Below the pieces are notes generated by a model that saw only the letters and a list, made by a program, of their open reading frames with translations, ran no database searches and was not told where the DNA came from. From Pseudomonadota bacterium (GTDB taxonomy: Bacteria; Pseudomonadota; Alphaproteobacteria; Acetobacterales; Acetobacteraceae), in the NCBI GenBank assembly GCA_021851785.1, contig JAJZBV010000002.1:124001-188000 (forward strand): a stretch of DNA of 64,000 bases, written 5' to 3'. The position numbers were made by a program, and so were the translations under genes. Below are positions 1-64,000 of this stretch, piece after piece; position 1 is the stretch's first letter; each line of letters starts with the position of its first letter.

Positions 1-14
1 TCGGTCATCACGCG

Positions 15-1175
15 CTAGCGAATCGGAATGACCTTTGCGCCGGCCGCCGGTGCCGTATCCTCGCCCGCCATCGGCGATGGGGCGGTTTCGCGCGTCGCGC
101 TCTCGGCGCGGAGCGTGTCGATCGGGATCAGCGCGCCGTCGCGCTCGATGTGCCAGAACGTCCAGCCATTGCAGGTCGAGGCGTTTTGCAGCGCCGCCCC
201 CACGCGATGGATCGAGCCACGCACGGCGCCGGCCTGTAGCGTGCCATCCGCGGCGACCGTCGCGCTGACGGCGCGGCCGCGGCTGTGCAGCCGCGCGCCG
301 GGCGGCACCACCCCCTGCTCGACCAGGCTGCCGAACGGGATCCGCCGCGCCTCGCGCCGCGACGGCGTGATGGTGATGCCCTCGGGCGGGGCCGGCCGCA
401 CCGCCCGCACCCGCCCGAGCGCCGCTTCGGCATAGGCGGGATGGCGCTCGATGCCGATGAAATGGCGGCCGAGCCGCCGCGCCACCGCCGCCGTCGTCCC
501 GGTGCCGAGAAAAGGGTCGAGCACGATCTCCCCCGTGACGGTGCTGGCCAGCAGCGCCCGGTGCAGCAGCGCTTCGGGCTTTTGCGTCGGGTGCAGCTTC
601 ATGCCATGCGCGTTGCGCAGCCGCTCGGGACCGGTGCAGAGCGGGATGAACCAGTCGCTCCGCATCTGCAGATCGTCGTTCAGCGCTTTCATCGCCTGAT
701 AATTGAAGCGGTAACGCGAATCCCGCCCCCGCGCCGCCCAGATCAGCGTCTCGTGCGCGTTGGTGAAGCGCCGGCCGCGAAAATTCGGCATCGGATTGGT
801 TTTGTGCCAGATCACGTCGTTCAGGATCCAAAAGCCGAGATCCTGAAGAATGGCGCCGAGGCGGAAGATGTTGTGATAAGTCCCGATGACCCAAATCGTG
901 CCGTCCTTGCGCAGAAGCCGGCGACATTCGCCGAGCCAGGCGCGGGTGAACGCATCATAGGCGGCGTTGTCCTCGAAATGATCCCAGGCATCATCGACCC
1001 CATCGACTAGGCTATCATTAGGCCGGCGGAGGGCGCCTTGCAACTGGAGATTGTAAGGCGGGTCGGCGAACACGCAATGCATCGAATGGCTCGGCAGCAT
1101 GCGCATCATCGCAACACTATCGCCCACCAAAACCTGATCCAGCGGCAATTCGATGACGCGATCCACGGTTCGCAT
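15..1175 (-). CDS. ccrM: Cell-cycle regulated DNA adenine methyltransferase CcrM (GANTC)
   Basis: Beta-class N6-adenine methyltransferase of 386 aa. The catalytic DPPY motif is at residues 38-41 (followed by NLQL) and the SAM-binding DPFLGTGT motif at 220-227. The catalytic motif precedes the SAM motif, as in CcrM and HinfI-type enzymes. The roughly 110-residue C-terminal extension (about 270-360) matches the extra domain of CcrM proteins, which Caulobacter CcrM needs for DNA recognition. By family knowledge it methylates adenine in GANTC and couples replication state to transcription. It lies just downstream of rnhB on the same strand, the order seen in many alphaproteobacteria. It ends with TAG at 15-17 and the ATG start is unambiguous. 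Confidence 0.95.
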   Translation of the reverse strand: MRTVDRVIELPLDQVLVGDSVAMMRMLPSHSMHCVFADPPYNLQLQGALRRPNDSLVDGVDDAWDHFEDNAAYDAFTRAWLGECRRLLRKDGTIWVIGTYHNIFRLGAILQDLGFWILNDVIWHKTNPMPNFRGRRFTNAHETLIWAARGRDSRYRFNYQAMKALNDDLQMRSDWFIPLCTGPERLRNAHGMKLHPTQKPEALLHRALLASTVTGEIVLDPFLGTGTTAAVARRLGRHFIGIERHPAYAEAALGRVRAVRPAPPEGITITPSRREARRIPFGSLVEQGVVPPGARLHSRGRAVSATVAADGTLQAGAVRGSIHRVGAALQNASTCNGWTFWHIERDGALIPIDTLRAESATRETAPSPMAGEDTAPAAGAKVIPIR

Positions 1176-1224
1176 TTAATCCCTCGATGGCTCGCGCCAT
1201 GGTGACGGGCGGCGCCGCGCCGCG

Positions 1225-1884
1225 TCAATGGCGGTGATTGTCGCTGGGAAGAGAGCCGGGCACGGCGACTCGGCGCACCGGGCCGAATCCGCGGCGATGA
1301 TGGCGGCAGGCGCCGATCAGGGCAAGGGCGGCGCGATGGCCGGCGGTCGGGTAGCCGGCATTGCGTTCGAAGCCATACCCCGGAAAACGCGCCGCGAGCC
1401 GCGCCATCAGCCGGTCGCGCAGCACCTTGGCGATGATCGAGGCGGCGGCGATCGAGAGCGAGCGGCCATCGCCGCCGACCACGCAGCGCAGCGGGCAGGG
1501 CAGATCCGGGGCGCGATTGCCATCGATCAGGGCAAAATCGGGTGCAACCGGCAGGCGGCGCACGGCACGGCGCATGGCGAGCAAGCTCGCGCCAAGAATA
1601 TTGAATCGTGCGATTTCTGCGACGCTCGCGGCGCCGACGCCGAATTCCACCGCCGGACTGGCGCGGAGCGCCGCCGCCGCCGCTTCCCGCCTTGCCGGTG
1701 AGAGGGTTTTCGAATCGGCGATCAGCGCCACGAGCGCCGCCGGCACACCACCCGGGAACACCACCGCCGCCGCCAGCACCGGCCCGGCGAGCGGGCCACG
1801 CCCGACCTCGTCCACCCCCGCGACCCGCCGCCCGCCGCCGTCGCCAAGCGCCGCGGCTTCGAGGGCGTAGTCAGGCCGTGGCAT
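1225..1884 (-). CDS. rnhB: Ribonuclease HII
   Basis: A 219-aa protein that cleaves the RNA strand of RNA-DNA hybrids and removes single ribonucleotides from DNA. The signature [12 protein letters not shown] supplies the Asp25-Glu26 metal ligands. A third acidic ligand is in LIDGN (Asp121), and the [13 protein letters not shown] segment around 148-160 is typical of RNase HII. The later YGF-x-x-N-x-GYPT block (170-180) also matches. It is the upstream partner of ccrM, with about 49 bp between them. The palindromic repeat copy at 1901-2011 sits immediately before its start codon. Confidence 0.95.
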
Positions 1885-1900
1885 AAGGGAAGATAAAGTA

Positions 1901-2011
1901 TTCTTTTTTAAAAAAAAGAACTTTTCTCCCCCTTGGGCAGTGCCTGCGGCACTGCCACGCCGAGGAACCAGGATAAAAGTCTTTTTGCTTCTTTTTCTTC
2001 AGAAAAAGAAG
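1901..2011. repeat. Dispersed palindromic repeat, copy A
   Basis: AT-rich element made of three inverted repeats in series. The first is a T-rich/A-rich palindrome at 1901-1920. The second has arms GGCAGTGCC and GGCACTGCC around TGC (1936-1956). The third has 10-bp arms CTTCTTTTTC and GAAAAAGAAG around TTCA (1988-2011). The same three palindromes in the same order recur at 60319-60434. Copy A lies between the end of the crotonase gene and the start of rnhB, both on the minus strand. The hairpins followed by T or A runs could act as terminators in either direction. Confidence 0.85.
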
Positions 2012-2047
2012 AATCTTTCTTGCCTGCCTTGTGTCATCTGACACGGC

Positions 2048-2869
2048 TCAACTTCCCGTGAACCGGGGTGGACGCTTCTCGCGGAACGCCGCCCGTCCCT
2101 CGCGATAATCGGCGCTGTCGAAACAGGCTTTGATCGCCGCGTCCAGTCCAGGGATGTCGCGGGTCTCGGGATCGGCGAGCGCGGCGGCGATGGCGCGCTT
2201 GGCTGCGGCGATGGAGAGCGGCGCGTTCGCGGCGATCCGCCCGGCGAGGGCCGCGAGGGCCGCGTCGAATTCCGCAACCGCGACGCTCCGGTTGACCAAG
2301 CCGATGCGCATCGCTTCCGCCGCGTCGATCCGCTCGCCGCTGTAGAGCAGCATCCGCGCCGCCGCCGGGCCGACGGTTGCGACCAATTGGCGCGTCATGT
2401 CGAACCCGTAGGCAAGACCGAGGCGGGCGGCGGGAATGCCGAACACCGCATCGGCGGCGGCGAGGCGGAGGTCGACCGCGAGCGCGATCCCGAGCCCGCC
2501 GCCGAGGCAGAAGCCGCGAATGGCGGCGATCACCGGCTTTTCGAACGATGCCAGCCGCGCCCGCCCGGCGCGGGTGCGGCGCTCATAGTGGATCTGCGCC
2601 TCGGCGTCGTTGCGCTCGGCCTCGAACTGGCTGATATCGGCGCCGGAGACGAAAGCGCGCTCGCCCGCGCCGCGCAGCACGACGACGTGAATCGCGGGAT
2701 CGGCGGCGAAGGCATCGAGAATTTCGGCGAGACCATCCCACATCTCGAGCGAGATGGCGTTGTGCTTTTCCGGCTGGTTGAAAACCACGGTGCCGACCGC
2801 CCCCGAAACCCGCGCCAGCATCTTCCCGCCGGCATAACGCCGTGCCTCGCCCGCCGTGCTGTCCGCCAT
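2048..2869 (-). CDS. Crotonase-fold (enoyl-CoA hydratase/isomerase family) protein lacking both hydratase glutamates
   Basis: A 273-aa protein with the crotonase fold. The first oxyanion-hole segment is around FVSGADIS (73-80) and the second is GGGLGIA (123-129). In classical enoyl-CoA hydratases the second segment reads GGG-x-E and a second glutamate follows in G-x-P-E. Here the equivalent positions are Gly127 and Ala147 (FGIPAARLG), so both hydratase glutamates are absent. It probably still binds an acyl-CoA, but a different crotonase reaction or a non-catalytic role is more likely than hydration. It lies 67 bp downstream of the transketolase-like gene on the same strand, so the two may be cotranscribed. 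The substrate is unknown. Confidence 0.85.
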   Translation of the reverse strand: MADSTAGEARRYAGGKMLARVSGAVGTVVFNQPEKHNAISLEMWDGLAEILDAFAADPAIHVVVLRGAGERAFVSGADISQFEAERNDAEAQIHYERRTRAGRARLASFEKPVIAAIRGFCLGGGLGIALAVDLRLAAADAVFGIPAARLGLAYGFDMTRQLVATVGPAAARMLLYSGERIDAAEAMRIGLVNRSVAVAEFDAALAALAGRIAANAPLSIAAAKRAIAAALADPETRDIPGLDAAIKACFDSADYREGRAAFREKRPPRFTGS

Positions 2870-2936
2870 CGCTCGTCTCTCCTCGATTTCCTTCCCGAGA
2901 CTAGGGCGATTCTTCCCGGACTGTCACCTTCCCGGC

Positions 2937-5312
2937 TCAGCCGAGCAGCGCCTGCGCGCAGGCGTCCAGGATCGCCGCGACGTCGAGCCCATAGGCGTGA
3001 TAGAGATCGGGAATGTCGCCACCCTGGCCGAATCGCGCGACCCCGAGCGGCACCACGAGCTGGCCGCGCACCGCGCCGAGCCAGGCATGCGCCGCCGGAT
3101 GGCCGTCGAGCACGGTGATCAGCGCCGCTTCCCGGGCGAGCGGGGCGAGCAGGGTTTCGACATGTGAGATGGCACGACGGTCGCCGCCGCGCCGCGCGGA
3201 GGTCGCGGCAAGCCAGCCGGCGTGCAGGCGATCGGCGCTGGTGATGGCGAGGAGGCCGGCGCCCGGCTCTTCGGCGCGCAATTCGGCGAAGGCGGCTTCG
3301 GCCTCGGGCGCGACCGGCCCCTGATAGGCGAGCGCGATGCGGGCCCCCGGTGCCGGCGCCACCGCCCAATAGCCGCCGGCGATCACCGCTTCGGGAGCGA
3401 GCGTCCGCGCCGGCTGCGCGAGGGCGCGGGTGGAAAGACGGAGCCACACCGCCGAGCCGTCCGGCGCCTGCATATGGGCGAAGGCGTGGCGCAGCAGGAT
3501 ATCCAGCTCATCGACATGGCTCGGCTCGAACGCGGCGAGCTTGTCGGCGCCGATGCCGATCAGCGGGGTGTTGATCGATTGGTGCTGCCCGCCTTCGGGC
3601 GCGAGCGTGAGGCCGGAGGGGGTGGAGACCAAAATAAACCGCGCATCCTGGTAACAGGCATAGATCAACGCATCGAGGCCGCGATTGACGAAGGGATCAT
3701 AGACCGTGCCGATCGGCAAAATCCGCGCGCCGTTCAGATCTCCTTGCAGCCCGGCGGCGCCGAGCAGAAGGAACAGATTCTGTTCGGCGATGCCGAGTTC
3801 GATATGCTGGCCGGCGGGGCTCATGCCCCAGCGCTGGGCGGAGGCGAGCTTGGCGTCGCGGAAGACGTCGTTCCGGGTATGCCGGTCATAGACGCCGCGG
3901 CGATTGACCCAGGGGCCGAGGCTGGTCGAGACCGTGACATCGGGGCTGGTGGTGACGATATGCCGGCCGATCTCCGCCCAGTCCCCCTCCAGCCGGCCGA
4001 TTTCGGCGAGGATTTCACCGAATCCGGCCTGGGTGGAAACCCGCCTGCCGGCGAGGGGGGTGGTGCGCGGCACGGCTTGCGGCACCGGAAGCCGCTTCGC
4101 GCCGAGGCGCCTTCCCTCGGGCGTGAGCGGGCGGGCGAAGGGGCGGCCGGCGATGAAGCGGCGAAGTTCGTCCGGATCGGCGTCCAGCCCCTCGAACGGG
4201 TCGAGTTCGTGCCCGGGCCGGATCGCCATGCGGGCGCGAAATTCCTCCATCTGCTCGCCGGTCATCAGCCCGGCATGGTTGTCCTTATGGCCGGCGAAGG
4301 GCAGGCCCATCCCCTTGATGGTATAGGCGATGAAGCAGGTCGGCTGATCGCCGCCGGCGGCGGCGCGCAGCGTTTCGATCAGGGCGGCGATGTCGTGGCC
4401 GCCGAGATTGGTCATCAACTGGCCCAGCCCCTCGTCGCTCAGCGGGTCGATGAGCGCGCGCACCTCGCGCGAGCGCCCGAGATCGGCGAGCACCGCCTGC
4501 CGCCAGGCCGCGCCGCCCTGGAAGGTGAGGGCGGAATAGAGGCTGTTCGGGCAATCATCGATCCAGCGCCTGAGCGCCTCGCCGCCAGGGCGGGCGAAAG
4601 CGGCATCCAGGCGGCGGCCGTATTTGAGGGTGACGACATTCCAGCCCATGTCGCGAAACAACCCCTCGATGCGGCCGAACAGGCGGTCGGGCACCACCGA
4701 ATCGAGGCTTTGGCGGTTGTAATCGATGATCCACCAGACATTGCGCACGTCATGCTTCCAGCCTTCGAGCAGCGCCTCGTAGATATTGCCCTCGTCGAGT
4801 TCGGCATCGCCGGCGATGGCGATCTGGCGGCCGGGGGGAAGCTCGGGGCGGGCAAAGCCGTGCTGGACGACGTAATCCTGCATCAAGGCGGTGAAGCTGG
4901 TGAGCGCGACGCCGAGGCCGACCGAGCCGGTGGAGAAATCAACCTCGGGCCCGTCCTTGAGCCGGCTCGGATAGGGTTGCAGCCCGCCGAAGGCGCGCAA
5001 GCTGGTCAGCCGCTCACGCGGCAGGCGGCCATAGAGATAATTGATGGCGTGGAACACCGGCGCCGCGTGCGGCTTCACCGCGACCCGGTCCTCGGGGCGG
5101 AGCAGGGCGAAATAGAGCGCCGTCATGATCGCCGTGACCGAGGCGCAGGAGGCCTGATGGCCGCCGACCTTGAGCCCGTCGCGATTGGGCCGGACGTGAT
5201 TCGCGTGATGGATCATCCACGACGAGAGCCAGAGCAGCTTGCGCTCGATCTGACCGAGCAGGGGGAGATCGGCATCGGTCGCGAGCGGCGGGGAGATCTC
5301 GACGCGGGACAT
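2937..5312 (-). CDS. Transketolase-like / homodimeric pyruvate dehydrogenase E1-like TPP enzyme
   Basis: A 791-aa thiamine diphosphate enzyme. The N-terminal half carries HQASCASVTAIMTALYF (52-68) and the TPP-Mg motif GDAELDEGN (168-176), with Asn199 about 30 residues later, as in transketolases and AceE. A central pyrimidine-binding domain contains the H-I-E-L-G-I-A-E-Q-N block that provides the glutamate activating the cofactor. It is longer than transketolase (about 660 aa) and shorter than AceE (about 890 aa). It fits a proteobacterial family usually annotated only as transketolase. No lipoyl domain or E2/E3 gene is nearby, so I infer an unknown 2-oxoacid or ketose substrate. Confidence 0.8.
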   Translation of the reverse strand: MSRVEISPPLATDADLPLLGQIERKLLWLSSWMIHHANHVRPNRDGLKVGGHQASCASVTAIMTALYFALLRPEDRVAVKPHAAPVFHAINYLYGRLPRERLTSLRAFGGLQPYPSRLKDGPEVDFSTGSVGLGVALTSFTALMQDYVVQHGFARPELPPGRQIAIAGDAELDEGNIYEALLEGWKHDVRNVWWIIDYNRQSLDSVVPDRLFGRIEGLFRDMGWNVVTLKYGRRLDAAFARPGGEALRRWIDDCPNSLYSALTFQGGAAWRQAVLADLGRSREVRALIDPLSDEGLGQLMTNLGGHDIAALIETLRAAAGGDQPTCFIAYTIKGMGLPFAGHKDNHAGLMTGEQMEEFRARMAIRPGHELDPFEGLDADPDELRRFIAGRPFARPLTPEGRRLGAKRLPVPQAVPRTTPLAGRRVSTQAGFGEILAEIGRLEGDWAEIGRHIVTTSPDVTVSTSLGPWVNRRGVYDRHTRNDVFRDAKLASAQRWGMSPAGQHIELGIAEQNLFLLLGAAGLQGDLNGARILPIGTVYDPFVNRGLDALIYACYQDARFILVSTPSGLTLAPEGGQHQSINTPLIGIGADKLAAFEPSHVDELDILLRHAFAHMQAPDGSAVWLRLSTRALAQPARTLAPEAVIAGGYWAVAPAPGARIALAYQGPVAPEAEAAFAELRAEEPGAGLLAITSADRLHAGWLAATSARRGGDRRAISHVETLLAPLAREAALITVLDGHPAAHAWLGAVRGQLVVPLGVARFGQGGDIPDLYHAYGLDVAAILDACAQALLG

Positions 5313-5457
5313 GGCGTGGCTCCGAAACGGGAGTGAACCAGTTTGCCGGCTTTGGCGGGATTTGCCCAGATGGGCCGCTCGGAGGGCGCGCCTCGCCGAG
5401 GTTCCGCTTGTGGCGGCGGGCGGGCTGCGCTATGTGCCCTGCCGCACGGCCGCGCGA

Positions 5458-5542
<85 letters not shown>

Positions 5543-5579
5543 CCCGGCCGTCAGGCGATTTTGGGGATTTCCGGACACG

Positions 5580-6914
5580 ATGCAGGTTACCGAGACGCTC
5601 TCCGAGGGGCTGAAACGCGCGTTTGACGTGGTGCTGCCGGCGGCGGACATCGAGGCGCAGCGCATGAGCCGCCTCGCCGAGCTGGCCAAGACGCTGACCC
5701 TTCCCGGATTCCGCCCGGGCAAGGTGCCGATGCCGGTGATCAAGCAGCGCTTTGGCACCGCGGTGATGGCCGAAATCGTCGAGCAGAGCGTTTCCGAGGC
5801 GACCCGCAAGGTCTTCGAGGAGCGTGGTCTCCGCCCGGCGATGCAGCCCAGGATCGACCTCACCGACGCCGCCGCCGCGGCCAAGCCGGGAAACGACGTC
5901 GCGTTCGCCGTCACGCTCGAGATCTTGCCCGAGATCGCCCTTCCCGATTTCGCCGCGATCGCCCTCGAGCGCCTCAAGGCCGAGGTCGATGACGCGGCGA
6001 TCGCCAAGGTGCTCGCCGACATGGCGGGCCGGCAGCGCACGCTGGAGCCGGTCGCGGAGGCGCGCGGCGCGACGCCGGGCGAAGTGCTGACGGTCGATTT
6101 CATCGGCCGCATCGATGGCGTCGCCTTCCCCGGCGGCACCGGCGAGGACATGGAGATCGAGGTCGCAGGCGAGGGGTTCATCCCCGGCTTCACCGAGCAG
6201 ATCGAGGGTCTCGCGCCCGGCGAGACGCGCACGATCACGGTGCGCTTCCCCGAGGATTACGGCGTCGCCGATCTCGCCGGCAAGGAAGCGGCGTTCGAGA
6301 TCACGGCGAAGACGCTCGCCCGCGCCCTCCTCCCCGAGATCGACGCGGCGTTTGCCGAGCGGATCGGGTTCGAGAGCCTCGATGAGCTGCGCGAGACCAT
6401 CAGCCAGCAGATCGGGCGCGAATACGCCCAGCTCTCGCGGCTCAATCTCAAGCGCCAACTGCTCGACAGGCTCGCCGAGCAAGTGTCGTTCCCGGTGCCC
6501 GAGGCGATGCTGACGGCGGAGTTCGACCAGATCTGGCAGCGCATCGAGGCCGATCGCAAGGCCGGCCGGCTGGCGCCCGAGGACGCGGCCAAGGATGACG
6601 AGACGCTGCGCGCCGAATATCGCGCCATCGCCGAGCGCCGGGTGCGGCTCGGCCTGCTGCTCGCCGAGACCGGCCGGATCAACGGCATCACCGTCAGCCA
6701 GGACGAGATGACGCGGGCGATGCGGGCCGAGGCGGCCCGCTATCGCGGCCAGGAGGCGCAGATTTTCGAGATGTTCCGCAAGAACCCGAACCTGGCCGAG
6801 ACCCTCCGCGGGCCGATTCTCGAGGATAAGGTGGTCAATTTCGTGGTCGAGCTGGCCAGGATCGAGGAGCGGACGGTCAGCGCCGAGGAACTGAGCAAGG
6901 CGGTGGAAGGCTGA
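5580..6914 (+). CDS. tig: Trigger factor (ribosome-associated chaperone and peptidyl-prolyl isomerase)
   Basis: A 444-aa protein from the ATG at 5580. The frame is open further upstream but runs through the tRNA-Leu gene, so this start is chosen. The ribosome-docking signature GFRPGKVP is at residues 43-50. A central FKBP-like isomerase domain follows (about 155-235, GEVLTVDFIGRIDG onward), then the long helical C-terminal arms. It binds nascent chains at the exit tunnel through ribosomal protein L23. Its position before clpP, clpX and lon is the common bacterial arrangement of protein quality-control genes. Length and order are normal for the family. Confidence 0.95.
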   Translation: MQVTETLSEGLKRAFDVVLPAADIEAQRMSRLAELAKTLTLPGFRPGKVPMPVIKQRFGTAVMAEIVEQSVSEATRKVFEERGLRPAMQPRIDLTDAAAAAKPGNDVAFAVTLEILPEIALPDFAAIALERLKAEVDDAAIAKVLADMAGRQRTLEPVAEARGATPGEVLTVDFIGRIDGVAFPGGTGEDMEIEVAGEGFIPGFTEQIEGLAPGETRTITVRFPEDYGVADLAGKEAAFEITAKTLARALLPEIDAAFAERIGFESLDELRETISQQIGREYAQLSRLNLKRQLLDRLAEQVSFPVPEAMLTAEFDQIWQRIEADRKAGRLAPEDAAKDDETLRAEYRAIAERRVRLGLLLAETGRINGITVSQDEMTRAMRAEAARYRGQEAQIFEMFRKNPNLAETLRGPILEDKVVNFVVELARIEERTVSAEELSKAVEG

Positions 6915-6992
6915 TTCCGCGCATCAGCGCGGCAGAGGCGTCGGCGCTGCCCGCCGGAAAACATGCGCCGGAAGCGCGTGCGATGGGCGAGC

Positions 6993-7021
6993 TTGGCAGC
7001 GTCGCGTCAGCTTCCTATTTA
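6993..7021 (+). promoter_or_regulatory. Candidate sigma-70-type promoter for clpP
   Basis: TTGGCA (6993-6998) is followed after 17 bp by TATTTA (7016-7021), in an unusually AT-rich patch of the tig-clpP gap and about 65 bp before the clpP start. It is a motif match by eye only. Confidence 0.4.
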
Positions 7022-7085
7022 CATTTTCCACGTAGTATGACGGCATGCCGGCTTTGGGCCGGGCGCCTTTTTGGGAAGCAAGGGC

Positions 7086-7727
7086 ATGAGGGATCGCGAT
7101 CCCGTCGAGATCTACACCAGCACGCTGGTGCCGATGGTGGTGGAGCAAACGGCGCGCGGCGAGCGCGCTTTCGATATCTATTCCCGCTTGTTAAAGGAGC
7201 GGATCGTTTTTCTGACCGGGACGGTGTTCGACGAGGTGAGTTCGCTGGTCTGCGCCCAGTTGCTCTTCCTGGAGAGCGAGAACCCGACCAAGGACATCGC
7301 GTTCTATATCAACAGCCCGGGCGGGGTGGTCTCCTCCGGCCTCGCGATCTATGACACGATGCAATATATCCGGAGCCCGGTGAGCACGGTCTGCATCGGC
7401 CAGGCCGCCTCGATGGGCAGCCTGCTGCTCTGCGCCGGCGCCGCGGGCAAGCGCTATGCGCTGCCAAATGCCCGCATCATGGTCCATCAGCCCTCCGGCG
7501 GCGCCCAGGGCCAGGCGACCGATATCGAGATCCAGGCGCGCGAGATCCTGACGCTGCGCAAGCGTCTCAATGAGATCTATGTCCGCCATACCGGCCAGCC
7601 GATCGAGGCGATCGAGCGCAAGCTCGAGCGTGACAGCTATATGTCGGCCGAGGAGGCGCGCGATTTCGGGATCGTCGACGAGGTGGTGGAGAACCGGCCG
7701 ATGGCCCCGGAGAGCACCAAGACATGA
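7086..7727 (+). CDS. clpP: ATP-dependent Clp protease proteolytic subunit
   Basis: A 213-aa serine peptidase from ATG 7086. A TTG five codons upstream is possible but adds only GSKG-like residues and has no better ribosome site. The catalytic triad is Ser109 ([10 protein letters not shown]), His134 (MVHQPSGG) and Asp183 (ERDSYMS), all in the usual spacing. The oxyanion-region NSPGG motif is at 76-80. Fourteen subunits form the degradation chamber that ClpX, encoded next, feeds with unfolded substrates. Length is standard for proteobacterial ClpP. Confidence 0.96.
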
Positions 7728-7896
7728 CCGGCCCGCTCCCGGGGGGCGGTCACGATCGGATGTTTTTGTTTTGTTCTCAAATTACGCAAGGCGCTTGTTG
7801 TCGGCGATCGCGGGTTCTAAAGTTCCTTCCGGAGTTCGTGAAACCTGCCGGGCGTGACGTTGAGAGGATGGTCCCCGACGAGGGGTGGGAGTGGGC

Positions 7897-9153
<1,257 letters not shown>

Positions 9154-9183
9154 CACAAAGCTGGCACGAGAGAGTGTCAAGGT

Positions 9184-9216
9184 CTTGCCGAGCCTGGTCA
9201 CGCCGCCGATATCTGA
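9184..9216 (+). promoter_or_regulatory. Possible heat-shock (sigma-32-like) promoter upstream of lon
   Basis: The clpX-lon gap (273 bp) contains CTTGCC (9184-9189) and, after a suitable spacing, CCGATATCT (9208-9216). This loosely resembles alphaproteobacterial RpoH promoters (CTTG plus a C-T-A-T-x-T-like -10). It lies over 200 bp from the lon start and is only a weak visual match. The rest of the gap shows no gene. Confidence 0.25.
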
Positions 9217-9426
9217 GCGGAAAATGAGGCAAGAAGGCGGGGTATCCCATCCCGCCATTGCCCCGAGGGCCATTATCGCGCTGGGGATATCCCCCGGGCG
9301 GTTTCGTTCTCCGGCCCATGCGGTCTTCTGTGCCGATAGGTTTGGCCCGATGGAGTTGGGCCGACACGTCAGGGACGATACCTCACGCCGGGCGGAGAAC
9401 GATGAGGGTCCTAAGAGGAGGGGTTG

Positions 9427-11868
<2,442 letters not shown>

Positions 11869-11898
11869 CCGGCCGGCTTGCGGCTGCCGGGCATGTCC

Positions 11899-11940
11899 GT
11901 TCTGCCCCTGAAGGCCTTCCAGGCATTTCAGGGGCAGAAC
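11899..11940 (+). terminator. Strong hairpin downstream of lon
   Basis: Perfect 14-bp arms (GTTCTGCCCCTGAA and its complement) enclose a 14-nt loop, starting 31 bp after the lon stop. There is no U-run after it, so it is either an RNA 3'-end stabiliser or a factor-dependent terminator rather than a textbook intrinsic terminator. Confidence 0.5.
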
Positions 11941-12008
11941 ACTTGGCCCACGGCCCAACGCCATCCGCGATTTTCTGTGGATGAACGCCAGAAAAGCCCG
12001 AGCTTCCG

Positions 12009-12036
12009 TTGACGGGGCGGAAACGCCCCCTCTAGT
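12009..12036 (+). promoter_or_regulatory. Candidate promoter for hupB
   Basis: TTGACG (12009-12014) followed by TCTAGT (12031-12036) with a 16-bp spacer, about 55 bp before the hupB start. The position supports hupB having its own strong promoter. Confidence 0.45.
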
Positions 12037-12091
12037 GTCCTTCCCGCGCGTAGATTGATTTTCACTGTCCTGTTTCAAGGGAGGCTTGTGC

Positions 12092-12364
12092 GTGAACAAG
12101 ATGGATCTGATTGCCGCCGTGGCAGAAGAAAGCGATCTGCCCAAAACCAAGGCGACCGAAGTGGTGGACGCGGTTTTCGCCGCGATCGAGGGGGCGCTGA
12201 AAAAACAGGAAGAAGTGCGGCTGATCGGCTTCGGGACGTTCGTTACCGCCAAGCGCAAGGCAACGACCGGCCATAATCCCCGCACCGGCGAGGAGATCAA
12301 AATCCCGGCTTCCAACTCGGTGCGCTTCAAACCCGGCAAAACGCTGAAAGACGCGGTGAATTAA
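12092..12364 (+). CDS. hupB: DNA-binding protein HU
   Basis: A 90-aa histone-like protein. The GTG start at 12092 is chosen because translation then begins VNKMDLIAAVAEES, the usual HU N-terminus, and GGGAGG sits 7 nt upstream. A TTG two codons earlier is less likely. The DNA-bending arm contains the hallmark GFGTF (positions 48-52) and the NPRTGEEIKIPAS motif with the conserved proline that intercalates in DNA. The protein acts as a homodimer or heterodimer in nucleoid packaging. Its position after lon is conserved widely in proteobacteria. Confidence 0.96.
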   Translation: MNKMDLIAAVAEESDLPKTKATEVVDAVFAAIEGALKKQEEVRLIGFGTFVTAKRKATTGHNPRTGEEIKIPASNSVRFKPGKTLKDAVN

Positions 12365-12375
12365 TGGTTTGCCGC

Positions 12376-12447
12376 GGGCGGTTAGCTCAGCGGTAGAGCA
12401 TCTCGTTTACACCGAGAGGGTCGGCGGTTCGAACCCGTCACCGCCCA
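12376..12447 (+). tRNA. tRNA-Val (anticodon UAC)
   Basis: A 72-nt tRNA with acceptor GGGCGGT/ACCGCCC. The anticodon stem TCTCG/CGAGA has loop TTTACAC, giving anticodon TAC. The D-arm TTAGCTCAGCGGTAGAGCA and the T-arm GGTTCGAACC are intact. CCA is not encoded. Confidence 0.95.
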
Positions 12448-12509
12448 TGTTTTTGTCGCGAGCTTGCTTGACGGGAGGGCGGCGGCGCTTTAGACGGCCC
12501 TCCTGGATT

Positions 12510-12586
<77 letters not shown>

Positions 12587-12746
12587 TCCTTTGCCCGCCG
12601 CTTCAGGCCCCGGCTGCTTCAGGCCCCCGTTGCTCCAGCTCGATAACGGTTTTGGCATGGGCGGCTTTTTTACCGCGCCCGGGCTGGTGGCGGTGGCGGG
12701 ATGGGACTAGTCTCGCCTCGCTGCGGTGCAAAATTGGGTGATTCGC

Positions 12747-13112
12747 ATGCCGGGTTTGTTGTTCAATTATCTGCCCATCGTGGTTTTCCTCGCCATCGCC
12801 GGGGTCATCGCGGTGGCGATGGTAGCGGGCTCCCTGTTGCTCGCGCACCAGAAACCCTATCCCGAAAAATTATCCGCCTATGAATGCGGGTTCGAGCCGT
12901 TCGATGATGCCAGGCGGCGCTTCGATGTGCGATTTTATCTCGTCGCCATCCTGTTCATCATTTTTGACCTGGAAGTGGCGTTTCTGTTTCCCTGGGCGGT
13001 GAGCCTGTCCCGCATCGGTCTGTTCGGACTGCTATCGATGTTCGGTTTCCTCGGCGTGCTGACGGTCGGGTTCGTCTATGAGTGGCGCAAGGGCGCCCTC
13101 GATTGGGAATGA
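12747..13112 (+). CDS. nuoA: NADH-quinone oxidoreductase subunit A
   Basis: A 121-aa membrane subunit of respiratory complex I, from ATG 12747. A GTG at 12726 would add seven residues. It has three transmembrane segments (about residues 7-30, 62-82 and 88-110). The conserved cytoplasmic loop [20 protein letters not shown] carries the complex I cysteine and acidic residues that link the membrane and hydrophilic arms. It is the first gene of a complete nuoA-N operon running to 27141, with genes overlapping or closely spaced throughout. Confidence 0.95.
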
Positions 13113-13131
13113 GCGGTTCGGGAGGGCGGCG

Positions 13132-13689
13132 ATGAGTGTGCATTCGGCGGATATTGCCTGGAACCGTGATCTCCTGGGGCCGGGCGCCGAACAGGACGCG
13201 GTGATCAAAGGCATCACCGGCGAGATCGCCGGCAAGGGCTTCATCGTCGCGCAGCTCGATAAGCTGGTGAACTGGGCGCGCACCGGAAGCCTGTGGCCGA
13301 TGACCTTCGGCCTGGCCTGCTGTGCCGTCGAGATGATCCACGCCTACATGCCGCGTTACGATCTCGACCGCTTCGGCATCATCCCGCGCGCCAGCCCCCG
13401 CCAGAGCGACGTGATGATCGTCGCCGGCACCCTCACCAACAAGATGGCGCCGGCATTGCGCAAGGTTTACGACCAGATGCCCGAGCCGCGCTGGGTGATC
13501 AGCATGGGAAGCTGCGCCAATGGCGGCGGCTATTACCATTATTCCTATGCGGTGGTGCGCGGCTGCGACCGCGTCGTGCCGGTCGATATCTACGTCCCCG
13601 GCTGCCCACCGACGGCGGAGGCGCTGGTCTACGGCATTCTGCAATTGCAGAAGAAGATTCGTCGGACGGGAACCATTCTCCGTGGCTGA
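13132..13689 (+). CDS. nuoB: NADH-quinone oxidoreductase subunit B
   Basis: A 185-aa hydrophilic subunit that carries the terminal N2 [4Fe-4S] cluster and passes electrons to ubiquinone. The ligands are visible: tandem Cys63-Cys64 (LACCAVEM), Cys128 (GSCANGG) and Cys158 (PGCPPTAEA). ATG 13132 is chosen because GGAGGG lies 6 nt upstream. An earlier in-frame start lies inside nuoA. Its stop overlaps the nuoC start by 8 nt. Confidence 0.96.
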
Positions 13690-14350
13690 GGAGAGCGTGC
13701 CCCAGACGGCTGAGGCGGCTGCGCCCGCGCCGATCGAACTCTTGGCGCGGGAAGTGGCGAGCTTGCCGGGTGTTGCCGGCGTCGCTGTGGAAAAAGGCGA
13801 AATCGTCGCGCATGCCCAGCGCGATGTGCTGGTGCCGCTGATGCTGACACTCCGCGATGATCCGCGTTTCGCCTGTGAGCAGATGATGGATCTCTGTGGC
13901 GTCGATTGGCCGGAGCGGCCCGAGCGTTTCGATGTCGTCTATAATCTGCTGTCGGTGTCGCGCAATCATCGTGTTCGGGTGATCGTCACCACCGACGAGA
14001 CGGCGCTGGTGCCCTCGGTTTGCGCGATATGGCCGGTCGCGACGTGGTGGGAGCGCGAGGCGTGGGATCTGTTCGGCATTCTCTTTGCCGGCCAGCCCGA
14101 TCACCGCCGCATTCTCACCGATTACGGCTTTGACGGGCATCCGTTGCGCAAGGATTTTCCGCTCACCGGCTATGTCGAGGTGCGTTACGACGACGAACGC
14201 AAGGCGGTGGTCTACGAGCCGGTGAAGCTCACGCAGGAGTTCCGCTCGTTCGATTTCGTCTCGCCTTGGGAAGCGATCACGACGCTACCGGGCGATGAAA
14301 AGGCGCACGCGACACGCGCCGGTGGCGCCGCGGCGAAAAGGACCGAGTGA
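13682..14350 (+). CDS. nuoC: NADH-quinone oxidoreductase subunit C
   Basis: A 222-aa subunit of the complex I connecting module, not fused to NuoD. The family signature is in the C-terminal half: [13 protein letters not shown], then [12 protein letters not shown] and the [14 protein letters not shown] tail. The GTG at 13682 inside the end of nuoB is the best start: it gives a normal length and an 8-nt overlap that suggests translational coupling. The N-terminus (about 18 residues, Ala/Pro-rich) is poorly conserved. The TGA overlaps the nuoD ATG by one base. Confidence 0.93.
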
Positions 14351-15567
14351 TGGACGACGCAACCAGCGGCGCGGCCGGCGAGCGCCTGCGCAAAACCGTC
14401 GAGATCGACAGCCATGCGATGAATTTCGGCCCCCAGCACCCGGCGGCGCATGGGGTGTTGCGCCTGGTGCTGGAGATGGACGGCGAGATGGTCGCGCGCG
14501 CCGATCCGCATATCGGGCTTCTCCATCGCGGCACCGAGAAGCTGATCGAATACAAATCCTATATGCAGGCGGTGCCCTATTTCGATCGCCTCGATTACGT
14601 CTCGCCGATGTGCGAGGAGCAGGCTTTCGCCCTCGCTGTAGAAAAACTGCTTGGCATCGAGGCGCCGGAACGCGGCAAATGGATCCGCACGCTGTTTGCC
14701 GAAATCACGCGCGTTCTCAATCATCTTTTGAACATCACCACCTATGCCCTCGATGTCGGCGCGATCACGCCTTCGCTATGGGGGTTCGAGGAGCGCGAGA
14801 AGCTGCTCGAATTCCACGAAGCGGCGTCGGGGGCGCGGCTTCATGCCAATTATTATCGCCCGGGCGGCGTCGCCAAGGATCTGCCGGCTGGATTGGAAGA
14901 GAAGATCGCGGCCTGGGCCGAGAGTTTTCCGAAATTCATCGATGATCTCGAGGAATTGCTGACCGGAAACCGGATCTGGAAGCAGCGGTTGGTGGATATC
15001 GGCGTGGTCTCGCCCGAGGAGGCGCTGGCCTGGGGGTTTTCCGGCCCCTGTCTTCGCGCCAGTGGCGTGCCGTGGGATCTGCGCCGCGCGCAGCCTTACG
15101 AGATGTATCATCAGGTCGAGTTCGCGGTCCCCGTCGGGCGCAATGGCGATTGCTATGATCGCTATCTGGTGCGCGTGGCGGAGATGCGTGAAAGCGTGAA
15201 GATCATTCGCCAATGCCTCGCGAAGATGAAGCCAGGACCGGTCAAGATTCGCGACCATAAATTCGCCCCGCCGCCCCGCGCCGACATGAAGCACTCGATG
15301 GAAGCGCTGATCCATCACTTCAAGCTTTATACCGAGGGATATCACGTGCCGGAAGGCGCGACCTACACGGTCGTCGAGAGCCCGAAGGGTGAATTCGGCG
15401 TCTATCTCGTGGCGGACGGCACCAACAGGCCCTATCGCTGTAAAATCCGCCCCACCGGGTTTGCCCATTTGCAGGCGATCGACATGATGGCGCGGCGGCA
15501 CATGCTGGCCGATGCGGTGGCGATCATCGGCTCGCTTGATATCGTATTCGGTGAGATCGACCGGTAG
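14350..15567 (+). CDS. nuoD: NADH-quinone oxidoreductase subunit D
   Basis: A 405-aa, 49-kDa-type subunit related to the large subunit of NiFe hydrogenases, which forms the quinone-binding cavity with NuoB. Recognisable blocks are [16 protein letters not shown] near the N-terminus (quinone-pocket histidines), [11 protein letters not shown], and the C-terminal [15 protein letters not shown] 14350 shares its A with the TGA of nuoC. Length is typical for the family. Confidence 0.96.
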
Positions 15568-15568
15568 A

Positions 15569-16240
15569 ATGACCATGACAGAGCGTGCGACCAAATCTCA
15601 TCGCCATGGCGCGGAGCCGGCGGATTTTGTATTCGATGCCGAAAGCGACGCCAGTATCGACAACATCCTAAAGAAATATCCGCCAGATCGGCAGGCGAGC
15701 GCGGTACTGCCGCTGCTCGATCTGGCGCAGCGTCAGATGAAGCGCCAAACCGGCAGCGCCTGGGTGCCGCGCGTGGCGATGGATGTCATCGCGGCGCGGC
15801 TCGGGATGCCGCCGATTCGCGTCTACGAGGTCGCGACGTTCTATTTCATGTTCAACACCAAGCCGGTCGGCAAATGGCATCTGCAGGTTTGCACGACGAC
15901 ACCGTGCTGGCTGCGCGGCTCGGACGCGGTCGTGGAGACCTGCAAGCGCGCGACCGGCATTCATCATTTCGGCGAAACCAGCGCCGACGGCCTCTTCACG
16001 ATGACCGAGGTCGAATGTCTCGGCGCCTGCGTGAATGCGCCGATCCTGCAAGTCAATGATGATTTCTACGAAGATGTGGACGCGGCGACGACCGAGAAAC
16101 TGCTCGATGCGCTGCGGCGTGACGCGCCGCCGCCACCCGGCTCGATGATCGGGCGACGGACCTCGGCGCCTGAAGGCGGCCCGATCACGCTGACGACACT
16201 GGATTTCGCGCCGGGTTCGGTGCCGCGGGGTGGAGAGTGA
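15569..16240 (+). CDS. nuoE: NADH-quinone oxidoreductase subunit E
   Basis: A 223-aa thioredoxin-fold subunit with the N1a [2Fe-2S] cluster. The ligands are Cys108 and Cys113 (CTTTPC) and Cys150 and Cys154 (CLGAC). It works with NuoF and NuoG in the NADH-oxidising module. ATG 15569 immediately follows the nuoD stop. A second ATG two codons later is equally plausible. The C-terminal extension of about 40 residues is proline-rich and poorly conserved. Confidence 0.95.
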
Positions 16241-16244
16241 GGCG

Positions 16245-17537
16245 ATGCTGAACGACAAGGATCGCATCTTTACCAATCTCTACGGGCTGCATGATTGGCG
16301 TCTCGCCGGCGCCCGCGCGCGCGGCGATTGGGACGGCACGGCGGCGATTTTGGCGCGCGGGCGCGATACGATCGTTGAGGATATCAAGTCGTCCGGGTTG
16401 CGCGGCCGCGGCGGCGCGGGCTTCCCGACCGGCATGAAATGGTCGTTCATGCCCAAGCAATCCGACGGCCGCCCGAGCTATCTCGTGGTCAATGCCGATG
16501 AAAGCGAGCCTGGCACCTGCAAGGATCGCGACATCATCCGCCATGACCCGCATAAATTGATCGAGGGCTGCCTGATCGCGTCTTTCGCGATGGGCGCGCA
16601 TGCCGCCTACATCTATATCCGCGGCGAATTCTACAATGAGGCGCGGCATTTGCAGGCGGCGATCGACGAGGCGTATGAAGCCGGGCTGATCGGGCGCGAT
16701 GCCTGCGGTTCCGGTTGGGATTTCGATCTTTATCTGCATCGCGGCGCCGGCGCTTACATTTGCGGCGAAGAGACCGCCCTGCTCGAAAGCCTGGAGGGCA
16801 AAAAGGGCATGCCGCGGCTGAAGCCGCCCTTTCCCGCCGCGGTTGGTCTCTATGGCTGCCCGACGACGGTGAACAATGTCGAAAGCATCGCCGTCGCGCC
16901 GACGATTTTGCGCCGGGGAGCGGCCTGGTTCTCCGCGCTCGGGCGCCCGAAAAACGCCGGCACCAAGCTTTTCTGTATCTCCGGCCACGTCAATGCGCCT
17001 TGCAACGTCGAGGAGGAACTCGGCATTCCGCTTCGCGAGTTGATCGACCGTTATGCCGGTGGCGTGCGCGGCGGGTGGGATAATCTGCTCGCCGTTATTC
17101 CGGGGGGGTCTTCGGTTCCAGTGTTGCCGAAGGAGATTTGCGATACGGTGTTGATGGATTTCGACAGTCTGCGCGATGTGAAAAGCGGGCTCGGCACGGC
17201 GGCGGTGATCGTCATGGACAAATCCACCGATATCATCAAGGCGATTGCCCGGCTTTCACATTTTTACAAGCATGAGAGCTGCGGCCAATGCACCCCTTGC
17301 CGCGAGGGCACTGGCTGGATGATGCGCATGATGGACCGGCTGGTCGAAGGCCGGGCCGAGAGCGAGGAAATCGATATTCTCGACCAGGTGACGCGGCAAG
17401 TGGAGGGGCACACGATTTGCGCGCTCGGTGACGCCGCGGCGTGGCCGATCCAGGGGCTCATCCGGCATTTCCGCCCGGAAATCGAAGCCCGTATCGCGGC
17501 CTTCAAGGCGCGTGGCCTCAAGATGGCGGCGGAGTAG
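16245..17537 (+). CDS. nuoF: NADH-quinone oxidoreductase subunit F
   Basis: A 430-aa flavoprotein subunit that binds NADH, FMN and the N3 [4Fe-4S] cluster. The glycine-rich FMN/NADH loop [10 protein letters not shown] is at 54-63. The cluster ligands are Cys346, Cys349 and Cys352 (CGQCTPC) plus Cys392 (HTICALGD). ATG 16245 gives the family-typical N-terminus and length. A GTG at 16230 overlapping nuoE is a weaker alternative. Confidence 0.96.
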
Positions 17538-17541
17538 AGCG

Positions 17542-19599
17542 ATGGCGAAAGTGACGGTGGACGGCATTGAGGTCGAGGTGCCGAACGGCGCCTCGGTGCT
17601 CCAGGCGGCGGAGCTGGCGGGCAAGGAAATCCCGAGATTCTGCTATCATGATCGGCTGTCGGTTGCCGGCAACTGTCGGATGTGCCTGGTCGAGGTGGAG
17701 AAATCGCCAAAGCCGGTGGCCTCATGTGCCTTCCCTGTCGCCGATGGGATGGTGGTGAAGACCGACAGCCCGATGGTGCGCCAGGCGCGGCGCGGGGTGA
17801 TGGAGTTCCTGCTGATCAATCACCCGCTCGATTGTCCTATTTGCGACCAGGGCGGCGAATGCGATTTGCAGGATCAATCCATGGGCTATGGCATGGATCA
17901 TTCTCGCTATCGCGAGAGCAAGCGGGCGGTGAAGGACAAGAATCTCGGACCGCTGGTTAAAACGGTGATGACGCGCTGCATCCAATGTACCCGCTGCGTG
18001 CGATTTGCCTCTGAAATTGCCGGGGTGCCGGAGCTTGGGGCGACGGCGCGCGGCGAGAATATGGAAATCGGCACCTATGTCGAACATGCGCTGAGTTCCG
18101 AACTCTCCGGAAATCTGATCGATATCTGCCCGGTCGGCGCGCTCACATCCAAGCCGTATGCGTTCATTGCCCGCTCGTGGGAATTGAAGAAAACCGACGG
18201 CATAGACGTTCTCGATGCCGTGGGCTGCAATATTCGGATCGATGCGCGGGGGCCGGAAGTCTTGCGCATTTTGCCGCGCCTGAACGAGGACGTGAACGAA
18301 GAATGGTTGGGCGATAAATCACGTTTCGCGGTCGATGGCTTGAAGCGCCGGCGCCTCGATCGGCCATGGGTGCGCAAGGGCGGAAAACTCGTCGAGGCGA
18401 GCTGGCGGGAAGCGTTCATCGCCATCGCGGGTCAGATCAGCGGCCGCGATCCGGCGCGTATCGGCGCCATTGCCGGCGATCTTTGTGACGCCGAAAGTAT
18501 GCTGGCGCTCAAGGATTTGATGGCCGCGCTTGGCTCGTCGAATCTCGATTGTCGCCAGGATGGCGCGCAACTCGATGCGACGCGGCGGGATTTCTATCTG
18601 TTCAACACCACCATCGCCGGAATCGAGGACGCGGATGCCATCCTCATCATTGGCGCGAACCCGCGACGCGAGGCGCCGGTGCTCAACGCGCGCATCCGCA
18701 AGCGTTGGCTCGCCGGCCCGGTCAGCATCGCCGCGATTGGCGCGCCAGCCGAACTGACCTATCCGGTGGCATGGCTCGGCAATTCACCGCAAATGCTCGC
18801 GGAACTACGGCGCGGTAATCTGCCATTTTCCGGCGTGTTGCGTGAGGCCAAGCGGCCGATGGTGATTCTGGGACAGGGCGCGCTGCGCCGGCCAGAGGGC
18901 GGCTCGGTGCTCGCGGCGGCGTGGGCGCTTGCCGCCGAATGCGGCGCGTTGAACGCCGATTGGCATGGTTTCAACGTGTTGCACAATGCGGCGGCGCGTG
19001 TCGGGGCGCTTGATCTTGGTTTTCTTCCTGGGACGGGCGGCAAGGATGTCAGGGGAATGATGCGGGGCGGGGTGGATCTGCTCTGGCTGCTCGGCGCCGA
19101 CGAGATCGACATGGCGCGGATCGGCGCCGACACCTTCGTCGTCTATCAGGGGCATCATGGCGATCGTGGCGCGGCGCGCGCCGATGTCATTCTCCCCGGC
19201 GCCGCTTACACGGAAAAGAGCGGCACCTATGTCAACACCGAAGGCCGTGTTCAGCGCGGGGAGTTCGCGGTTTTCCCGCCGGGCGAGGCGCGCGAGGACT
19301 GGCGCATTCTGCGCGCTTTCGCGGAGACACTCGGCCATCGCCTGCCCTATGACGATCTTACGGCGTTGCGGCAACGTCTTGCCGCGGTCGCCCCGGTCTT
19401 CGGCCGCGTCGATGAATTGCCGCGGCGTGGCGCGGTTGATCTGGCGCCTCCCGCCGGCGATCCCGATGCGCTCGGAACCGAGCCGTTCGTGCCGGCTGTC
19501 ATGAATTACTACCAGACCGATTCGATTAGCCGCGCGAGCCCGACCATGGCGGCCTGCACGGCGACCTATTACCCTAGTGTCGCGGAAGCGGCGGAGTAG
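17542..19599 (+). CDS. nuoG: NADH-quinone oxidoreductase subunit G
   Basis: A 685-aa subunit carrying three clusters of the electron wire. N1b is ligated by Cys34, Cys45, Cys48 and Cys62. N5 has the unusual ligand set His94, Cys98, Cys101 and Cys107 ([14 protein letters not shown]). N4 includes Cys146, Cys149 and Cys152 (CIQCTRC). The remainder is a molybdopterin-oxidoreductase-like domain. I see no extra N7-type cysteine cluster, so it resembles the mitochondrial 75-kDa subunit. The length also matches that form and is shorter than E. coli NuoG. It starts 5 nt after the nuoF stop. Confidence 0.95.
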
Positions 19600-19604
19600 G
19601 CGCG

Positions 19605-20624
19605 ATGGCGGTTTTTTTTGCAACACCCCTCGGCGTGCTGATCCTGATGGTCTTGGAGGCTCTGGCGATACTGGTGCCGCTGCTGATCGGCGTCGCCTAT
19701 GCGACCTATGCCGAGCGCAAGATTTTGGCGGCGATTCAACTGCGCAAGGGGCCGAACGTCGTCGGCTGGTTCGGGCTTTTGCAGGCGTTTGCCGACGCCG
19801 GCAAAATGCTGATGAAGGAGACCATCATCCCGGCGGGGGCGAATCGGGTTTTGTTCCTGCTGGCACCGATGATCACCTTCACTCTCGCGATGATCGCCTG
19901 GGCGGTCATTCCGGTCAATGACGGCTGGGCGGTCGCCAAGATCAATGTCGGCGTGCTCTATCTCTTTGCGATCAGCTCGCTCGGCGTCTACGGCATCATC
20001 ATCGCCGGCTGGGCGAGCAATTCGAAATATGCCTTCCTCGGCGCGCTGCGTTCGGCGGCACAGATGGTGAGCTACGAGGTTTCCATCGGCTTTGTCATGG
20101 TTTCGGTTCTGCTTTGCGTTGGCAGCCTCAATCTGAACGACATCGTTCTGGCGCAACGGCATGTCTGGTTCTGCATTCCGCTTTTGCCGATGTTCGTTGT
20201 CTTTTTCATATCGGCCCTTGCTGAAACCAACCGTTCTCCGTTCGATCTGCCGGAGGGGGAGAGCGAAATCGTCGCCGGTTTTTTTGTCGAATACAGCGCC
20301 ATGGCGTTCGCCCTCTTCTTTCTTGGCGAATATGCGAACATGTTTCTCATGAGCGCGATGACCTCGATCCTGTTCCTCGGCGGCTGGCTGGCGCCGTTCG
20401 GGATCGCGCCGTTCACCTGGCTGCCTGGGCCGATCTGGTTCATTCTCAAGATCATGCTGTGCATGTTCGTGTTCATTTGGGTGCGCGGCACGTTTCCTCG
20501 CTACCGCTACGACCAGCTCATGCGCCTCGGATGGAAGGTGTTCTTGCCGCTGTCGTTGTTCTGGCTGGTGCTGACCGCCGGGTTTCTGATGGCAACCGGC
20601 TGGCTGCCGCAGGGAGCCGCATGA
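19605..20624 (+). CDS. nuoH: NADH-quinone oxidoreductase subunit H
   Basis: A 339-aa membrane subunit with eight or more hydrophobic segments, located at the junction with the hydrophilic arm and lining the quinone site. The conserved loops [17 protein letters not shown] near the N-terminus and [16 protein letters not shown] in the middle are diagnostic. ATG 19605 is 6 nt after the nuoG stop. A 50-bp gap separates it from nuoI. Confidence 0.96.
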
Positions 20625-20674
20625 TGACGAACACTCGTGGTTCCGTGCGCCGAGGCGGGAAGGAGCGCTAAGCC

Positions 20675-21163
20675 ATGGCATTTTTACAACGCGCCGCGCG
20701 TGGATTTTTCCTCGGTGATATCCTGGCCGGGCTCGGTCTCACGCTTCGCTATTTCTTCAAGCCGAAGGTGACCCTCAATTATCCGTATGAGAAAAATCCG
20801 ATCAGCCCGCGCTTCAAGGGCGAGCATGCGCTCCGCCGCTACCCGAACGGGGAAGAGCGCTGTATCGCGTGCAAACTCTGTGAAGCGATTTGCCCGGCGC
20901 AGGCCATCACCATCGAGGCCGAGCCACGCGCCGATGGCTCCCGGCGCACGACGCGCTATGATATCGACATGACGAAATGCATCTATTGCGGCCTTTGCGA
21001 GGAGGCTTGCCCGGTCGATGCGATTGTCGAAGGCCCGAATTTCGAGTTTGCGACCGAGACGCGCGAGGAATTGATGTACAACAAGGATCGCCTGCTTGCC
21101 AACGGCGATCGCTGGGAAAGCGAAATCGCCAAGCGGATTGAACTCGATGCGCCGTATCGCTGA
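20675..21163 (+). CDS. nuoI: NADH-quinone oxidoreductase subunit I
   Basis: A 162-aa ferredoxin-like subunit carrying clusters N6a and N6b. Two CxxCxxCxxxCP motifs are present: Cys63, 66, 69 and 73 and Cys102, 105, 108 and 112. The N-terminal amphipathic stretch ([19 protein letters not shown]) anchors it at the membrane interface. It is normal in length and order. Confidence 0.96.
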
Positions 21164-21199
21164 ACGAAACAAGGCTACTGAGCGGAGGCATATGGCATC

Positions 21200-21898
21200 A
21201 TGATCACGATGATTGCCTTTTATGTGTTTGCCGCCATTCTGGTTGCGTCCGCGGCACTGGTGGTGAGTGCGCGTAACCCGGTGCATTCGGTTCTCTTCCT
21301 GATTCTCGCCTTCTTCAACGCGGCCGGATTGTTTTTGCTCAACGGGGCGGAGTTTCTGGCGATGATCCTGGTCATCGTCTATGTCGGTGCCGTCGCCGTT
21401 TTGTTTCTTTTCGTCGTGATGATGCTCGATGTGAATTTCGTTGAGCTGCGCGAAGGGGTTCAGCGCTACGCGCCGATCGGCGCGATGGTCGGTCTGGTTC
21501 TGTTCGTTGAGTTGTTGATGGTGATCGGAGGGTGGCGTTTTGCACCGGCGATGCCGACACTCCGCGCCGCGCCGACACAGACCAACGTGCAAAACACCGC
21601 GGCACTGGGGGATGCGCTATACACCCATAATGTTCTGTTGTTTCAGTTGGCCGGGCTGGTGCTGCTGGTGGCGATGATCGGCGCCATCGTGCTCACGCTG
21701 CGCGATCGCAGCGTTTCCCGGCGTCAGGTCATCGCGCGCCAAATCGCTCGGAGCGCGGATCTGTCCCTGGAGATGGTGCCGATGGCCCTCAACGCCGGGA
21801 CGCCGGCAACGAGCTTCCGCCGCCCGCTGCCGGAGCCTGTGGCGCATGAAGCCTCGGCCGCGCATCATGGCGCCGTTCATCATGGCGAGGAGCATTGA
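21200..21898 (+). CDS. nuoJ: NADH-quinone oxidoreductase subunit J
   Basis: A 232-aa membrane subunit with five hydrophobic segments. The conserved third helix region EFLAMILVIVYVGAVAVLFLF contains the pi-bulge thought to gate proton translocation. The C-terminal 60 residues are hydrophilic and rich in His, Ala and Glu. That tail is variable in the family. Confidence 0.94.
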   Translation: MITMIAFYVFAAILVASAALVVSARNPVHSVLFLILAFFNAAGLFLLNGAEFLAMILVIVYVGAVAVLFLFVVMMLDVNFVELREGVQRYAPIGAMVGLVLFVELLMVIGGWRFAPAMPTLRAAPTQTNVQNTAALGDALYTHNVLLFQLAGLVLLVAMIGAIVLTLRDRSVSRRQVIARQIARSADLSLEMVPMALNAGTPATSFRRPLPEPVAHEASAAHHGAVHHGEEH

Positions 21899-21904
21899 GT
21901 CGCG

Positions 21905-22210
21905 ATGATCAGCCTTGGACATTACCTGGTGGTTTCGGCGATCCTTCTGGTTCTCGGGGTCTTCGGCATTTTTCTCAATCGGAAGAACGTCATCATCATC
22001 CTGATGTCGATTGAGCTCATCCTGCTCGCGGTGAACATCAATCTCGTCGCTTTCTCGGCGGCGCTTGGCGATCTCGTCGGGCAAGTCTTCGCGATGTTCG
22101 TTCTCACCGTCGCGGCGGCCGAGGCCGCGATCGGGCTTGCCATCGTCGTCATCTATTTCCGCAATCGCGGCTCGATCGAGGTCGAGGACGTCAATCTGAT
22201 GAGGGGCTAA
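21905..22210 (+). CDS. nuoK: NADH-quinone oxidoreductase subunit K
   Basis: A 101-aa membrane subunit, an MrpC homologue with three transmembrane helices. Membrane glutamates in helix 2 ([13 protein letters not shown]) and helix 3 ([12 protein letters not shown]) are conserved and belong to the proton path. It ends 2 bp before nuoL. Confidence 0.96.
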
Positions 22211-22212
22211 GG

Positions 22213-24144
22213 ATGATCTACGCCGTCGCCGTTCTCGCGCCTCTCTTCGGCTCCGCGATCGCCGGTCTGCTTGGCCGCGCCATAGGCGATAGGGCCGCCA
22301 TGGCGGTTACGATCTCGTGCATGATCCTTGCGACCATTTGTGGGGAAACCGCGTTCGTTCAACTCGTATGGGGCGGGGCGCCGAGTGGCGAGGTCGTGCT
22401 TGCGGAATGGCTGTCGGCCGGGTCGTTTCATGTCTCCTGGGCGCTGCGCTACGATACCCTCTCTGCCGTCATGGTGGCGATGGTCACTTTTGTCGCGACC
22501 CTGATCCATATCTACAGTATCGGCTATATGGCCCACGAACATAAACCGGTTGCACGGTTTTTCAGCTATCTTTCGCTGTTCAGCTTCGCGATGCTGATGC
22601 TGGTGACGGCCAATAATCTGCTGCAATTGTTTTTTGGCTGGGAGGGGGTCGGCCTCGCGAGCTATCTTCTGATCGGATATTGGTACGAAAAGCCAAGTGC
22701 CTGCGCCGCGGCGATCAAGGCGTTCGTCGTCAATCGCATCGGTGATCTCTTCTTCGCGGTCGGTATCGCGATGATTTTTTTTCTGTTCGGCTCGATCTCT
22801 TTCTCCACCATTTTCGCGGCCGTGCCGCAGCATATCAACGACACCTATGCGCTCTTCGGTGCGAATGACCGCGCTTTCGAGGTGATCGGCATTTTATTGT
22901 TCATCGGTGCCTCCGGAAAATCAGCGCAGATCGGACTGCATGTCTGGCTGCCCGATGCGATGGAAGGGCCGACGCCGGTTTCCGCCCTGATCCACGCGGC
23001 GACGATGGTGACCGCCGGTGTATTCCTGATGGCGCGAATCTCGCCGATTCTCGAACATGCCCCCGTCGCGCTCGGGGTGATCACGGTCATCGGTGGCACC
23101 ACGGCGTTGTTCGCGGCGACTATCGGCTGTGTTCAAAACGACATCAAGCGGGTGATTGCGTATTCGACATGCTCGCAGCTCGGTTATATGTTCGTGGCTG
23201 CCGGAGCTGGTGCCTACCAGGTTTCGATCTTTCATCTCATCACGCATGCTTTTTTCAAGGCGCTTTTGTTCCTCAGCGCCGGTTCGGTCATTCATGCGAT
23301 GTCTGACGAGCAGGACATGCGTCGCATGGGCGGGTTGTGGAAGAAAATTCCGCTAACCTACGCGGTGATGTGGGCGGGCAGTCTGGCGCTTGCCGGGATC
23401 TTCCCTTTCGCCGGGTATTACTCGAAGGATGCCATTTTGGAGGCGGCATTCGCAAATGGCAGCCCGTCCGCGATCTATGGCTTCGTCTGCGGCGTGCTGG
23501 CGGCTTTTCTGACCGCGTTTTACTCCTGGCGGTTGTTGCTGATGACCTTCCATGGCAAACCGCGCGCCGATCATGACGTGATGGCGCATGTGCATGAAAG
23601 CCCGCTGGTCATGACCTTGCCGTTGATCGTGCTCGCGATCGGGGCGCTGATCGCCGGCTTCTCGCTGCGCGAACTTTTCATCGGGGCGGACTGGCACGCC
23701 TTCTGGCGCGGCAGTATCGCCAATGCGGCCGGCAGCCACGTGCTCGCGCGGATGGAGGATATTCCGGCTTGGGCGGCGCTGGCGCCGAGCGTGTTCGCTC
23801 TCCTCGGCATCGCGCTTGCCTATTACATGTATCTGTTCGCGACTGGTTTGCCTGGACGCCTCGCGGCACGGTTCGCGCCGCTCTATCGTTTCCTGCTCAA
23901 CAAGTGGTATTTCGACGAACTCTATGATCTGTTGTTCGTGCGGCCCGCTTTTGCTTTGGCGCGACTGTTGTGGCAGGTCGGTGATGCGACGATCATCGAT
24001 GGTGTCCCCAATGGCATCGTCAGCTTGGCCGAGGATTTCTCTGGGCAAGCGGTGAAGCTGCAGACCGGCTCGATCGCCGTCTACGCCTTTTCCATGCTGG
24101 TTGGCGTTGTTTTGCTGATCGCCATCTTTTTGATTTTCCGGTGA
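22213..24144 (+). CDS. nuoL: NADH-quinone oxidoreductase subunit L
   Basis: A 643-aa antiporter-like subunit, the distal proton pump of complex I. About 15 transmembrane helices are predicted, plus the long lateral helix at the C-terminus. The core motifs [16 protein letters not shown] and [20 protein letters not shown] are clear. The latter includes the lysine and histidine region of the channel. Confidence 0.96.
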
Positions 24145-24145
24145 G

Positions 24146-25720
24146 ATGATGAACCAGGCCGGCTTTCCCCTGCTGTCGCTGATCACTTGGCTGCCGCTGC
24201 TCGGTGGCGTGGTCATTCTCTCGCTGCGCGGCGAAGAGGACGTGATCGCCGCCAATGCCCGTTGGGCGGCGCTATGGACCAGCCTCATCGTCTTCGCCAT
24301 GAGTTTGCTTTTGTGGTCGGAATTCGATTCCTCCGAGGCTGGGTTTCAGTTCGTCGAGAACGTGGCGTGGCTGCCGGAATTTGGCGTCGGCTACCGAATG
24401 GGTGTTGACGGAATCAGCATCCTTTTCGTCTTGTTGTCGACCTTGCTGACGCCGATCTGCATTCTCGCGAGTTGGGAGGCGGTGCGCAAGAACGTGCGCG
24501 AATACATGCTCGTCTTCCTGGTCCTCGAGACCATGATGGTGGGCACGTTCTGTGCCCTCGATTTCGTCGTTTTCTATATGTTCTTCGAGGGTGTGCTCAT
24601 TCCGATGTATCTGATCATCGGCATCTGGGGTGGACCACGGCGGGTTTATTCGGCGTTCAAATTCTTTCTCTATACCCTCGCCGGCTCGGTTCTGATGCTG
24701 CTCGCCTTGTTGGCGATGTGGTACAGCGCCGGCACGGCTGACATCACGGTGCTGCTCCACACCCAATTCCCGACCAACATGCAGTATTGGCTTTTCCTTG
24801 CCTTCCTCGCCTCTTTTGCGGTGAAGGTGCCGATGTGGCCGGTGCATACTTGGCTGCCGGATGCCCATGTCGAAGCGCCGACGGCGGGGTCGGTCATTCT
24901 CGCCGGCGTGCTGCTCAAAATGGGCGCGTATGGATTTCTGCGCTTCTCGGTGCCGATGCTGCCGCAAGCCTCGGCCTATTTCGCGCCGCTGATCTACGCG
25001 CTGTCGGTGGTCGCGGTGATCTATACCTCCCTGGTCGCGCTGGCGCAGACCGACATGAAGAAACTGATCGCCTATTCCTCGGTCGCCCATATGGCGGTGG
25101 TGACGATCGGCATTTTCACCTTCAACATCCAGGGGATCGACGGCGCGCTGTTTCAGATGCTCTCGCACGGCATCGTATCCGGCGCGCTGTTTCTTTGCGT
25201 CGGCGTGATCTATGACCGCATGCATACCCGCGAGATCGCGCGCTATGGCGGGCTCGCCGAGCGCATGCCGGCTTATGCCGTGACCTTCATGCTGTTTACC
25301 CTGGCCAGCGTCGGGCTTCCCGGCACGGCGGGGTTTGTTGGCGAGATCCTCGTTCTGTTCGGTTCGTTCAAGGTCAATTTCTGGCTGTCGCTGTTCGGCG
25401 GTAGCGGCATGATCCTGGGCGCCTGCTACATGCTCTATCTCTATCGCCGGGTGATTTTCGGCCGTCTCACCCGCGCCGATCTGCAATCCATTCTCGATCT
25501 GTCGCCACGCGAGGTCGCGCTGTTTGCACCGCTCGTGGTGCTGACATTGTGGATGGGCGTCTACCCTTCGAGTTTCACTCAATTCTTCGAAAATTCGGTG
25601 AGTGCGATGGTCATGCAGCATCACGCGGCGATCGAGGGGGCCAGCCGCGTCGCCGCGCGCACGCCTTCCCATCTCGCGCCGCGGATGGTCGTTCCTGTTG
25701 CGCAAAGCGTGGTGCATTGA
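24146..25720 (+). CDS. nuoM: NADH-quinone oxidoreductase subunit M
   Basis: A 524-aa antiporter-like proton-pumping subunit. It carries [17 protein letters not shown] (the glutamate of helix 5) and [20 protein letters not shown]. Two ATGs (24146 and 24149) are adjacent. Its stop shares one base with the nuoN start. Confidence 0.96.
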
Positions 25721-27141
25721 TGAACTGGTTTCTCTCTCTTCCGGAAATCGTGCTGGCGCTGAGCGGCATGGGCATTTTGCTGTTGGGCGTCGTCAAGCGT
25801 GGCGATGCAACGCAGATTTGCAGCATGCTGACCATCGCCGCGCTGGTGCTCTGCGCGGTGCTGATCGTTGGCAATTCCTTCGGCCCGGCCTTTGAGGGGC
25901 AGTTTCTCGCTGATCCGATCAGCGTTTTCGCCAAACTTCTGATTTTGGCCGCATCGGCGTTTTCCGTTCTCTTGTCACTCGATTTCAATGAGCGCGCGCA
26001 TATTGCGCGGTTCGAATTCCCGGTGTTGGTATTGTTCGCGACCCTTGGCATGATGATGATGGTGTCGGCCGGGAACATGATGAGCCTTTATCTCGGGCTC
26101 GAATTGCAGTCGCTCTCCATTTATGTTCTCGCCGCCTTCGCGCGCGACGATCTCCGATCCGCCGAAGCCGGCCTCAAATATTTCGTGCTCGGCGCGTTGG
26201 CCTCGGGGCTGCTGCTGTACGGCATTTCACTGGTCTACGGCTTTTCGGGAAGCATGGATTTCGTCGGCATCGCGCATGCGCTCGCCGATCCGGCTTCGGT
26301 TTCGCCGGGTGTGATCGTCGGCATCGTTTTCGTCATCACCGGCCTTGCCTTCAAGGTCGCGGCGGTGCCGTTTCATATGTGGACACCCGATGTCTATGAG
26401 GGGGCGCCGACGCCGGTGACGGCGTTTTTCGGAACCGCGCCGAAGGTTGCCGCGATGGTGCTGTTCGCGCGGGTGATGATGGGGCCGTTCGGTCACGCGC
26501 TCGGGCAGTGGCAGACGCTGATCGAGACCATCTCCATCGCCTCGATGATCCTGGGCGCCCTGGCGGCGATCGGGCAGACCAATATCAAGCGCCTGATGGC
26601 GTATTCCTCGATCGGTCATATGGGGTATGTGCTGATCGGCATCGCCTGCGGCAACGCCGCCGGGCTGCGCAGCGTTTTGATCTATCTGGCCGTCTATGTG
26701 TTCATGTTTCTCGGCACGTTCGCGGTGATTTTGGCGATGCGTCGGCGCGGCGAGGCGGTGGAAACGATCGCCGATCTCGCCGGTCTCGGCCGCAACGATC
26801 CGGCGCTCGCGTTGGCGATGACGGTGTTCATGTTCAGCATGGCCGGGATTCCGCCGCTTTCGGGTTTTTTCGGCAAGCTCTATGTTTTTCTCGCGGCGGT
26901 GCAGAGTGGCCTCTGGGGGCTCGCCGTCATCGGCGTGCTGACCAGCGTTGTCGGCGCGTTTTACTATCTTCGCATCATCAAGGTGATGTATTTCGATGAG
27001 CCGGGTTCCGCCTTTGACCGGCGGGCGCCGTCGCTCTCGGTGGTCGCGGCGGCGACCGGAATTTTCACCACCTTCTTCTTCCTTCTGCCGGCGCCGGTGT
27101 TGAACGCCGCCCAGGCGGCGGCGAAAGTGTTGTTCGGGTGA
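25720..27141 (+). CDS. nuoN: NADH-quinone oxidoreductase subunit N
   Basis: A 473-aa antiporter-like proton-pumping subunit, last of the 14 nuo genes. Diagnostic segments are MSLYLGLELQSLSIYVLAAF and FKVAAVPFHMWTPDVYEGAP. ATG 25720 overlaps the nuoM stop. The end overlaps birA (GTGA), so birA is probably translated from the same transcript. Confidence 0.95.
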   Translation: MNWFLSLPEIVLALSGMGILLLGVVKRGDATQICSMLTIAALVLCAVLIVGNSFGPAFEGQFLADPISVFAKLLILAASAFSVLLSLDFNERAHIARFEFPVLVLFATLGMMMMVSAGNMMSLYLGLELQSLSIYVLAAFARDDLRSAEAGLKYFVLGALASGLLLYGISLVYGFSGSMDFVGIAHALADPASVSPGVIVGIVFVITGLAFKVAAVPFHMWTPDVYEGAPTPVTAFFGTAPKVAAMVLFARVMMGPFGHALGQWQTLIETISIASMILGALAAIGQTNIKRLMAYSSIGHMGYVLIGIACGNAAGLRSVLIYLAVYVFMFLGTFAVILAMRRRGEAVETIADLAGLGRNDPALALAMTVFMFSMAGIPPLSGFFGKLYVFLAAVQSGLWGLAVIGVLTSVVGAFYYLRIIKVMYFDEPGSAFDRRAPSLSVVAAATGIFTTFFFLLPAPVLNAAQAAAKVLFG

Positions 27142-27905
27142 GTACTGCTGCCGCCCGCGAGGGCGGCGGGGGGTGGCGGCTCGAAGCGTACGAGCGGCTG
27201 CCATCCACGTCCGATCTCTGTGCCGAGCGCGCGCGGGCGGGGGAGGCGGAGGGGCTGGCGGTGCTTGCGGGCCAGCAAACCAAGGGACGCGGGCGTGCGC
27301 AGCGCGTGTGGCTCTCACCACCGGGCAATCTCGCGCTTTCGGTTCTTCTGCGCCCGCGCACCCCGCTCGCCATCGCCGGGCAATGGGCGCTTTTGGCCGG
27401 GGTGGCATTGTTCGAGGCGTTGGCCTCGGTTGCGCCGGCGTTGGCCGGTGATCTGCGGTTGAAATGGCCGAATGACGTGATGCTGGCGGGGGCCAAGCTC
27501 GCCGGCATCCTGATCGAGGGAGCGACCGACGCCGCCGGACGCAGCGATTGGATGGTGCTGGGGTTCGGTGCCAACCTCGTCGCCGCGCCCGCCCTTCCCG
27601 ATCGCCGCACGATCGCGCTGGCCGAACGGATGCCGCCGCCGGCGCCGGACACGCTCGCGGAGAGGATTCTCGCTGGGCTCTGGTCATGGCGCGCGGTGTT
27701 GCGGCAGGGCGAGTTCGCGCGCATTCGTGGGGCGTGGCTCGATTACGCGCATCCGCCGGGGACGGCGTTGTCGGTCGATTGTGGCGGCGCGAGGTGTCAC
27801 GGCTATTTCGCCGGGCTCGATGAGGGCGGTGCATTGCTGCTGGAGACGGAGGACGGCATACGGAGGTTTCAGACCGGTGAGGTCATGCTGGGCGCAGCGG
27901 CCTGA
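27138..27905 (+). CDS. birA: Biotin--[acetyl-CoA carboxylase] ligase
   Basis: A 255-aa biotin protein ligase without the N-terminal helix-turn-helix of E. coli BirA, so it should be an enzyme only and not a repressor. The biotinyl-AMP loop GRGRAQRVW is at 50-58 and KWPNDV is at 109-114. A small C-terminal SH3-like domain follows. The GTG start overlaps the nuoN stop by 4 nt. The position between nuoN and coaX is a common alphaproteobacterial arrangement. Confidence 0.93.
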   Translation: MSTAAAREGGGGWRLEAYERLPSTSDLCAERARAGEAEGLAVLAGQQTKGRGRAQRVWLSPPGNLALSVLLRPRTPLAIAGQWALLAGVALFEALASVAPALAGDLRLKWPNDVMLAGAKLAGILIEGATDAAGRSDWMVLGFGANLVAAPALPDRRTIALAERMPPPAPDTLAERILAGLWSWRAVLRQGEFARIRGAWLDYAHPPGTALSVDCGGARCHGYFAGLDEGGALLLETEDGIRRFQTGEVMLGAAA

Positions 27906-27967
27906 TCCGGTGTTCAGAAGTAAAATCCGCGATGCGCGCGCAACCGACGGGGTAAGGATTGGAGGCC

Positions 27968-28768
27968 ATGCTGCTCGTCATTGATGCCGGCAATACCAAT
28001 GTCGTGTTCGCGGTGCATGACGGCGCCGGCTGGCGCGGCACCTGGCGGATCGCGACCGATCCTCAATATACCTCGGACCAATACGCGGTGTGGTTACTGG
28101 CCTTGCTCGCCCATACCGGTATCGATCGCGCCGGCATCGATGCCGCGGTGATCGGCACGGTGGTGCCGGCGGCGCTGTATCATCTGCGCCGCCTCTGCCG
28201 CGACTGGTTCAGCGTCGAGCCGCTGATCGCCCGTTCTCATCTCGATTGGGGGTTCGAGATCCGCGTCGATCAGCCCGCCGAGGTCGGGGCCGATCGGCTG
28301 GTCAACGCGCTGGCGGCGCATCAGCGCTATCAGGGCCCGCTGGTGGTGATCGATTTCGGCACCGCGACCACCTTCGACGTCGTCGCTCACGACGGCGCCT
28401 ATATCGGGGGCGCGATCGCGCCCGGCATCAATCTCTCCATCGAGGCGCTGCATCAGGCGGCGGCGCGGCTGCCGCGCATCGGCATCGGCCGGCCGCAGGG
28501 GGTGATCGGGCGGGCCACCGTCCCCGCCATGCAGTCAGGCATTTATTGGGGCTATGTCGGGTTGGTGGAGGGGCTGGTCGCGCGCATCCAGAGTGAACTC
28601 GAGGTGACGCTCAAGGTCATCGCGACGGGCGGCCTCGCGCCGCTGCTCGCCGAGGGCACGACGGTGATCACCCGCATCGATCCCGATCTTACCCTGGAAG
28701 GGCTGCGGCTGCTCGCCTCCCGCAACCCGGCGCCCCCCTGGGACCAGGACCGTTCTCGCCCGATTTGA
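27968..28768 (+). CDS. coaX: Type III pantothenate kinase
   Basis: A 266-aa enzyme that catalyses the first step of coenzyme A synthesis and is insensitive to CoA feedback by family knowledge. The N-terminal phosphate motif [14 protein letters not shown] contains the catalytic Asp6. Other blocks are [10 protein letters not shown] and [13 protein letters not shown], and GGAIAPGI lies in the substrate region. ATG 27968 is preferred over the TTG at 27959. It lies 62 bp after birA in the nuo transcription direction. Confidence 0.95.
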
Positions 28769-28801
28769 GGCAAACGCTACCATGGAGTGTAACGAAATCT
28801 C

Positions 28802-30451
28802 GTGACGGAGTCCTCATGTGACGATCTCGCCTTCCTGCCGCTCGGCGGCACGGGCGAGATCGGTATGAATTTCAACCTCTATCGCTGCCGGGAACGCTGG
28901 CTCGCGGTCGATTGCGGGATCGGCTTCGCTGGCCCCGCGTTTCCGGAAGCCGAGATCCTGGTGCCCGATCCCGGCTTCATCGCCGCGCGCCGCGAGGCGC
29001 TGCTCGGCCTGGTCATCACCCATGCGCATGAGGACCATCTCGGGGCGGTGGCGCATTTATGGCCGCGGCTTCGCTGTCCGGTTTACGCGACGCCGTTCGC
29101 CGCCGCCATGCTGCGTCGCAAACTCGCCGAGGCGCAGCTTCTCGCCGAGGTCACGCTCCATATCGTTCCGCCCGGCGGCGAGATCGATCTCGCGCCGTTT
29201 CGCGTGCGCCTGATCCGCATGGCGCATTCTATTCCCGAGGCGCAGGCCTTGGCCATCGAGACGCCGGCGGGGTTTATTCTCCATACCGGTGACTGGAAGC
29301 TCGATCCGACGCCGCTGGTCGGCCCGCCGACCGACGAGGCGGCTCTGGCGGCGCTCGGCGAGCGTGGCGTGCTGGCGATGATTTGCGATTCGACCAACGC
29401 GATGGTCGAGGGGCATTCCGGCTCGGAGGCCGATGTGCGGCGCAATCTCGCGGCGCTCATCCGCGGCATGACGGGGCGGATCGCGGTGACCTGTTTCGCC
29501 TCCAACGTCGCGCGCGTGGAAAGCGTCGCGCTGGCGGCGCGGGCGGCGGGGAGGAGCGTCGCGCTGGTCGGCCGTTCGCTTCGCAATCTCGATGCGGCGG
29601 CGCGCGCGACCGGGTATTTCGCGACCCTGCCGCCGTTCCTGCCCGAGGACGCGGCGGAGGAGATCCCGGACGACAATCTCCTCCTCCTGGTCACCGGCAG
29701 CCAGGGTGAGGCGCGCTCGGCGCTGGCGCGGATCGCCGCCGATACGCATCCCCGTATCGCGCTCGGCGAGGGCGACACGGTGCTGTTTTCGAGCCGTGTC
29801 ATCCCCGGCAACGAACGGGCGATCGGGCTGGTGCAGGATAATCTCGTCCGCCGCGGTGTGCGCGTGATGACCGAGGCGGATCACATGGTGCATGTCTCGG
29901 GGCACCCGGCGCGCGACGAGCTGCGCCGCCTCTATCGGCTGGTGCGGCCGCGCTACGCGGTGCCGGTGCATGGCGAATGGCGACACCTCACGGCGCATGC
30001 CGAACTCGCGCGTGAAATGGGCGCGCGGCCGATTCTGATCGAGGATGGCGACGTGCTCGGTCTCGCATCCGGCGAACCGGCGGTGATCGAAAGCGCCCCG
30101 GTCGGGCGTTTCGCGGTCGATGGCAAACGGCTGGTGCCGCTCGCTGGCGCGGTGATGGCGGCGCGGCGGCAGATGCTGCGGGAGGGGGTGGTGGTCGCCA
30201 GTCTCGCCGTCGATCAGGCCGGGCGTCTGCGGGGGCGGGCGCGGATCAGCGCGCCGGGCCTGCTGGCGCCCGATGACGAGGAGATGGCGACCCTGGCCGA
30301 TGAGTTCGCGGCGACGCTCGCCGATTTGCCGCCGAGCCTGCGCCAGGACGAGACCGGGCTGGTCGATGCCGCGCGCGCGGCGCTGCGCCGCGTGCTCGGG
30401 CGAAGGCTGCAAAAACGCCCGCAGGTCGAGATTCACGTGCTGCGGGTGTGA
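28802..30451 (+). CDS. rnj: Ribonuclease J (metallo-beta-lactamase fold exo/endoribonuclease)
   Basis: A 549-aa beta-CASP RNase. The zinc motif HAHEDHLG is at 74-81 and the N-terminal LPLGGTGEIGMN is characteristic. The beta-CASP part has ICDSTNAMVEG, an LVTGSQGE block and VHVSGHPARDEL. RNase J proteins process and degrade RNA from the 5' end and occur together with RNase E in many alphaproteobacteria. The GTG start at 28802 is 33 bp after coaX. A close neighbour is the DUF1467 gene, also a conserved pairing. Confidence 0.93.
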   Translation: MTESSCDDLAFLPLGGTGEIGMNFNLYRCRERWLAVDCGIGFAGPAFPEAEILVPDPGFIAARREALLGLVITHAHEDHLGAVAHLWPRLRCPVYATPFAAAMLRRKLAEAQLLAEVTLHIVPPGGEIDLAPFRVRLIRMAHSIPEAQALAIETPAGFILHTGDWKLDPTPLVGPPTDEAALAALGERGVLAMICDSTNAMVEGHSGSEADVRRNLAALIRGMTGRIAVTCFASNVARVESVALAARAAGRSVALVGRSLRNLDAAARATGYFATLPPFLPEDAAEEIPDDNLLLLVTGSQGEARSALARIAADTHPRIALGEGDTVLFSSRVIPGNERAIGLVQDNLVRRGVRVMTEADHMVHVSGHPARDELRRLYRLVRPRYAVPVHGEWRHLTAHAELAREMGARPILIEDGDVLGLASGEPAVIESAPVGRFAVDGKRLVPLAGAVMAARRQMLREGVVVASLAVDQAGRLRGRARISAPGLLAPDDEEMATLADEFAATLADLPPSLRQDETGLVDAARAALRRVLGRRLQKRPQVEIHVLRV

Positions 30452-30453
30452 GC

Positions 30454-30720
30454 ATGGGCTGGTTCACCGGTTTGGTGCTCTATGTGTTGATCTGGTGGGT
30501 GACGCTGTTCGCGGTGCTGCCGTTCGGCGTGCGCGCGACCGCCGATCCTGACCCGCATACCGGCTGGCGCGGTGCGCCGGAGAGACCGTATCTTGGCCGG
30601 AAGATCCTGGCGACGACAGTGATCGCGGCGGTGATTTGGGGCGGCTGTGTCGCGGTGATCGAGAGTGACTGGCTGAGCTTCCGCCATGGCATTCTCGCCA
30701 TGCCCAATGATGCGCCATGA
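30454..30720 (+). CDS. DUF1467 family small membrane protein
   Basis: An 88-aa protein with two hydrophobic helices (about 5-24 and 50-66) separated by a short loop. The motifs LFAVLPFGVR and PERPYLGRKI are characteristic of DUF1467. The function is unknown. The gene is typically found next to RNase J in alphaproteobacteria, as here, 2 bp after its stop. The in-frame GTG at 30448 is an alternative start. Confidence 0.88.
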   Translation: MGWFTGLVLYVLIWWVTLFAVLPFGVRATADPDPHTGWRGAPERPYLGRKILATTVIAAVIWGGCVAVIESDWLSFRHGILAMPNDAP

Positions 30721-30807
30721 ACTGGGCAAAATTTAGTCAATCACCCTAAAAACAATCGAAATTTTGTCAGAGTGCTGAAAAAAACCGCGCACAAGGCGCG
30801 GAATTTC

Positions 30808-30846
30808 ATGGACAGATCACGGCGCCAAGACCATCATCACGGCTAG
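30808..30846 (+). CDS. Putative leader peptide with His-His-His
   Basis: A 12-codon ORF with ATG, three consecutive histidine codons (CAT CAT CAC) near the end and TAG at 30844-30846. AAGG (30793-30796) lies 11 nt upstream as a possible ribosome site. The translation is M-D-R-S-R-R-Q-D-H-H-H-G. A terminator hairpin begins 53 nt after the stop, and a candidate alternative pairing (GGAT...ATCC, 30852-30866) lies between them. This spacing resembles amino acid attenuators, but the downstream gene is zwf rather than a histidine gene. The small size makes a chance ORF possible. Confidence 0.4.
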   Translation: MDRSRRQDHHHG

Positions 30847-30899
30847 GAAGAGGATTAGACCTCATCCTGCCGTGTGACTGGTGTTTCCTCCCCAAACTT

Positions 30900-30929
30900 G
30901 GCCCGTGGCTTGCGCCGCGGGCCTTTCTT
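30900..30929 (+). terminator. Intrinsic terminator (possible attenuator)
   Basis: Nine-bp stem GGCCCGTGG/CCGCGGGCC (30900-30908 with 30915-30923, one G-U pair) with a 6-nt loop, followed by TTTCTT and a further TTTT four bases later. Confidence 0.75.
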
Positions 30930-31175
30930 GGTTTTAACTTGCTTGTGACCTTCTCGTCACGTCTTTTCGGCGTCCAAACGCCGGATCAAGCATTTTTTAT
31001 GCAAAAGCGCGTTGTGCGGCGCAATAAAATTGCTGCACTGCAATATAATGCCTGGCACCCAGTGCCCGCCAATGCCGCCTATCCGCCGACGTACACAAGA
31101 GCTTGATGTTGCCTCCGCGCGCGTCTGCGGCCACCCTGGCGGGCAGGACAGACGACATCACGCGGGAGAAATAGA

Positions 31176-32657
31176 ATGGCGCAAATCATTCCAGTGCAGG
31201 TTTTCGACGTCGTGGTTTTTGGCGCGACCGGCGATCTGACGCTGCGCAAGCTGATGCCATCGCTTTACTCGCGCTTTCGTGATGGGCAGATGCCGCCCGA
31301 AAGCCGCATCATCGCCGCCGCCCGCACCGAGACGACGACCGAAGACTATCGCGCGCGGGTGATGCAGGGGCTCCGCGATCACATCGCGACGAGCGATTTC
31401 GACGAGGCGCTGGCGACGCGGTTCTGCGAGCGTGTGCATTACACCATGCTCGACGGCGTCAGCGGCGAAGGCTGGGAAGGGCTGGTCAAACTTCTCGCGG
31501 CCGAGCCCGAACGCATCCGGGTATTCTATCTTGCGACGGCGCCCGATCTCTACGGCCCGATCTGCCGCAATCTCGATACCAACCACCTCGTCACGCCGGC
31601 GTCACGCGTCGTTCTGGAAAAGCCGATCGGCCACGACCTCGCCTCCGCGCGGACCATCAATGACGAGGTCGGGCATATTTTCGAGGAAAGCCAGATCTAT
31701 CGGATTGATCATTTCCTCGGCAAGGAAACGGTGCAGAATTTGATGGCGCTGCGCTTCGCCAACGCCATTTTCGAGCGCTTGTGGAACGCCGATGTCATCG
31801 ACCATGTGCAAATCACGGTTGCCGAGACGGTCGGCGTCGAGGGACGCGCGGGGTATTACGACCGGGCCGGCGCGCTTCGCGACATGGTGCAGAACCATCT
31901 GCTGCAATTGCTGTGTCTCCTTGCCATGGAGCCGCCGGTGTCTCTCGACCCCGACGCCGTGCGCGATGAAAAGCTCAAGGTTCTGCGCGGCTTGCGGCCG
32001 ATTTCGGCGCATGAAATCGCAACCCACACCGTGCGCGGCCAATATGTCCACGGCGTGAGCGACGGCAAACCGGTGCCTGGCTACACCAACGAATTGGGCA
32101 AGGCGAGCCAGACCGAAACCTTCGTCGCGCTAAAAGTCGAGGTGCGGGCCTGGCGCTGGGCCGGGGTGCCGTTTTACCTCCGCACCGGCAAGCGCCTGCC
32201 GCAGAAAATATCTGAAGTGGTGGTGCAATTCCGCGCCGTGCCGCTGTCCATTTTCCCGCCCGGCGCCTCCGAGCTGGAGCCCAACAAGCTGGTCATTCGT
32301 CTCCAGCCCGATGAAGGCATGTTGCTCAAGCTGATGAGCAAGGATCCCGGCCCCGGTGGATTGCGACTGCGCCCGGCGCGGCTCGATATCAGCTTCCAGA
32401 AGGCGTTCAACACCCGCTATCCGGAAGCCTATGAACGTCTGCTGATGGATGCGGTGCGCGGCAACCCGACCTTGTTCATGCGTCGCGACGAGGTCGAGGC
32501 GGCGTGGCAATGGGTCGAGCCGATCATCCACGCCTGGGCCGACGCCACCGAGGCGCCACGCCCCTATGCCGCGGGAAGCTGGGGGCCGACCGCGGCGATC
32601 GCGCTGATCGAACGCGACGGCCGCACCTGGCACGAGGATTGGGGCGAGGAAGACTGA
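31176..32657 (+). CDS. zwf: Glucose-6-phosphate 1-dehydrogenase
   Basis: A 493-aa enzyme that oxidises glucose 6-phosphate with NAD(P)+ at the entry to the pentose phosphate and Entner-Doudoroff routes. The nucleotide-binding GATGDL is at 16-21, the substrate-binding RIDHFLGKE with catalytic histidine is at 176-184, and the C-terminal [12 protein letters not shown] is present. It has a GGGAGAA ribosome site. No edd, eda, pgl or gnd gene lies next to it here. Confidence 0.96.
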
Positions 32658-32668
32658 GACGCCGCCCT

Positions 32669-32772
32669 AGAGCAACATCCATTCAGATGGAATCATCTGA
32701 ATGGATTGGGTTGCTCGCCAAAACAAAGAGATAGAGCAATCTCCGTGAGCCAATGCGAACGGATGTTGCTCT
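32669..32772. mobile_element. MITE-like palindromic element
   Basis: A 104-bp AT-rich segment with perfect 12-bp terminal inverted repeats: AGAGCAACATCC at 32669-32680 and its complement at 32761-32772. Inside is a second perfect inverted repeat with 12-bp arms around a four-base loop (32678-32705). A further AGAGCAA copy is at 32733-32739. No coding potential and no clear target duplication are seen. It sits between the zwf stop and the broken hydrolase gene and could also terminate transcription. Confidence 0.6.
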
Positions 32773-32809
32773 GGAACGACGGCGTTTTCGCACGCCATCG
32801 AAGCGCGCT

Positions 32810-33349
32810 TCAGCTCGCCAGCAATTCTTTCAGCTTGGCGTCGATGAAGCTGACATCGACCGGATTGGTGCCCGGCCCGCCAGCGAAATGACCCCAGACC
32901 GACTCGATGGGCACGAGTTGCGCGTTCGGCATGTGCGCCACCTCGAACTCGCTGTCCTCGGGCGGGAAATAGAGATCGGTGCGGCCAGGCATGACGAACG
33001 CCTTCGCCTTGATCGCGCCGAGCGCCTTCACGAAATCGCCGCCGTAACGCTCATTGGCGCTGATGTCGCCATTCTGCCAGGTCGATAGCATGGTGAGCAG
33101 ATTATTCGCATCCTTGGGTAGGAAGAATCCTTCCCAGAACGCGACGAGAAAATCTTCGAGCGATGAATAGCCGAGCGTCCTGATGTCGAGTTGCTGGCGG
33201 TAGAAGGCCTGCGAAAAGCCCCAGCCGGCATAGACCCGCGCCATGGCGCGAAGGCCGGTTTCCGGCTTGCTCCTATACTAGCCGCCGGCGAACGCGGCAT
33301 CGGCGGTCAGGGCCGCCTTGACGCCTTCGAGAAAGACGAAAAATGATTT
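32810..33349 (-). pseudogene. Remnant of a MetX-like alpha/beta hydrolase
   Basis: The 144-codon frame ending at 32810 is clearly the C-terminal part of an alpha/beta-fold hydrolase related to homoserine O-acetyltransferases. It carries VMPGRTDLYFPPEDSE with the acid residue and SVWGHFAGGP with the catalytic histidine. Reading upstream in the same frame, the family sequence continues (Y-R-S-K-P-E-T-G-L-R-A) to an in-frame TAG at 33278-33280. Beyond the stop it resumes as FFVFLEGVKAALTADAAFAGG. The N-terminal part, including the nucleophile elbow, is missing. The gene is therefore truncated and has a nonsense codon. A short protein from the internal ATG at 33244 could still be made but would lack the nucleophile. 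Confidence 0.8.
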
Positions 33350-33451
33350 GCCGCCGCGACGATGCGTATCCGTCTGCGGTGTGTGCCGGCCGCTGCTCTC
33401 GGATAGGGTCACGGTCTCGAGAACGCCGTTGTCGTGGCGGGCATTGCCACC

Positions 33452-33480
33452 TTGACAGGTGTTTTTCACTCAATTAGTTT
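33452..33480 (+). promoter_or_regulatory. Candidate promoter for amiC-amiR
   Basis: A consensus TTGACA (33452-33457) with TAGTTT (33475-33480) after 17 bp, in an AT-rich patch about 85 bp before the amiC ATG. It abuts the eroded 5' end of the hydrolase remnant. Confidence 0.5.
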
Positions 33481-33564
33481 GAGACTGTGGTGGAGCGTTA
33501 TAAGCTCCATCAAAAGGGGAAGCCAAGCACTCGGCGTGAGCAATGGCTGCACGCAGGAGGTGTC

Positions 33565-34695
33565 ATGCTTAGCGCACGGAGACGGTCCAGCGCCGATGCG
33601 CCGTGGCGCGTGGGAGTGCTTTTTTCGTATACTGGCTATATGGCGCTGATCGAAGAGACGCAGCTTCGTGGAACATTGCTCGCGATTGACGAGATCAATG
33701 GCCAAGGCGGCGTGAATGGGCGAGAGATCCTGCCCATTCTCTATGATCCGGCGTCGGATCCCGCGTCTTGCGGGCGCTACGCCAAAAAATTGATGGTCTC
33801 AGACAATGTCACGATGATCTTCGGCTGCTACACGTCGAGCAGCCGCAAAGCGGTGCTGCCGGTGGTGGAGCGGTTGAACGGTCTGCTCTGGTACCCAACC
33901 ATCTACGAGGGATTTGAACTCTCTCCGAACGTCATCTACACCGGCGCCGCGCCCAACCAGAACAGCGTCAAGCTTTGCCGCTACCTGATGCAGAATTTTG
34001 GCAATCGATTCTTTTTCATCGGCTCCGATTATATCTATCCGCGCGAATCAAATCGGATCATGCGCGAGGTCGTGCGCCGGCATGGCGGCAAGGTGGTCGG
34101 CGAAACCTATCTCAGCCTCCGGGCGCAGCGCCACGATTTCCGCCCGGTGATGCGCGAGGTCAAGGATTTGCAGCCCGACGTGATATTTTCGACCGTCGTC
34201 GGCGATGCCACCACGTATCTTTATCAGAGCTATGCCGATGCCGGGTTCAATCCCAAGGTGATGCCGATCGCAAGTCTCACCACGACAGAGACGGAAATTT
34301 CCGCGATGGGCTTCGATGTCGGCGAACATCATGTGACCGCCGCCCCCTATTTTCAAAATCTTCCAGGCGACAGCAACGAAATGTTTGTCCAGAAATATAA
34401 GCGGCGTTATGGCGATGATCAGCCGACGAACATGTGTGCCGAAGCAGCCTATTTTCAGATGCACATTTTTGCCAAAGCGCTCGCCGCAACCAACTCGACG
34501 GATCCGGAAATTCTTCGCCCGATGGTGCTGGGCGCCGATTTCGAGGCGCCGCAGGGCAGGGTAACGATCAACGCCGCCAGCCACCACACCGACCTCTGGA
34601 CACGCATCGGCCGGGCGAACCGGGGCGGCCAATTCGATCTGGTCGAGCAATCGATTTCGCCGGTCACGGCGGATCCGTTTCTGCTCGCTTCCTAG
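33565..34695 (+). CDS. amiC: AmiC-like cytoplasmic amide sensor (negative regulator of AmiR)
   Basis: A 376-aa periplasmic-binding-protein fold of the Peripl_BP_5 type without a signal peptide, as in Pseudomonas AmiC (385 aa). ATG 33565 is chosen because AGGAGG ends 4 nt upstream. An earlier GTG at 33487 adds an unconserved 26 residues. The mature-like domain begins WRVGVLFSYTGYMALIEETQ. Ligand-cleft blocks such as YTSSSRKAVLPV and LWYPTIYEGFE closely match the UrtA-like protein encoded downstream. In Pseudomonas, AmiC sequesters AmiR until a short-chain amide binds. It is followed directly by amiR. Confidence 0.88.
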   Translation: MLSARRRSSADAPWRVGVLFSYTGYMALIEETQLRGTLLAIDEINGQGGVNGREILPILYDPASDPASCGRYAKKLMVSDNVTMIFGCYTSSSRKAVLPVVERLNGLLWYPTIYEGFELSPNVIYTGAAPNQNSVKLCRYLMQNFGNRFFFIGSDYIYPRESNRIMREVVRRHGGKVVGETYLSLRAQRHDFRPVMREVKDLQPDVIFSTVVGDATTYLYQSYADAGFNPKVMPIASLTTTETEISAMGFDVGEHHVTAAPYFQNLPGDSNEMFVQKYKRRYGDDQPTNMCAEAAYFQMHIFAKALAATNSTDPEILRPMVLGADFEAPQGRVTINAASHHTDLWTRIGRANRGGQFDLVEQSISPVTADPFLLAS

Positions 34696-34704
34696 TTGAT
34701 CGGC

Positions 34705-35295
34705 ATGAGCAGCGGCGACAAATCCTTGCCCAACGAGACGGTCAATATCGACATCGTGGTGGCCACCGCGCGAGACAGCTCCAGTGATGCGCTGCTGCGC
34801 GACCTGCAACGCACCCGCAACCATATAAAATACATCTGGCCGGTGCCGGAGATGCTACCGGCCGACACGGATGTGATTTTTTGTGATTTTCTGCCGGATC
34901 TGCCGTCGCGCCTTCCCTGGCTGCCGGGCGAACCGAAAGCCGCGCTGGTCGTTTTGCTGGCGCCGGGCATGACGGTCGATCTCGATCTTTTGCGCAAAAC
35001 CGCGCCTGAGGCCGTGCTGCACCGCCCGTTCACAACGTCTGCGGTGCTATCGAGCTTGGTGCTCGCCCGTTCACGCTTTACCTATGAGCGGCGTCTGCGC
35101 AGCCGGTTGGAGAAGCTGGACGTCACATTGCGGACCATGCGCAGCGTCGAGCGGGCAAAAACCATCCTGATGAATACGCGCAAGATCGATGAGGATGAAG
35201 CCTATGGCTTCCTTCGCCGGCAGGCCATGCAACGCCGGGTATCGGTGGGTGCCATCGCGGCGGCCATCGTTGACGCCGACGATCTCATGGGCTAA
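34705..35295 (+). CDS. amiR: AmiR-like ANTAR RNA-binding antiterminator
   Basis: A 196-aa protein, the same length as Pseudomonas AmiR. It has an N-terminal pseudo-receiver domain (about 15-120) and a helical linker, then an ANTAR domain at about 133-190. That domain contains RSVERAKTILMNTRKIDEDEAY and LRRQAMQRRVS, including the conserved alanine, lysine and aromatic positions of the three-helix RNA-binding bundle. ATG 34705 lies 9 nt after the amiC stop. The family binds tandem hexaloop hairpins in leader RNA and prevents termination. Just such a leader begins 30 bp downstream, between this gene and the transporter. Confidence 0.9.
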   Translation: MSSGDKSLPNETVNIDIVVATARDSSSDALLRDLQRTRNHIKYIWPVPEMLPADTDVIFCDFLPDLPSRLPWLPGEPKAALVVLLAPGMTVDLDLLRKTAPEAVLHRPFTTSAVLSSLVLARSRFTYERRLRSRLEKLDVTLRTMRSVERAKTILMNTRKIDEDEAYGFLRRQAMQRRVSVGAIAAAIVDADDLMG

Positions 35296-35324
35296 TGAGA
35301 TGATCTAGCGACGCTCCGGCGTCG

Positions 35325-35370
35325 GGTGGCAACAGCGCCGCCAAAAACCGAAATCAGGGCAGCAGCGCCC
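35325..35370 (+). promoter_or_regulatory. Tandem hexaloop hairpins: candidate ANTAR-binding RNA leader
   Basis: Hairpin P1 (35325-35342) has stem GGTGGC/GCCGCC and six-base loop AACAGC. Hairpin P2 (35357-35370) has stem GGGC/GCCC and loop AGCAGC. Both loops fit A-R-C-A-G-C. Fourteen nucleotides separate them. The 3' arm of P2 shares CCC (35368-35370) with the 5' arm of the terminator that follows, so stabilised P2 would oppose terminator folding. This is the tandem-hairpin layout known for ANTAR targets, though the loops lack the exact A1/G4 pattern described elsewhere. The match was made by eye and no folding energies were computed. Confidence 0.7.
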
Positions 35371-35413
35371 CTCTGCGACGACCATTCATGGTCGCGGCAG
35401 AGGGGTTTTTTTT
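35368..35413 (+). terminator. Intrinsic terminator controlled by the amide leader
   Basis: A long stem with outer arms CCCCTCTGC (35368-35376) and GCAGAGGGG (35397-35405), a short internal mismatch, then inner arms CGACC (35379-35383) and GGTCG (35390-35394). Eight Ts follow (35406-35413). It lies 23 bp before the urtA start. Confidence 0.9.
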
Positions 35414-35435
35414 GTTCCAACAACGGGGAAAAGGC

Positions 35436-36689
35436 ATGAGCATGAACAGGCGGTCGCTTCTGAAAGGAGCGATGGGGCTGGGAGCAGCCGGCGCGGCGGG
35501 TTTTCCGCATATCTGGATCAAGTCGGCTGATATGGCCTACGCGGCCGGCGGCGAGATCAAAATCGGCATCTTGTATTCGCTGACCGGCACCACGGCGATC
35601 ATCGAAACGTCGCTCAATCACGCGACGCTGATGGCAATCGACGAAATCAATGCCGCGGGCGGCGTGCATGGCAAGAAGCTCGTGCCGGTGGTGGAAGATC
35701 CGGAATCCGATCCGGCAACCTTTGCCCAGAAAGCGCGCAAGCTGGTGTTGAGCGACCGCTGTGTCAGCGTGTTCGGCTCCTACACCTCCGCCAGCCGCAA
35801 GGCGGTGCTGCCGGTATTCGAGAAATACAATAATCTTTACTGGTACCCGACCCTGTATGAAGGCCGTGAATGCTCGCAGAACGTCATATATACGGGCGCG
35901 GTTCCGAACCAGCAGCAAAAGGAGTTTGTTCCCTGGCTGGTGAAAAATTTTGGCAAGCGTTTCTATCTCATCGGATCCAACTACATCTATCCGAAGGAAG
36001 AAAATAACGTTTGTAAGATTTTGCTCAAGCAGTTGGGCGGCGAAGTCGTTGGCGAGGAATATGTACCGCTCGGGCATTCCGAGTTCAGTTCGGTGATCCA
36101 GAAATTCCAGGACACCAAGCCGAACGTCATCTTCTCGACCGTGGTTGGCGATTCGGTCGTCGCGCTGCACCGGCAATATAAGGCGGCTGGCCTTGATCCG
36201 GCAAAAATGCCGATGGCAAGCCTGACTACATCGGAAGAGGAAATCGCCGCCATGGGCGGTGAGTTTGCCGCCGGACATTTCACTTCGGCGCCTTATTTCA
36301 TGTCGTATGACTCTCCGGAAAACAAAAAATTCGTCGAATCTTATCAAAAGCGCTGGGGCGCGGACAAAGTCACCAATTTCGTGTCCGAGCCGGCATATTT
36401 CCAAGTGCATCTGTTCGCCAAGGCGGCGGCGAAGCTTGGCGCAAGTGATTTGCATCCAGCGGAAATCCGCAAAGCTGCGTGGGGAGAAACCGTCCAGGCC
36501 CCGGAAGGGCTGGTGAAGATCGACCCCGACAATTCGCACACTTATCTCTGGCCCAAAATCGGCGAGGCGCAGGCCAACGGACAGTTCAAGATCATCGAAC
36601 AGTCCAAGGAGTGGGTGAAACCGCTACCTTACTGGGCCTATGAAGGTGAAGTCTGCACGCCCACCGGCATGATGGAAAAGAAGAGTTAG
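35436..36689 (+). CDS. urtA: UrtA-type amide/urea ABC transporter substrate-binding protein
   Basis: A 417-aa periplasmic binding protein. The N-terminus has a twin-arginine-like signal (NRRSLLKGAMGLGAAGAAG, residues 3-21) and processing near the Ala-rich AYAAGG. The mature part EIKIGILYSLTGTTAIIETSL belongs to the branched-chain amino acid/urea/amide family. The cleft segments YTSASRKAVLPV and LYWYPTLYEGRE are nearly the same as in AmiC. By homology it is UrtA. With amiE and AmiC/AmiR next to it and no urease, short-chain amides are the more likely ligand. ATG 35436 follows GGGGAAAAGG. Expression should depend on antitermination at the preceding leader. Confidence 0.88.
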   Translation: MSMNRRSLLKGAMGLGAAGAAGFPHIWIKSADMAYAAGGEIKIGILYSLTGTTAIIETSLNHATLMAIDEINAAGGVHGKKLVPVVEDPESDPATFAQKARKLVLSDRCVSVFGSYTSASRKAVLPVFEKYNNLYWYPTLYEGRECSQNVIYTGAVPNQQQKEFVPWLVKNFGKRFYLIGSNYIYPKEENNVCKILLKQLGGEVVGEEYVPLGHSEFSSVIQKFQDTKPNVIFSTVVGDSVVALHRQYKAAGLDPAKMPMASLTTSEEEIAAMGGEFAAGHFTSAPYFMSYDSPENKKFVESYQKRWGADKVTNFVSEPAYFQVHLFAKAAAKLGASDLHPAEIRKAAWGETVQAPEGLVKIDPDNSHTYLWPKIGEAQANGQFKIIEQSKEWVKPLPYWAYEGEVCTPTGMMEKKS

Positions 36690-36741
36690 GCCAGTCGCGT
36701 TACAGCCAGGCGCTATCTCGAAGGAGCGTTGGAATAAAAAT

Positions 36742-37614
36742 ATGACTGACCTGGCCAACCAAATCATCACCGGGCTGAGCATAGCTTCGATTCTTCTCCT
36801 GGTATCTCTCGGCCTTGCCATCATCTATGGCGTCATGGGCGTGATCAATCTCGCCCATGGCGATTTTCTCATGCTCGGCGCCTATGCCGTGTGGTTGATG
36901 GAATCCGCGCTCGGACTCGGGTTTTTGCCGTGTCTTGTAATGGTATTCTTTATCGTTGGTGCCATCGGCTGGCTCGTCGAGCGAACGCTGATACGGCATT
37001 TATACGGGCGGCCGCTCGACACGATTTTGGCGACCTGGGGAATCGGCATCATCCTGCAGCAAGCGATCCGGCTGAGTGCGGGTGCGCAACTGCGTTATGT
37101 CAAGATGCCGGATTACCTTGTCAACCCGCTCCATCTGCTCGGGTTGGATATATCGGCGTACCGCTTGCTGATATTCTCCGTGACGATCGTGCTCGTCGCG
37201 GTAACCTATATTCTGATCTTCCACACCAGTTTCGGCATAAGGCTGCGCGCGGTGATGCAAAATGCAGAGATCGCACGATGCTTCGGCATCAATAATGCGC
37301 GCATCTATTCCCTGACCTTCGCCTATGGCGCCGGCCTCGCCGGACTTGCGGGGGCTCTCGTGTCGCCGTTGAAAAGTGTCTCCCCGGATATGGGCACGAA
37401 CTATGTCGTGGATGCATTCCTGGTCGTCGTGTCGGGTGGCGTGCAGAGCCTGTTCGGCACTGTCGCCAGCGCCGGCATAATCGGTGAATTGTCGGGGGGG
37501 TTTGCCTATTTTTGGAACGACACCCTGGCGCGCGCGCTTTTGTTTTTCCTGGTTGTGGTCTTGATCAGATTCCGGCCGCAGGGAATATTCGCCATGCCGT
37601 TGCGGCGGGGTTGA
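36742..37614 (+). CDS. urtB: ABC transporter permease (UrtB/LivH type)
   Basis: A 290-aa inner-membrane permease with about eight hydrophobic helices. The motif YGVMGVINLAHGDFLMLGAY near the N-terminus is typical of LivH/UrtB proteins. The cytoplasmic coupling segment is RLRAVMQNAEIARCFGIN, followed by AGLAGALVSP. It partners with the urtC product. The urtB and urtC genes are 3 bp apart. Confidence 0.9.
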   Translation: MTDLANQIITGLSIASILLLVSLGLAIIYGVMGVINLAHGDFLMLGAYAVWLMESALGLGFLPCLVMVFFIVGAIGWLVERTLIRHLYGRPLDTILATWGIGIILQQAIRLSAGAQLRYVKMPDYLVNPLHLLGLDISAYRLLIFSVTIVLVAVTYILIFHTSFGIRLRAVMQNAEIARCFGINNARIYSLTFAYGAGLAGLAGALVSPLKSVSPDMGTNYVVDAFLVVVSGGVQSLFGTVASAGIIGELSGGFAYFWNDTLARALLFFLVVVLIRFRPQGIFAMPLRRG

Positions 37615-37617
37615 GCC

Positions 37618-38742
37618 ATGCGCCGAATCTTCATCTCCCGCGGCCACATCATCGGCTACGCAGCGTTTGCGTTGGCCATTCTTGTCGTGCCTCTGTTCAT
37701 CGATGACCCTTATCTTCTCAACAAACTCGCCCGCTACCTGATTTTCGGCATCCTTGCCGCGGCATTGGCGCTTTCCTGGGGCTATACCGGTATTCTCAAC
37801 CTTGGCCAGGCGGTCAGCTTTGGACTCGGTTCTTACTGCATGGCGATGACGCTGAAGCTTCATACCATCCCGATCCAAACCGGGGCCGCCGGATTGCCGG
37901 ATTTCATGGTATGGAACAACGTCAAATCTCTTCCTTGGTTTTGGGAGCCGTTCCATTCCACTGCCTTTGCTGTCGTGGCCGGTGTTGCGTTTCCGGTCGT
38001 GGTTGCCCTGCTTCTCGGCTGGTTTGTATTCAGGGCGCGTGTCACCGGCGTCTATGTTTCCATCATCACTTTAGCCATGCTGGTTGTCGTCAATCTGGTC
38101 ATCGTCGACCAGCAGCGCTTCACTGGTGGCTTCAATGGCCTGACCGACCTTGCCGATCTGAAGCTGTTCGGCATTGATTTCGACCCCTATAGCAGCGCCA
38201 CCTATTATCTGATCGCCCTGTCGCTGCTTGCGACCTTGATGATTGGTGAGCTTGTGGTCCGCAGCAAGACCGGCCTGATCATGCAGGCGATTCGCGATGA
38301 TGAGACGCGCGTGCGCTATTTTGGCTATGACGTCGCGCGCTATCAGATTTTCGCCTTTTGCGTCTCGGCTGGTCTCTCCGGTTTCGCCGGCATGCTCTAC
38401 GCGATGGTTATGGCCTTTGCATCGCCCACATTCTTGAGCGTGCAGATTTCTCTCTCGATCGTCATTTGGTGCGCGGTCGGTGGGCGGGAGTCGCTGATCG
38501 GATCTGCGCTCGGCGCCATCCTGGTGACCGGCATTCAAGGTGGCCTCTCGGAGACCCCGGCCTTCCTGAATACCTGGATGCTGATCATGGGAGCGCTGTT
38601 CGTCGCGGTGGTACTTTTCCTGCCGAAGGGGCTGATCAGCATTGTCCAGCTTGGGATGGCCCGTCTTGCGGGCAAGAAAATTTCTGCCTTGACAGAAGAT
38701 GAGGCGCCGTTACCGCGCGGCCATAAACTCGGGATTGGGTAA
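37618..38742 (+). CDS. urtC: ABC transporter permease (UrtC/LivM type)
   Basis: A 374-aa permease with the LivM/UrtC signature SWGYTGILNLGQAVSFGLGSY and the ATPase-coupling loop LIMQAIRDDETRVRYFGYDV. The C-terminal hydrophilic tail after the last helix (about 350 onward) is variable. It is followed by urtD after 3 bp. Confidence 0.9.
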   Translation: MRRIFISRGHIIGYAAFALAILVVPLFIDDPYLLNKLARYLIFGILAAALALSWGYTGILNLGQAVSFGLGSYCMAMTLKLHTIPIQTGAAGLPDFMVWNNVKSLPWFWEPFHSTAFAVVAGVAFPVVVALLLGWFVFRARVTGVYVSIITLAMLVVVNLVIVDQQRFTGGFNGLTDLADLKLFGIDFDPYSSATYYLIALSLLATLMIGELVVRSKTGLIMQAIRDDETRVRYFGYDVARYQIFAFCVSAGLSGFAGMLYAMVMAFASPTFLSVQISLSIVIWCAVGGRESLIGSALGAILVTGIQGGLSETPAFLNTWMLIMGALFVAVVLFLPKGLISIVQLGMARLAGKKISALTEDEAPLPRGHKLGIG

Positions 38743-38745
38743 GCC

Positions 38746-39495
38746 ATGTCCTTGCTGGAATTGAAAGGCGTCGAGGTGCAATTCAGCGGCTTTCGAGCGC
38801 TGCGTGGATTCGATCTCTCGGTTGCGGCGGGAGAGTTGCGCTGCCTGATCGGCCCGAACGGTGCCGGCAAGACCACTGCCCTCGATGTCATTTGCGGCAA
38901 GGCGCAAGTCAACGGTGGCGATATCATCTTCGCTGGACAAAATATCAGTCACTTCGAGGAGCATCGTATCGCCCGTCTCGGGATCGGCCGGAAATTCCAG
39001 GTGCCGAGCGTTTTCCGTGAGCTGACGGTCAAGGAGAATCTTCACGTCGCGTTTTGTCGTCGCGCCGGCGTGTTTGCCAATCTTGGCATCAGTGCGGCCA
39101 AGGCCAACGCTGACGAGTTAGAAAAACTGGCGGAACTCGTCGGCCTCAAGGAGAGTTTCCGGCGCGAGGCGGGAATTTTGTCGCATGGTCAGACACAATG
39201 GCTGGAGATCGCCATGCTCGTCGCGCAGGACGCGCAACTGCTCCTGCTCGACGAGCCGACCGCCGGCATGACCGCGGCCGAGACCCGTAAGACCGCCGAA
39301 TTATGCAAGCAGCTCAAAGGACGGCACACCATGCTCGTCGTCGAGCACGACATGGGTTTCATCAAGGAGATCGGAGACGTGATCTCGGTGATGCATCAGG
39401 GCCGCCTTCTGGCTCAGGGAACCGTCGCCGAGATCGAGAGCGATCCGGAAGTACGTAAAGCCTATCTCGGATCGGGGGGAATCCGCGGTGCTTGA
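38746..39495 (+). CDS. urtD: ABC transporter ATP-binding protein (UrtD/LivG type)
   Basis: A 249-aa ATPase. Walker A is GPNGAGKT at 36-43. The signature is LSHGQTQWLEIAM, where the canonical LSGGQ has become LSHGQ as is usual for UrtD. Walker B is LLLLDEPTAGM and the switch histidine is in VVEHDMGFI. It ends inside the urtE start with an 8-nt overlap. Confidence 0.92.
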   Translation: MSLLELKGVEVQFSGFRALRGFDLSVAAGELRCLIGPNGAGKTTALDVICGKAQVNGGDIIFAGQNISHFEEHRIARLGIGRKFQVPSVFRELTVKENLHVAFCRRAGVFANLGISAAKANADELEKLAELVGLKESFRREAGILSHGQTQWLEIAMLVAQDAQLLLLDEPTAGMTAAETRKTAELCKQLKGRHTMLVVEHDMGFIKEIGDVISVMHQGRLLAQGTVAEIESDPEVRKAYLGSGGIRGA

Positions 39496-40183
39496 ACTGA
39501 GCGACGTTTCCGCGTCCTACGGGCATGGCCGGGCTCTGCGTCACGTGTCCCTCAACGTCGCCGACGGAGAACTGCTCTCTGTTCTCGGCAGGAACGGTGT
39601 CGGCAAGACGACGCTGCTTCGCACGATCCTCGGTCTCATGGATCGCGCGAACGGCAGCATTCGGCTCGACGGGCAGGAAATCGGCAATTGCCGTACCGAT
39701 GAGCGGGCACGGGCCGGCATCGGCTATGTGCCGCAAGGTCGCGGCATCCTGCCGCGTTTCACGGTGATGGAAAATCTCCGTCTCGGGTTGTTCGCCAATC
39801 CCGATGCGGGCGGGCGGCTCGATGAGACGGTATTTGAATTATTCCCGATGCTGGGTGATCATCTGCATCGTCTTGGCGGCAATCTCTCCGGCGGGCAGCA
39901 GCAGCAACTGGCCATCGCGCGCGCCTTGCAGACCGCACCGAAAGTGATCCTGCTCGATGAGCCGACGGAGGGCATCCAGCCGAATATCGTCGAAGAAATC
40001 GAGCAGATTATCATACGTCTCAATCGTGAACGTGGCATCAGCGTCGTTCTGGTCGAGCAGAACGTGGCGTTTGCGCGCGAGGCGTCGCAACGTTTCATCA
40101 TCATGGAAAAGGGCGGGATCGCCGCGTCCGGTGACACCGGCGATCTGACCGAGGATCTGGTCCATCGTCATATGACGGTGTGA
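39488..40183 (+). CDS. urtE: ABC transporter ATP-binding protein (UrtE/LivF type)
   Basis: A 231-aa ATPase with a GTG start overlapping urtD. Walker A is GRNGVGKT at 34-41, the signature is [15 protein letters not shown], and Walker B is [13 protein letters not shown]. The Gln-rich signature is typical of UrtE/LivF. It completes a five-gene transporter ahead of amiE. Confidence 0.92.
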
Positions 40184-40235
40184 CTTTTCGGCCGAACAGG
40201 CATCTTGCCAGACGAGCACAGGAAAGGATAGCGAC

Positions 40236-41273
40236 ATGCTTCATGGCGACATATCTAGCAGTAATGACACGGTCGGCGTTGCCGTCGTGAACTACAAGAT
40301 GCCTCGGCTTCATACGCGCGCCGAGGTGTTGGCGAACGCGCGGAAGATCGCGGATATGGTCAAGGGCATGAAAATCGGCTTGCCCGGCATGGATCTGGTG
40401 ATCTTCCCCGAATACAGCACTCACGGGATCATGTATGATTCCAAGGAAATGTATGAAACCGCGTCCGCCGTTCCCGGCGAAGAGACCGAGATCTTTGCCG
40501 AGGCGTGCCGCGGCGCCAAGGTCTGGGGGGTGTTTTCGCTGACCGGCGAGCGTCATGAGGAGCACCCGCACAAGGCGCCATACAACACGCTGATTCTGAT
40601 GAACGACAAGGGCGAAATCGTCCAGAAATACCGCAAGATCATGCCCTGGGTGCCGATCGAGGGCTGGTATCCCGGCAATTGCACCTACATGTCCGAGGGG
40701 CCGAAGGGGCTCAAGGTCAGCCTCATCATCTGCGACGACGGCAATTATCCCGAGATCTGGCGGGATTGCGCGATGAAGGGCGCGGAGCTGATCGTGCGCT
40801 GCCAGGGCTATATGTATCCGGCCAAGGATCAGCAGGTGCTGATGGCGAAGGCGATGGCGTGGGCGAATAATGTCTATGTCGCGGTGGCCAACGCTTCGGG
40901 TTTCGACGGCGTCTATTCCTATTTCGGCCACTCGGCGATCATCGGCTTCGACGGCCGCACGCTCGGCGAATGTGGCGAGGAGGATTACGGCATCCAATAC
41001 GCCCAGCTTTCCAAATCACTGATCCGTGACGCGCGGCGCAACATGCAGTCGGAGAATCATCTCTTCAAACTTCTGCACCGTGGCTACACGGGGATGATCA
41101 ACTCGCGCGAGGAGACGCGCGGCGTCGCCGCGTGCCCGTATGATTTCTACAAGCAGTGGGTCAATGATCCGGATGCCACACGCGAGATGGTGGAGGCGCT
41201 GACCCGCTCGACGGTGGGCACGGAGGAATGCCCGATCGAAGGCATTCCGCACGAAGCGGCGAGCCATCGCTGA
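40236..41273 (+). CDS. amiE: Aliphatic amidase (acylamide amidohydrolase)
   Basis: A 345-aa nitrilase-superfamily enzyme that hydrolyses short aliphatic amides to the acid and ammonia. The triad is at the canonical positions: Glu59 (FPEYS), Lys134 (KYRKIMPW) and Cys166 (IICDDGN). The N-terminus [20 protein letters not shown] and the length match Pseudomonas AmiE (346 aa). Formamidase AmiF is a paralogous alternative, but the N-terminal block and the AmiC/AmiR context favour AmiE. It lies 52 bp after urtE. The ammonia formed would feed glutamine synthetase, although glnA is 8 kb away. Confidence 0.94.
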
Positions 41274-41349
41274 GTTCGTTGCGCGGCGAGCCGATGCTGC
41301 GGCCCGCCGCGTTTTGTTCGCAACCCGAAGCCGCGCGAGGGGACGAGTG

Positions 41350-42147
41350 ATGATGCTTGCCGATCACTACATGACCGCCGAACCCTATTACCGCGCCGTG
41401 GGTGACGAGATCGCGCTGTTCGAGGCTGCCTACGCGACGCGCATGCCGGTGATGCTGAAGGGGCCGACCGGCTGCGGCAAGACGCGATTTGTCGAACACA
41501 TGGCCTGGCGTCTCGGCAAACCGATCGTCACCGCCGCCTGTCATGAGGACATGACGGCGTCGGATCTCGTCGGTCGCTATCTGCTCGATGCCGAGGGCAC
41601 CGTCTGGCATGACGGGCCGCTCACTCTCGCCGTGCGCCATGGTGCGATCTGCTATCTCGATGAGATCGTGGAGGCGAGGCAAGACACCACGGTGGTGATC
41701 CACCCGCTGACCGATGACCGCCGCGTTCTGCCGCTCGAGAAAAAGGGCGAACTCGCGCGCGCGCATCCTGATTTCCAGCTCGTCATCTCCTATAACCCGG
41801 GCTATCAGAGCGTCCTCAAGGATCTCAAGGAATCGACGAAACAACGCTTCAGCGCGATCGAGTTCGACTATCCCGAAGCTCGCGTCGAGGCCGAGATCGT
41901 CATGCACGAGGCGGGGATCGATGCCGAGGATGCCGCCCGGCTGGTCGCGATCGGGGCACGCTCGCGCCATCTCAAGGGGCATGGGCTGGCGGAGGGGGCA
42001 TCCACGCGGATGCTGATCCATGCCGGGCGGCTGCTCGCCAAGGGCATCGCGCGCGAAGCCGCTTGCCGCGTCGCTTTGATTTTGCCGATCACCGATGATG
42101 CCGATGTCAGGGAGGCGCTGTCCGCCGCGGTCAGCGCCTGCCTCTGA
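41350..42147 (+). CDS. CbbQ/NorQ-type MoxR AAA+ ATPase
   Basis: A 265-aa AAA+ ATPase. Walker A GPTGCGKT is at 38-45 and Walker B ICYLDEI at 100-106. Family-specific blocks are [29 protein letters not shown] and [16 protein letters not shown]. Homologues activate Rubisco (CbbQ) or nitric oxide reductase (NorQ) together with a VWA partner. No rbcL, norB or nirS gene is present here, so its client is unknown, and the AmiE system is the obvious candidate by position. ATG 41350 is 76 bp after amiE. The VWA partner starts 8 bp after its stop. Confidence 0.9.
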
Positions 42148-42155
42148 CGGCAGGG

Positions 42156-44420
42156 ATGGCTGACCGCGTGGATGCGGTGCGCGAGGCGTTGGCGCTGATG
42201 GACGCGCAGGTGGCACGGGCCTTTCCTGGCGCCTTGGCCGAACACTTCGCGCGTGTCTGCCATGACCTCGCGCAGGCAGCGCCGCCCGGCGCGGTTCTTG
42301 CCTATGCCCGCCATGCCCCGGCCGCGGTGCCATTCGTCGGAGCTGACGCGGTGCTGGCGATGGCTGGGGCGGTGGGCGAAGTGGCGCGGGCGGCCGGGAG
42401 ACATGCCGCCATCGCGTTCGCCGCCGCCGCCCCCGCCGCCGCCCGCGTCACCCGCGACGCCCCGTCATTCGCCGGCTGGGTTGGCGCCATCGCGTTGCTT
42501 GCGCCATCGGGCGCGGCGCCGGTGGTCGCCGTGCTCAAACGCAGCGAATCCCTGCTCGAGGATCTCGGCGCGACCGGGTTCGCGCGCTGGATCCAGGAGG
42601 GCCTGCGGGCGACCGAGGCGGCGCCAGAGCGGCGCGCGGCGTTTTTTGCCCTGGAAGGTGACGCCGGCCGCGGGGCCCGCGCGCGCGCGGCGGGCGAAAT
42701 CGGGTTCGCCGAACTCGATCGCCAACTCGGCCTGTTCGCCACCATGCTCTGGGGCGAGATCCCGCTTTTGCAGGCGGCGCCGCCCGATGCGGATGGCCGC
42801 CAGCGCCGCGCCAGCTTCGCCGGCACGGTGATCCGCCTGCCGCCGGCTTTCCGCGGGGTCGCGGCGCGGGATGCGGCAAACCTCTATCGCGCCGCGGTCG
42901 CGCATGTGATGGCGCATCTCCGCTTCGGCGGCGCGCGGTTTCCGCTCGGCGGCCTCAAGCCGCTGCAGGTCGCGCTCGTCTCGCTGATCGAGGATGCCCG
43001 TGTCGAACATCTCGCCCGGCGCGAATTGCCGGGGCTTGGCCGGCTATGGCTGCCCCATCACGTCGCCCGCCGCGATGGCGCTCTCGGCGCGGCTTCGCTG
43101 CTGGCCCGGCTCGCGCGGGCGCTGATCGACCCTGCCTATGACGACGGCAATCCCTGGGTCGAGAAGGGGCGCCGTCTGTTCGCCGAGGCCGCCGCCGCGT
43201 GGCATGATCCGGCGATCAGCCGGCAACTCGGCAATCTGCTCGGCAATGATCTCGGCCAGATGCGGGTGCAGTTCAATCCGCGCACGCATGTGGTGGAACC
43301 GCTTTATCGCGACGACAATCTCGGCCTCTGGGATTTCGGCGATGACGGCGCGAGTGACGCCGATGCGGCGGCGCTGCCGCGGCCGGCGCGCCTGGAGAGT
43401 GACGCGCACCGCCCGCCATCGCCGGATGCGCGCGAGGCCGCGGGCGAGACCGACCGGATCCAGACCGGCAGGATCCAGACCGGCAGGGTCCGCGCCGTCG
43501 CGCTGGACGCGGCGATCGGCATCCCGGTCGCTCGCTATCCGGAATGGGACCATCTGATCCGGGCGACGCGGCATGAGTGGACGACGCTGGTGGAATATCC
43601 GCCCCCGATCGGGGACGCGCTGGCGCTCCAGGCGAGGCTCGGCCGCCGCCAAGCGCTGATGGAGCGGATCGCGGCCCTGATCCGTGGCGCCCGGATCAGC
43701 CGCCCGGTGCGGCTGCGGCGGCAGGCGGAGGGGGAGCAGATCGACCTCGATGCCGCGCTCGCGGCGGCGATCGAGCGGCGCGCCGGCCTCGCCCCCGATC
43801 CGCGCGTCTATGCCCGAACCGAGCGGCACTCGCGCGATCTCGCCGTTGTGCTGCTCCTCGATGCCTCGCGCTCGACCAATGATCTGGTACCCGGCTCCGG
43901 CCGGCGTGTTCTCGATCTCGAAGTGGAGGCGGCGGCGCTGTTCGGCCGGGCGCTCCAGCGTGTCGGCGATCCGTTCGCGATCAGCGCCTTCTGCTCGAAC
44001 CGCCGCGGCGATGTGCGCTATTTTCGCATCAAGGATTTCTCGCAGCCTTACGAGGCGCGGACGGAGCGGCGCCTCGCCGGGCTCGATGGCCGATACTCGA
44101 CGCGCATGGGCGCCGCGCTCCGCCATGCCGGGGCGGAACTCGCCCTCCGCGATGCCTATCGCCGGCTCCTGCTCATCATCACCGACGGCGAGCCCTCGGA
44201 CATCGATATCGTCGATCGCCGCTACCTCGTCGAAGATGCCCGGCGCGCGGTGCAGGATCTCGCCCGTGCCGGGACAGACATATTCTGCATCGGCCTCGCC
44301 GGGCGCGGCGAGAGCGATCTTGCGCGCATTTTCGGCCCCCGCAACGTGTTGCACGTCGATCGGCTGGAGACGCTGCCCGAATCCCTGGCGAAGGTCTATT
44401 TTCGTCTGACCGGCACCTGA
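42156..44420 (+). CDS. CbbO/NorD-type von Willebrand factor A domain protein
   Basis: A 754-aa protein. The C-terminal VWA domain starts about residue 560, with the metal-ion site DASRSTND from Asp569, the threonine region RYSTRMGAALRHAG, and ITDGEPSD. The N-terminal 500 residues are helical and contain the NorD/CbbO-like block DARVEHLARRELPGLGRLW. A 15-bp in-frame duplication encodes R-I-Q-T-G twice near residue 435. It pairs with the ATPase gene just upstream. In known systems the VWA subunit docks the AAA+ ring on its target. The function here is unproven. Confidence 0.87.
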   Translation: MADRVDAVREALALMDAQVARAFPGALAEHFARVCHDLAQAAPPGAVLAYARHAPAAVPFVGADAVLAMAGAVGEVARAAGRHAAIAFAAAAPAAARVTRDAPSFAGWVGAIALLAPSGAAPVVAVLKRSESLLEDLGATGFARWIQEGLRATEAAPERRAAFFALEGDAGRGARARAAGEIGFAELDRQLGLFATMLWGEIPLLQAAPPDADGRQRRASFAGTVIRLPPAFRGVAARDAANLYRAAVAHVMAHLRFGGARFPLGGLKPLQVALVSLIEDARVEHLARRELPGLGRLWLPHHVARRDGALGAASLLARLARALIDPAYDDGNPWVEKGRRLFAEAAAAWHDPAISRQLGNLLGNDLGQMRVQFNPRTHVVEPLYRDDNLGLWDFGDDGASDADAAALPRPARLESDAHRPPSPDAREAAGETDRIQTGRIQTGRVRAVALDAAIGIPVARYPEWDHLIRATRHEWTTLVEYPPPIGDALALQARLGRRQALMERIAALIRGARISRPVRLRRQAEGEQIDLDAALAAAIERRAGLAPDPRVYARTERHSRDLAVVLLLDASRSTNDLVPGSGRRVLDLEVEAAALFGRALQRVGDPFAISAFCSNRRGDVRYFRIKDFSQPYEARTERRLAGLDGRYSTRMGAALRHAGAELALRDAYRRLLLIITDGEPSDIDIVDRRYLVEDARRAVQDLARAGTDIFCIGLAGRGESDLARIFGPRNVLHVDRLETLPESLAKVYFRLTGT
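43456..43485 (+). repeat. 15-bp in-frame tandem duplication
   Basis: Two perfect copies of GGATCCAGACCGGCA inside the VWA gene, in a poorly conserved linker. The unit length keeps the frame. Confidence 0.9.
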
Positions 44421-44475
44421 GGCCTCGGCCGCACGCGGTCGCGAGGGAGGATGGCGGCTATCGCGGCGATGAGAT

Positions 44476-44551
44476 TGGCTCCCGGAGTAGGACTCGAACC
44501 TACGACCCAGCGGTTAACAGCCGCTTGCTCTACCGACTGAGCTATCCGGGA
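44476..44551 (-). tRNA. tRNA-Asn (anticodon GUU)
   Basis: A 76-nt tRNA on the minus strand with acceptor TCCCGGA/TCCGGGA and encoded CCA. The anticodon stem GCGGC/CCGC region encloses CTGTTAA, giving GTT. It lies 56 bp after the VWA gene, convergent with it. Confidence 0.95.
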
Positions 44552-44693
44552 ACGGCCCGGTTCCTATAGCCGAGGGGAGGGCGGGTGCAAACCCCCTTTT
44601 ATGTGCGCCGGGAGGGATGGTGGGCGGCGCGAGACCAGATTGTGCCCCCTGGCGCGGCGTCGCCGATGGTGTATCTTCCCCGCCGTCTGGTTT

Positions 44694-44779
44694 GCGGGCG
44701 TGGCGGAACGGTAGACGCAGCGGACTCAAAATCCGCCGTCCTCACGGATATGTCGGTTCGAGTCCGACCGCCCGCACCA
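44694..44779 (+). tRNA. tRNA-Leu (anticodon CAA)
   Basis: An 86-nt class II tRNA with acceptor GCGGGCG/CGCCCGC and encoded CCA. The anticodon stem GCGGA/TCCGC encloses CTCAAAA, giving CAA. The variable arm is long, as in all tRNA-Leu. It shares its acceptor sequence with the tRNA-Leu at 5458. Confidence 0.95.
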
Positions 44780-44875
44780 ACGCGCCACCCGCTCGGGGCT
44801 GCCGCGGCCTGTTAATCATGGCAGGCATCGACAAATCGTCTCCCCCGGCCGGCGAGGCGGTGCCAAGATGGCGCG

Positions 44876-46381
44876 ATGCTCGATGCCCGCACGCTTCCCC
44901 GCCATTTGCCGCCGCCGGAATTGCTCGACCCGGCGGCGATGGCGCGCGCCGATCGGGCGGCGATCGCCGCCGGCGTCGCCGGGCTCGCGCTGATGGAAGC
45001 GGCGGGAAGGGCGGTTGCGCGCGCGATGCGGCGGCGTTTGCCGCCCGGGCGGGTGCTGGTGCTCGCCGGTCCCGGCAATAACGGCGGGGATGGCTATGTC
45101 GCCGCGCGGTTGTTGCAGCAAGCCGGCTGGCCGGTCCGGCTCGCCGCCCTCGCCCCGCCGCGCGCGGGGAGCGATGCCGCGCTCGCCGCGGCGAGATGGT
45201 CCGGCCCCATGGCGCCGTTCGCGCCGGAAGCGGCCGCGTCGGCGGATTGGGTGATCGATGCCGTGTTCGGCGCCGGGCTTTCCCGCCCGCTGCCCGAACC
45301 CGTTGCCGCAACGCTCGCCTCGGCGCGGCGCATCGTCGCCGTCGATGTCCCGAGCGGGCTCGACGGGGCGACGGGGGCGGCGCGCGGCGCGGTTTCGCCG
45401 GCGGCGTTCACCGTCACCTTCTTTCGTCTCAAACCCGGCCATCTTCTGCTGCCCGGGCGGGCGTTATGCGGCGAGATCGTGCTCGCCGATATCGGCCTCC
45501 CGGTTTCGGTGCTCGGCGGGGTCGGCGCGAGCGCGCTGCTCAATCAGCCGGCCCTCTGGCGGCTGCGGCGGGCGGCGGCGGCGGATCATAAATATCGCCG
45601 CGGCACCGTCGCCGTCATCGCCGGCGAAATGGCGGGCGCCGCCTTGCTCGCCGCCGAGGCCGCGCGGCGGATCGGCGCCGGGCTGGTTGCGGTCCAGTCC
45701 CTTGTGCCACTGAGCCAAGCCGCGCCGGGTTTGATCATACGCGACGTACCACTCGCCGAGCTGCGCGCCGACGTCATCGTGTGCGGCCCCGGGCTCGGGG
45801 TCGCGACGGCGCGGGCGCGGCTCCCGGCGGTGTTGCGCGCCGGGCGGCACGTGGTCGCCGACGCCGATGCCCTGACCGCCTGCGGAGGTAGGCCGGAAGC
45901 GCTGCGTGGCGCCGCCGTGCTCACCCCGCATGAAGGTGAGTTCGCCCGCGTCTTCGGCCCGATCGGCGCGAACCGGCTCACGGCGGCGCGCGCGGCGGCA
46001 TGTCTGAGCGGTGCCGTCGTCGTACTCAAAGGCGCCGATACCATTATCGCGGCGCCGGATGGGCGGGCGGCGATCAATGCCTCCGCCCCGCCGGCGCTGG
46101 CGACCGCCGGCAGCGGCGATGTGCTGGCGGGGATGATCGGCGGGCTTCTCGCACAGGGACTGGCGGCGTTCGAGGCGGCGCTCGCGGCGGTTTGGCTCCA
46201 TGGCCGCGCCGGCGCGCTGGCCGGGCCGGCGCTGATCGCCGAGGATCTGCTGGCGGCGATCGCCCCGGCGCTCGCGGAGGCGGCGCCGCTCGAGCGGCCG
46301 CCCGCGGTGACTGACGCCCCCGCCGTGATTGACGCTGATGTGTCGCTTGGCGGCGACATGCATTATGATAAAAGTGTTTAG
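44876..46381 (+). CDS. nnrDE: Bifunctional NAD(P)H-hydrate epimerase / ADP-dependent dehydratase
   Basis: A 501-aa metabolite-repair enzyme that restores damaged NAD(P)H hydrates. The N-terminal YjeF/NnrE epimerase domain (about 1-215) has GPGNNGGDGYV at 65-75 and AVDVPSGLDG with the catalytic Asp. The C-terminal ribokinase-like NnrD domain (about 225-480) has VLTPHEGEF and TAGSGDVLAGMIGG near residue 410, the ADP and catalytic aspartate site. The last 25 residues are an unconserved acidic tail. The start is set by ATG 44876 just after tRNA-Leu. An internal ATG at residue 22 could also serve. Confidence 0.93.
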   Translation: MLDARTLPRHLPPPELLDPAAMARADRAAIAAGVAGLALMEAAGRAVARAMRRRLPPGRVLVLAGPGNNGGDGYVAARLLQQAGWPVRLAALAPPRAGSDAALAAARWSGPMAPFAPEAAASADWVIDAVFGAGLSRPLPEPVAATLASARRIVAVDVPSGLDGATGAARGAVSPAAFTVTFFRLKPGHLLLPGRALCGEIVLADIGLPVSVLGGVGASALLNQPALWRLRRAAAADHKYRRGTVAVIAGEMAGAALLAAEAARRIGAGLVAVQSLVPLSQAAPGLIIRDVPLAELRADVIVCGPGLGVATARARLPAVLRAGRHVVADADALTACGGRPEALRGAAVLTPHEGEFARVFGPIGANRLTAARAAACLSGAVVVLKGADTIIAAPDGRAAINASAPPALATAGSGDVLAGMIGGLLAQGLAAFEAALAAVWLHGRAGALAGPALIAEDLLAAIAPALAEAAPLERPPAVTDAPAVIDADVSLGGDMHYDKSV

Positions 46382-46395
46382 CCGGAGGATCACCG

Positions 46396-46482
46396 ATGTC
46401 GCGGAACCAGCCCTGGGCGAGCCAGTTTTTGACGGGCCAGTTTTTGACGGGCCAATTTTTGACGGATTCATGCGATGAGTGA
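46396..46482 (+). CDS. 28-codon ORF with QFLTG repeats, overlapping the malonyl-CoA decarboxylase start
   Basis: ATG 46396 with GGAGG (46384-46388) 7 nt upstream, ending in TGA at 46480-46482, which overlaps the following gene's ATG by 8 nt. The product has N-terminal M-S-R-N-Q-P-W-A-S, then Q-F-L-T-G twice, Q-F-L-T and a short acidic tail. The DNA repeat is three 15-bp units (46421-46465). No homologue is recognised. It may be a translational coupling or leader ORF. A plain repeat tract inside a 5' untranslated region is the alternative. Confidence 0.45.
   Translation: MSRNQPWASQFLTGQFLTGQFLTDSCDE
46421..46465 (+). repeat. Three tandem 15-bp repeats
   Basis: Units GCCAGTTTTTGACGG, GCCAGTTTTTGACGG and GCCAATTTTTGACGG, immediately upstream of the malonyl-CoA decarboxylase ribosome-site region. 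The T5 tract makes it a likely slippage site. Confidence 0.95.
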
Positions 46483-47878
46483 AATTGCCGCCCCGGCCGG
46501 GCTGTTCGACCGTGCCATTCGCCGTATCGCCAATGTCTGGCGCGAGATGGGCGCGAGCGTCGGGCGCGAGGCGGATGACAGTATCGCCGGCCAGATGCGG
46601 GCCTGTCTCGCCGGACGCGGCGGCGAGGTCAGCGCGCGCAACCGCGCCGCCAGGCTCGCGCAAACCTATCTGCTGCTCGATGACGCCGGCCGGCGCGAGT
46701 TTCTCCGCACCCTTGCCGGCTTCGATGTCGACCCTGGCGCGCTCGCCAGTGCCTATGAGGCGGTGCGCGGCGCGGGCGATCCGGCGGCGCTGGTGCGCGC
46801 CCGGGCGGCTCTTCGCCGGATGCTGGAGCCGCCGCGGGCGCGGCTGCTGACCCAGTTCGCGAGCATCCCCGACGGGGTCAAATTCCTCGTCGATCTCCGC
46901 GCCTCGCTGCTCGATCTCGGCCGCGCCGACCCCCATCTCGCCGGGCTCGAGGCCGATCTCAAGCATCTGCTCGAGCATTGGTTCGATCTCGGCTTTCTCG
47001 AATTGCAGCGTATCGACTGGAGCAGCCCGGCGCTGCTGCTCGAGCGCCTCGCGGGGTATGAGGCGGTGCATGAGATCCGCTCCTGGCGCGATCTCAAGAA
47101 CCGGCTCGATTCGGACCGCCGCTGCTATGCCTTCTTTCATCCGCGCATGAAGCTGGAGCCGCTGATTTTCGTCGAGGTCGCCCTGGTCAGCGGTCTCGCC
47201 AGCAATGTTCAGATTCTGCTCGACCCGAAATCCCCCGGCGCCGATCCCCACGCCGCCGATACGGCGATTTTCTATTCGATCAGCAATTGCCAGCGCGGCC
47301 TCGCCGGCATCAGCTTCGGCAATTTTCTGATCAAGCAGGTGGTCGAGCTTCTATCGCAAGAATTCCGCAGTATCAAAACCTTCGCGACGCTTTCTCCAAT
47401 CCCGGGATTCCGCCGCTGGCTCGATGCCAGGCTTGCCGACCCCGAGGCCGGGCCGCTTTTGCCCGAGGAAGAAGCGGCCAATATGCTCAAGGCGCTGCCG
47501 GGCGAGAAAACCGCTCCGGCGGCCCTTGCGGCCGCCCTCAAACGGCGTGGCTGGCAGCGCGACCCGGTGGTCACGAAAGCGCTGGAGCCGGCGCTGACCC
47601 GGCTTTGCGGGCGCTATCTCCTGCTCGAGGGCAACCCGCGCCTGCCCCGCCGGGCGCTCGATCCGGTGGCGCATTTCCACCTCTCCAATGGCGCCCGCGT
47701 CGAACGCATCAACATGCTCGGCGACGTCTCCGAGCGGGGCATGAAGGAAAGCGCGACGCTGATGGTCAATTATCTCTACGACCCGGCCAAGATCGAGGCC
47801 TATCACGAGGATTACGCCGGGGAGGGCAAACGCAACGCCTCGACTTCGGTGCGGCGCCTCGCCCGCGGCTGGAACTGA
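46475..47878 (+). CDS. Malonyl-CoA decarboxylase
   Basis: A 467-aa enzyme converting malonyl-CoA to acetyl-CoA and CO2. The N-terminal half is the helical oligomerisation domain. The C-terminal half is GNAT-like, with FFHPRMKLEPLIFVEVAL, SISNCQRGLAGISFGNFLIKQV and TLSPIPGFRRWL. The conserved end, VNYLYDPAKIEAYHEDY, contains the catalytic histidine. Bacterial homologues are MatA/MLYCD. No matB or matC is adjacent. Its start overlaps the 28-codon repeat ORF. Confidence 0.94.
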   Translation: MSEIAAPAGLFDRAIRRIANVWREMGASVGREADDSIAGQMRACLAGRGGEVSARNRAARLAQTYLLLDDAGRREFLRTLAGFDVDPGALASAYEAVRGAGDPAALVRARAALRRMLEPPRARLLTQFASIPDGVKFLVDLRASLLDLGRADPHLAGLEADLKHLLEHWFDLGFLELQRIDWSSPALLLERLAGYEAVHEIRSWRDLKNRLDSDRRCYAFFHPRMKLEPLIFVEVALVSGLASNVQILLDPKSPGADPHAADTAIFYSISNCQRGLAGISFGNFLIKQVVELLSQEFRSIKTFATLSPIPGFRRWLDARLADPEAGPLLPEEEAANMLKALPGEKTAPAALAAALKRRGWQRDPVVTKALEPALTRLCGRYLLLEGNPRLPRRALDPVAHFHLSNGARVERINMLGDVSERGMKESATLMVNYLYDPAKIEAYHEDYAGEGKRNASTSVRRLARGWN

Positions 47879-48616
47879 GCCGCCGTCCCAGGGCAGTCGC
47901 GCCGGTCCTCGGTCTGCCGGCGATGACCGCGCCCGCCGCCGCCTTCGCGCTCCGCCAGAGCAACATCCGGTCATTCCCGGGCGCATCGAGCGCAAGGCGC
48001 CGGCAAGGCTTCGCCTGATCGTCGCAGCGCCGCTCAGCCTGCCCGATTCCGGCGATCGCGAGGCCGATATCCGCGCCCTGACCGGCGCCTTGAGACGAAA
48101 GAAGGCAAAGCGGGATCGGCGAGGCCGCGGGATTGGCGAGGCCGGGCGGCGCGACGGACGACGGTTCTCTGGCAGACGGTTTTCAGGTGCCGTGCGTGAC
48201 GCCGCCATCGGGAACGAACAGCGGCGGCTGGAATGCCTATCGACATAGAAATATATTCCAAAATCAAGAAAAACAGCGGCGTATCCAGGAATAGAAAATT
48301 GAATATTTATTGCCCTGTGTCTTTGCGATATCTACAGGCACGTCGTGAGTTTTTATGTCACACCCATTTATAATTCTCCATCAGGGATGCTGATTTTAAC
48401 GGGTGCAAAATTGATCAACGTCAATCAATGCGAGTTACATACTGAGCGGGCCGTCGGAAAAAGTTGTAAGATAAGAAATTCATAAATCCCTGGTTTAAAG
48501 TTCTGGTATCGGAGCGGGGATCGGCGCCAAAATGCAAACATTCCGCCAATCGGCCGCAGGCGGGCAGTTCTGACGCCAAAACTCGGCATCCCCCGGCACC
48601 TTCAGGAGTTTCAACC
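47879..48616. other. 738-bp gap upstream of the RpfF-like gene
   Basis: The first 350 bp are GC-rich with no recognisable gene. Direct repeats of a GGCGAGGCCG-like word occur near 48117-48145. From about 48235 to 48500 the DNA becomes strikingly AT-rich. It contains a 46-codon ORF from ATG 48233 (M-P-I-D-I-E-I-Y...) ending with TAA, which I do not recognise and which has only a weak ribosome site. An FNR-like site lies at 48411-48424. The region probably holds the promoter and leader of the next gene and may include a decayed insertion. Confidence 0.5.
48411..48424. promoter_or_regulatory. Possible FNR/FixK-type site
   Basis: TTGATCAACGTCAA matches the consensus TTGAT-N4-ATCAA with one mismatch. 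It continues as TCAA, so a second half site overlaps. It lies about 190 bp upstream of the RpfF-like start. If real, it would link DSF-type signal synthesis to oxygen or redox state. Confidence 0.35.
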
Positions 48617-49561
48617 ATGACCTTCCAATCCAAACCCAGCTTCCCCCGCGACATCTCCCGCGACACTCGTTCCTCGACCGCCGTCGAGAGCGGCGGGATC
48701 GTCCCGCTGGCCCAGATCCATCAAGAGATCGACGAAGCCTCTGCCGCGCTGTGGTGCTTCATCCGCGCCGACGCCAGTCCGCATTTTTCTTCCGCCTTGC
48801 TCCATGACGTTGCGACGATGCAGGCGGCGCTGCCGCGTCTCCAGGCGGCGCGGCGGGAAGCGGGACAGGCGCCGCTGCGCTACTACGTCAGCGGCTCGCG
48901 CATCCCCGGCGTGTTCAATCTCGGCGGCGACCTCGCCCTGTTCATGAACGCGATCAGAGCCGATGATCGCCAGGGGCTGCGCGCCTATGCCCGGCTTTGC
49001 ATCGAGGTCGCGTATAACATCCATGTGGCGTTCCACCTGCCGCTGATCACCATCAGCATGGTGCAAGGCGAAGCGCTCGGCGGCGGGTTCGAGGCGGCGC
49101 TGTCAGCGGATGTGATCGTCGCCGAACGAAGTGCCCGTTTCGGCCTGCCGGAAGTGCTGTTCAACCTCTTCCCCGGCATGGGCGCGATGAGCTTCCTCTC
49201 GCGCCGGATGGACGCGGCGCGGGCGGAGAAAATGATCCTCTCCGGCCGGGTCTATACCGCCGCGGAGATGGAGGCGATGGGCATCGTCGATGTCGTCGCC
49301 GAGGACGGGTTCGGCGAGGAGACGGTGCGTGACTACATCGCCCACGACCAGCGCCGCCACAACGCGCATTACGCGATGTGCCAGGCGCGCCGGCGGGTCA
49401 ATCCGGTGACGTTCGAGGAATTGAGCGACATCACCGATCTCTGGGTCGATGCGGCGCTACGGCTGACGGAGAGCGATCTCCGCCGCATGGCGCGCCTCGT
49501 CGCGGCACAGGCCCGGCGCCGGGGCGTGGCCATCGCCCCGGAGCGGGTGGCGGCGGAGTAG
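48617..49561 (+). CDS. rpfF: RpfF-like crotonase (putative DSF quorum-signal synthase)
   Basis: A 314-aa crotonase-superfamily protein. The core QGEALGGGFEAALSADVIVAE then FGLPEVLFNLFPGMGAMSFLSRR follows the RpfF pattern. It includes both catalytic glutamates, Glu159 and Glu179, with the 20-residue spacing of RpfF Glu141 and Glu161. RpfF enzymes dehydrate 3-hydroxyacyl-ACP and release cis-2-unsaturated fatty acids (diffusible signal factors). No rpfC sensor or rpfG phosphodiesterase lies in this window. AGGAG at 48603-48607 gives a fair ribosome site. A different acyl-ACP or acyl-CoA substrate is possible. Confidence 0.85.
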   Translation: MTFQSKPSFPRDISRDTRSSTAVESGGIVPLAQIHQEIDEASAALWCFIRADASPHFSSALLHDVATMQAALPRLQAARREAGQAPLRYYVSGSRIPGVFNLGGDLALFMNAIRADDRQGLRAYARLCIEVAYNIHVAFHLPLITISMVQGEALGGGFEAALSADVIVAERSARFGLPEVLFNLFPGMGAMSFLSRRMDAARAEKMILSGRVYTAAEMEAMGIVDVVAEDGFGEETVRDYIAHDQRRHNAHYAMCQARRRVNPVTFEELSDITDLWVDAALRLTESDLRRMARLVAAQARRRGVAIAPERVAAE

Positions 49562-49590
49562 CGCGCGGCCCGGTTGTCACGCACAAAGGA

Positions 49591-49623
49591 AAGGCGCCCC
49601 CGGCATGGCGGGGGCGCCTTTTT
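49591..49623. terminator. Bidirectional intrinsic terminator between rpfF and glnA
   Basis: Perfect 11-bp arms (AAGGCGCCCCC at 49591-49601 and its complement at 49610-49620) with an 8-nt loop, followed by TTT. The A-rich left side lets it serve the convergent glnA transcript too. Confidence 0.88.
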
Positions 49624-49640
49624 ATCGCCTCGCGGGGAGA

Positions 49641-51074
49641 TCAGACCGAGTAATACATCTCGAACTCGACCGGGTGCGGGGTGTGCTCGAAACGATAGAC
49701 CTCGCCCCATTTCAGCTCGATATAGCTCTCGATCTGGTCCTTGCTGAAAACATCGCCGGCGAGCAGGAACTCGTGATCGGCGGCCAGCGCCCCGAGCGCC
49801 TCGCGCAGCGAGCCGCACACCGTCGGGATGCCCTTCAGCTCCTCGGGCGGCAGGTCGTAGAGATCCTTGTCCATCGGGTCGCCGGGATGGATCTTGTTGC
49901 GGATGCCATCGAGGCCGGCCATCAGCATCGCCGCGAAGGCGAGATAGGGGTTGGCGGCGGGGTCGGGGAAACGCACCTCGACGCGCTTGGCCTTGGGGCT
50001 GGTCGCGTAGGGGATGCGGCAGGAAGCGGAGCGGTTGCGCGCCGAATAGGCGAGCAGCACCGGCGCCTCGAAGCCCGGAATCAAGCGCTTGTAGCTGTTG
50101 GTTGAAGGATTGGTGAAGGCATTGAGCGCCTTGGCGTGCTTGATGATGCCGCCGATGTAATAGAGCGCGGCTTCCGAGAGATCGGCATAGCTGTTGCCGG
50201 CGAAAAGCGGCTTGCCCGCCTTCCAGATCGACTGATGCACATGCATGCCGGAGCCGTTATCGCCATAGACCGGCTTGGGCATGAAGGTCGCCGTCTTGCC
50301 ATAGCTGTGGGCGACGTTGTGGATGCAGTATTTGTAGATCTGCAGATGGTCGGCCATGCGCACGAGCGGGCCGAATTTCATGCCCAATTCGTGCTGGGAC
50401 TGCGCCACCTCGTGGTGATGCTTCTCGATGATGACGCCCATCTCGCCCATCGTCGAGAGCATTTCGGCGCGAAGGTCGCTTTCGCTATCGACCGGCGGCA
50501 CCGGGAAATAGCCGCCCTTGATCCCCGGGCGGTGGCCCATATTGCCCTCCGGGTAGTCTTTCATCGAGGCTTGCGGCCCTTCGGTCGAATCGAGCTGATA
50601 GCAGCCGTAATTGCCGCCGGTGCCGAATTTCACGTTGTCGAACACGAAGAATTCGGCTTCCGGCCCGAACGAGGCGGTATCGCCGATGCCGGTCGCGCGG
50701 AGATAGGCCTCGGCCTTCTTCGCCGTGCTGCGCGGGTCGCGGTGATAGGCCTGGCCGGTCGAGGGCTCGACGATGTCGCAAAACAGAATCAGCGACGGCT
50801 TGGCCGCGAACGGATCCATCACCGCCGTCGCGGCATCCGGCATCAGGATCATGTCGCTCTCGTTGATCGCCTTCCAGCCGGCGATCGAGGAGCCGTCGAA
50901 CATGATGCCGTCGCGGAACGCCTCCTCGTCGATCGTCGAGACGTGCTGCGCCGTGTGCTGCCACTTACCGCGCGGATCGGTGAAGCGGAGATCGACATAT
51001 TCGACGGAGTGCTTCTTGAGCATCTCCATCACCTTGTCCACGCCGCTCGCGGCTTCTGGGGCCTTCTTCGCCAT
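49641..51074 (-). CDS. glnA: Glutamine synthetase, type I
   Basis: A 477-aa ammonia-assimilating enzyme, starting at ATG 51074 (M-A-K-K-A-P). Landmarks are FDGSSIAGW near the N-terminus, EAEFFVFD and the metal-site [19 protein letters not shown]. The adenylylation site is Tyr406 in [10 protein letters not shown], so GlnE-type control is expected. The start-proximal T-rich stretch on the plus strand reads as an A-rich leader for this gene. It lies downstream of glnB on the same strand with a 222-bp gap, the usual alphaproteobacterial glnBA order. Confidence 0.97.
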
Positions 51075-51296
51075 AGTTTTTTTTAACCCTTTCTCATGGT
51101 TTGCTGGAGCCGAGTTCACCACGCGCCTTTGTTGTCGGCGGCCTGGCGGTGTCCTTGTCGTGATCCTGTTGGTCGTGACGCTTGGTTCATGGAGACGGGG
51201 ACGCCGGTGAGGCCGGCGCCGGGAGAGCCAATGTTTAGACGGTTCGCAAGCTGACGGAAAGCCGGATCGCGGTGCCGCCGGCCTATCGCCGGCGCT

Positions 51297-51845
<549 letters not shown>

Positions 51846-51923
51846 CTAAATTTCGGGCATATTCCATCTTGGCGGCGTGGCGCCGGCTCGGCATAGTCCC
51901 CGGCTACTCAAGGAAACCTGCCG

Positions 51924-53123
51924 ATGAAAGCCCTGAATTCGCTGCTGGCCGCGACCGAGACGACGATCTTCACGGTGATGTCGGCGCTGGCCACCGCCCA
52001 TGACGCGATCAATCTCGGCCAGGGTTTTCCCGACACCGACGGGCCGGAGGACGTCATCGCCGCCGCCGCCGCAGCCCTGATGGACCAGCGCAACCAATAC
52101 CCGCCGCTCGCCGGCGTGCCGGAACTCCGCGCCGCGGTGGCTTCGGCGAATCGGCGCTTTTACGGCCTCGAGGTCGATCCGCTGCGCGAGGTGGTGGTGA
52201 CCTCGGGGGCGACGGAGGCGATCACCGCCTGCCTGATGGCGCTGCTCGATCCCGGCGACGAGGTGGTGCTGATCGAGCCGCTTTATGACACCTACCTCCC
52301 GGTCGTCCGCCTGCTCGGGGCGGTAGCGCGGCTGGTGCGCCTCTCGCCGCCCGACTGGGCGCTGCCGCGCGACGAACTCGCCGCCGCGTTCGGCCCGCGC
52401 ACCAAGGCGATCCTGCTCAATTCGCCGATGAACCCGACTGGAAAAGTGTTCAGCGCCGACGAACTCGGCGTCATCGCCGGGCTTCTCCAGCGGCATGACG
52501 CCTATGCGGTGTGCGACGAGGTTTACGAGCATCTGGTGTTCGACGGCTATCGCCATATCCCGCTGATGACGCTCCCCGGCATGCGCGAGCGGGTGATGCG
52601 GATCGGCAGCGCCGGCAAGACCTTCAGCCTGACCGGCTGGAAGGTAGGCTACGTCACCGCCGCGGCCCCGATCGCCGGGATCGTCGCCAAGGCGCACCAG
52701 AATCTCACCTTCACGACACCGCCCAATCTCCAGCGCGCGGTCGCGCTCGGGCTCGCCAAGGAGGAGTCCTATTTCGCCTCCCTCGGCGCCGATCTCGCGG
52801 CGCGGCGCGACCGTCTCGCCGCCGGGCTCATGGGGCTCGGCATGCGCGTGCTCGCGACCCATGGCAGCTATTTCCTCATCGCCGATGTCTCGGCGCTCGG
52901 CTTTCCCGGCGATGACACCGCGTTCTGCCGCCATATCACCGAGCAGGCCGGGGTCGCGGCGATCCCGGTCTCGGCCTTCTATGCCGGCCCGCCGCCGAAG
53001 GATTACGTCCGCTTCGCCTTCTGCAAGCGTCCGGAGGTGCTGGATGCGGCGGTGGCGCGGCTTGCCGCCCATTTTGCCACGGCGCCCGGCTTGCCACGCG
53101 GAGCGTTGACGGCAGCCAAATGA
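51924..53123 (+). CDS. Class I/II pyridoxal-phosphate aminotransferase
   Basis: A 399-aa fold type I aminotransferase. The PLP lysine is Lys232 in GSAGKTFSLTGWKVGY. Other blocks are INLGQGFPDTDGP near the N-terminus, VTSGATEAITA, NSPMNPTGKVF and CDEVYEHLVFD. The overall pattern resembles kynurenine/glutamine transaminases and methionine aminotransferases (YbdL/MtnE-like). The exact substrate cannot be told. It is divergent from glnB with a 288-bp gap in which I see no gene. Confidence 0.9.
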   Translation: MKALNSLLAATETTIFTVMSALATAHDAINLGQGFPDTDGPEDVIAAAAAALMDQRNQYPPLAGVPELRAAVASANRRFYGLEVDPLREVVVTSGATEAITACLMALLDPGDEVVLIEPLYDTYLPVVRLLGAVARLVRLSPPDWALPRDELAAAFGPRTKAILLNSPMNPTGKVFSADELGVIAGLLQRHDAYAVCDEVYEHLVFDGYRHIPLMTLPGMRERVMRIGSAGKTFSLTGWKVGYVTAAAPIAGIVAKAHQNLTFTTPPNLQRAVALGLAKEESYFASLGADLAARRDRLAAGLMGLGMRVLATHGSYFLIADVSALGFPGDDTAFCRHITEQAGVAAIPVSAFYAGPPPKDYVRFAFCKRPEVLDAAVARLAAHFATAPGLPRGALTAAK

Positions 53124-53148
53124 TCGGCCTAAACGGCGGGGCAGGGAT

Positions 53149-53225
53149 GGCGGGCGTAGCTCAGTTGGTAGAGCGCCAGGTTGTGGTCTTGGATGCCGTG
53201 GGTTCGAGTCCCATCGCTCGCCCCA
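53149..53225 (+). tRNA. tRNA-His (anticodon GUG)
   Basis: A 77-nt tRNA including the extra 5' G (-1) that marks tRNA-His and an encoded CCA. The acceptor is GCGGGCG/CGCTCGC. The anticodon stem CCAGG/CTTGG encloses TTGTGGT, giving GTG. Confidence 0.95.
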
Positions 53226-53271
53226 TCCCCGCCCCTCTCGGGTCGCGTTCGCCGATCGAGGATTTTTCCAT

Positions 53272-54180
53272 ATGACCGATAGCGCTCTCATCGAAGCCGC
53301 CGATCACGCCGCGCGGCACTGGCAGTATCAGGTTCCCGGCCGGCTCGATCGCGGCGGGGACGAGTATATGCGGATGATGAGCCGCATGCTGCTCGACACC
53401 TTCAACCCCTACAAGCCGGCGGTGATCGCCTGGCCGAAGCTCGCTGACGCGGCCCGCCAGCGGCTGATTTCACTCCCGATCTGGGACATCGCGGTGCAGA
53501 CCGAGGGCCGCGCGCGGCTCCGGATTCTGGCGTTTGCCGCGCGCGTCACCGCGCAGCCGCTGCGCGAGGCGCTGGAGCGCATGGCGTTCGAGGAAAACCG
53601 GCACAAGGAGGTGCTTTCCCGCCTCGTCGCCGCCTATGGCATCGCGCTTGCCCCCGAGCCCGAGTATGTCGCGCCGCGCGATCCCGAATGGGCCTTCATG
53701 GTCACCGGCTATTCCGAGTGCATCGACAGTTTCTTCGCTTTCGGCCTGTTCGAACTCGCCCGCCGCTCCGGCTTTTTTCCGCCCGAGCTGGTCGAAACCT
53801 TCGAGCCGGTGATCCAGGAGGAAGGCCGCCATATCCTGTTTTTCATCAACTGGATCACCTGGTACAAGCGCCGGATGCCGCTCTGGCGGCGGCCTTGGTT
53901 CCTGCTCAAGACCGCCGCCGTCTGGCTGTTCCTGATCCGGGAGCGGATCGGCATCGCCCGCGACGTCAACGGCACCCCGCAGGACGCCAATTTCACCGCC
54001 AAGGGCTCGGAAGCCGTCGTCGGGGAAATCGACCCCGCCGAATTGCTCGATATCTGCCTCACCGAGAACGATCGCCGCCTCTCCGGCTATGACCCGCGCC
54101 TGATCAAGCCCGCCACCATGCCGCGCCTGGTCCGTATCGCCCGGCGCTTCATGCGCCGCCGCGCCCGGCCGGCCGGGTAA
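53272..54180 (+). CDS. Ferritin-like diiron-domain protein of unknown function
   Basis: A 302-aa, mostly helical protein. Likely di-iron ligands are visible as FEENRH (Glu107/Glu108, His111), Glu161 in LFELARR, and IQEEGRH (Glu183/Glu184, His187), a ferritin-like four-helix arrangement. A hydrophobic stretch WFLLKTAAVWLFLI (about 210-225) may touch a membrane. The basic C-terminal tail is rich in arginine. No specific family is recognised. An oxygenase or hydroxylase role is possible. It starts 46 bp after tRNA-His. Confidence 0.7.
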   Translation: MTDSALIEAADHAARHWQYQVPGRLDRGGDEYMRMMSRMLLDTFNPYKPAVIAWPKLADAARQRLISLPIWDIAVQTEGRARLRILAFAARVTAQPLREALERMAFEENRHKEVLSRLVAAYGIALAPEPEYVAPRDPEWAFMVTGYSECIDSFFAFGLFELARRSGFFPPELVETFEPVIQEEGRHILFFINWITWYKRRMPLWRRPWFLLKTAAVWLFLIRERIGIARDVNGTPQDANFTAKGSEAVVGEIDPAELLDICLTENDRRLSGYDPRLIKPATMPRLVRIARRFMRRRARPAG

Positions 54181-54250
54181 TGGGCGGCAGTTGCCGAGGC
54201 GCGGGAAAGGCTTTACGCCTTCGCGCTGCGGTATTTCGTGATTTGGGTGG

Positions 54251-55693
54251 ATGATGGCTGAAAAACCTGCGGCGTCTCCTGCTTCTCGCTGGTCGCCCGA
54301 GACTCGGTCGCCCGAGACTTGGTCGCCCGAGACTTGGCGGGCACGGCCGATCTGGCAGGCGCCGGTCTATCCCGACCGCGAGCGGCTCGCCGCCGTCGAG
54401 GGGCGGCTTTCGCACTATCCGCCGCTGGTGTTCGCGGGCGAGGCGCGGCGGCTCCGCGCCGTCTTGGGCGAGGCGGCGGCGGGGCGGGCCTTCGTGCTCC
54501 AAGGCGGCGATTGCGCCGAGAGCTTCGCCGATTTCACCGCCAATGTCATCCGCGACACGTTCCGCGTCCTCTTGCAGATGGCGGTGGTGCTGACCTTTGG
54601 CGCGCGCGTGCCGGTGGTGAAGCTCGGCCGCATGGCCGGGCAATACGCCAAGCCGCGCAGTTCGGACACCGAAACCCAGGGCGACATGACGCTGCCGAGC
54701 TATCGCGGCGACAACATCAACGGCGCCGAGTTCACGCCCGCGGCCCGCATCCCCGATCCGGCGCGGATGGAAGCGGGCTATTTCCAGTCCGCCGGCACGC
54801 TCAATCTGCTGCGCGCCTTCGCTTCCGGCGGCTATGCCGATCTGCATCAGGTGCATCGCTGGAATCTCGATTTCGTCGAGCGCTCGCCGCTCGCCGCGCG
54901 CTATCGCGACCTCGCCGCGCGGATCGACGAGACGCTCGGCTTCATGGCCGCCTGCGGCATGACCAGCGCGACCACGCCGCAAATCCACGAGACCGATTTC
55001 TATACCAGCCACGAGGCGCTGCTTCTGCCCTATGAACAGGCGCTGACCCGGATCGATTCGACGACCGGGGAATGGTATGCCTGTTCGGCGCATTTTCTCT
55101 GGATCGGCGACCGCACGCGCCAGCCCGATGGCGCCCATGTCGAATTCCTGCGCGGGGTGAAAAACCCGATCGGCCTCAAAATCGGGCCGTCGATGGCGCC
55201 GGACGAACTGGTCCGTCTCGTCGAGACCCTCAACCCCGAGGGGGTGCCCGGCCGCCTCACGCTGATCAGCCGCATGGGGGCGGAGAAGGTCGCGGCGAAA
55301 TTGCCGCCGCTGCTCCGCGCGGTGCAAAGCGCCGGCATCCCCGTGCTCTGGGTGTGCGACCCGATGCACGGCAACACCACCACCACCGCCGCCCACGTCA
55401 AGACGCGGAGCTTCGATGCCATTCTCGCCGAGGTGCGCGGCTTCTTCGATGCCCACCAGGCGGAGGGCAGCCGGGCGGGCGGCATGCATGTGGAAATGAC
55501 CGGCCAGAACGTCACCGAATGCATCGGCGGCGCGCATCAGCTCACCGAGGCCGATCTCGGCGTCCGCTACGAGACGTTTTGCGACCCGAGACTCAATGCC
55601 GGCCAATCGCTCGAACTCGCCTTCCTGCTCGCCGCCGAGCTGCAAGCGCGCCGCGCCGGCCTCGATCCCGCCCCGGCGGTCGCCGCGCAATGA
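54251..55693 (+). CDS. aroG: Class II 3-deoxy-7-phosphoheptulonate synthase
   Basis: A 480-aa enzyme, the first step of the shikimate pathway, condensing phosphoenolpyruvate and erythrose 4-phosphate. It is the plant-like type II form: [44 protein letters not shown] and [13 protein letters not shown] all match. Residues 14-29 consist of the repeat W-S-P-E-T-R/W, from a 15-bp tandem repeat in a non-conserved N-terminus. A second ATG at 54254 is adjacent. Its stop overlaps the next ATG (ATGA). Confidence 0.95.
54291..54335 (+). repeat. Three tandem 15-bp repeats in the DAHP synthase N-terminus
   Basis: Unit GGTCGCCCGAGACTT in three copies (the first differs at the last base), in frame. Confidence 0.95.
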
Positions 55694-56862
55694 GCAAGAC
55701 GGCGCCGGGCCCAGAGTCGGAGCAGAATGCCGGGCTGGAGCGGGAAATCGCCGCCCGCACCGACAGCTATTTCAACCGCACCCGCGAGGTCGCGGCGCGG
55801 TTCGGCGATGCCCGGGTGACCTATGCCTTGTTTCTGCGCCGCCCGGTGATCTCGGCGCCGCGCCTGATGATCGACTGGCTGCGCGAGGTGGAGCGGGCGC
55901 GCGCGACGCGGTTCGAGATCGAGCTGCTCCATGCCGAGGGCACCTGGGTCGGCGCCGGCGAGCCGATCGCCTATCTCAGCGGCAGCCTCGTTAAGCTCGC
56001 CGACCTCGAAACCCTGTTTCTGCAAAAACTCGGCGCCCCCTGCGTTGCCGCGCATAATGCGTATCAAATGAGCCTCGCTCTCCCGGAAGTCGGGTTTCTC
56101 GCCATGGAGGCGCGGCATTGCGCCGGGGCGGAGATGCAGGAGATGATGGCCTATGCCGCCGCCATCGGCAGCGAGGCGGCCAAGCGCGAGGGCGCGCGCG
56201 GCTTCATCGGCAACGCCAATGACGCGACGGCGCATTGGTTCGGCACCAAACGCGGGCTCGGCACCATGCCGCATGCGCTGATCGGCTATGCCGGCTCGAC
56301 GCTGCGCGCCGCCGAGATGTTCCGCGCGACCTACCCCGATGAAAACCTCACCGTGCTGGTCGATTATTTCGGCCGCGAGGTCAGCGACGGGCTCGAAATC
56401 TGCCGTCATTTTTCCGATCTCGCGGCGCGCGGCGATCTCGCGGTGCGGCTCGACACCCATGGCGGGCGTTTCATCGAGGGGCTCGATCCCGGCGAGAGCT
56501 ATGCCGTCTTGGAACGCCACGCGCCGGGCGCCATCCGCCGCTATCGCAGCCATGCCGAGCTGCACGCCCTGATCGGCACCGGGGTTTCGGCCGCCGCCAT
56601 CTGGCGCGTGCGCGAGGCCCTGGACGCGGCCGGATTCGCGCAAGTGCGCATCATCGTCTCGTCGGGCTTCACGGTCGAGAAATGCCGCGTCATGGCGGAC
56701 GCCCGCGCGCCGATCGACCTCGTCGGCACCGGCAGCTTCATCCCCGAGGCCTGGAACGAGACCTACGCCACCGCCGATGTCATTGAATATAATGGAGTTC
56801 CGCGGGTGAAGCTGGGGCGCGAATTCCTCCTCCGCCGCCAGGCCGCGGGCGGGCCGGGCTGA
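55690..56862 (+). CDS. pncB: Nicotinate phosphoribosyltransferase
   Basis: A 390-aa enzyme that makes nicotinate mononucleotide in the NAD salvage pathway. Recognisable are [20 protein letters not shown] and [19 protein letters not shown]. The phosphoribosyl-site blocks [13 protein letters not shown] and [13 protein letters not shown] near the C-terminus and [11 protein letters not shown] also match. ATG 55690 overlaps the DAHP synthase stop by 4 nt. It is followed by nadE, so two steps of NAD salvage are adjacent. Confidence 0.92.
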
Positions 56863-56871
56863 GGCCGGACG

Positions 56872-58536
56872 ATGTCGGAGACGCTCACAATCGCGCTCGC
56901 CCAGCTCAACCCGCGGCTCGGGGCATTGGATGAGATCGCGCAAAAACTCCGCGCCGCCCGCGCCGAGGCCGCGCGCCTCGGCGCCGATCTCGTGGTCGCG
57001 CCGGAATTCTCGATCTGCGGCTATCCGCCCGAGGATCTGGTGCGCAAACCCGCCTTCATCGCCGCCTGCGCCGAGCGGATCGAGGCACTCGCCGCCGAGA
57101 CCGCGGATGGCGGGCCGGCGCTCATCGTCGGCGGGCCGTGGCGGGACGGCGGGAAGCTCCACAACGCCGCGTTCCTGCTTGGCGAGGGGAAAATTCTCGC
57201 CCGCCGCGCCAAGCACGAATTGCCCAATTATGGCGTGTTCGACGAAAAGCGCCTGTTCGATGCCGGCCCGGCGCCCGGCCCGATCGCCTTTCGCGGCTTT
57301 CGCCTCGGCGTCCTGGTGTGCGAGGATTGGTGGCTTCCCGCCGTCCCCGAAACTTTGACCGAAAGCGGGGCGGAGATGCTGCTCTCGATCAACGCCTCGC
57401 CGTTCGAGGTCGGAAAACAGGACCAGCGCCTCGCGCTCGCGGTCTCGCGGGTGGTCGAAACCGGGCTTCCCTTCGTGTTTTGCGCGCAAATCGGCGGCCA
57501 GGACGAACTGGTGTTCGAGGGCGCCTCGTTCGTGCTCAACGCCGATCGCACATTGGCCCATCAATTGCCGTGGTTCCGGGAAGCGGTGACGCTCACCACC
57601 TGGCGGCGGACGGCGGCCGGGCTGGTCTGTGATCCCGGCACGATCGCGCCCGAGCCTTCGGTGCTCGCCCAGACCTACCACGGCATGATGCTGGGGCTTG
57701 CCGATTACGTCGGCAAAAACGGCTTTCCCGGCGTTCTGCTCGGCCTCTCGGGCGGGATCGACAGCGCGCTCTCGGCCGCCGTCGCGGTCGATGCGCTGGG
57801 GCCCGAACGGGTGCGCGCGGTGATGCTGCCGAGCCCCTATACCAGCGAGGAAAGCCTGGAAGACGCGGCCGAAGTGGCGAACCTGCTCGGCATTCGCTGC
57901 GACACCATCGCGATCACGCCGGCGATGGCGGCCTTCGAGCAGGCCCTGGCGCCCGCTTTCGCCGGGCGCGCGGCGGACGCGACGGAGGAGAACATCCAGT
58001 CCCGGGCCCGCGGGCTGATCCTGATGGCGCTGTCCAACAAATTCGGCCACATGCTCCTCACCACCGGCAATAAAAGCGAAATGTCAGTGGGTTATGCGAC
58101 GCTTTATGGCGATATGTGCGGCGGCTATTCGGTGTTGAAGGATGTCTATAAAACCACCGTCTTTGCCCTCTCGCGCTGGCGCAACGACCACCGCCCAGAG
58201 GGCGCGCGCGGCCCGGCGGGCGTGGTTATTCCGGCCCGCGTGATCGAAAAACCGCCCTCGGCCGAACTCAAGCCGAACCAGACCGACCAGGACAGCCTGC
58301 CGCCCTATGACCTCCTCGATGGCATTCTCGCCGGCCTCGTCGAGGGCGAGAAATCGGTCGAGACGCTGGTCGCCGAGGGGTTTCCGCGCGAGACCGTGCT
58401 GCGGGTCTGGAAAATGCTCGACCGCGCCGAATACAAGCGCCGGCAGGCGCCGCCGGGGGTGAAAATCACCCCGCGCGCCTTCGGGCGCGACCGCCGCTAC
58501 CCGATCACCAACGGCTTCACCGGCCTCGTGCGATGA
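56872..58536 (+). CDS. nadE: Glutamine-dependent NAD+ synthetase
   Basis: A 554-aa two-domain enzyme. The N-terminal nitrilase-type glutaminase (about 1-260) has APEFSICGYPPEDL with the glutamate, HELPNYGVFDEKR with the lysine and VCEDWW with the cysteine nucleophile. The C-terminal synthetase has the PP-loop GLSGGIDSALSAA and TGNKSEMSVGYATLYGD. It completes NAD synthesis from deamido-NAD. It starts 9 nt after pncB and overlaps the next gene by 4 nt. Confidence 0.95.
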   Translation: MSETLTIALAQLNPRLGALDEIAQKLRAARAEAARLGADLVVAPEFSICGYPPEDLVRKPAFIAACAERIEALAAETADGGPALIVGGPWRDGGKLHNAAFLLGEGKILARRAKHELPNYGVFDEKRLFDAGPAPGPIAFRGFRLGVLVCEDWWLPAVPETLTESGAEMLLSINASPFEVGKQDQRLALAVSRVVETGLPFVFCAQIGGQDELVFEGASFVLNADRTLAHQLPWFREAVTLTTWRRTAAGLVCDPGTIAPEPSVLAQTYHGMMLGLADYVGKNGFPGVLLGLSGGIDSALSAAVAVDALGPERVRAVMLPSPYTSEESLEDAAEVANLLGIRCDTIAITPAMAAFEQALAPAFAGRAADATEENIQSRARGLILMALSNKFGHMLLTTGNKSEMSVGYATLYGDMCGGYSVLKDVYKTTVFALSRWRNDHRPEGARGPAGVVIPARVIEKPPSAELKPNQTDQDSLPPYDLLDGILAGLVEGEKSVETLVAEGFPRETVLRVWKMLDRAEYKRRQAPPGVKITPRAFGRDRRYPITNGFTGLVR

Positions 58537-58937
58537 GCGATTTCGCCGATCTGTTCGCCCCGCAAGGCGGCTGGCGGGTGCGCATTCGTGACCATTCCGG
58601 CGGCGCCGAGGAGGGCATCGTCGAGGAGATCGGCGGTTTTCCGACGCTGATGCAGGCCAATGCCTTCGCCCGCGCCTATGTCCGCGACAGTATCGAGCGC
58701 TGCCGCGAGGCCTCGGCGCGCAACGCCGATGCGGGGACGATCCTCGCCGCCTGGCGCGCCTTCGGCGAGGATGCGGAAATCGTCGCCGGCGGCGAGGCGG
58801 GGTTTCGGAGCGAAAGCGAATGCGCCGATTTCGCCGCCCAGCCCGCCTCGGCCGAGGCGCGCGACTGGCGCGCCCTCGATCCGCGCCAGGATGCCGACGG
58901 GGATGCCAACGGGGATAACGATGAGGATGGGGCATGA
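58533..58937 (+). CDS. Small conserved-type protein of unknown function
   Basis: A 134-aa soluble, acidic protein (R-I-R-D-H-S-G-G-A-E-E-G near residue 20, then a helical region). The ATGA overlap with nadE and the 4-nt overlap with gltX make it part of one transcription unit. The last 15 residues are a low-complexity Asp/Gly/Asn tail from a 12-bp duplication (GATGCCGACGGG-type, 58890-58913). I recognise no domain. Coding is supported by its tight fit between two known genes. Confidence 0.7.
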   Translation: MSDFADLFAPQGGWRVRIRDHSGGAEEGIVEEIGGFPTLMQANAFARAYVRDSIERCREASARNADAGTILAAWRAFGEDAEIVAGGEAGFRSESECADFAAQPASAEARDWRALDPRQDADGDANGDNDEDGA

Positions 58938-60298
58938 CCGTTCGCGTCCGCTTCGCCCCGAGCCCGACCGGGCATCTCCATGTCGGCAATGCCCGCATCG
59001 CGCTCGCCAATTTCCTCTTCGCGCGGCGCCATGCCGGGCATGTCCTGCTCCGCCTCGACGATACCGATGAAGCGCGCTCACGCCCCGAGTTCGCCGAGGC
59101 GATCATGCAGGATCTGCGCTGGCTCGGCCTCGCCTGGGAGGCGACGTTCCGCCAGTCCGAGCGGCTCGATCGCTATCGCGAGGCCGCCCTGCGCCTCCGC
59201 GCCGCCGGCCGGCTCTATCCCTGTTTCGAGAGCGAGGAAGAGCTGCGCGCGAAACGCGAGGCGCGGCTCAAGCGCGGCCAGGCCCCGGTCTATGACCGCG
59301 CCATGCTGCGCCTGACACAGGAGCAGCGCGAAGCCGCCGAGGCTGGCGGCAAGCGGCCCTATTGGCGGTTTCGTCTCTCCGCTGGCGCGGTCGCCTGGGA
59401 GGATCTGGTGCTCGGCGCGCGTCAGGTGAAGCTGCCCGCAGTCTCCGACCCAGTGCTGATCCGCGCCGATGGCACGCCGCTTTACACCTTCACCTCGGTG
59501 GTGGACGATCTCGCCGAGGGCATCACCCATATCATTCGTGGCGAGGACCACATCACCAATACCGGCGTGCAGATCGACCTCTTCGCCGCGCTCGGCGAGG
59601 CGTCCGGGGGCAAAACGCCGGCGGCGATGCGGTTCGCCCATCTGCCGCTGCTCACCGATAGCGACGGCGGCAAGCTCTCCAAACGCCTCCAGAGCCTTTC
59701 GCTCAGGACGCTGCGCCGCGATGGGATCGAGCCCGCAGCCCTCGCCGCCTATCTCGCCCGGCTCGGCAGTTCCCTCGATCCCGAGCCGCTGCCGCTCGCG
59801 GAATTAGCCGCGAGTTTCGATCTCGGCGCGTTTTCGGCCTCCGCCGCGCGATTCGATCTCCGCCAGTTGCTGGCGCTCAACCGCCGGGTTTTGCATCACC
59901 TCGGGTTCGCGGAGGTCGCCTCACGTCTGCCCGCCGGCGCGACGGAGGCATTCTGGCAGGCGGTGCGCGGCAATCTCGATCTCCTGCGCGAGGCGGAGGA
60001 ATGGTGGGCGGTGACCGATGGCGACATCATGGTGCCGGCCGCAGCGCCCGAGGATGCCGGTTTCCTCGGCCTCGCCGCCGATCTCCTGCCGCCCGAGCCC
60101 TGGGATGAGACGGTGTGGAAGCGCTGGACCGAGGGGTTGCGCGCAGCGAGCGGGCGGCGCGGCAAGGCGCTGTTCCATCCGCTGCGCCGCGTCCTCACCG
60201 GCGCCGAGGAAGGCCCCGAACTCGCGGCCCTGCTGCCCCTGATCGGCCGCCCCCGGGCGCTCGCCCGCCTGCGGGCAGTAGTCGGCGAAAAAAGATAG
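58934..60298 (+). CDS. gltX: Glutamate--tRNA ligase
   Basis: A 454-aa class I aminoacyl-tRNA synthetase. The HIGH-type motif HLHVG is at 14-18 and the KMSKS-type KLSKR at 247-251. Also present are the GluRS block VRFAPSPTG and the ITHIIRGEDHITNTGVQ segment. Many alphaproteobacteria carry two GltX proteins, one discriminating and one charging tRNA-Gln for GatCAB. I cannot tell which this is. It overlaps the preceding small gene and is followed by the repeat copy at 60319. Confidence 0.95.
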   Translation: MTVRVRFAPSPTGHLHVGNARIALANFLFARRHAGHVLLRLDDTDEARSRPEFAEAIMQDLRWLGLAWEATFRQSERLDRYREAALRLRAAGRLYPCFESEEELRAKREARLKRGQAPVYDRAMLRLTQEQREAAEAGGKRPYWRFRLSAGAVAWEDLVLGARQVKLPAVSDPVLIRADGTPLYTFTSVVDDLAEGITHIIRGEDHITNTGVQIDLFAALGEASGGKTPAAMRFAHLPLLTDSDGGKLSKRLQSLSLRTLRRDGIEPAALAAYLARLGSSLDPEPLPLAELAASFDLGAFSASAARFDLRQLLALNRRVLHHLGFAEVASRLPAGATEAFWQAVRGNLDLLREAEEWWAVTDGDIMVPAAAPEDAGFLGLAADLLPPEPWDETVWKRWTEGLRAASGRRGKALFHPLRRVLTGAEEGPELAALLPLIGRPRALARLRAVVGEKR

Positions 60299-60318
60299 GG
60301 AACGAAATAAGAAGAATT

Positions 60319-60434
60319 GTTCTTTTTTAAAAAAGAACCAAAAACTTTTATCTCGGTGGGCAGTGCCTGCGGCACTGCCCACTCCGAAAAACGGGAAGAA
60401 AGTCTTTTTGCTTCTTTTTCTTCAGAAAAAGAAG
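60319..60434. repeat. Dispersed palindromic repeat, copy B
   Basis: Contains the same series as copy A: a perfect 20-bp A/T palindrome (60319-60338), a palindrome with 12-bp perfect arms around TGC (60356-60382), and 10-bp arms around TTCA (60411-60434). It lies between convergent gltX and trxA, a good place for a two-way terminator. Confidence 0.85.
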
Positions 60435-60455
60435 TATTTCTACAAAGCCAATAAA

Positions 60456-60782
60456 TCAGATAGCACTATCGATCCAGGTTTTGAGGCGCGACTTGGGCAA
60501 CGCGCCGACCTGCGTCGCCGCCGGCTTGCCATCCTTGAACAGGATCATGGTCGGGATGCCGCGCACCGAATACTGGTTCGGGGTCATCGGGTTTTCATCG
60601 ACATTGACCTTGGCGACGGTCAGCCGACCGGCATATTCCTGCCCGATCTCTTCCAGCGCCGGGGCGACCATGCGGCACGGGCCGCACCGTTCGGCCCAGA
60701 AATCCACCAGCACCGGCCCCGGGGCTTGCAACACCTCGGCCGCGAAATTCGCGTCGGTGACGGGTTTGGTATGTGCGCTCAT
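60456..60782 (-). CDS. trxA: Thioredoxin
   Basis: A 108-aa thioredoxin. The active site is Cys33-Gly34-Pro35-Cys36. The residue before the first cysteine is Arg32 where classical thioredoxins have Trp (W-A-E-R-C-G-P-C). The cis-proline block [12 protein letters not shown] and the C-terminal helix are normal. ATG 60782 gives the family length. It lies 66 bp downstream of addA on the same strand, a common alphaproteobacterial arrangement. Confidence 0.94.
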
Positions 60783-60848
60783 CGTGAGACTCCTGAGGGT
60801 TTCGACTATCAGAATAGGGCGCTGAGGGCGGCCGATCAAGCGGCCCGC

Positions 60849-63800
60849 TCATGCCGGGGCGAGCGGATCGAGGAGGGCTTCGGGCAGAACATCGACGCGC
60901 CCGGCGGCGGTCCAGACCAGGGCGCAGACCACCTCCCGCCCGGGGTAGATCGCCGCGAGGATCGCGCGATAGGCGGCGATCTGGCGAAGATAGGGGCGCG
61001 GTGTCGCGGCCATCTCCGCCGGCACGGCGCGGCCGGTCTTGTAATCGGCGATCAGGACGCGATCGGGAAGCACGGCGAGCCGGTCGATGAGGCCGCCGAC
61101 CACGCGCCCGCCCGCCTTGGTCGCGAGGCAGCCGGTGATCGGCACCTCGGCGCGGCCGGCGGGGCCGAAAAGCGGAGCCAGTGTCGGGTGGTCGAGCAAG
61201 GCGAGGGTTTCCCGGGCGAGCCGTGCGGCGGTCCCGGCATCGAGGCCATGGCTGGGGCGGGCGAGAAAATCCCGCGCCGCCGAAGCGCGTTCTGCCGACG
61301 GGAGATCGGGGAGGTGCTGGAGGAGCGCGTGGATCAGCCGGCCGCGGGCGATGCCGGCTTGCTTGCCGCGCCCCGCCGCCCTCTCGGCGAAGGTGGCGAG
61401 CGGCGAGGCGGCGGCGGGGAGCGGCCCATCCTCCACCCCCTCCGGGCGGCTTGGCGCCAGCGGCTGCGGCAGCACCGGCTCGGGCGGCGGCGGCGCTGGC
61501 TGCCAGGCGGGGGCGCGGCCGACGAAGCCGGGCAGCGGCGGCGGCGGGACGGCCGCTTCCGGGCCGGGGGCGGCGGCCGGCGCGGTTTGCGGGGTGGCGA
61601 AAAACCGGCGCCTCATCTCGCCATGGCGGTCGAGTTCGGGGCAGGGCTCCTCCGCGGCGCCGGGAAGCCGCGCCATCCCGCGCTCGATCAGCCGGTACCA
61701 GCTCGCCTCCGACGCGGCCCTCTTCCCCTGCCAGCCGCAGACCACGAGCCAATCCTCGGCGCGGGTGAGGGCGACGTAGAGCAGGCGGTTATATTCCTCC
61801 TGCCGCAGCGCTTTTTCCGCCAGCACCGCTTGCGAGAACGAAACCGCCCGCATCTCCTTGCGCGGGCTCCAGAGCGGCACCTCGCCTCCGCCGAGCGGGT
61901 CGGGGGTCCAGAATAGCGGTGATTTTTCCGCCGGCGGCAGGCGCGTGGTGTCGGGGAGGATGACCAGCGGCGCCTGCAAGCCCTTGGCGCCGTGGACGGT
62001 CATGATCCGCACCGCATCCCCCGCCGCCTCGGGCGCCCGCTTGACCTCGGCGCCGGCGCCACGCAGCCAGTGGACGAAGCCCTGCAACGAAGGCGGGTGG
62101 GTGGCGGCGTAGGCGCGGGCGGCGGCGAGGAATTCATCGACCGGCTCCGCCGCCTCCGGGCCGAGCCGGGCATAGAGCCGCGCCCGCCCGCCAAGCCGCC
62201 CCAGCGCCTCGGCGAGCAGCGCGTAGGGGGTGGTGAAATCGACGCGGGCGCGCAGTGCTCGCAGAAAATCCGCCGCCGCCCGCCATTCCGGCCGCTCCCC
62301 GGCGCGGGCGAGAAGGGTCGGCCACAGCCCCTCACGCCGCCCGAGCGCGAGCGCCATCAAACTTTCGTCGCCGAGTCCGCCGAGCGGGCTCACCAGCAAG
62401 GCGGCCAGCGACAGCTCATCCTCGGGCAAAAGCAGCACGTCGCAGAGGGTCAGAAGATCGGCGGCGGCCGGCTGTTCGGTGAGCGAAAGACGGTCGAGCC
62501 CGGCGATTTTCACCCCTTGCGCCTTCAGCGCCCGCACCAGCGCCGCCGAGAACCCGTCACGCTGGCGCACCAGCACCAGGATATCGCCGGCGCGAAGCGG
62601 GCCGCGCGAGGGGAGCGGGGTTGCTTGCGCGAGCCGGCCCGCGATCCAGGCGGCGAGCGCCGTCGCCAGGCGCTCCGGCGCCGGCCTCTCCTTCGGTTCG
62701 GCGCCGTCTTCCGCCGCGGGGACGAGCAGCGGCCAGAGGTCCACCCGCCCGGCGGCGCCGGCGCGGGCGGCGAAATGCCGGAGCGTCGCGCCCTCCGCGA
62801 CCACGCCGCGCCGCGCCTCGCCATCGGCGAACACGGCGTCCACCAACTGCAAGACCGGCGCCGTCGAGCGGAACGACACATCGAGCGGCACCTCGCGCCA
62901 GGTCTCGCCGGCGCGCGTGACCGCGTCCCGCCAGGCGTCGCGGGCGGGACCGAGGGCGTTCGGATCGGCGCCCTGGAAGGAATAGATCGACTGCTTGGCA
63001 TCCCCCACCGCGAACACCGTCCGCCGGGTCTCGCGCGCGCCGGCGCCGGCGAAGAATTCGCCGCTCAGCGCTTGCGCGATCCGCCATTGCGCCGGGGCGG
63101 TATCCTGCGCCTCGTCGATCAGCAGATGATCGAGCCCGCCATCGAGCTTGTAAAGCACCCAGCCGACCCGCTCGGCGGCGAGGAGAGCGGCGGTGCGGCC
63201 GATGAGATCGGCATAGTCGAGAAATCCCGCCTCTTCCTTGAACGCGGCATAGCGCGCGGCGACCGGGCCGGCGAGGCGGACGAGTGCGGCGGTCGCGGCC
63301 ATTTGCGCCAGTGCCGCGCGCTGATCCTCGATCGCCAGAACATGCGCCTGCGCGGCATCGACGGCGTCGGCAAGGCCGGGCGCGGCGGCGCGCAGCCTGT
63401 CATTGACGAGATTCTGAGCAGCGGTCGGCGCGCCATTCATATTACAAAAAAGATCACGCCAGGCGGGCCATTGCGCGGCGCGCTCGGCCAGGGAAAGCGC
63501 AAGCCAGTCCAGCATCTTCACCGCCCGCGCGCGAACGGCAGGCGAGCCGCGCTCGGCAATGTTTTGCAAACTCTCACGCAAACGATCTTCCCCGGCCGGT
63601 TGCACGGCGCCGGCCAAAAGCGCCCCCTCGTCCGCGACGGTGAGGCCGAAAACCCGGCGCAGCGCCGCAAGCTGCCCCTCCGGGCCGAGGCGATGAAACG
63701 CCGCGAGGCGCCCGGCCTCGGCGCCGATCCGCTCGATCAGGTCGGAAAACCCGTTCTCGTCGATGAACGCGGCGAGATGGTCGAGCGCCGCCTCATCCGC

Positions 63801-64000
63801 CGCCCGCCCGGCGATCCCGGCCAGCGCCGCCTCGCGCGAGGCCGCCATCGCCGCCGCCGCGTCGCCGTCCTCGATCAGGCGGAAATGCGGCGAAAGTCCG
63901 GCTTCGAGCGGAAAGCGCCGCAGCACCGATTGGCAGAAGGCGTGGATGGTCGAGATCCGCATCCCGCCGGGCAGTTCCAGGACGCGCGCGAAAAGCTGCC
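60849..64000 (-). CDS. addA: Double-strand break repair helicase-nuclease AddA (5' end outside window)
   Basis: At least 1050 codons, open at the window edge. The last visible upstream residues read L-F-A-R-V-L-E-L-P-G-G, so the protein starts beyond 64000. UvrD-like helicase motifs are RISTIHAFCQSVLRRFP (motif Ic), LLIDEAQDTAPAQW (Walker B), VFAVGDAKQSIYSFQGA and MTVHGAKGLQAPLVIL. The C-terminal RecB-type nuclease has GLIDRLAVL with Asp and IADYKTGR. It works with AddB in resecting DNA ends. Walker A is not in the window. Confidence 0.96.
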   Translation of the reverse strand, partial: QLFARVLELPGGMRISTIHAFCQSVLRRFPLEAGLSPHFRLIEDGDAAAAMAASREAALAGIAGRAADEAALDHLAAFIDENGFSDLIERIGAEAGRLAAFHRLGPEGQLAALRRVFGLTVADEGALLAGAVQPAGEDRLRESLQNIAERGSPAVRARAVKMLDWLALSLAERAAQWPAWRDLFCNMNGAPTAAQNLVNDRLRAAAPGLADAVDAAQAHVLAIEDQRAALAQMAATAALVRLAGPVAARYAAFKEEAGFLDYADLIGRTAALLAAERVGWVLYKLDGGLDHLLIDEAQDTAPAQWRIAQALSGEFFAGAGARETRRTVFAVGDAKQSIYSFQGADPNALGPARDAWRDAVTRAGETWREVPLDVSFRSTAPVLQLVDAVFADGEARRGVVAEGATLRHFAARAGAAGRVDLWPLLVPAAEDGAEPKERPAPERLATALAAWIAGRLAQATPLPSRGPLRAGDILVLVRQRDGFSAALVRALKAQGVKIAGLDRLSLTEQPAAADLLTLCDVLLLPEDELSLAALLVSPLGGLGDESLMALALGRREGLWPTLLARAGERPEWRAAADFLRALRARVDFTTPYALLAEALGRLGGRARLYARLGPEAAEPVDEFLAAARAYAATHPPSLQGFVHWLRGAGAEVKRAPEAAGDAVRIMTVHGAKGLQAPLVILPDTTRLPPAEKSPLFWTPDPLGGGEVPLWSPRKEMRAVSFSQAVLAEKALRQEEYNRLLYVALTRAEDWLVVCGWQGKRAASEASWYRLIERGMARLPGAAEEPCPELDRHGEMRRRFFATPQTAPAAAPGPEAAVPPPPLPGFVGRAPAWQPAPPPPEPVLPQPLAPSRPEGVEDGPLPAAASPLATFAERAAGRGKQAGIARGRLIHALLQHLPDLPSAERASAARDFLARPSHGLDAGTAARLARETLALLDHPTLAPLFGPAGRAEVPITGCLATKAGGRVVGGLIDRLAVLPDRVLIADYKTGRAVPAEMAATPRPYLRQIAAYRAILAAIYPGREVVCALVWTAAGRVDVLPEALLDPLAPA

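Follow-up and report, generated by a model that had tools for sequence, protein, structure and literature searches.

A predicted AmiC/AmiR-controlled transcription attenuator with A4 hexaloops in front of urt-type transporter and amidase genes

ANTAR proteins such as AmiR, NasR and EutV bind paired hexaloop hairpins and block termination. In the excerpts of the literature on which our comparison is based, an A at position 1 and a G at position 4 of the loop (A1 and G4) are described for ANTAR hexaloops, mutation at these positions lowers EutV induction and binding, and A1/G4 forms part of the definition used in searches for ANTAR targets (PMC3369931). The importance of G4 is documented for EutV and NasR (PMC3369931, PMC8934654, PMC3369936); in SELEX, NasR preferred A1/G4 with a C:G pair closing the loop (PMC7496416). 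Tyr164 is the residue onto which G4 flips in the structure of EutV with RNA, Arg142, Lys149 and Glu160 hold the base, and G4 is described as the only base-specific contact (PMC8934654). One target search accepted loops with a single point variation and linkers of 2–25 nt (PMC8164766, in the part consulted); therefore departures in the loop have been tolerated in earlier searches. As to the genes controlled, ANTAR RNAs upstream of urea transporters have already been reported (PMC3369931), and a Klebsiella plasmid operon is described as consisting of amiC, amiR, ABC transporter genes and amiE (PMC13209695). Among the titles of the open-licence literature we found none on A4 loops or on the leader considered here.

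This leader lies between amiR and the genes of a urt-type transporter in a 64-kb stretch of DNA (hereafter the window). It resembles the described ANTAR targets in most respects but has A4 instead of G4 in both loops. Loci used for comparison are designated by L numbers.

Organization of the ami locus and its leader

All genes and leader elements from amiC to amiE are located on the + strand. The amiC gene (33565–34695) encodes a cytoplasmic amide sensor with a Peripla_BP_5 domain, a homologue of the P. aeruginosa sensor (PDB 1PEA AmiC, E 2.1e-86). Its start is likelier to be the ATG at 33565, behind an AGGAGG, than the GTG at 33487 that opens the orf. A possible amiC promoter was noticed by eye at 33452–33480 (TTGACA at 33452–33457, a 17-nt spacer and TAGTTT at 33475–33480); the pair is absent from the listing of a consensus promoter scan, and inspection by eye also showed a TTGACA at about this position before amiC in L003, L004, L005 and L006. 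The adjacent amiR gene (34696–35295, ATG at 34705) encodes a pseudo-receiver ANTAR antiterminator protein with an N-terminal AmiR_N pseudo-receiver (PF21332, 51.6 bits, cut-off 27) and a C-terminal ANTAR domain (PF03861, 59 bits, cut-off 27.3), and it matches PDB 1QO0_D (AmiR) with E 2.5e-12. The original prediction that the ANTAR protein is AmiR was thus borne out, with AmiC as its partner by the 1PEA match. No other ANTAR match was found in the genome.

Downstream of the leader, the gene of the transporter substrate-binding protein (SBP), four urt-type genes and amiE form a co-directional run, with amiE behind the transporter. The SBP gene (35436–36689) encodes a Peripla_BP_5 protein whose closest PDB entry is 8TG1, followed by urea-binding proteins, and which has a weak Tat-type signal match (TAT_signal, E 0.00058, below its cut-off). 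Since the SBP reaches only 426 bits against the UrtA profile, below the cut-off of 493, we infer the substrate of the transporter from its gene company. The permeases of urtB type (36742–37614, TIGR03409) and urtC type (37618–38742, TIGR03408) and the ATPases of urtD type (38746–39495, TIGR03411) and urtE type (39488–40183, TIGR03410) all score over the respective cut-offs. The amiE gene (40236–41273) encodes an aliphatic amidase (NF009802, 722 bits; PDB 2PLQ, E 4e-195). It had been proposed that AmiR acts here on the transporter genes and not on an amiE leader. The leader does precede the transporter, but amiE belongs to the same run, and a scan of the window with the covariance model R1 (see below) did not find a second attenuator before amiE; we therefore expect transporter and amidase to be under common control of the site. 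The possibility of an attenuator before amiC in the window was also considered and rejected, as the same scan found none.

It should be mentioned that amiE is followed by genes of a CbbQ/NorQ-type ATPase and a VWA protein (41314–44420). Both also follow amiE in R. etli, and CbbQ does so in Roseibium. A similar CbbQ/VWA-like pair is described beside a plasmid amiE in the excerpt of PMC13209695.

The leader itself, defined by sequence and energy evaluation, is composed of two hexaloop hairpins and an intrinsic terminator. Hairpin P1 (35325–35342) has a stem of 6 bp, GGUGGC/GCCGCC, with one U-G pair, and the loop AACAGC (35331–35336). A linker of 14 nt (35343–35356) separates it from the antiterminator hairpin P2 (35357–35370), which has a stem of 4 bp, GGGC/GCCC, and the loop AGCAGC (35361–35366). 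The terminator (35368–35413) has a 9-bp stem (35368–35376/35397–35405) with an inner hairpin within and ends in T8 (35406–35413); its 5' arm and P2 have the three bases 35368–35370 in common. The tandem hexaloop hairpins after the ANTAR gene, the three-base overlap and the eight Ts are thus as originally described, and the distance from the terminator to the start codon, given as 23 bp, is corrected here to 22 bases (from the last T of T8 to the SBP ATG at 35436, with GGGGA at 35425–35429 on its 5' side). The fold also contains a UCCG-tetraloop hairpin, P0 (35310–35323), abutting P1; hairpins of different sequence were seen by eye at this place in L004, L005, L006, L039 and L041.

In comparison with the known ANTAR target RNAs, the leader has both hairpins with stems of at least 3 bp and six-base loops, A1 in P1 and P2, C-G closing pairs in both, an overlap of P2 with the terminator and a single, adjacent ANTAR gene in the same genome. 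C-G closing pairs are also the rule in an alignment of 19 leaders, A2 (19/19 in P1, 16/19 in P2). Position 4 departs from the described pattern, both loops having A4 followed by G5.

Conservation and distribution of the leader

Region 35310–35440 folds with z = -4.98, and 0 of 200 shuffles were equally stable. We used a structure-only finder that looks for two hexaloop hairpins, the second of which overlaps a terminator arm. Any P1-P2-terminator triple appeared in 7 of 5000 dinucleotide shuffles of 35296–35435, and none of the 5000 scored as high. Across the 64-kb window the finder gave 13 raw matches on the + strand (the site included) and 20 on the – strand, counts that include overlapping alternatives. 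Among the matches listed (the best six per strand), one near position 97 (+) slightly outscores the site (25.0 vs 24.7). Within 64 kb the site is therefore distinguished by its conservation and not by geometry on its own. R1, built with the window included, gives the site 46.4 bits, with 18.0 bits for the next match in the window and 20.5 bits for the next-best match in the genome (150 of 4101 candidates scored), which led us to reject a second attenuator elsewhere in the genome. In six of the nine next-best R1 loci (L067–L075) the finder reported low-scoring triples (15.0–21.3), and no listed triple (two per locus) had A1 in both loops. Model R2, built without the genus of the window, still finds the site with 34.3 bits and L004 with 37.1 (next in the window, 15.1). 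The leader itself has no Rfam match; the only one in the searched region 34000–36500 was elsewhere and below its cut-off (E 2.9).

For the study of covariation, 24 hairpin stretches were picked by eye; 20 of them form alignment A1 (L013, L059, L061 and the second L062 site were left out) and 19 form A2 (L045 was left out as well). In the latter, seven out of 10 pairs changed on both sides (5/6 in P1 and 2/4 in P2). Paired cells make up 93.7% vs 86.7% in shuffles, and of five measures four were reached in 0/500 shuffles and the fifth in 15/500; as the rows were chosen for hairpins, pairing is inflated more than covariation. A covariance search in related genomes had been proposed together with the original prediction; it was run, the leader covaries, and as far as conservation is concerned the prediction held.

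The P1/P2/terminator layout behind amiR recurs in related Alphaproteobacteria, both in orthologues and in plasmid-borne relatives. R. etli and Roseibium have the gene order of the window (amiC, amiR, SBP, urtBCDE, amidase, CbbQ), and in Aestuarium the SBP, urt genes, amiE and an AAA ATPase stand behind a "hypothetical" protein matching AmiR. In L042 and L043 the attenuator directly precedes a sequence that reads, by eye, as amiE; Agrobacterium L059 and Paracoccus L092 have different genes downstream. In total, 83 AmiR-like loci were run through the finder. Some triple was reported in 39 of them, of which 34 (near-copies included) were accepted as attenuators and five judged chance; 44 had none, and many of the 49 loci without an accepted attenuator have distant AmiR-like proteins. 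In the closer clade (24 hand-listed loci) an attenuator is present in 20, the exceptions being L003, L012, L059 and L061. The last two have seven-base P2 loops (by eye), in L012 a CbbQ-like sequence follows without a leader, and in L003 the leader is decayed. L003 comes from the same-genus genome G003, in which amiR is intact and no amiE match was found, the contig ending 137 bases past amiR; decayed leader and missing amiE together are suggestive only.

Among 385 genomes of the class, scanned with R1 under stricter filters that lose weak matches, R1 matches were found in the same four genomes that have AmiR at E <= 1e-20. All four are sources of R1 sequences, so only the silence of the other 381 is informative. 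Searches of 43 genomes of the order and 13 of the genus gave one new AmiR locus, L093.

Additional attenuators were observed at several loci. R1 finds sites outside its build upstream of amiC in L057 (38.3 bits), L059 (34.3), L079 (25.0) and L060 (19.0, E 0.12), and one in Roseibium L058 (31.8 bits); the finder sees a terminator at all five. The former four (L057:5570-5621, L059:5610-5660, L060:5493-5541, L079:1483-1531) are P1-P2-terminator attenuators through which AmiR would control the genes of the sensor and of the regulator itself (autoregulation). The one in Roseibium aggregatum (L058:3073-3123), also upstream of amiC, fronts genes of a cytosine permease and an alpha/beta hydrolase. Two attenuators in series lie between amiR and the next gene in L057:7602-7753, L058:7566-7719, L060:7593-7746 and L079:3577-3780; serial pairs also occur in L062:1292-1466, L093:1292-1452, L122 and L123, and in L062 and L093 the P1 loop of the second site lacks A1. 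A third hexaloop hairpin (GAGC, loop AGGUUU/AGGAUU, GCUC), possibly an extra ANTAR site, was seen by eye just 5' of P1 in L086, L099–L102 and L106. The distant AmiR-like clade of L015, L016 and L046–L051, in which the finder gave no accepted attenuator, has by eye a P1-like hairpin with a mismatch just below an A1/G4 hexaloop, and in some members a P2 of the form GGC-AUCGAA-GCC.

Variation of the hexaloops

We compared the loops of 42 leaders, which comprise 37 distinct loop pairs; the set omits 11 of the 48 finder rows, excluded by judgement, and includes five rows added by hand (L039, L040, L080 and the second sites of L062 and L093). The window and L002 represent one species. Of the 74 loops in the distinct pairs, 49 have G4, 21 have A4 and four have U4; A1 is present in 49. 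Neither loop has G4 in seven pairs: L002 (the same as the window), L004, L041, L042, L043, the first site of L058 and L080. These leaders usually have A4, often G5, and mostly unchanged G4-contact residues in AmiR. When six of the no-G4 leaders were labelled on a 28-row AmiR tree, no fewer than five gains or losses of this state were needed, and it showed no clustering (191/500 shuffles were as low). Judging from these sequences, absence of G4 from both loops is a departure found within the family, at scattered points of the AmiR tree.

The original prediction had put forward A-R-C-A-G-C as a loop consensus different from A1/G4. Such loops are real in the window species and in L004 (A4/A4), but they do not replace A1/G4: the neighbours L005 and L006 carry A1/G4 loops in P1 as well as P2, and in L038 only P1 has A4, P2 having G4. 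As a general AmiR consensus, A-R-C-A-G-C was rejected.

How AmiR could read loops without G4 was considered in two ways. According to one of them, which would refine the ANTAR reading and not replace it, A1-N-N-A4-G5-N would be the pattern recognized by the AmiR of this genus and, through convergence, by certain others, with G5 or A4 flipped out instead of G4 and with P1 and P2 having evolved in concert to suit. This is consistent with the enrichment of G5 in A4 loops (12/21 vs 8/49 of G4 loops, Fisher p 0.001, kinship ignored), although on distinct loops the figures are 6/14 vs 8/38 (p 0.16, kinship ignored). The two loops of a leader are also more alike than in shuffled pairs (2.41 vs 2.06 of 6, p 0.02, kinship ignored), most of all in L004 (6/6) and the window (5/6), and A4 in P1 accompanies A4 in P2 (6/12 vs 3/25, p 0.036, kinship ignored). 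Moreover, three loci whose loops lack G4 (L042, L043 and L080) no longer have the equivalent of EutV E160, one of the G4 contacts; L042 and L043 are close kin, and the P2 of L080 is hand-picked and bulged.

Several RNA-contact residues of the window protein speak against such a shift. Six of the 11 EutV contact positions are identical in it (K149, E160, Y164, R168, M172, R175), among them the equivalents of Y164, K149 and E160; K is replaced by R at 143 and 147, and R142M, N173Q and R177S are changed. It agrees at 9/11 positions with AmiR of L005 (G4 in both loops) and at 10/11 with that of L038 (mixed loops). R142M and R177S are common to the window and L005, and L006, also with G4, has R142F and R177S. 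Except for the loss of E160 in the three loci above, no relation between contact residues and loop state was found. Furthermore, Roseibium L058 carries A4 and G4 loops at one locus: AACAGC/AAAAGA in the first attenuator before the transporter, GACGAU (G4) as the second P2, and AACGGG (G4) with GAAAAG in another attenuator. Because this locus has both kinds, one ordinary AmiR reading A4 and G4 loops is the simpler account; the mixture in L038 and the unclustered loop states on the AmiR tree likewise count against a shifted code, which we regard as doubtful. It can also be hypothesized that AmiR repeatedly re-specified the hexaloop code from A1/G4 to A1/A4-G5, P1 first and P2 later, with co-evolution of the loops and the protein surface, so that the lineage would record the intermediates (L005/L006 canonical, L038 half-changed, window/L004 fully changed); this seems unlikely. 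Tolerance of the absence of G4 appears likelier than a new code; most probably, an ordinary AmiR would read the A4 loops as variants that it tolerates.

The window therefore contains a conserved, adjacent, single-site system without G4 in both loops, as do some other AmiR leaders, and searches insisting on A1/G4 could miss such sites. The recognition of RNA by ANTAR proteins could be probed with the natural variants in this set of leaders, one of which is a half-changed intermediate.

Proposed mechanism and comparison with known systems

Folded in silico, transcripts ending at 35371, 35376, 35384, 35395 and 35400 all contain P1 and P2, and in the transcript ending at 35405 the terminator replaces P2. 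The full 89-nt element reaches -45.7 kcal/mol vs -43.9 with P1 and P2 forced, which favours the terminator by 1.8, an uncertain margin, because base pairs between linker and U-tract contribute to the forced fold, although the U-tract would not be free during termination. According to this modelling the antiterminator can form first, and a protein holding P2 briefly could decide the outcome.

A leader with this anatomy, conservation, covariation and folding order in silico, present as a single strong site in a genome with a single ANTAR gene, is very probably an AmiC/AmiR-controlled transcription attenuator inside the operon that switches the urt-type amide transporter and amiE. The amiCR genes would probably be transcribed from a promoter before amiC, outside attenuator control; an amide switch placed between the regulators and the transporter-plus-amidase operon leaves the regulators themselves outside its control. 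Beyond amiR, polymerase would first transcribe P1 and P2 and then the terminator, with its 5' arm overlapping P2. In the absence of amide, AmiR would be held by AmiC and termination would prevail, so that the transporter and amiE would be off. With amide, AmiC would free AmiR, which would bind the P1 and P2 loops and hold P2 until polymerase is past the U-tract, so that transporter and amidase would be expressed together. Amide release, RNA binding and read-through are taken by analogy from AmiC/AmiR of P. aeruginosa and EutV of E. faecalis.

Several features count against this reading. Both loops are without G4, which mattered for EutV and NasR, three of the 11 EutV contacts (R142M, N173Q, R177S) are changed, P2 has only 4 bp, and 49 of the 83 AmiR-like loci are without an accepted attenuator. 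A linker of 14 nt drastically reduced induction in the eutP leader, according to the excerpt of PMC3369931; linkers of the related leaders range from 7 to 16 nt. There may also be a separate promoter directly upstream of P1. If the transporter had its own promoter, the element could be a plain operon-boundary terminator of amiCR, with P1 and P2 incidental or relics. The strength of the terminator would fit this, as would the decay of the G003 leader although amiR is intact there; but the covariation in 5/6 pairs of P1 and the detection of the site by a model built without its own genus speak against it, and the 22 bases from the T-run to the ATG leave little room for a promoter, so we consider this explanation very improbable. 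The leader might instead be read by a factor other than AmiR (a riboswitch, another RNA-binding protein or ribosome-coupled attenuation). This appears extremely improbable in view of the lack of an Rfam match in the leader, of AmiR being the only ANTAR protein and encoded next to it, and of the layout following amiR in relatives.

An attenuator controlled by AmiC/AmiR has its closest counterpart in P. aeruginosa amiECBRS, with which it shares the AmiC sensor, the pseudo-receiver AmiR, a dual-hairpin leader overlapping a terminator and an aliphatic amidase as target. The arrangement is different: in P. aeruginosa the leader stands in front of amiE, with amiC and amiR farther downstream in the operon (PMC3369936, in the part consulted), whereas in the window amiCR lie upstream of the leader, and the latter stands before a urt-type transporter and then amiE. 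The loops of the P. aeruginosa amiE leader are described as A1/G4 (excerpt of PMC3369931), while those of the window both have A4. In the position of the regulator genes directly upstream and of the attenuator before the structural operon, the locus resembles the NasTS/nasA leader of Paracoccus denitrificans (as described in the excerpt of PMC5424462), which serves nitrate sensing through NasS/NasT instead of AmiC/AmiR. With the ANTAR target RNA of EutV and NasR (Ramesh 2012) it has in common two hexaloop hairpins, C-G closing pairs, A1, the overlap of P2 with the terminator, nitrogen genes downstream and a linker within the 2–25 nt given in the excerpt of PMC8164766; it differs from this RNA in being without G4 in both loops. 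Since G4 was looked for and is absent here, we file the leader as a variant and not as a plain member of the ANTAR target RNAs.
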